Of a stretch of DNA of 21,967 bases, positions 1 to 21,967 are shown one piece after another; positions within the stretch are counted from its first letter, which is position 1; every line of letters starts with the position of its first letter. The DNA lies in IMG/VR virus record IMGVR_UViG_3300028925_009373, positions 1-21,967 of that record; one strand, given 5' to 3'. The DNA is from a virus. A program made the position numbers and the translations under genes. The notes below the pieces were generated by a model, which saw only the letters and a program-made list of their open reading frames with translations, made no database searches and had not been told where the DNA came from.

Positions 1-73
1 GCATTACCTGGATGCCAACGAGGAAGGTAGAAACCATATTCTTTCTTCAGCCGCCATCGCCCCAAAGAAATAG
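1..73 (+). CDS. Possible 3' end of an unknown rightward gene (partial)
   Basis: Reading from base 2, an open frame of 23 codons ends at the TAG at 71-73. It starts HYLDANEEGRN and ends AAIAPKK, a plausible protein tail with ordinary codon use. No start is visible because the frame runs off the left edge. It would converge on the repressor gene at 165-707. The fragment is too short to assign a family, and a chance open frame of this size is quite possible. Confidence 0.3.
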   Translation, partial: HYLDANEEGRNHILSSAAIAPKK

Positions 74-110
74 CCCTTCTCAAATTAATCTCTAACCACG
101 CATGTGAACC

Positions 111-164
111 TATATTTATTCTCTATAAAGACCAAAAAAAACAGCCTCAATCAAGGACGTTTTT
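111..164 (-). terminator. Weak candidate terminator for the repressor gene
   Basis: Read leftward after the repressor stop, a short hairpin (CCTT, loop GATT, GAGG, with one U-G pair) is followed three bases later by eight T residues (complement of 134-141). The T tract is good but the stem has only four pairs, so this is a weak intrinsic terminator at best. The gap also separates two convergent genes, where a terminator is expected. Confidence 0.3.
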
Positions 165-707
165 CTACAATCCACAGGCGGATTTATTTTTAATCTCAAT
201 GTAAGAATTGCCAAGCTGCTCAAGCACCTGATCTAGCTTTTTAGAAAGCGAACTCACATTTTTGTCAGCGGCTTCAAGCGACACACCGAAATCTGCTAAC
301 GTTTTTTTGTTGTTCGCAATCTGTTCATTACGATCTTCAATTGTCTGCAACGCACCACGATAACGTTTTTTGTTTGCCGCTGCTTCGTTCAGCGCAAGCT
401 GCAGCACCCCTTCAAATCTGTCCATGCGCTCGTACATGTCTTCATGTAAGTCGACTTGCGACAGTCTCTTAACTCCTTTACCAAAGACAACATACGTTGG
501 ACTCCAATCGAACGATGTCCATATTTTAACGAGTTGCCGTGCAGCAGGGCTTCGCGCCCGCGCTGAACCAGCCTTGGCAAACCAGCCGCTGATTTGCGAT
601 TCTGTAAAACCAAGATCCATAAAATCATCGCGGGTCTTGCCAGTGATAACCATTAATTCATTAATGCGGTCTAACCGTGTGTTTTTTTCTTCTTCTTGTA
701 AACCCAT
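165..707 (-). CDS. CI-type phage repressor with coiled-coil C-terminus
   Basis: A 180-residue DNA-binding protein, probably the lysogeny repressor. Residues about 10-78 match the phage CI-repressor helix-turn-helix layout: a first helix (RLDRINELM), a helix-turn-helix around residues 25-46 (TRDDFMDLGFTESQISGWF), and a closing block near 62-78 (IWTSFDWSPTYVVFGKG) that resembles the usual 'sleeping-tryptophan then G-x-G' end of this domain. Residues about 85-172 are highly charged with heptad-like spacing and probably form a coiled coil for oligomerisation. There is no S24/LexA-like peptidase domain and no visible Ala-Gly cleavage site with Ser/Lys dyad, so RecA-triggered self-cleavage is unlikely. 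It is transcribed leftward, divergent from the early operon, from a promoter with a perfect TTGACA box. Family assignment is by pattern; the role as main repressor is inferred from position. Confidence 0.8.
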   Translation of the reverse strand: MGLQEEEKNTRLDRINELMVITGKTRDDFMDLGFTESQISGWFAKAGSARARSPAARQLVKIWTSFDWSPTYVVFGKGVKRLSQVDLHEDMYERMDRFEGVLQLALNEAAANKKRYRGALQTIEDRNEQIANNKKTLADFGVSLEAADKNVSSLSKKLDQVLEQLGNSYIEIKNKSACGL

Positions 708-740
708 TACCTAGTTGTCGCTATGAAAAAGTGAGCTTTA

Positions 741-769
741 AATAGACAGTAGGCTACAACTTATGTCAA
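741..769 (-). promoter_or_regulatory. Promoter for the leftward repressor gene
   Basis: On the minus strand a perfect TTGACA -35 box (complement of 764-769) is followed by a 17-base spacer and TCTATT (complement of 741-746; four of six consensus bases). The start codon at 707 lies about 34 bases downstream. This is a good sigma70-type promoter for repressor maintenance. The 708-859 interval should also carry repressor operators. A short GTAGGCTAC inverted repeat at 749-757 sits inside the promoter spacer, but I see no convincing repeated operator. Confidence 0.55.
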
Positions 770-897
770 CCGCTAAATCAAAATCTGTCATCAAAAAGGC
801 AGAATCTAACGCGCAGAGTAATTTCTTTTCTATTAAATTTGATTGGAATTTACTAAAACATGAAATTTATGGACACAGTAATGAACGACGATTTTAA
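763..897 (+). CDS. Possible 44-residue leader ORF in the control region
   Basis: An ATG at 763 opens 44 codons ending with TAA at 895-897. The product starts MSTAKSKSVIKKAES and ends GHSNERRF, and is basic and hydrophilic. It has no clear Shine-Dalgarno sequence, its start lies inside the -35 box of the repressor promoter, and it overlaps the 860-1042 gene in another frame. It occupies the position of a cro gene but shows no helix-turn-helix. It could equally be a chance frame. Confidence 0.2.
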   Translation: MSTAKSKSVIKKAESNAQSNFFSIKFDWNLLKHEIYGHSNERRF

Positions 898-1042
898 AGA
901 AGATGCAATGGCAGTTGTTATGAGCGAGATTGCCGCAGGCGATCCAAATCAAATAGGGTTATACATCCTAATTGCTCTTCAAACGAAATATGACGTTATT
1001 CAGGATTCGGCTACTGTAGAAAGGCAATTACTAAAGATATAG
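860..1042 (+). CDS. Small acidic protein, first gene right of the switch, function unknown
   Basis: A 60-residue reading frame (starts MKFMDTVMNDDF, ends VERQLLKI). Three in-frame ATGs (860, 869, 881) could start it. None has a good ribosome-binding site; the best is GGAA 11 bases before the first. The sequence is amphipathic and helix-rich with no recognised motif and no helix-turn-helix, so I do not call it Cro despite its cro-like position. It lies before the promoter at 1085-1114 and so is probably a transcription unit of its own or is read from the 708-859 control region. Confidence 0.5.
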   Translation: MKFMDTVMNDDFKEDAMAVVMSEIAAGDPNQIGLYILIALQTKYDVIQDSATVERQLLKI

Positions 1043-1073
1043 ACGGTCAATAATCTATTTCTGAAATAAATAT

Positions 1074-1114
1074 GACTATAGTATTTGACAAGTATGCGAC
1101 TATAGTCTTACTAT
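1074..1114 (+). promoter_or_regulatory. Early promoter with two ACTATAGT operator-like palindromes
   Basis: A rightward promoter is seen as TTGACA (1085-1090), an 18-base spacer and TACTAT (1109-1114). Two copies of the palindrome ACTATAGT lie here: GACTATAGTA at 1074-1083, just upstream of the -35 box, and the perfect ten-base palindrome GACTATAGTC at 1098-1107, inside the spacer. Their centres are 24 bases apart, a little over two helical turns, which suits cooperative binding of a dimeric repressor that would block polymerase. A good ribosome-binding site and start (AGGAG then ATG at 1145) follow. Which protein binds is unknown. Confidence 0.55.
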
Positions 1115-1144
1115 TGTTTCATCAAATCGAATAGGAGCGATGAG

Positions 1145-1516
1145 ATGAAGACGATTACCCACGCAACAAATCACAAAGTTTATTGGCAAACTAAGGACGC
1201 GATTAATCAAGCGTTACTGGCTTTAGTCAATGCGATTGAGACGCATGAGTTTGAAAAGACTGAAATAGCGCGTCTTGATTTTGTCACTCAGTTATTACCT
1301 ACTTTTGAAACACCCAGGTTTTCGCCCAAAGCGTTTGAGTATCGTTGTGAAGATATTCAAACGATGATTGATGATTTAGCTATTTCGGGCGAGTTGGTTG
1401 ACCCTAAATACTTCCTGACGATACGAGTGATTAGCACACTGCTGGCGACGATTCAAGAAGATGTGACTGATCGTAGAGCCAGCCTAGAAACACAATCGCG
1501 GGGGGTTGGGATATGA
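1145..1516 (+). CDS. Early phage protein of unknown function, 123 residues
   Basis: First gene behind the early promoter, with a strong AGGAG seven bases before the ATG. The 123-residue product looks soluble and mostly helical, with no membrane segment or signal peptide. I recognise no family. Its stop overlaps the start of the next gene by four bases (ATGA), so the two are translationally coupled. Its place at the head of the recombination operon suggests an accessory role in host takeover or recombination, but that is only positional inference. Confidence 0.7.
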   Translation: MKTITHATNHKVYWQTKDAINQALLALVNAIETHEFEKTEIARLDFVTQLLPTFETPRFSPKAFEYRCEDIQTMIDDLAISGELVDPKYFLTIRVISTLLATIQEDVTDRRASLETQSRGVGI

Positions 1517-1755
1517 GCATTGAACAAGACCTTGTGAACAAAATTAACCGCCAACTGAAAATATCAACACTACGCAAATTTACAGTTTGTGATCGCGCTG
1601 CCATGGATAAGCTGAACGATGATTTAGATGCCTATCGCAGAGATAATCCAGTTAAAGTTTTGCGTTATAGCCGTTTACGAAAACAGGAACCAACCCCCGC
1701 AGACAACTCAGCGATGCGAAAGAAACTCAAGTGGCGATGCAGGCGAATCTTATGA
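1513..1755 (+). CDS. Small basic early protein of unknown function, 80 residues
   Basis: Starts inside the stop of the preceding gene (ATGA overlap at 1513-1516) and ends in another ATGA overlap at 1752-1755, so it is in a tightly coupled series. The product has a helical N-terminal half (MSIEQDLVNKINRQLKIS) and a strongly basic tail (MRKKLKWRCRRIL), consistent with nucleic-acid contact. No known domain is recognised. Confidence 0.65.
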   Translation: MSIEQDLVNKINRQLKISTLRKFTVCDRAAMDKLNDDLDAYRRDNPVKVLRYSRLRKQEPTPADNSAMRKKLKWRCRRIL

Positions 1756-1865
1756 TGACCCCTACTCAACGAGCGACAGATGGCGCGATGAAGCCAGATG
1801 ATTACCTAAACAAGCAGCGATTAATAGCTTGGGAAATTAGAAAATTACTTCACAAACATTCATAG
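1752..1865 (+). CDS. Very small early protein, 37 residues, unknown
   Basis: ATG at 1752 overlaps the TGA of the gene before it, and the frame runs 37 codons to TAG at 1863-1865. The product begins MMTPTQRATDGAMKP and ends WEIRKLLHKHS. The start-stop overlap and the way it exactly fills the gap before the next gene at 1883 argue that it is real. No family is recognised. Confidence 0.55.
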   Translation: MMTPTQRATDGAMKPDDYLNKQRLIAWEIRKLLHKHS

Positions 1866-1882
1866 CCACAAGCGAGGCCAAT

Positions 1883-2395
1883 ATGAGTTTAATTTACGAA
1901 CCATCAAAAACAACGCACTGGAAGAATCTACATCCGAGCAAAATGATGCTGCTGGGTTCTCAGAATCTCAATGAAGGCGAGGAGCTGATTGCCAAGATAA
2001 AGACGATTACCGTCCAGGGGATTAAAAACCAGCAAGGTCAAGACGAGAGCGTTCCTGTAGCGGAGTTCTACAACGCCCCGCCAATGGTGCTGAACATCAC
2101 CAACTGTCGCGCTATAGCCTGTTTATACGGGGAGCTTTATGACCGGTGGGCAGAAAAGAGTATTCAGATTTATGCGACTAAGGTTAAGGCATTCGGATCA
2201 GAAGTATTGGCGTTGAGAGTGCGCGAGGCTATCCCAGAAACAGGTCAAGACCTGGCCGCTTGGGAAACAAAACTAAAGGACGCTACTACGCTGCCAGAAT
2301 TACAGACAGCATTCATGGCAATACCCAAGCACATCAAGAGTCAGTTAATCGCCGTTAAAGACGACATGAAAGAGGTGCTTAGTGAAAACAATTAA
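1883..2395 (+). CDS. Conserved phage protein beside the exonuclease, probable OB-like fold
   Basis: A 170-residue protein of a type I recall being common in phages next to YqaJ exonuclease genes, usually without a named function. The central part (about residues 65-115: a VLNITNCRAIACLYG block, then IQIYATKVKAFGSEVLALRVRE) has the alternating pattern of a beta-barrel, possibly an OB fold. The last 45 residues (KLKDATTLPELQTAFMAIP onward, then a charged helix) resemble the tails found on phage annealing proteins. It sits where lambda-type systems place the annealase, but I see no RecT, Erf or Red-beta signature. Its stop overlaps the exonuclease start by 14 bases, so the two are co-produced. 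A nucleic-acid-binding recombination partner is the best guess. Confidence 0.65.
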   Translation: MSLIYEPSKTTHWKNLHPSKMMLLGSQNLNEGEELIAKIKTITVQGIKNQQGQDESVPVAEFYNAPPMVLNITNCRAIACLYGELYDRWAEKSIQIYATKVKAFGSEVLALRVREAIPETGQDLAAWETKLKDATTLPELQTAFMAIPKHIKSQLIAVKDDMKEVLSENN

Positions 2396-2999
2396 TGTCG
2401 AGCAGGGTTCTTATGAGTGGCATTGTCTTAGACAAGGCTGTGTCACCGGAACCGCCTTAAAAAGTGCGTTAAGTACAAAGAAAGTGCAGGACACATTATT
2501 GGCTAAGTTAGTTTCTGAGCGAATGACAGAGCCGCAGATATCAGACCTTAATTCTCCCGCAGTTGCGAGAGGTAACGAGATGGAGCCGATTGCTAGGAGG
2601 GTTGCAGCGGAGGCTCTAGGTCTTGATTTTCACGAAACGGGAATGCTTCAAGATGACGAACTTGAGCGGTTTAGGATTTCGCCCGATGGTGTTTGTTGGG
2701 ATGGTGCCCTTGTTATCGGTGGTATTGAAATCAAATGCCCCGACAGCAAAAAGCACATCGAATACATCATCAAAAACGAAGTACCGGTGGAGTATCTGCC
2801 GCAAGTAAAAGCACCTTTCATCATGTCGCCAGATGTGAAGTTTTGGCACTTTGTCAGCTACGACGATAGGAACTATGAGCGCCCATTGTTTGTGAAAACA
2901 GTATTGCGTGAAGACCTGGACACACTTGCAGCCGACAGAGAAAAGCTTAAAGCCTTCCTCGATCGAGTAGAACAAGCACACATTGATTTAACTTTTTAG
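2382..2999 (+). CDS. YqaJ/lambda-type recombination exonuclease
   Basis: A 205-residue nuclease of the YqaJ (PD-D/ExK) family, which degrades one strand of duplex DNA ends to give single strands for annealing-based recombination. Visible motifs: RQGCVTGTA at 17-25, [11 protein letters not shown] at 62-72, the metal-binding Asp102 in ISPDGV, Glu116 and Lys118 in GIEIKCP, and Gln141 in YLPQVKAP. Length is near that of lambda Exo (226). The start is GTG at 2382, six bases after AGAGGTG, and overlaps the upstream gene by 14 bases. A single-stranded DNA-binding protein follows eight bases later, making a compact end-resection and annealing module. Confidence 0.92.
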
Positions 3000-3007
3000 G
3001 AGCACAA

Positions 3008-3400
3008 ATGTCAGGAGTAAATAAAGTCATCGTCGTTGGTAATCTAGGTAATGACCCCCAAACCCGATCACTACCGAATGGAGATGCTGTGACGAACATC
3101 AGTGTGGCGACATCTGAAAGTTGGAAGGATGCTACAGGCAATAAACAGGAGCGTACAGAATGGCACAATATCGTTTTCTTTAAACGCCTTGCTGAAATTT
3201 CGGCTCAATACTTAGTCAAAGGTTCAAAAATTTACGTCGAAGGCCAGCTTAGAACAAGCAACTGGGAGAAAGACGGGCAGAAGCATTACAAGACCGAAAT
3301 CGTCGGACGAGAAATGCAGATGCTGGATTCAAAAAGTGGAACTCAATCGAGTATCAATTCACCAAAGCCGGAGAAGTTTGAAGAAGATGTCCCCTTTTAG
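3008..3400 (+). CDS. ssb: Single-stranded DNA-binding protein
   Basis: A 130-residue SSB that coats single-stranded DNA during phage replication and recombination. Residues 1-105 form the classic OB fold, opening with [19 protein letters not shown] and including the [12 protein letters not shown] core and [20 protein letters not shown] short linker leads to the acidic C-terminal tip EEDVPF, the standard docking peptide for partner proteins. It is shorter than bacterial SSB (about 178 in E. coli) because the linker is reduced. AGGAG lies just before the ATG. It directly follows the exonuclease and closes the recombination cluster. Confidence 0.96.
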
Positions 3401-3537
3401 AATGGCAATATCCTGGCTTGCAATGAGCTGGGACTCCAACGGGTAGCGCACCTTATGCCAAAACGCGCCCCCTTACCCTCTTAATTGAGGGTTTGGCGGT
3501 ACAGGACGGGCAATAATGTCAGTCAGAGGTAAAAATC
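3401..3537 (+). other. Non-coding interval with a hairpin before the HNH gene
   Basis: This 137-base gap contains an inner stem ACCCTC/GAGGGT (3475-3480 with 3487-3492, six-base loop TTAATT). It is extended by GCCAA/TTGGC (3457-3461 with 3493-3497), with a 13-base bulge on the 5' side. There is no T tract, so it is not a plain intrinsic terminator. It may be a structured leader or the boundary left where the mobile HNH gene entered. AGAGG eight bases before 3538 is the ribosome-binding site of the next gene. Confidence 0.4.
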
Positions 3538-4023
3538 ATGCCAATTATCAGTAATGAAATGTTGTACGAAGATTTCAATGAATTATTTATTTATGATCCG
3601 ATGACCGGGATTTTGACCAACAAAACTAATCGCGGAAGATTGAAAATGGGCGCAGAAGCCGGCAGCTTAAGCAAGTTCCATCGAAACCGAGATGTAGGTT
3701 TCAGAGGCGTTCGTTACAAATCACATAGAATCGGCTGGTTGCTGCATCACGGCTCAATCGATTCAAGCCTGGTTATTGGTCACATAAACGGGATCAAAGA
3801 CGATAATCGTATTTCAAATTTACGCCTGGTTACTCAGCGCACTAATAATTCAGATGGCAGAGGAGAATACCCCCTGGGCGTAAGCTTTAATAAAAACACA
3901 GGCAAATTAACAGCGTCGATATGGGTTGATGGAAAAAACATAAATCTAGGAAGCTTCCCCATAGATCATGTAGATGAAGCGGCTCAACAATATAAAGACG
4001 CTTTGAAGGAACTACAACTATGA
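3538..4023 (+). CDS. HNH homing-type endonuclease with AP2 DNA-binding domain
   Basis: A 161-residue free-standing mobile endonuclease. The N-terminus (FNELFIYDPMTGILTNK) is the usual lead-in of phage HNH proteins. The HNH core covers about 57-105: YKSHRIGWLLHHG, then GHINGIKDDNRISNLR with His82 and Asn90, then TQRTNN. The common Asp before that His is Gly here, which is seen in some active relatives. Residues 111-155 (YPLGVSFNKNTGKLTASI, NLGSF, DEAAQQYKDA) form an AP2/ERF DNA-binding domain. Its last four bases overlap the next gene (ATGA), so a selfish element is translationally joined to the small gene and integrase that follow. It would nick or cut DNA at a specific site, probably in related phages that lack it. 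Confidence 0.88.
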   Translation: MPIISNEMLYEDFNELFIYDPMTGILTNKTNRGRLKMGAEAGSLSKFHRNRDVGFRGVRYKSHRIGWLLHHGSIDSSLVIGHINGIKDDNRISNLRLVTQRTNNSDGRGEYPLGVSFNKNTGKLTASIWVDGKNINLGSFPIDHVDEAAQQYKDALKELQL

Positions 4024-4235
4024 GCAAACCGATGACCGACAAGGAGTTAGCAGCTACATTACGAACAAGTGATCCCATTCTTCAGAAGAAAAGGATGGAT
4101 CAGATCGGTGTAACACCAATCCTCGAAGAAACAACTGGCAAGTTTATCATGTACGAAAAGGCGATTATTACCTGCATGAGCCGACCTAAGACCCATAGTC
4201 AGTTGGCAATGAACATGGATGCCTTCGATGGGTAG
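4020..4235 (+). CDS. Small DUF4224-like protein upstream of integrase
   Basis: A 71-residue protein whose pattern TDKELAATLRTSDPILQKKRMDQIGVTP resembles the DUF4224 family (a short 'choose-helix, then L/M-x-x-x-G-I-x-P' motif). That family is typically found directly upstream of phage integrases. Such genes are often suspected of serving as excisionases or recombination directionality factors, but I do not claim this is shown. It starts in an ATGA overlap with the HNH gene and ends inside the integrase start region, so it is made with both. Confidence 0.6.
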   Translation: MSKPMTDKELAATLRTSDPILQKKRMDQIGVTPILEETTGKFIMYEKAIITCMSRPKTHSQLAMNMDAFDG

Positions 4236-5217
4236 ACGTAGACAAGGTAGTGTCAATTTGCCGCCTAGAGTTTATCTCCGTTCGTCAGGAAGTTATCAGT
4301 TTAAGCCGCAGTATGGTAAGTCGAGAATCATCGCGCACAAAAACGCCAGCATTGATGAAGTCTGGACGGAATGGAAAAATGTTACACAGGTTGACGGTAC
4401 ATCGCTGTCCTACTATGCAGACCGTTATTATGAGAGTAATTGGTTTTTAGCACTGAAGCCCAGAACTCAGAATGACTACATTAAAGAATGCAGCAAAATT
4501 CCCATTGAAGCGTTTAAGGGTTGGGATGCGAGTTTTATCACACCATCTGACATCCATAAGTATATGCAAGCAAGATCGCAGAAGTCCATCAGACGGGCTA
4601 ATCTAGAGCTAACATGGTTCAAGAACGTGTTTGGCAATGCTCAGAGGCTAGGATACGTGCCTGTATCACCCGCTAAAGACCTACTGCCATTAAGACTCAA
4701 CCAGCGCCAGAAAGCCGCTCAACGGGCAAAGAAGCGTCATGTATCGGACAAGGACTATACCGCCCTACTCGCAACCGTCACCGCACCCGTGCATGTCGCA
4801 ATGGAGGTTTCTTACTGCACAGGCATACGCCAAGGGGATGTTTTAAAGCTGAGATGGGATGATATCGGGGAAAGTGTTTACATTATGGAGGGTAAAACAG
4901 ATAACGAGTACTACAAGAAGATATCGCCTCGATTGAGAGCGGCATTAGAGTTAGCTAAAACCCTTCCAGGTCAAGCGCACGGTGGTTGGGTAGTAAGGAA
5001 TCACGAAGGTCAGCGATACACCAGTAGCGGCTTTAGGGCTAATTTTAGGAGAGCTAAGAACAAATTACCCAAAGCGCAACAGTTTACCTTTCACGAAATC
5101 AGGGCTAAGGCGATAACCGAGGCCGAACGATCAAAGAAACAAGAATTTAGTATGCACTCTGATGCGAGAATGTTGGGTGTTTATGACCATGAATTACCGG
5201 AGTCACCAAGTCACTAA
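4228..5217 (+). CDS. int: Tyrosine-recombinase integrase
   Basis: Phage integrase that recombines attP with a host tRNA-His gene. The frame is open from an ATG at 4219, but I prefer the ATG at 4228, which gives MGRRRQGSVNLPPRVYL, the usual start of this family; it leaves 329 residues. Counting from 4219, residues 10-45 form the small arm-binding domain, 60-160 the core-binding domain and 175-332 the catalytic domain. Catalytic residues are Arg204 (TGIRQGDVLKLRW), Lys226 (EGKTDNEYY), His292 and Arg295 (FHEIRAKA), probably His313 (SMHSDARM, where GH is more usual) and the nucleophile Tyr322 (GVYDHE). The gene ends three bases before the first arm-type repeat of the attachment region. Confidence 0.93.
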   Translation: MGRRRQGSVNLPPRVYLRSSGSYQFKPQYGKSRIIAHKNASIDEVWTEWKNVTQVDGTSLSYYADRYYESNWFLALKPRTQNDYIKECSKIPIEAFKGWDASFITPSDIHKYMQARSQKSIRRANLELTWFKNVFGNAQRLGYVPVSPAKDLLPLRLNQRQKAAQRAKKRHVSDKDYTALLATVTAPVHVAMEVSYCTGIRQGDVLKLRWDDIGESVYIMEGKTDNEYYKKISPRLRAALELAKTLPGQAHGGWVVRNHEGQRYTSSGFRANFRRAKNKLPKAQQFTFHEIRAKAITEAERSKKQEFSMHSDARMLGVYDHELPESPSH

Positions 5218-5219
5218 AA

Positions 5220-5236
5220 GTACTGTATATTCCCCG
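5220..5236 (+). repeat. Integrase arm-type site, left arm copy
   Basis: GTACTGTATATTCCCCG occurs here and again, identically and in the same orientation, at 5427-5443. The TATTCCCC core recurs at 5237-5244 and 5249-5256, so the left arm holds three clustered sites (cores at 5228, 5237 and 5249). Clusters of short direct repeats beside the core are typical binding sites for the N-terminal domain of tyrosine integrases. Confidence 0.65.
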
Positions 5237-5304
5237 TATTCCCCAGAATATTCCCCATCGGGAAAAATAGAAGGCTGCACATCACCTACAGCCCTTTAAT
5301 AACG

Positions 5305-5354
5305 TGGGGTGAGCGACGGGGCTTGAACCCGCGACCACCGGAATCACAATCCGG
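5305..5354 (-). other. tRNA-His 3' half: attachment core (not a full tRNA)
   Basis: On the minus strand these 50 bases read as tRNA-His positions 27 to the CCA end: anticodon stem CCGGA/TCCGG around the loop TTGTGAT (anticodon GTG), variable region, T arm (GCGGG, TTCAAGC, CCCGT), acceptor 3' strand CGCTCAC, discriminator C (the His hallmark), then CCA. The D arm and 5' acceptor strand are absent: the bases beyond 5354 do not form them. Phages that integrate into tRNA genes carry such 3' halves to restore the gene. The five-base arms around a seven-base loop fit a tyrosine-recombinase crossover in the anticodon loop; that placement is inference. Confidence 0.88.
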
Positions 5355-5426
5355 AGGTCTATGTAGGCGTACCAAGGCTTTTAGGCGATTTCGTGGAATA
5401 CTTTCAGTGAAAAAGCACTGATTTGG

Positions 5427-5443
5427 GTACTGTATATTCCCCG
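5427..5443 (+). repeat. Integrase arm-type site, right arm copy
   Basis: Exact copy of the 17-base sequence at 5220-5236, on the other side of the tRNA-His fragment and in the same orientation. It lies about 89 bases from the anticodon-loop centre, versus about 118 for the left copy. A pair flanking the core supports an attP with two arms. Confidence 0.65.
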
Positions 5444-5484
5444 GTAACTTTCAGGTTTTTAGTAAATATTGTTACAGTTTTTAG

Positions 5485-5539
5485 CACGTTAGAAGAGTAC
5501 GTTATTACGTTTTTTCACATTAGAAGGGGTGCGTTATTA
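5485..5539 (+). repeat. Degenerate 23/24-base direct repeat before the membrane-protein gene
   Basis: Two related copies (5485-5507 and 5516-5539) share the form CAC-R-TTAGAAG, two or three purines, T-R-CGTTATTA, where R is A or G. They start 31 bases apart. They could be sites for a second integration or excision protein in the right arm of attP, or operators for the gene starting at 5542. The sequence does not decide between these. Confidence 0.5.
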
Positions 5540-5541
5540 GT

Positions 5542-5832
5542 ATGTTAAATCTATTGAACAAGTGGAACGCACCGAGACTGGTTAAGGTCTGGTACGCTAT
5601 GATTAAGTACAGCATCGTTTTTCTGGTTTGGTCTTACGGACTGGCTTATATCATGCCACCGTTATGGGCGGGGTTTATCGGGTTCTGGATCGCGTTGCGC
5701 TTAATCATTACCGTCTACGATGATACTTGGCTAAGACTTTTACAACCCATAGTTATCTGGGTACAGCCCCCAAAGCATCAAGTGCCCTCTTCTCTTGTAG
5801 AGGAATACGAATCGCGTCAAAAAGACCTTTAG
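5542..5832 (+). CDS. Small membrane protein next to attP, function unknown
   Basis: A 96-residue protein with two hydrophobic spans at about residues 19-38 (AMIKYSIVFLVWSYGLAYIM) and 42-58 (WAGFIGFWIALRLIITV), then a polar charged tail ending EEYESRQKDL. It is rightward, and its last 80 bases overlap the 3' end of the leftward gene at 5753-7606. The only Shine-Dalgarno candidate (AGAAGGGG) is about 12 bases from the ATG, longer than ideal. Position beside attP, outside the main operons, is typical of lysogeny-expressed accessory genes such as superinfection-exclusion factors, but nothing in the sequence proves this. Confidence 0.6.
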   Translation: MLNLLNKWNAPRLVKVWYAMIKYSIVFLVWSYGLAYIMPPLWAGFIGFWIALRLIITVYDDTWLRLLQPIVIWVQPPKHQVPSSLVEEYESRQKDL

Positions 5833-7606
5833 CGCCTCTTGCCACAGGAATTCTGTTAGCTACCTCAGAAACAACAAGCTCTGACGCACCCTTGCCTTGT
5901 TGTACGATATTTTGAGGGACACGCAAACTGCCCATTTCAATAATATCATCAATAAGCTTTTGTTCTGCTGAGTTGAACAATTCTTTAAACTTGCCAGACG
6001 CTCTAAGATTCTTGAAGTGATTGGCAAACAACCGACTATTAAACACCGGAATGCCGCCCTCAGACTTGCCCATAGTCTTGGTTGCTGACTGTAGCCCATC
6101 ACGCAACACTTGCGCCTGAATGTCTTTAAAGGACTGCTTGCCCGCTTGACCTGCATCATTGAGTAGGAAGCTTTTGAACGACTTGAAATCATCAAGCCTA
6201 GACGTTAGCAGCCGAGGCACAATCTTGTCTTCGGGTATTTTGTTATCAATGACACTCTCTAAGAATGAGCCTTTTGTTTTGTCGCGCTTATCCCGTTTAG
6301 CTCTCTCAATAATATCGTGATATCGAGTCTTAGCGGCTCTAGCGCCTTGAAATACATCTTCACCCGCAGCCCTAGCCACATCATCATCAAGCGCGCCCTT
6401 TAAATCTCTAATAACCGACCTAGCTTGAGGGTTAGCGCCTTCAAAGTACTTGTTAAGCGTCTGCCTTACATTCTCAGCATCAGTAACACGCATACCTGTG
6501 TCATCGACCTTTTTAAGCCCTTTGATTAATCCTAAGTTTTCAAGATCACCCCTGACCGCTGATATCACGCCATTGCTAATAGAGTTCTTTGATACGTTCT
6601 TTCGGAGCGTATCTATAAGGCCGTCAAACTTAACAACGGCAGTCGCACTCGCCCCCTCTCTAGCTGTTACATAAGCCTGATTTATCGAATCATCCAGCGC
6701 CTTAACGACATTATCAACAGATTCAAATATATTGGCGTTCGTCTCAGGCAGATCGTTTGCGCTTGAGCCAAAAGACTCGACCTTGTTATCAACAATCTCT
6801 GTTAGTCGGGAGTCTTGTTCTGCCACCTGTTCAGATATACGGCCTGTCCTCTTTAGCCCAGATTGCTGAATCACAGCATCATCTGTGGATTGAGAGATGT
6901 TAAATCTGTTCGCGGGAACTTCATTCTCTTTAAACAAATTGAATCGAGCAGCCGCTAGTGCTGCATCGTCACCATTAGCAATACGAATAGTCTCCACACC
7001 TTCAGGCGTGAACTTTCCCGCATCATCGAGGCCGACAAGAGGCTTACCCGCTGTTGCACTGATTTGCTCATCAATCACCCGCTTAACGACTGAAGGCTTT
7101 GACAAGTCTAAATTCTTAACAACATTCGCGCCGCCTTTGATGCCAACCAACCCTAGCGCCTCTAACGCTATTGTGGGGATAGTGTGGGCCACTGTTGCCA
7201 GGAGTGGGCTGCCGGTCGCTTCAAGCGTGTTATCGCCAAGGAATCGTTCAGCACCTTGCAAGAAATCTCCGACAGGCTTGAGCGTTTCACCAATGTTCTG
7301 CAACCCTGCCTTACCTGATTCTGTGCGAGGCTGGTAAGTCAATGCGTCTTTCACCTTTGCAATAGTATCTACACTCGCATCTAAGCCGCCGCCGACTAAA
7401 GATGTGCCAAGACCCGCCAGACCCGATATAGGCTCCGCAATGATACCGCTTGCCATTGTTAATGCGGCCTCGCCATAGGAGGGCTTTGCTTCCTGCTTGG
7501 GCTTATAGTTCTTTTTGGCGTAAGCGATGATTTGTTGCTTGTTCGCGCCATCAGGGTGGTTAACTGTGATCTTTTTGCCGTCAGGTGTGTTAACTATTGT
7601 TTTCAT
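5753..7606 (-). CDS. Putative ejection/internal virion protein (P22 gp16 position)
   Basis: A 617-residue protein, close in length to P22 gp16 (609), and the last of three consecutive genes in the place of the P22 ejection genes 7, 20 and 16. The N-terminus has a short motif (TVNHPDGANKQQIIAYAKKNY-like, residues 14-34) seen at the start of several phage internal proteins. It is followed by Gly/Ala-rich hydrophobic stretches (about 44-83 and 131-163) that could enter membrane. The rest is charged and helical. Such proteins are packaged in the virion and released to help DNA cross the cell envelope. The start overlaps the preceding gene by four bases (ATGA). The role rests on size, order and composition; I cannot claim sequence homology to gp16. 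Confidence 0.6.
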   Translation of the reverse strand: MKTIVNTPDGKKITVNHPDGANKQQIIAYAKKNYKPKQEAKPSYGEAALTMASGIIAEPISGLAGLGTSLVGGGLDASVDTIAKVKDALTYQPRTESGKAGLQNIGETLKPVGDFLQGAERFLGDNTLEATGSPLLATVAHTIPTIALEALGLVGIKGGANVVKNLDLSKPSVVKRVIDEQISATAGKPLVGLDDAGKFTPEGVETIRIANGDDAALAAARFNLFKENEVPANRFNISQSTDDAVIQQSGLKRTGRISEQVAEQDSRLTEIVDNKVESFGSSANDLPETNANIFESVDNVVKALDDSINQAYVTAREGASATAVVKFDGLIDTLRKNVSKNSISNGVISAVRGDLENLGLIKGLKKVDDTGMRVTDAENVRQTLNKYFEGANPQARSVIRDLKGALDDDVARAAGEDVFQGARAAKTRYHDIIERAKRDKRDKTKGSFLESVIDNKIPEDKIVPRLLTSRLDDFKSFKSFLLNDAGQAGKQSFKDIQAQVLRDGLQSATKTMGKSEGGIPVFNSRLFANHFKNLRASGKFKELFNSAEQKLIDDIIEMGSLRVPQNIVQQGKGASELVVSEVANRIPVARGAKGLFDAIRIPLQEKRALDALGAVPR

Positions 7607-8604
7607 GGGTCAATACTCCAGCCGCCAACGCCACCATATACAAAGTCGCCTATTGAATTATCTTTTGCGGCTCCCTTTAATGCGGCAAACTCATCATCAA
7701 GAAGCTCTTGTGAACTTATAAAGTTTTCAAGCAATTCAATATTGACAGGCTCATCCTTACCAATACCAAACAACGCAGCCTTAGCGCCATCAACGTCAGC
7801 ATCAGTGGGCCGGACATCGCCATTCGCCTTCAACGAAGCTCGTGCGGCTTTCTCAGCGAATGCGTCTAGCTTCTGATCGAATTCGCCTTGATCAGTAAAT
7901 ACACCGGGCAGGAACGAGGCCACGGTGCGTGTTGTCCCGCTATTGGCCCCTTCATTCTGGAATCCGTCTAGGAAATCTTTCGCTATAGATATGTTGTTAG
8001 AACGTTCGCCCTGATCACTACCTAACTGACTCAATCGCTTCGTATTAGCTTTTAACGTCTCTGTTTGTTGTAGATTCGGCTTTGGGGCCGGATTTCTAAG
8101 ATCGTTATTTTTTATTTGTGCATTTGAAAGCTGTATTTCTTGCAATTTGGTTGGTGCTTTTGGGCCGGTTACCAATTTGTAGGCTTCTGTTTTCTGCTCT
8201 TGCGTCATGTTGCCGTAATCTATACCTGACGCAAGAGACATCTTTTCTTGTAGCGCAGTCAGCGGCTTTTTAGGCGCAGTACCCATACCCGGTATAAGCG
8301 TAGAGTTCACCACATTGCCTTGCGAATTTAACTCAACTTGATACAAGTTGTTATCGTTGCCTTGCACTTGTTTAAACGTATTCTGTGGCCCTCGCGACAT
8401 GTCTGTCGCAAGTTTCGTATTCTGAAGGCTTTGCCCACGCGCCTGCTTGTTGTAGTAGTCTGCCTGCGCGTCACGCTGATTGATCTGACTTTGCTTGAGA
8501 ACCTGTGCAAGCTGTTCATTAGAATCGGCGTTACGCTGATCTTTAATGTTTTGTTTAAGGTCAAAGCCATTCGCCAATATCATTTGTGATAATTCACTGC
8601 TCAT
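7603..8604 (-). CDS. Putative ejection-associated protein (P22 gp20 position)
   Basis: A 333-residue hydrophilic protein, rich in Gln, Asn and Lys in its first 130 residues (for example QVLKQSQINQRDAQADYYNKQ), with predicted coiled-coil segments and no enzymatic motif. It ends YGGVGGWSIDP. Both ends show ATGA overlaps, with the gene before it (8601-8604) and after it (7603-7606), so the three genes are co-translated. It lies in the position of P22 gp20, an ejection protein. Its function is inferred from that order alone. Confidence 0.55.
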   Translation of the reverse strand: MSSELSQMILANGFDLKQNIKDQRNADSNEQLAQVLKQSQINQRDAQADYYNKQARGQSLQNTKLATDMSRGPQNTFKQVQGNDNNLYQVELNSQGNVVNSTLIPGMGTAPKKPLTALQEKMSLASGIDYGNMTQEQKTEAYKLVTGPKAPTKLQEIQLSNAQIKNNDLRNPAPKPNLQQTETLKANTKRLSQLGSDQGERSNNISIAKDFLDGFQNEGANSGTTRTVASFLPGVFTDQGEFDQKLDAFAEKAARASLKANGDVRPTDADVDGAKAALFGIGKDEPVNIELLENFISSQELLDDEFAALKGAAKDNSIGDFVYGGVGGWSIDP

Positions 8605-10973
8605 GAGAATAATCCTTTGATGCCTTTAAGATAACTGTTTGCTTCTGATGTTTTAATATTGCCCAAATCTTCTGTTAGAGTCGCCCCGATGCCTTGAGTT
8701 TTAGTCATTCCTTGACCTTGACCCGCAGCCGCGTTTCCACCTAGCTGAAGCATGTTCAAAAATTGGTTGAAATCTTGGCTATTAGCATTCTGATAAAAAT
8801 TGTTTGCAGCCATATTGTTGTTAAACAGTTGGCTATTTAGGCCAAAATTATTGGCTATGTTGCCTTGAGCTTGATTTAAATCAAAGCCGCTCGACGTTGC
8901 ATCTTGCCCGAATCGTTGTGAATCTGATAAGAGGTTTGCTCGATCTTGAGCGGTGTTTATACCCTGCATTTGACCTGCATACGTCGAAGCAACATTAGCA
9001 GCTCGATCTTGCAAAGCTTTGTAGCGACCACCAGAATTGAGCTTTCCAGACGATGCAAATCCATTATTCACGGCTTGCATTTGCTCATCTTGTAGAAATC
9101 TCAGCGCGTCCGAATTTCTATCGAACACATCAATTTTGTTTACATCAACCTGACCCGCTGTTGGCCCTTGCACATCTGTATTTGGGTTAATCGTTTGCTG
9201 ACCGTCAAACAGGTCTAACACTTCTGGCTTGTTATTCAGTGCGTCCGTTGCGCCGGGTATAGCGTCAATGCCTACCTGACGGAAAGGTTCTAGGCGATCA
9301 ACCTGGCTATCATAAATTCCTTGCGAATATGCAATCGCATCTTTGTTGGCTTTAGATTGCTGATCCGAAACGTAATTAGACACGCCCGTGTTTAAAACAG
9401 TGTTGCCCACGTTACTCAGCAATTCTGTTAGCGTATTTGAGGAATCGCCACCTGTTCCGCCTTGGGAGCTGCTGCTTCCGCCCTGACCTACGCCACCTTG
9501 ACCCACGCCACCTTGAGCATTTCCACCCTGGGCATTGCCACCAGCACCACCTTCAGCATTTCCGCCCTCAGACGTACTATTTGACGTTCCGCCTTGGCCC
9601 ACGCCGCCAGCACCACCAGCACCGCCTTCGCCGCCAGCAGATGTGTTGTCGATGTCGTTATTAACATCTGTTGTGCTGGTAACCGCTCCCCCGGTTCCGC
9701 CAGCGCCGCCCTGGGAGTTGCTATTTGACGATCCGCCAGCGCCGCCTTGGGAAGTGTTGTCAATGTCGGTGTTTACTGTATTGTCAACATCGGTGTCTAC
9801 TGTATTGTCAATGTCGGTGTTTACTGTATTGTCAACATCGGTGTCTACTGTATTGTCGATGTCGGTGTCTACGTTTGTTTCATTGAAAATATCAGTGATA
9901 ATATCCATTATATTCGCTGCGGTGCCTCCTTCCGCAAATACGCCCTCACCTTCGCCGTTACCACCTCCTATTATCTGTAAAATTCGATCAAGTAAATCTT
10001 GGTCCACGCTGTCATCTCCTTCGTCTATTACTGGTTGTTCACCAATTGGGTTTTCTAAATCAGTCCCTGACCCTGGTTCTGGTTCTGGGTCTGGTTCTGT
10101 CTGTGGATTTGGCTGTGGGTTTGGGTATTGTATTGGGCCTTGTATTGGGCCTTGTCCAGGGGTCTGGTTGAATATAGACCCTGGAGGCATACTAAAGTCT
10201 GGCCCACCAGCACCGCCTTCGCCGCCACCACCTTGACTACCGCCTGGAGAGTAAACAGGCCCGCCTTCGCCGCCGCCTTCGTCTATTACTGGTTGTTCAC
10301 CAATTGGATTTTGTAAATCAATCCCTGGGTTTTGTATCGGCTGTTCAGGCCCACCAGCACCGCCCTCGCCACTGCCGCCACTACCCACTGGTGGTTGATA
10401 TGGAGGTTGGACAGGCCCGCCGAATACTGGCACTTGGCCTGGCCCGCCACCAATAGAGTCAAATATTCCACCAATACCACCACCGTTAATGATCTCAAAT
10501 AATCGATCCTCCCAATCATCTGGTAAAGTAACCAAGTCATTGCCGCCACCAAAAGGGACACCGATGACAGGTGCAAATCCGCCTGTACCAATTCCTGGAT
10601 CGCCGTACACGCCGGATACGCCTGGCCCCGGATTGTAAATCACATTGCCGCCGCCAGTTGGTGCGCCACCCACGCCGCCGCTTCCTCCTGTTGCACCGTC
10701 AGGGCCATTTCCGCTGATTCCACCTTGGGTGATGTCGCCAACGCCACCATCGATGCTGACCCCTGGAGGAAGGACAGGCTCATAAAAACCTGGAGGCAGT
10801 CCGACAGGCCCACCAAAACCTGGAGGCAGTCCGACAGGCTCGCCAATAAAATCAAAGATTGGCCCACCACTGTTTACAGGGGGTGCAGGCGGTTGGTATG
10901 GATCTTGGACAGGCCCACCAGTAAAATCAAAATCATCTAAGAAACCAGGGGTAAAACCTTGCAAAAACCCCAT
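8601..10973 (-). CDS. Gly/Pro-rich repeat protein with ejection-protein-like C-terminus
   Basis: A 790-residue two-part virion protein. Residues 1 to about 540 are low in complexity: tandem GGPVGLPPGF units near the start, PEPEPGSG stretches, two copies of an NPIGEQPVIDEG block, an Asp-rich eight-residue tandem repeat near 370-405 (NTDIDNTVDTDVDNTV), then GGAGG/GGVGQGG runs to about 525. Residues about 540-790 are ordinary: helical with a LEPFRQVGIDAIPGATDAL motif and many Gln/Asn residues (RFLQDEQMQAVNNGFASSG), as in podovirus DNA-transfer proteins. It occupies the P22 gp7 slot, but gp7 is only 229 residues. A GGAAGG-like site (GGAAGGTGG) lies at the end of the gene before it, and its ATG directly follows that gene's TAA. 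It may alternatively be an adhesin or spike fused to an internal protein. Confidence 0.65.
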   Translation of the reverse strand: MGFLQGFTPGFLDDFDFTGGPVQDPYQPPAPPVNSGGPIFDFIGEPVGLPPGFGGPVGLPPGFYEPVLPPGVSIDGGVGDITQGGISGNGPDGATGGSGGVGGAPTGGGNVIYNPGPGVSGVYGDPGIGTGGFAPVIGVPFGGGNDLVTLPDDWEDRLFEIINGGGIGGIFDSIGGGPGQVPVFGGPVQPPYQPPVGSGGSGEGGAGGPEQPIQNPGIDLQNPIGEQPVIDEGGGEGGPVYSPGGSQGGGGEGGAGGPDFSMPPGSIFNQTPGQGPIQGPIQYPNPQPNPQTEPDPEPEPGSGTDLENPIGEQPVIDEGDDSVDQDLLDRILQIIGGGNGEGEGVFAEGGTAANIMDIITDIFNETNVDTDIDNTVDTDVDNTVNTDIDNTVDTDVDNTVNTDIDNTSQGGAGGSSNSNSQGGAGGTGGAVTSTTDVNNDIDNTSAGGEGGAGGAGGVGQGGTSNSTSEGGNAEGGAGGNAQGGNAQGGVGQGGVGQGGSSSSQGGTGGDSSNTLTELLSNVGNTVLNTGVSNYVSDQQSKANKDAIAYSQGIYDSQVDRLEPFRQVGIDAIPGATDALNNKPEVLDLFDGQQTINPNTDVQGPTAGQVDVNKIDVFDRNSDALRFLQDEQMQAVNNGFASSGKLNSGGRYKALQDRAANVASTYAGQMQGINTAQDRANLLSDSQRFGQDATSSGFDLNQAQGNIANNFGLNSQLFNNNMAANNFYQNANSQDFNQFLNMLQLGGNAAAGQGQGMTKTQGIGATLTEDLGNIKTSEANSYLKGIKGLFS
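9757..9876 (-). repeat. 24-base tandem repeat inside the Gly-rich gene
   Basis: About five head-to-tail units of 24 bases begin at 9757, 9781, 9805, 9829 and 9853. Two variants alternate (TTGTCAATGTCGG... and TTGTCAACATCGG...), so the higher-order unit is 48 bases. Each unit encodes eight residues of the form N-T-V-[ND]-T-D-[IV]-D. The reading frame is kept in every copy, so copy-number change would alter protein length without breaking the gene. Confidence 0.9.
10018..10069 (-). repeat. 52-base direct repeat, copy 1 (copy 2 at 10276-10327)
   Basis: These 52 bases recur at 10276-10327, an offset of 258 bases, with about four differences. Both copies encode the block LxNPIGEQPVIDEG. Since 258 is a multiple of three, recombination between the copies would remove 86 codons in frame. 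Confidence 0.85.
10785..10839 (-). repeat. 30-base tandem repeat encoding GGPVGLPPGF
   Basis: A 25-base identical segment occurs at 10785-10809 and 10815-10839, a period of 30 bases. It gives ten-residue Pro/Gly units near the N-terminus of the Gly-rich virion protein. A third, weaker unit lies just downstream in the protein. Confidence 0.8.
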
Positions 10974-11351
10974 TTATGCCACCTTCCCAATGATTTTATG
11001 CTCTCCAACTGACGAATAAATCAAAGTAAAAGCGTCTCCTTTTGTTGCTAACGACAGCGTTGAGGCGCCGTTAATGGTTTTTGAATTACCGTTAATCGTC
11101 ACCGCGCCTGAATTTTCACGAATAACAGTGTAGGTCTGTCCAGGGATCGGGTTAACCGGGAGGTAGGCTATCTGTGCAGATGTGCCATTGAAGTTGCATA
11201 ACTCATGTCCCACCCTCGCGCTGAATGTATAATTCCCGGTCTGCCTTGAGTCAAAAAACGAGTAGCTTTTGTATGCTTCGCCTAGCAGCTCTTTTAAAAA
11301 CTGGTAAAATCCGGCTTGCGCCAGCCTAGGCATTGCATTTGGATGCTTCAT
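10974..11351 (-). CDS. Small virion-associated protein of unknown function, 125 residues
   Basis: The first 35 residues are helical (MPRLAQAGFYQFLKELLGEAYKS); the rest is beta-rich with repeated Gly/Asn turns (YTVIRENSGAVTINGNSKTI, then ALTLIYSS-like strands). This suggests a compact beta-sandwich or a small fibre or decoration protein. It lies between the holin-like gene and the Gly-rich ejection-type gene, whose ATG follows this stop with no gap, and it may contribute to the tail. No family recognised. Confidence 0.6.
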   Translation of the reverse strand: MKHPNAMPRLAQAGFYQFLKELLGEAYKSYSFFDSRQTGNYTFSARVGHELCNFNGTSAQIAYLPVNPIPGQTYTVIRENSGAVTINGNSKTINGASTLSLATKGDAFTLIYSSVGEHKIIGKVA

Positions 11352-11353
11352 CC

Positions 11354-11515
11354 CTATCTCTTAGCTTTATTTTTGAGGAAAGCAAATCGTTCTAGCACAG
11401 TGTAAATTCTAGCCAAAAACTGATCATCTTTTGGGGTCTCTGTGTAATTGCAAATAATACTCGCAATAGTCACGAGCGAAGTAGCGACAACGTAAAGCTG
11501 TTGTAAATATTCCAT
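11354..11515 (-). CDS. Small single-span membrane protein, probable holin
   Basis: A 53-residue gene from ATG at 11513-11515 to TAG at 11354-11356, with AAGGAAAA before the start. The product begins MEYLQQLYVVATSLVTIASI, one hydrophobic span, then a TETPKDDQFLARIY segment and a basic end FLKNKAKR. From memory this matches a widespread short phage protein type with the span followed by TPxPKDD and a lysine-rich tail, usually labelled a putative holin. It would make pores in the inner membrane at lysis. No endolysin gene is next to it, which weakens the label. Confidence 0.6.
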   Translation of the reverse strand: MEYLQQLYVVATSLVTIASIICNYTETPKDDQFLARIYTVLERFAFLKNKAKR

Positions 11516-11526
11516 TTTTATTTTCC

Positions 11527-11748
11527 TTATTGCTCTTCGATATTGTCTGTTTCGGCAAGAGAAGCATGGAGCATATTGCCAAAAGCCTCGCGGCCTACTT
11601 TTAGCTGATCCATGTTAAAGCCAAGGCTTCCTAGCTTCTTATCCAGATCAGCAATGTGGTTAACCATTGCAATTTGTTGCTCGGTTAGGTCTTCAATGTT
11701 GTGTTCTACACCATTGACAGTAATGGTTTTGTTTTCGTTTTTTGCCAT
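11527..11748 (-). CDS. Small fibre-adjacent phage protein, 73 residues
   Basis: Starts MAKNENKTITVNGVEHNIEDL, a short beta-turn unit, followed by a helical coiled-coil-like section (EQQIAMVNHIADLDKKLGSL). It resembles the small 'ITVDGVEY then helix' proteins that I recall near tail-fibre genes in many marine phages (DUF6447-like). Function unknown; an assembly or structural accessory role is possible. AAGGAA precedes the ATG. Confidence 0.65.
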   Translation of the reverse strand: MAKNENKTITVNGVEHNIEDLTEQQIAMVNHIADLDKKLGSLGFNMDQLKVGREAFGNMLHASLAETDNIEEQ

Positions 11749-11777
11749 TATTAATATTCCTTTTATTTAGTAAGTTA

Positions 11778-12134
11778 TTAAGGTGTTGTTGCCCAAGGTA
11801 ATCCCGTGGCTTGAGTTGCTGCGCGATCAATCTGACCCTGGACTCTAGAAGTACGATTAGCTTCAATACGTGCTTTAGCTTCTGCTGCTGTTTCTTCGCC
11901 TTCAATTAAGCTAGTCCAAATCCATCCCAAAACGTCAGCTTGAGACAGGTCTGCAAAACCAATAAAATCTGATGCGGATGCGTCATAGGTGCAAAGTAGC
12001 TTGCCGCCTTCTGAGGCAGTGTAAGATGGGGTTCCATCGCTCGAAGCGACACAATTCCAATACGATTTAATCACGCCACCGTCAGAATCCACGTGAGTCA
12101 TGTCGGTCACTGACCAGGTTGTGTTTATAGCCAT
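11778..12134 (-). CDS. Conserved small phage protein after the fibre gene, 118 residues
   Basis: Begins MAINTTWSVTDMTHVDSDGG, with a following YWNCVASSDGTPSYTA block, a pattern I associate with a short family found beside tail fibres of marine phages (DUF7936-like; recalled, not searched). The second half is helical and charged and ends ATGLPWATTP. It follows the fibre stop by 16 bases and may help fibre assembly or form part of the tail. Confidence 0.65.
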   Translation of the reverse strand: MAINTTWSVTDMTHVDSDGGVIKSYWNCVASSDGTPSYTASEGGKLLCTYDASASDFIGFADLSQADVLGWIWTSLIEGEETAAEAKARIEANRTSRVQGQIDRAATQATGLPWATTP

Positions 12135-12150
12135 TATTTTATTGCCCTAG

Positions 12151-15100
12151 TTAAATTGCTGAAATTATGAAGGCGAGTAGCTCACTGTAGCGAACACCCA
12201 TCCTAATCTTTTCTTCGCTAGTTTCTTCGTCAGTCCACGCGGTGTTTATAAACATTGCGTAGTCACTTGCGTCTAAGCCTTCAGCAACAAATGCAGCCTC
12301 TAAGTCTTGGGCTATGATTCCAAAGTGTGTACGAGCTTTGTCACCTTTTTCTGCTACTGAAGATTTCCAGCGGAACTTACGCAGTAAGCCTTTACAAGCT
12401 ACGGCTACACGTTGCTCTGCGTCAGAAAGCTCTGCAATGTCTTGCTTCTCGTTTCGGTCAGATGTCTGGATAGTGGCGTTTGTGGCATAGATGTCGTCAA
12501 AACGAGCAGAGCTTGCGCCTAAATCTATAGCGTTGTCGTTGTTTGAACCTGAACTATTTGCGGGCGTGATCGCATCAGCAGAGTTAGAAAATTTCAGATT
12601 TGCGTTACCCTGACCAGCAACACCATTTGTTAATACGAGCTTTTGTGCTGTCAGAGTGGTACCAACATCAACAGCCGCATTAAATGCCGCGCTCCCGAAA
12701 TCGCTCATATCCAAAGTTAAGGCGCTGATGACACTAGAACCATCCAGACCTTTAAAAATTATGTCTTTATCAGAAACCATTGAGCGAATAATAAAATCAC
12801 TATTCGTCATCTGGAACATACCTATATCGCCAGCGGCGTCCTGCACACGAATAACGCCATCATCAGCATCAAGATGTATTTCTCCTTTAACGTCGAGGAT
12901 CATATTATTAGACAATACTTTTATTCTAGCTTCTTCAGTATCACCAGTTTGCTTTTTAAAGAAGATATTTTTGGAGTTACCATCCCCACCAACCAAGACT
13001 ATAGACGGAGATGCCGCAACATCAAGGTTTAAATCTCCACTTAATGTTGCTCCCGTAGCGGTCACACTACCGCCAATGGTGGTTGCACCGTTTCCAAATA
13101 CTCTTAGCAAAACATTACTAGCATCATGGTCAACTACATTTAAAGCAATATCACTGCCAGTAGACGCTGCGGCAATAGAAACTCCAAAACTTTGAGAATT
13201 GGTTTCTTCTCCGTTCTGAAATGTCGCGATAAAATCATTTGCTAACGCGCCATCAAGAGCCTTAACTACCATTTTGCCATTTACATTAAACATACCGCCA
13301 TAATCGGAAGCCGTACCAATGTTTACGTGGTCACTCCCACCGTCCACAAACAGCATGTTAGCGTTGCCGTTTGATTCAACGCGGAAGTCAGAGTCTATAC
13401 TGCTTTCGTTAAAGACTGCACCTGCATTAAAAGTAGCTGCACCTGCTACCGAAATTCCAAGGGCGGTGGTTTCAATTTTCTTTACATTATTATGGTAAAG
13501 CGAAACTGCACCGTCAGCGATAAAGTTTGCCATCGTTTCCGACGCGCCTTTTTGGATGTAAACGCCAGCACCGCCAGATTCTAAAATTAACTGACCAGTG
13601 CCTTGGTCGCTGACCCAACTGTTACTACCATCATGGTAAATCTGTAGGTCGCTACCAGCGCCGAAGATGGCCTTGCTTGAGTCTGTAAACGTAATGTCAT
13701 CGCCTGCGGATACAGCGAGGTCTGTGCCGCCAGTAGTATTTCCGAGGGCGAGAACTTCTGCCAACGTGTCCGCAGTGTCTACTTGAGCATCAACGTAGGT
13801 TTTAATCGCCCCTTGTGTCGCTAACAGCGTAGCACTTGTACCGAGGGTGCCGTTATCAACCCCTGTGACAGTCGCGCCTGTAGCAAGTGCTAAACTAGCG
13901 GCTGTGGCTGTTCCTGTAGTAGTAAGGTTTTCATTGCCAAAACTAATGGCGCCAGAACTATCTGTGACACTGCCTGAACCAATCGTCAGCGTTCCTGCTG
14001 TTAACGTATCGAACCAACCCTTTAGCCATCTGACCGCCGTAGACCCCAGGCTATCTGTACTGTCTGTATCACTAATAATGTCTGCGCCACTGGTGATACC
14101 ACCCGTTGCTACTTGTGTAGCTGTTGTGGTTAAAACACCTGTGACCAGTGCAGTGGTCGCCATGTTCACGGCACCGTCAATATCAACGACATCAAGGTTC
14201 GTAACGCCATCAACATCAATGTTGCCTGAGATGTCTAAACTAGCCGCGATGATTTCACCGCTGGCGTTAATTGCACCATTGATATCTATTGTGGTTGCAG
14301 CAAGCTGTATCTCGCTGTCAGCTACGATATCGAGCTGACCATCAACCGAGGAATTAATGTAAATCGCAGCATCTCGGAATTGGACCTTGTCAGTTGTGGT
14401 TGTAGCAATGTCTGTCCCGCCAGTAGTGTTACCAATGGCTAAGATTTCAGCCAGGGTATCCGCTGTGTCTACTTGAGCATCAACGTAGGCTTTGATGGAT
14501 TCTGATGATGAAAGTGTAGTCGCACTAGCACCTGACATCGTGTCAGAGTCTAGTACCGCCGAACCACTGACCCCCGTATTCAATACTACCGAGGTAATCG
14601 TCTTGTTGGTCAGCGTGTCTGTTGTAGCTTTACCAACCAGGGTATCCGTTGCTGCTGGCAGTGTAACAGTCACATCTGCCGTTGCCGCCGGACCAATCAG
14701 GGTTACCGCATTTGTACCGTTGTCAGTATCCTCTTTGAATAGAATGCTACCTGCCGCACTCGCACTGCCTGAAAGCACCGGAGCCGTCAGTATCTTGTTA
14801 GTCAGCGTTTGAGCGTGGGCCTCAAAAACAAACGTGTCTGCTCCTGTAAGCAGCGGCAGAGTGACGGTCCTGTCTGCAGCCAGGTTAGCAACAGCAAACA
14901 CATATTGATGGTCTGCTGCGCTATCGTTGATTTGTGGGGTCGTTAAGACCGGACTTGTTAGAGTCTTATTCGTTAACGTCTGAGTCGCAGTCGTTGCGAC
15001 AGACTCGTACCACGTTCCCAGTGACCCGCCGTCGTCAGAGTTCCACCAAAGTCCATTGGACTCAGTGATTACAACCTGACCATACCTGATCTCGCCAGTC

Positions 15101-15312
15101 GCCGCTGTATCCCTGACCGCGCTGATAACAACTGCTCGATCAGTAGATGGAGCGTTCGAGCTTGACGCTTGCAGCGAATAGAAGCCTGATTTTTTTAGGC
15201 TGGTAGCACTCGTATCACTGGCATCGGATATGGATGTATTGCCAGCGTTAGACGCATCAGCATCATTTAAAATCGTCTGTAATTGTGTCGTTGTTTGTGT
15301 TATCTGGCCCAT
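12151..15312 (-). CDS. Tail fibre with C-terminal S74 self-cleaving chaperone
   Basis: A 1053-residue receptor-binding fibre. Residues 1-130 are the attachment end. The shaft is rich in Thr, Ser, Ala and Gly with repeated TLTNKTxTSPVL and TDTLTNKT units, and a block (KAYVDAQVDTADTLAE, then GNTTGGTD) that occurs twice, near residues 275 and 505. A middle section (LQIYHDGSNSWV, VSLYHNN) is typical of marine phage fibres. The last 103 residues are an intramolecular chaperone of the S74 family: SDRNEKQDI at 951-959 with the Ser951/Lys956 pair, HFGIIAQDLE near 996 and VRYSELLAFI near the end. The chaperone drives trimer folding and then cuts itself off before Ser951. The start (MGQ) has AGAGGATG before it, and the gene follows gp10 by one base. 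Confidence 0.93.
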   Translation of the reverse strand: MGQITQTTTQLQTILNDADASNAGNTSISDASDTSATSLKKSGFYSLQASSSNAPSTDRAVVISAVRDTAATGEIRYGQVVITESNGLWWNSDDGGSLGTWYESVATTATQTLTNKTLTSPVLTTPQINDSAADHQYVFAVANLAADRTVTLPLLTGADTFVFEAHAQTLTNKILTAPVLSGSASAAGSILFKEDTDNGTNAVTLIGPAATADVTVTLPAATDTLVGKATTDTLTNKTITSVVLNTGVSGSAVLDSDTMSGASATTLSSSESIKAYVDAQVDTADTLAEILAIGNTTGGTDIATTTTDKVQFRDAAIYINSSVDGQLDIVADSEIQLAATTIDINGAINASGEIIAASLDISGNIDVDGVTNLDVVDIDGAVNMATTALVTGVLTTTATQVATGGITSGADIISDTDSTDSLGSTAVRWLKGWFDTLTAGTLTIGSGSVTDSSGAISFGNENLTTTGTATAASLALATGATVTGVDNGTLGTSATLLATQGAIKTYVDAQVDTADTLAEVLALGNTTGGTDLAVSAGDDITFTDSSKAIFGAGSDLQIYHDGSNSWVSDQGTGQLILESGGAGVYIQKGASETMANFIADGAVSLYHNNVKKIETTALGISVAGAATFNAGAVFNESSIDSDFRVESNGNANMLFVDGGSDHVNIGTASDYGGMFNVNGKMVVKALDGALANDFIATFQNGEETNSQSFGVSIAAASTGSDIALNVVDHDASNVLLRVFGNGATTIGGSVTATGATLSGDLNLDVAASPSIVLVGGDGNSKNIFFKKQTGDTEEARIKVLSNNMILDVKGEIHLDADDGVIRVQDAAGDIGMFQMTNSDFIIRSMVSDKDIIFKGLDGSSVISALTLDMSDFGSAAFNAAVDVGTTLTAQKLVLTNGVAGQGNANLKFSNSADAITPANSSGSNNDNAIDLGASSARFDDIYATNATIQTSDRNEKQDIAELSDAEQRVAVACKGLLRKFRWKSSVAEKGDKARTHFGIIAQDLEAAFVAEGLDASDYAMFINTAWTDEETSEEKIRMGVRYSELLAFIISAI

Positions 15313-15313
15313 G

Positions 15314-16738
15314 TCATCCTCTTAATATTTGTGCGTCAATTGCCGCGTCAAGAACATCTACTTTGGTATTACTGCTGGTTTCTACGCGTACAATAATCTC
15401 TCTGCTTTTCCCGATTGAATTGATATCAATAGTTTTGTTGCCATCCACAGTCATCGTATTGATCGTCGAGAAACTGATTAAGTCTTTTGAGACTTTCAAG
15501 GCTACGCTCGAACTTGCAGACGCATCGACATGCAACTTGACCTTATCAATAACCATTTCTGCGCCGCCGACATCCATCACCTCAGAACTAATCAGCGGCA
15601 GGTCTTTTCGCCTGGTCATATTTGCGCCATCTTGTTGATAGTTTGAAAAGTCTAGCCTGTAGATTTTTTTGTTTGCAGAATGAGCCGCCAAAACAAGATC
15701 ATAATGATGAACGATTGAGGTGGTCATAAAGTCTTTTTCAAACCACGTTTGAGATGTAACGTGGTAGCACCATATTTGCCCCTGATCACTAAAGATGAAA
15801 TCGACAAAGTTCTCTTGATGCAGGGAGTATGCAGAAACTCTTGCAGTCGCAAAGTCTGTTGCTCCGAACGAAGCCCACGCCTCTCCTATCGCGGGAACAA
15901 ATAACGGTTGGTGATTCTCACCTTGGATCATTCCAGGCCGTCGATTGCCGTCGATAAAATAGATAATGCCGTCAATCGAATCTACTGCGTAAGTGCCACA
16001 AATGCCCTGCTGTAGAACTGCTTGCCGATTCAAAGGCGGTCTACCTGTGCCGCTGGTAAACCATATCTCTGTCGTTGTCTCGCCGAACAAATAAAGAAGC
16101 TGGTTGAGACTGAAGACTCTCAGGAGATCATCAGGCAACGCTTCTGCCTGGGCAAAGTCTAACGAGGCAATTGTGGTGCCATCGTTTAAAGCTGAAACAA
16201 CAAAGTACCCGTCCGGTTGTTGATAAATAAACCGGGAGTCGAGAAAGGCAACGGAGCTGGTCGTCAGAAGATCGTCATCAGTCACCACAACTAACCCAGC
16301 GGCTACTGTGTAAACGTATACGTCTGGTGTGCCGCCCGTCGTGATTATGAGCTGAGTTGCATCAGCGGCCATCACAACAGGATTCGGAGTATTGCTAATC
16401 TCTCCAATGAAAAGGGCATTGCCGCTGGAATCAATCGAATACAATGCGGATCCGGTGACCTGATATAAAAGACCATTCGGCCCGTTAGCAATCAGTCCTC
16501 TGTCTGCGCCACCTGGGTTGATTGAAACCTGCACAGCATCTCCATCAGAATCAGTGACGGCTGAAGCGTTAGTGTCTGTCAGTGGTTCGCCCTGAGACTG
16601 AAAGCTCGCGAATGTGACATGCCCTGGGAATTGCCGATAGCCTCTAAGCGTATTCGGAAACAGGTTAAGCGTTTGCTGCCGATTAGCATCCAGGCGAGTG
16701 CTTTGATAGCTAGACTCTAGCGGAGCCATGACTCTCAT
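15314..16738 (-). CDS. P22 gp10-like packaged-DNA stabilisation protein
   Basis: A 474-residue tail hub protein (P22 gp10 has 472). It opens with the family's LESSYQSTRLDANRQQTLNLFPN block, followed by beta-propeller-like repeats such as GPNGLLYQVTGSALYSID and LFGETTTEIWFTSGTG. In P22, gp10 sits below gp4, seals the portal after packaging and anchors the tailspikes and needle. Its start overlaps the gp4-like stop by four bases (ATGA at 16735-16738), matching the P22 order of genes 4 and 10. The fibre gene follows at once, and no tail-needle (gp26-like) gene is seen between. Confidence 0.93.
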   Translation of the reverse strand: MRVMAPLESSYQSTRLDANRQQTLNLFPNTLRGYRQFPGHVTFASFQSQGEPLTDTNASAVTDSDGDAVQVSINPGGADRGLIANGPNGLLYQVTGSALYSIDSSGNALFIGEISNTPNPVVMAADATQLIITTGGTPDVYVYTVAAGLVVVTDDDLLTTSSVAFLDSRFIYQQPDGYFVVSALNDGTTIASLDFAQAEALPDDLLRVFSLNQLLYLFGETTTEIWFTSGTGRPPLNRQAVLQQGICGTYAVDSIDGIIYFIDGNRRPGMIQGENHQPLFVPAIGEAWASFGATDFATARVSAYSLHQENFVDFIFSDQGQIWCYHVTSQTWFEKDFMTTSIVHHYDLVLAAHSANKKIYRLDFSNYQQDGANMTRRKDLPLISSEVMDVGGAEMVIDKVKLHVDASASSSVALKVSKDLISFSTINTMTVDGNKTIDINSIGKSREIIVRVETSSNTKVDVLDAAIDAQILRG

Positions 16739-17136
16739 AATGTATTGATGTCTGCTCGCGGGCTTCGATTTGCCCAGCGAAGATCAGAGGTTACAGATAG
16801 GTCGAGAGTGATCTCGCTTTCCAATCTGTTTTTTGTGTCGCTTGCGATTTCAAAAACCACTGGCGATGGGTCTATACCAAACTGGGCAGACACCTCCACG
16901 GCCAGGTTGTAAGCAAGCCCCCTGACTGCACCGTCAGGGATATCTAACGTATCACCGACCGCGCTTGGAGCGGGAATGTTTAACAAGCCATCCTCGCCGT
17001 ACTCGTTAATGAGGTTCTGTAACGCGATAAACACATCAGCGTTTTTGTTTGAATCATCAGTGCTAAAAGTAACCCCTGACGTTCTTACACGCAGAAGGCT
17101 CGTCGCCTGATCAATAATGTTTTGACTGGTCGCCAT
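16735..17136 (-). CDS. P22 gp4-like head-tail connector
   Basis: A 133-residue protein, shorter than P22 gp4 (166). It has the family features: an N-terminal helix with LLRVRTSG, a central ALQNLINEYGEDGLLNIP segment, and LAVEVSAQFGIDPSPVV, as in head-tail adaptors that ring the portal and begin the tail. Its Shine-Dalgarno is poor (GGTG, four bases from ATG), and the T tract of a terminator ends 11 bases upstream, so production should be low. Twelve copies per virion would suffice, against hundreds of capsid subunits. Confidence 0.88.
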   Translation of the reverse strand: MATSQNIIDQATSLLRVRTSGVTFSTDDSNKNADVFIALQNLINEYGEDGLLNIPAPSAVGDTLDIPDGAVRGLAYNLAVEVSAQFGIDPSPVVFEIASDTKNRLESEITLDLSVTSDLRWANRSPRADINTL

Positions 17137-17147
17137 AATGCACCATT

Positions 17148-17169
17148 AAAAAAAGGGGCCGAAGCCCCC
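17148..17169 (-). terminator. Second of two tandem UUCG-loop terminators after the capsid gene
   Basis: On the minus strand: GGGGC, loop TTCG, GCCCC (complement of 17155-17168), followed at once by seven T residues (complement of 17148-17154). A GC-only stem closed by a C(UUCG)G loop, then a U tract, is a strong intrinsic terminator. Confidence 0.85.
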
Positions 17170-17175
17170 AGAATT

Positions 17176-17196
17176 AAAAAGGGGGCCGAAGCCCCC
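17176..17196 (-). terminator. First of two tandem UUCG-loop terminators after the capsid gene
   Basis: On the minus strand: GGGGGC, loop TTCG, GCCCCC (complement of 17181-17196), followed by five T residues (complement of 17176-17180). The hairpin begins ten bases after the capsid stop. Its sequence is almost identical to the second hairpin, as if duplicated. Together they separate capsid expression from tail-gene expression. Confidence 0.85.
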
Positions 17197-17205
17197 AGGG
17201 TTAGC

Positions 17206-18393
17206 CTAGTTAATACCAATCCGACAAGCCGTTTCAGGTCTGACAGTTTTATACCCGTACAAGATATCAATCCTGCATGGGAACGTGTCAGCACTGATTG
17301 AGTAGTCACGAACGATTCTCATAGAGATCCCGTCCATCACCTCTCGCGCAGCGAAGTCGATACCTTCTGGCAACACAAGGTCAGCCGTTGCAAAGACAAA
17401 GCTGTTCTTGCTGTACGCCAGGTCATCAGTCCAGTCAGCGCCTGAAGCACCTCCCAGTTTCACGATTGCGGCGTTATTGGCAGGCAGTGCGCTGACGTTC
17501 TGAGTACCGGTCGTTGCACTAATCGAAGGACTGATCGACAGCGTAGTCGCAGAGGCGCCTGAGTTCGCAGTGATAACAAAGTTCTGGAGAACTCCAGTAT
17601 CGGCTTTAGTCTCAGGATGCACTCGATTGACACCCACTATGGTGATCAAGTCACCAATTAGAAACGTGGTCGAACCAGTATCTACAATCAGGCTTGTACC
17701 TGTTTGAGATGCACCGTTGACCAAATAACCAGTGGTAGCTGCTGCTGTACCGCAAGTGTGCGTTGGAACAAGCGTGTTTTCATAGTGATCAAAACCCGCG
17801 ATGCGTCCGAGCATACCTTCCTTGTACTGCTTGGCGATGCTGCCAGAATCTTGGAACAGACCCTTTGTGTCGGCAAGCATGTCAACCACACTTTGAGGAT
17901 CGTGCATGTAATTCCTGTCGCTGTATGGAGCCAGGCCAAGCGTTAACTGCTTCTGAGCCTCGGTTACATTAGCAAAGGTATTTGCTGATCCAACACCGTT
18001 GACAAAGTTGTAGACATCCTTCGTCATTGAAAACGCATCAGATTCGATGTTGGATGCCAGCACAGACATTGCCGGTTCAATGTATCGCTCTTTGAAATTG
18101 TCGATGTCCATTGAAAGTTCTTCGGAGCTAAACGTAAAATCGACACCCTTCTGGGTGGCTACGCTTAACGTGACCGAGCTTTCCGTAACGTCCTGGGACG
18201 ATAGAGCCGCTCCAGTTCGCACAGTAAACTCGTTTGGCAAACGAATCTTGAGATCGTTGCCGATTTTAGCACCTGATTTTGCATACTGGTCATCGTATTG
18301 ACGGTCAATTGAACCGACGAAATTGAGTTTCTGATGCAAAATAGCCAGGGCTTCTTTGGTTATGACACTTGGTGTCAGTAGTGAATTAGCCAT
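17206..18393 (-). CDS. P22-family major capsid protein
   Basis: A 395-residue coat protein (P22 coat: 430). It has the P22-coat family pattern: start MANSLLTPSVITKEALAILH, then NFVGSIDRQYDDQYAKSGA, KIRLPNEFTVRTGAALSSQD, and TFSSEELSMDIDNFKERYIE with AMSVLASNIESDAFSM. A Gly/Thr/Ser-rich beta insertion at about residues 225-315 corresponds to the P22 I-domain but is smaller. The C-terminal part (FATADLVLPEGIDFAAREV, then ILYGYKTVRPETACRIGIN) completes the HK97 fold. AGGTAAC before ATG gives good translation. It follows the scaffold stop by 12 bases and is closed by two strong terminators. Confidence 0.94.
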   Translation of the reverse strand: MANSLLTPSVITKEALAILHQKLNFVGSIDRQYDDQYAKSGAKIGNDLKIRLPNEFTVRTGAALSSQDVTESSVTLSVATQKGVDFTFSSEELSMDIDNFKERYIEPAMSVLASNIESDAFSMTKDVYNFVNGVGSANTFANVTEAQKQLTLGLAPYSDRNYMHDPQSVVDMLADTKGLFQDSGSIAKQYKEGMLGRIAGFDHYENTLVPTHTCGTAAATTGYLVNGASQTGTSLIVDTGSTTFLIGDLITIVGVNRVHPETKADTGVLQNFVITANSGASATTLSISPSISATTGTQNVSALPANNAAIVKLGGASGADWTDDLAYSKNSFVFATADLVLPEGIDFAAREVMDGISMRIVRDYSISADTFPCRIDILYGYKTVRPETACRIGIN

Positions 18394-18405
18394 TTAGTTA
18401 CCTAT

Positions 18406-19272
18406 TTATTTTGAGTAACCCCGATACTTTCGATATTCATCGGGCGTCATCTTGTCGGGGCTTTTTGAAACCTTCCCGCGAGGTGACACCGTCTTTGAAG
18501 GCGTTGGGGCGTTAGTGGTGTTGGCAGACCTTTTTCGCGAGTTAATCGCTAGTGCGGTACTGATCTTTGTTAAATCTTTTGCAGCCTCAATGTCGCCTTT
18601 GCGATTGATTGCATTGGCAATTGAGCGGTTGTTTGACAGGTAGTAAGCAACGGCCGGGCCGTTGTCCATATCAACAATTTCCCCTGCCACAAAGTCAGAC
18701 TGATGGAAATTAGGACTTCCCACCTTCTCCTGAAAATCGGGGTAGTCCACAGAAAAGTCGTTGCTCCTTTCCACGAATGTAGCCGATGCGATCTGGTGTT
18801 TGGTATTGTTGAGCTGGGCTATCTGGGCAGCTTGCTGCTGCCCCATTACCTGCTGTACGTTCTGCTGATTTAACTGTGATGTGTATTCGAGAACCGCTTG
18901 CTGATGCCTTCCCTCGTCGTAGTCATACTCCTCTAACCTCGGATACTGCGTTGGAACATTCTGAGGTTGTTGGTACTGCGATTGAAGGTAAGCATTTTGC
19001 GCCTGCAGCTCCTGCACTTTGCTGTTAGCTTCGTTCTTCTGTCGTGCCAGTTGTGAGATTCTTGCTTGGTAAGAGTTACGCTTTTTCTGCTTCTCCTCTT
19101 CCCGCTTTTCGACGGTCTCCTCGTCGGATAGCTCTGCTGCTTCTTGACCACCGTCTGGTGTCTCAATCACTTCAGAGGTTTCGCCTTGTTCAGGCTCTTG
19201 AGAATCTACATCGGCATTCTCGATTCCGTTAGGCAATAAATCGCCCTCAGCGTTAGCTGCATCAGTTTCCAT
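18406..19272 (-). CDS. Scaffolding protein
   Basis: A 288-residue protein (P22 scaffold: 303) between portal and capsid genes. The N-terminal 60 residues are very acidic. Residues about 62-130 form a charged and Gln-rich coiled coil (EKREEEKQKKRNSYQARISQ, ANSKVQELQAQNAYLQSQYQ), and the C-terminus is basic and helical (SPDKMTPDEYRKYRGYSK), as expected for the coat-binding end of a P22-type scaffold. It would direct procapsid assembly and then leave. Assignment is by position, length and composition; sequence in this family diverges quickly. Confidence 0.85.
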   Translation of the reverse strand: METDAANAEGDLLPNGIENADVDSQEPEQGETSEVIETPDGGQEAAELSDEETVEKREEEKQKKRNSYQARISQLARQKNEANSKVQELQAQNAYLQSQYQQPQNVPTQYPRLEEYDYDEGRHQQAVLEYTSQLNQQNVQQVMGQQQAAQIAQLNNTKHQIASATFVERSNDFSVDYPDFQEKVGSPNFHQSDFVAGEIVDMDNGPAVAYYLSNNRSIANAINRKGDIEAAKDLTKISTALAINSRKRSANTTNAPTPSKTVSPRGKVSKSPDKMTPDEYRKYRGYSK

Positions 19273-19386
19273 ATGAGTTTCGTCTCCACGAATTTTTACC
19301 TTGCTTTGAAGGGCAGCAAGTAGGCCCGCGCTTTACGGTGCGCTAAACCGGATGTTCTTTTTAATCAATAAAACTAGAGTTGTTAG
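19273..19386 (-). other. Gap before the scaffold gene with two small hairpins
   Basis: This 114-base interval holds two inverted repeats: GCGC/GCGC (19328-19331 with 19340-19343) and CTTGCT/AGCAAG (19300-19305 with 19315-19320). Neither is followed by a T run, so they are not intrinsic terminators. They could be leader structure affecting scaffold translation, or nothing. GGAG lies 11 bases before the scaffold ATG. Confidence 0.3.
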
Positions 19387-19812
19387 TTAGCCACGCGCTG
19401 ACAACAACCCCTTCAGCCTGTTCATCAACTCTCCACCGCCCTGCGGAGCGCCACCTGGCTGACCTTGTGCCATTTGTTGTACTCGATCCATGCGCCCAGG
19501 CATTGCTTGTCCTGGCATACCTTGCGGTGCTGCCTGACGCTGCTGCTGCGGTTCACGGTACGGAATGAACGTCTGCAATCCCGTCTTGGGGTCTATGACC
19601 ACCTGGTATTTTGCGCCATCCTTGCCCGTCACCAACTGGCGACTGTTGGGCATCTGAGGCATTCCCGTCTGCGGTGTAGAGTTAGGCAACGCCATGTTCG
19701 GCCGCTGACCCATCTGGTTGACCAGGGCTTGCGCTCCACCAGTGCCAGTGCCAGGAGTCTCACGGCGTGACATAAGCATGTCTTCAACCGGTGGTCTTGT
19801 TTGCATGTTCAT
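19387..19812 (-). CDS. Gln/Pro/Met-rich protein before the scaffold gene, unknown
   Basis: A 141-residue disordered-looking protein: an N-terminal MNMQTRPPVEDMLMSRRETPG, a Pro/Met/Gln-rich linker (PQTGMPQMPNS), a short ordered centre (LVTGKDGAKYQVVIDPKTGL, FIPYREP), a Gln/Gly-rich linker and a basic helix at the end (ELMNRLKGLLSARG). Its ATG overlaps the TGA of the 37-residue gene upstream. It lies in the head module; a minor head or assembly role is likely but not shown. Confidence 0.65.
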   Translation of the reverse strand: MNMQTRPPVEDMLMSRRETPGTGTGGAQALVNQMGQRPNMALPNSTPQTGMPQMPNSRQLVTGKDGAKYQVVIDPKTGLQTFIPYREPQQQRQAAPQGMPGQAMPGRMDRVQQMAQGQPGGAPQGGGELMNRLKGLLSARG

Positions 19813-19922
19813 TTGTCATAACCGCCTTTTTTGGGTTTTGATTTCTTTACAACTTTGGCTTTTTTAGCCGCCGCTTTCCCTGCTGGGGTGTAAGGGTATT
19901 TCTTTCCATCGACGATTGGCAT
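19809..19922 (-). CDS. Tiny lysine-rich protein, 37 residues
   Basis: From ATG at 19920-19922 to TGA at 19809-19811, with AGGAAT before the start. The product begins MPIVDGKKYPYTPAGKAAAK and goes on with more than ten lysines. The final TGA overlaps the next ATG. I recall very similar Lys-rich mini-proteins of the form 'GKKYPYTxxGKAAA' beside portal genes in many marine phages; their function is not known to me. DNA or nucleocapsid contact is a guess from charge. Confidence 0.65.
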   Translation of the reverse strand: MPIVDGKKYPYTPAGKAAAKKAKVVKKSKPKKGGYDK

Positions 19923-19930
19923 ATCAATTC

Positions 19931-20107
19931 CTATTTGTCGTATTTAGATTTTTGGGATCGAACCGGTTGTTTTAAATCTTTCGCATGAAACAACGGCGCA
20001 CTGTTTTTGCTGTGTGTTTTGCCGCTGTGCAACGTGCCGTCAGCCATCTTGTGAGAACTTCCAGTGTGCAACGAACCGTTACGCTTGTAATGTTTAACAC
20101 CTTTCAT
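19931..20107 (-). CDS. Small His/Lys-rich protein next to the portal gene, 58 residues
   Basis: From ATG at 20105-20107 to TAG at 19931-19933. It starts 12 bases after the portal stop and is followed eight bases later by the 37-residue gene. The product has two similar motifs, HYKRNGSLHTGSSHKMADG and TLHSGKTHSKNSAPLFH, making a short internal repeat of H-x-G-x-x-H-K/S type. I recall this pattern as common next to podovirus portals in marine phages, with unknown function. Six His residues could hint at metal binding, but this is speculation. Confidence 0.65.
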   Translation of the reverse strand: MKGVKHYKRNGSLHTGSSHKMADGTLHSGKTHSKNSAPLFHAKDLKQPVRSQKSKYDK

Positions 20108-20119
20108 AGGTCACTTGCC

Positions 20120-21967
20120 TTATACAATTGGTAAGCCGACTGACTGTCTCAGCCGCATCTGTGCAATTTGTTTTGATTCAAGGTCCGACTGCGCTTCAGC
20201 CAGCTTTAACTGCTCGACGGCTGACTTCACTGTGTTCATCATTGCTTTGCTTTCGCGCTCTTTCGCTTCGGCTTGCTCAGTCACAACCTCTGCCTGTTTC
20301 AACGCCAGCTCTAATTGTGCTGCCTGGGCTTCAATTTGCTGCTGCTGCTGTATCTGCCCTTGCATCGCTGCCGCTTCTTCTTCGTTAGGCTCAATGATTC
20401 CAGACTTAACGCCAGCACTTCTCAGCCTCTTGATGACCTCATCACCACCGACAAGATCAAGGTTTTGGAACAAGACATCCCCGACAAGCTCAGACATCGC
20501 TGGATTCTGCGCAATGATGCCCGACAACTGTTCAGCCGTTTCCTGCTTCCGCGTCGTGAATGACGGCCCTGAAGAAACTTTTATGTCATAGTTTCCAACG
20601 GTCAAATCCATCGTCTTAACAAACTCTCCGGTGGATCCATCCATCAGTGTTTTATTGACTGCGATGACCTCCTCCCGCTCGTCTTCACCAATGATGCGAA
20701 TTGTTCGCTCGGTATCATAGACCGAGGGGATCATGTCGATGATCACCCTGCCAGCCAACTCCAGCGAGTCAACCAACTGGTCTTGAAACTCAAAATTCGC
20801 CATCTCTCCCTGGAACTGTCTGCCTCTGATCGCTACACCGGACGTTTCATTGCCTGACGCGCCCATGTTGGCATCATAGATACCTGTCGTGGATTTAATA
20901 TCCTCTGCGGCTATCTGCGCGTCCTGCATCAACCCTGGTGAACCTTGCGCGGGCTGCTCTCGAAAAGGCTTCTGCCCATTATCAAAGTTGAACATCATCA
21001 CGGGATCATTGCTGACCATCATGTTTTTCCAGCGTGACTCATGTCCTTTGATCATCGCAGGAGTAACAAAGTAAGGCTGTTTGGGCGTTAGTCCGGTAAC
21101 CTCGACCGCTACGCTTCTCGAGTAGTTGTACAGCCTCTGAGCGTCCTTAGCTTTGCGCACAAGCCCTCTTGTGATATATCGCCCGTTGATGTTGCTGGTC
21201 TTGCCGAACATTGGAATGATCGGGATAAACCTGCCAACGCACTCAACCTCTTCAAGCACTTCCATGCCAGTGATTTTGAACCGTTCTAGCTTGCGACCCT
21301 GGACCTTTCTGGTCTTGCCCAAGGTAATACCCATCTGGTTCAACTCGTCCCGGACAGGCTCAATTTCTTTTAGGTCTACAACGCGACCGTCTGACAGTTG
21401 AACAAGCGTCTGTTCTTCGTTCACTATCCGAAAGTAGTCTGCAACACGCACTGACTCATCACTGACCCAGCTATCGAAATTGCCAACGCTATCCCAGTCG
21501 CTATCGCTCCCAGATGACTCGGCATCGGGATACATCCTCTCGAACTCTTTGCGCTCCATATCCTCAAACAGAAAACCAAACCTGGCCTCTTGGACATGCT
21601 GCGCTTGAATGATCGGGTCAATCAAAACGCTAAACGGGTTCTTGATCTCCCTGATCAGAATGTCCTGATCTAAGCTAACGTCATCAATAAAGTCGTGATC
21701 AACTAATACGCAGCCAAAACCGCCTTTAACCGCGAACTTGAACGCCGTCTTGAACGCTTGCAGTCCACGCTGGTCAATCTGTTGTATCAAGCCTTGATAG
21801 ACCTCTGCCGTGGCCTCGTCGCCCTCCTCGGCCGCCCTGACCTTCACGCTGGGCATGTTAGCCAACTGTCCACCAACTACCCTGTCAACTGAGCTAGAGA
21901 GCTTGTCAAACGTCAAGCAAGGTCTGTTATGCCTCGACTCTCTCGCAGAATCCTCCCACTGACCGTC
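20120..21967 (-). CDS. P22-type portal protein (5' end outside the window)
   Basis: At least 615 residues are visible; P22 portal has 725. The frame stays open to the right edge, and the edge codons read DGQWEDSARESRHNRPCLTFDKL in order (split here as DGQWEDSARESR and HNRPCLTFDKL), the family's W-x-x-x-A-R-x-x-x-x-x-RP block. So the TTG at 21914-21916 is not the start. Further features: KFAVKGGFGCVLVDHDF, NPFSVLIDP, RYITRGLVRKAKDAQRLYNY and GASGNETSGVAIRGRQFQGE. The last 100 residues are a Gln/Ala/Glu coiled coil (QGQIQQQQQIEAQAAQLELA) like the P22 portal barrel. Twelve copies form the DNA entry pore and bind terminase, whose genes should lie just beyond the right edge. Confidence 0.95.
   Translation of the reverse strand, partial: DGQWEDSARESRHNRPCLTFDKLSSSVDRVVGGQLANMPSVKVRAAEEGDEATAEVYQGLIQQIDQRGLQAFKTAFKFAVKGGFGCVLVDHDFIDDVSLDQDILIREIKNPFSVLIDPIIQAQHVQEARFGFLFEDMERKEFERMYPDAESSGSDSDWDSVGNFDSWVSDESVRVADYFRIVNEEQTLVQLSDGRVVDLKEIEPVRDELNQMGITLGKTRKVQGRKLERFKITGMEVLEEVECVGRFIPIIPMFGKTSNINGRYITRGLVRKAKDAQRLYNYSRSVAVEVTGLTPKQPYFVTPAMIKGHESRWKNMMVSNDPVMMFNFDNGQKPFREQPAQGSPGLMQDAQIAAEDIKSTTGIYDANMGASGNETSGVAIRGRQFQGEMANFEFQDQLVDSLELAGRVIIDMIPSVYDTERTIRIIGEDEREEVIAVNKTLMDGSTGEFVKTMDLTVGNYDIKVSSGPSFTTRKQETAEQLSGIIAQNPAMSELVGDVLFQNLDLVGGDEVIKRLRSAGVKSGIIEPNEEEAAAMQGQIQQQQQIEAQAAQLELALKQAEVVTEQAEAKERESKAMMNTVKSAVEQLKLAEAQSDLESKQIAQMRLRQSVGLPIV

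Follow-up and report, generated by a model that had tools for sequence, protein, structure and literature searches.

A P22 gp7-type ejection protein with a long acidic, low-complexity N-terminal extension in a group of P22-like viruses

We found that the gp7-like ejection protein encoded in IMGVR_UViG_3300028925_009373 is a 790-aa protein in which an acidic, low-complexity N-terminal extension is joined in frame to a gp7-homologous module. The window discussed below is the whole 21,967-nt stretch of that record, its relatives bear L-numbers, and all features given lie on its minus strand. The protein is specified by a single open reading frame (10973-8601, i.e. 8601..10973), the ATG start of which is preceded by the Shine-Dalgarno-like sequence GGGAAGGTGG. 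Residues 1-512 (9438..10973) have an entropy of 3.51 bits, 27% Gly, only 0.4% Lys+Arg (two residues in all) and a net charge of -65, while residues 513-790 (8604..9437), predicted to be all-helical by AF2, are ordinary by composition (3.85 bits, 10% Gly, net charge -9). Composition, the disorder predicted by AF2 for the window protein, and comparison with relatives make it very likely that residues 1-512 constitute a disordered acidic extension. The original prediction of one reading frame joining a low-complexity N-terminal part to an ejection-type C-terminal part was borne out by the ORF and its composition. Its 540/250 split lay near, but not at, the boundary placed here (512/278), and its view of the extension as real and unusual stood. 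A chance open frame was ruled out, since architecture and slot are shared by 18 other complete viral-contig proteins with low dN/dS; a frameshift fusion was likewise rejected because the fused frame is kept in independent contigs under purifying selection. An internal start yielding a short gp7 was not apparent: residues 430-631 contain no ATG, and GTG and TTG codons lacked a convincing ribosome site.

The identity of the protein as a gp7-type ejection protein can be assigned with high confidence. Taken alone, its match to phrog_598 ('DNA ejection') is weak (E 5.9e-4, residues 527-730); the same profile was matched by 16 of 20 family members (best 6e-13), and P22 gp7 itself is phrog_598 (6.5e-95). 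Profile-profile comparison using hhalign gave 98% (E 6e-14) against short gp7 proteins and 98.5% (E 3e-15) against the short gp7 family, with the alignment running from residue 531 onwards. Alignments of the long family further revealed a near-invariant core motif, LRFLQDE (residues 624-630; 9084..9104). These sequence comparisons establish homology of residues 513-790 with the P22 gp7 family, and their gene sits in the gp7 slot. The phrog_598 and hhalign results support the earlier reading of the C-terminal part as a podovirus DNA-transfer protein, and the length of 229 residues then quoted for P22 gp7 was correct. Members of P22 gp7/PHROG 598 are typically ~200-280 aa, a range that is not strictly defining and outside which the window protein falls; in view of its 790 aa and the 681-982 aa of its long relatives, we file it there as a variant carrying an additional domain. 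With the window protein, the module or the long relatives as query, tblastn against 50,697 phage records found nothing, and the family consensus gave just two weak matches (E 0.4 and 0.9), both of which were then confirmed by gene order and profiles.

Gene order in the window (portal, coat, Hc3, fibre, 118 aa, 125 aa, the 790-aa gene, gp20 slot, gp16 slot) is comparable to the P22 order 10-26-14-7-20-16. As originally proposed, the gene occupies the slot of P22 gp7; it is flanked by the gp10/tail-tip genes on one side and by the gp20/gp16 genes on the other. The portal (20120..21967; PF16510, 2e-156) and coat (17206..18393; PF11651, 2e-43) proteins are P22-type, and Hc3 is a gp10-like head closure protein (15314..16738; phrog_578, 6e-49). 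Directly upstream, the gp14 slot holds a 125-aa protein (10974..11351), with proteins of 125-136 aa at the same place in relatives. The 333-aa protein (7603..8604) and the 617-aa protein (5753..7606) were assigned to the gp20 and gp16 slots by position; the former has a homologue in L004, encoded next to a short gp7, the latter has homologues in L023, L026 and L004, and family searches matched neither. On a cursory look, the sizes of these two proteins showed no clear, consistent change with presence of the extension. The source phage is a P22-like marine podovirus, and probably a temperate one.

Among relatives, the length of the gp7-slot protein is bimodal. The complete long proteins (n = 19, window included) measure 681-982 aa, all 19 carry an N-terminal extension, and the phages encoding them share at least 77% coat identity wherever coats could be paired. 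In other P22-like phages, including cultured Vibrio phages, the module measures 202-343 aa with little or no extension; homologues that keep the C-terminus without the extension, a check suggested earlier, do therefore exist. The Gly-rich region was not found as a separate gene in the extended group. The distant phage L004 carries a separate 394-aa gene for a Gly-rich, uncharged protein upstream of its short gp7, with no demonstrable homology to the extension. The coat tree shows a single change of state between long and short (SH-aLRT 78). Host genomes yielded one relative, in a Gammaproteobacteria MAG, and 294 genomes of that MAG's order gave just two more matches, both weak and to short proteins.

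The extensions of the 19 complete proteins have net charges of -58 to -124, at most 5.7% Lys+Arg and no Cys; they are conserved in character (acidic, Lys/Arg-poor, Cys-free), not in sequence. Over the extension, dN/dS was 0.14-0.41 in the pairs tested, showing purifying selection there. Glycine runs vary among relatives, with Pro/Glu- or Asn/Asp-rich versions in their stead. The run adjoining the gp7 module in the window (GGxGG, residues 408-512; 9438..9752) has similar counterparts at the corresponding position in L023, L036, L049, L053, L061-L063, L067, L071 and L078, and is absent there from L010, L026, L032 and L058; between the near sisters L023 and L026, it has been exchanged for non-glycine repeats. 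The L005/L049 contig and the window encode coat and Hc3 proteins that are 100% identical but gp7-like modules that are just 30% identical, and L053 and L062 share 93% identity in their coats against 45% in their modules. The fibre gene shows a break at about 14.0 kb, which may reflect either natural recombination or a join made in assembly. The presence of the extension in varied forms in all complete close relatives found, and in none of the more distant ones, suggests a fast-evolving, possibly host-facing addition to a known DNA-injection machine.

These patterns bear on two other explanations. As a propeptide, the extension would keep gp7 soluble, or off DNA or membranes, during procapsid assembly and would then be cut by a host or phage protease, such that only the C-terminal module is packaged. 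P22 gp7 loses its 20 N-terminal residues, which are nearly dispensable, to host OpdA (PMC8402733); moreover, sequence that is acidic, disordered and quick to change is what dispensable pro-regions typically show, and the solubility of gp7-type proteins, which are membrane-prone, would benefit from a polyanionic tail. However, ~500 residues are 25 times the P22 propeptide, and the low dN/dS together with retention in every complete member argues for a stronger role. Family searches recognised no protease gene within the window; a host protease could still do the cutting. On balance we consider a propeptide unlikely. We judge it improbable that the extension serves as an intravirion filler, or as a DNA-repelling polyanion that orders the packaged genome near the portal, with no role after ejection. 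Although the strong negative charge is conserved across extensions, and in P22 packaged DNA gives way to the ejection proteins (PMC8402733), this would leave the fast, mosaic, clade-by-clade turnover and the amphipathic helices unexplained, and other P22-like phages do without an extension.

AF2 modelled the extension (pLDDT 29-57) as coil apart from three short helices, at residues 154-163 (10485..10514; low confidence), 322-335 around DQDLLDRILQIIG (9969..10010) and 351-365 within GTAANIMDIITDIFNETNV (9879..9923), the last an amphipathic helix also picked out by a hydrophobic-moment scan. Amphipathic helices comparable to that of residues 322-335 occur in many relatives' extensions. Both AF2 runs were of low confidence (pLDDT 37 and 43), with the coil in the Gly region resting on a shallow alignment, and Foldseek searches of PDB and BFVD with these models as queries returned nothing significant. 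A PDB sequence search matched no solved structure, an NCBIfam search gave no match, and the Pfam phage profile Gly_rich_2 had no match in the extension up to E 1, while matching (4e-18) a separate gene of relatives that adjoins the tail-fibre gene. In residues 405-520 the GGxGG spacing was seen 8 times compared to 1.6 in composition shuffles (2 of 2000 as high); the excess was weak in residues 195-280 (41 of 2000) and absent in residues 80-150. This register over shuffles would fit the original reading, in which an adhesin of polyglycine-II type is joined to an ejection protein, and polyglycine-II tips are known in gp38-type adhesins (PMC12892980). That reading was nevertheless not supported: the low-confidence AF2 models show no ordered structure there, the extension matches neither Gly_rich_2 nor any solved structure, glycine runs are missing in many relatives and swapped out in L026, and ejection proteins are housed within the virion. 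We regard it as very improbable.

Next to the glycine run, residues 367-406 (9756..9875) comprise five Asp-rich octads with the consensus TVDTDVDN, which correspond to a tandem DNA array at 9757-9872, and the near-identical strain L002 has four, one fewer than the window, in a protein of 782 aa. Calcium binding had been proposed for these repeats. In a calcium-responsive ejection protein, the octads and the EF-hand-type loops of relatives would bind sea-water Ca2+, such that the chain is held compact in the virion or its folding is triggered after ejection. Canonical EF-type loops occur in the extensions of 11 relatives compared to 0.13 expected from shuffles, Pfam EF-hand matches were obtained in L010, L054 and L058, and DTDxDNTVDTD in the window has a spacing like that of positions 1, 3, 5, 8 and 9 in an EF loop. 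Yet all Pfam scores were under the curated cut-off, the EF-hand/dockerin-type loop DxDxDGxIxxxE occurs 0 times in the window, the position-12 Glu is missing from the octads, for which no family match was obtained either, and no metal-binding motif is common to the Gly- and Pro/Glu-rich variants. Support for the proposal is thus indirect, coming from the loops of relatives, and a calcium-responsive protein appears quite unlikely.

Our best explanation as a whole, offered tentatively, is a gp7-type ejection protein whose N-terminal segment is flexible, polyanionic and adapted to the host. By analogy with P22, about a dozen copies would be packaged via the gp7 module and would exit the virion through the tail ahead of the DNA, with gp7-type proteins forming the stretch of the conduit nearest the virion, at the outer membrane. 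The extension would be ejected within the same chain, and we lean towards its being packaged and ejected with the module. The small tail channel counts against ejection of the extension; in P22, twelve copies of gp7 already take up as much volume as the portal channel has (PMC8402733). As a polyanionic, unstructured segment rich in Gly and Pro, the extension could pass through the narrow tail unfolded and would be repelled by packaged DNA. Outside the virion it may act as a flexible acidic spacer or tape, of which the few short amphipathic helices may touch the host membrane or neighbouring conduit proteins. Tuning to the host envelope would explain quick sequence turnover with length and charge kept; that a host-facing spacer is the main role of the extension is possible, if doubtful. 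Since P22 gp7 is N-terminally processed (PMC8402733), the extension might also be removed, either ahead of packaging or following it. More speculatively, and with little expectation that every part will hold, a marine P22-like group may have added a large polyanionic disordered domain to a small conserved gp7, creating a host-matched and in some lineages calcium-responsive ejectosome part which, together with the ejection module, is swapped without regard to the head.

There is only a partial understanding of how short-tailed phages form a channel across the envelope. Gp7-type proteins have so far been described as small and well conserved, from which this group departs, in that the gp7-like protein can be replaced where coat and gp10-like proteins stay identical. 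The long-form group suggests that gp7 can face the host, and a long acidic disordered part in a narrow-channel protein offers a natural test of unfolded travel of ejection proteins and of the role of their N-termini. Even if merely a propeptide, the extension would be an unusually large one. A literature search found no published ejection protein with such an extension.

Characterised gp7/gp14-type proteins are 196-240 aa (PMC8954989), and gp7, thought to be held by gp10, shows the highest conservation of any ejection protein among Enterobacteria P22-likes (PMC10883804). The window protein has the homologous C-terminal module in common with P22 gp7/PHROG 598 (P22, APSE-1 and Vibrio phage relatives), and P22 gp7 lies in a like slot, after the gp10, fibre and gp14 genes and before gp20 and gp16. 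In contrast to the 229-aa P22 protein, however, it bears 512 additional acidic residues, and the long family has its PF..G and LRFLQDE motifs set further apart by additional residues and is far more diverse within its group than the P22 gp7 family. Vibrio phages 1.183.O and vB_ValP_FGH have the gene order and gp7-type protein of the window, but at 257 and 243 aa and without the extension. The polyglycine-II adhesins of S16/PP01 (gp38; Gly_rich_2) are likewise GGxGG-rich, although their profile was not detected in the extension. The outer-membrane pore proteins T7 gp14 (196 aa) and Pseudomonas phage DEV gp73 (17.7 kDa), both without an extension, are likened to the window protein by their assigned role as first, outer-membrane ejectosome part, not by sequence. 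Although a different protein segment of ~70 residues and likened here by analogy alone, the T7 gp16-N 'molecular tape', an extended ejection-protein segment that holds conduit subunits together, is a possible analogue of the extension.

The minus strand of the 21,967-base window carries a P22-type structural region, in which genes for the portal (PF16510, 2e-156), a probable scaffold slot, the coat (PF11651, 2e-43), an adaptor, a gp10-like head closure protein (phrog_578), a tail fibre that carries an S74 chaperone domain, a 118-aa protein, a 125-aa protein and the 790-aa ejection protein precede two genes that occupy the gp20 and gp16 slots. The P22 record gives the order 10-26-14-7-20-16, with gp7 at 229 aa. 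The 790-residue product is encoded by ORF 10973-8601, which has a good ribosome-binding sequence. The phage is probably temperate, as its plus strand encodes an integrase along with a YqaJ-type recombinase, SSB and an HNH protein. Vibrio-type relatives and a MAG match suggest that these phages are marine; the sole host hint for the group is L071 (PASO01000001.1), a 5'-truncated long relative whose contig was binned with a Gammaproteobacteria MAG. The 125-aa gene (10974-11351), upstream of the ejection genes, encodes 125-136 aa in relatives, is strongly diverged in sequence, and displayed only weak tail/baseplate matches.

By itself, the window protein matched phrog_598 ('DNA ejection') at 5.9e-4. 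This family, to which P22 gp7 belongs (6.5e-95), was matched by 16 of the 20 proteins in our alignment, the best at 6e-13. Against a set of thirteen short gp7-type proteins that contained P22 gp7, profile-profile comparison gave 98% probability (E 6e-14 or 3e-15), with the match beginning at window residue 531. The long-family profile failed to match P22 gp7 alone significantly (E 0.14, three-sequence set), indicating that the link between them runs through intermediates. The 790-aa protein is a P22 gp7-family ejection protein bearing a large added domain; the original prediction of a long extension joined to an ejection-type region was correct, and the reading frame is real.

The extension (residues 1-512) is of low complexity, with 27% Gly, only 2 Lys/Arg and a net charge of -65, while the C-terminal module (residues 513-790) is of ordinary composition. 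Among the window proteins listed, the extension exhibited the lowest Lys/Arg content and the strongest charge per residue. The PPGF units, GGxGG runs and Asp-rich octads described previously all lie within it. GGxGG runs exceeded shuffles in residues 405-520, and were weaker or absent elsewhere in the extension. The five octads (residues 367-406) form a 24-bp tandem array whose length varies, as the near-identical strain L002 has one octad fewer. AlphaFold2 (20 relatives), whose confidence was low throughout so that the broad picture alone was used, modeled the extension as coil, with helices only at 154-163, 322-335 and 351-365, and the C-terminal part as all-helical.

The extensions vary in make-up, being Gly/Pro-rich in the window, Glu/Pro/Asp-rich in L032, L047 and L058, Asn/Asp/Gly-rich in L010, and Gly/Thr/Asp/Ser-rich in L023, L053 and L067. 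All are strongly acidic (complete proteins net -58 to -124), Lys/Arg-poor and devoid of Cys, and many contain amphipathic helices of 14-20 residues. Both parts are constrained, the extension usually less so, based on pairwise dN/dS values of 0.14-0.41 for the extension and 0.04-0.34 for the module (pairs where computable). The aligned extensions of L023 and its near sister L026 are 77% identical, yet the glycine run is present only in L023. A polyglycine-II fold is therefore unlikely to be an essential function, and the polyglycine-II/adhesin reading was unsupported. Short tandem motifs (VGDTSAT and GGSVGDTSAT-like) directly precede the module in L063, L067 and L078, and could form a beta-solenoid or roll. 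With respect to calcium, a canonical EF-type loop occurs in the extensions of eleven relatives (expectation from shuffles, 0.13); these loops are spread over several sequence groups yet are not independent events. The window extension contains zero canonical EF-type loops; its octads are partly EF-loop-like, lacking the final Glu. Such motifs make Ca2+ binding by these extensions a possibility.

P22 particles contain ~12 copies of gp7, which enters the procapsid via residues 21-154; the ejection proteins exit ahead of the DNA, and the portion of the conduit nearest the virion, or in the outer membrane, is believed to consist of gp7 (PMC8402733, PMC8954989, PMC10925440). By analogy, we infer that the window module would be packaged, ejected before the DNA, and contribute to building a conduit. 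As an unfolded leader or tail that repels DNA, the extension would most likely accompany the module; outside the virion it might act as a flexible acidic spacer, whose helices may contact the membrane or partners and be adapted to the envelope of the host. The leading alternative is that the extension is a propeptide removed before function, given that P22 gp7 is likewise trimmed at its N-terminus. A host-facing spacer is our best, unproven, inference.

Viral contigs were scanned with the coat and gp10-like proteins and with two modules, that of gp7 and a divergent one; genome contigs were scanned once. Complete long proteins (681-982 aa) numbered 19 distinct sequences, the window's included, and truncated ones were also recovered. 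Where a coat gene was paired with a long form, coat identity to that of the window was 77-100%. Short forms on viral contigs from the coat scan were 228-280 aa (coats 58-61% identical), and Vibrio phages, which have short forms, possess coats 29-30% identical. Measured short forms of cultured or annotated phages were 203-257 aa, with two exceptions of 303 and 343 aa. On the coat tree one change suffices for the long state, albeit with a split support of only 78; the extension was present in every group contig with a complete, detectable gene, many group contigs being too short to show the state.

In relatives, a separate Gly-rich gene adjoins the tail fibre (L033:11070-11879, L034:12245-13054 and L025:5043-6227); it likely encodes a fibre-tip adhesin, and Gly_rich_2 (PF21722) was confirmed in those of L033 and L025. 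The window instead has the 118-aa protein, a DUF7936 member, in the counterpart region. In L004, a short gp7-type gene is immediately preceded by one for a 394-aa Gly-rich, uncharged protein (5268-6452), which may correspond, unlinked, to the Gly-rich part. Pseudomonas phage PAE2 (L149:1255-2166) offers a further case of a domain fused to gp7: its gp7-type ejection module (phrog_598, 6e-30) continues at the C-terminus into a region that matches tail-fibre families and bears an S74 chaperone annotation. In another phage, L157 (MW202573.1; 967-1998), a 343-aa gp7-type protein has ~110 extra N-terminal residues that are Gly/Ala-rich and hydrophobic, a small extension different from that of the window.

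Extension, module and coat differed in their levels of identity. L063 and L067 share 80% identity in the extension and 49% in the module, while L063 and L062 share 71% and 98%, respectively; L053 and L062 are 93% identical in coat and 45% in module. The L005/L049 contig encodes coat and gp10-like proteins identical to those of the window, with a gp7-like module 30% identical. The window itself is mosaic: its head half is 98.8% identical to the L005/L049 contig and ~99% identical to contigs 3300030059_001953 and 3300028548_003338, while its tail/ejection/lysogeny half is 99.6% identical to contig 3300028925_008888. Either natural recombination or a join made in assembly may account for the break, at ~14.0 kb (13723-14217) inside the tail-fibre gene; it has no bearing on the comparisons of L053 with L062 and of L062, L063 and L067. 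The reverse of this pattern of exchange has been reported for the Enterobacteria P22-like phages: there, no ejection protein is better conserved than gp7, a suspected gp10 binder (PMC10883804).
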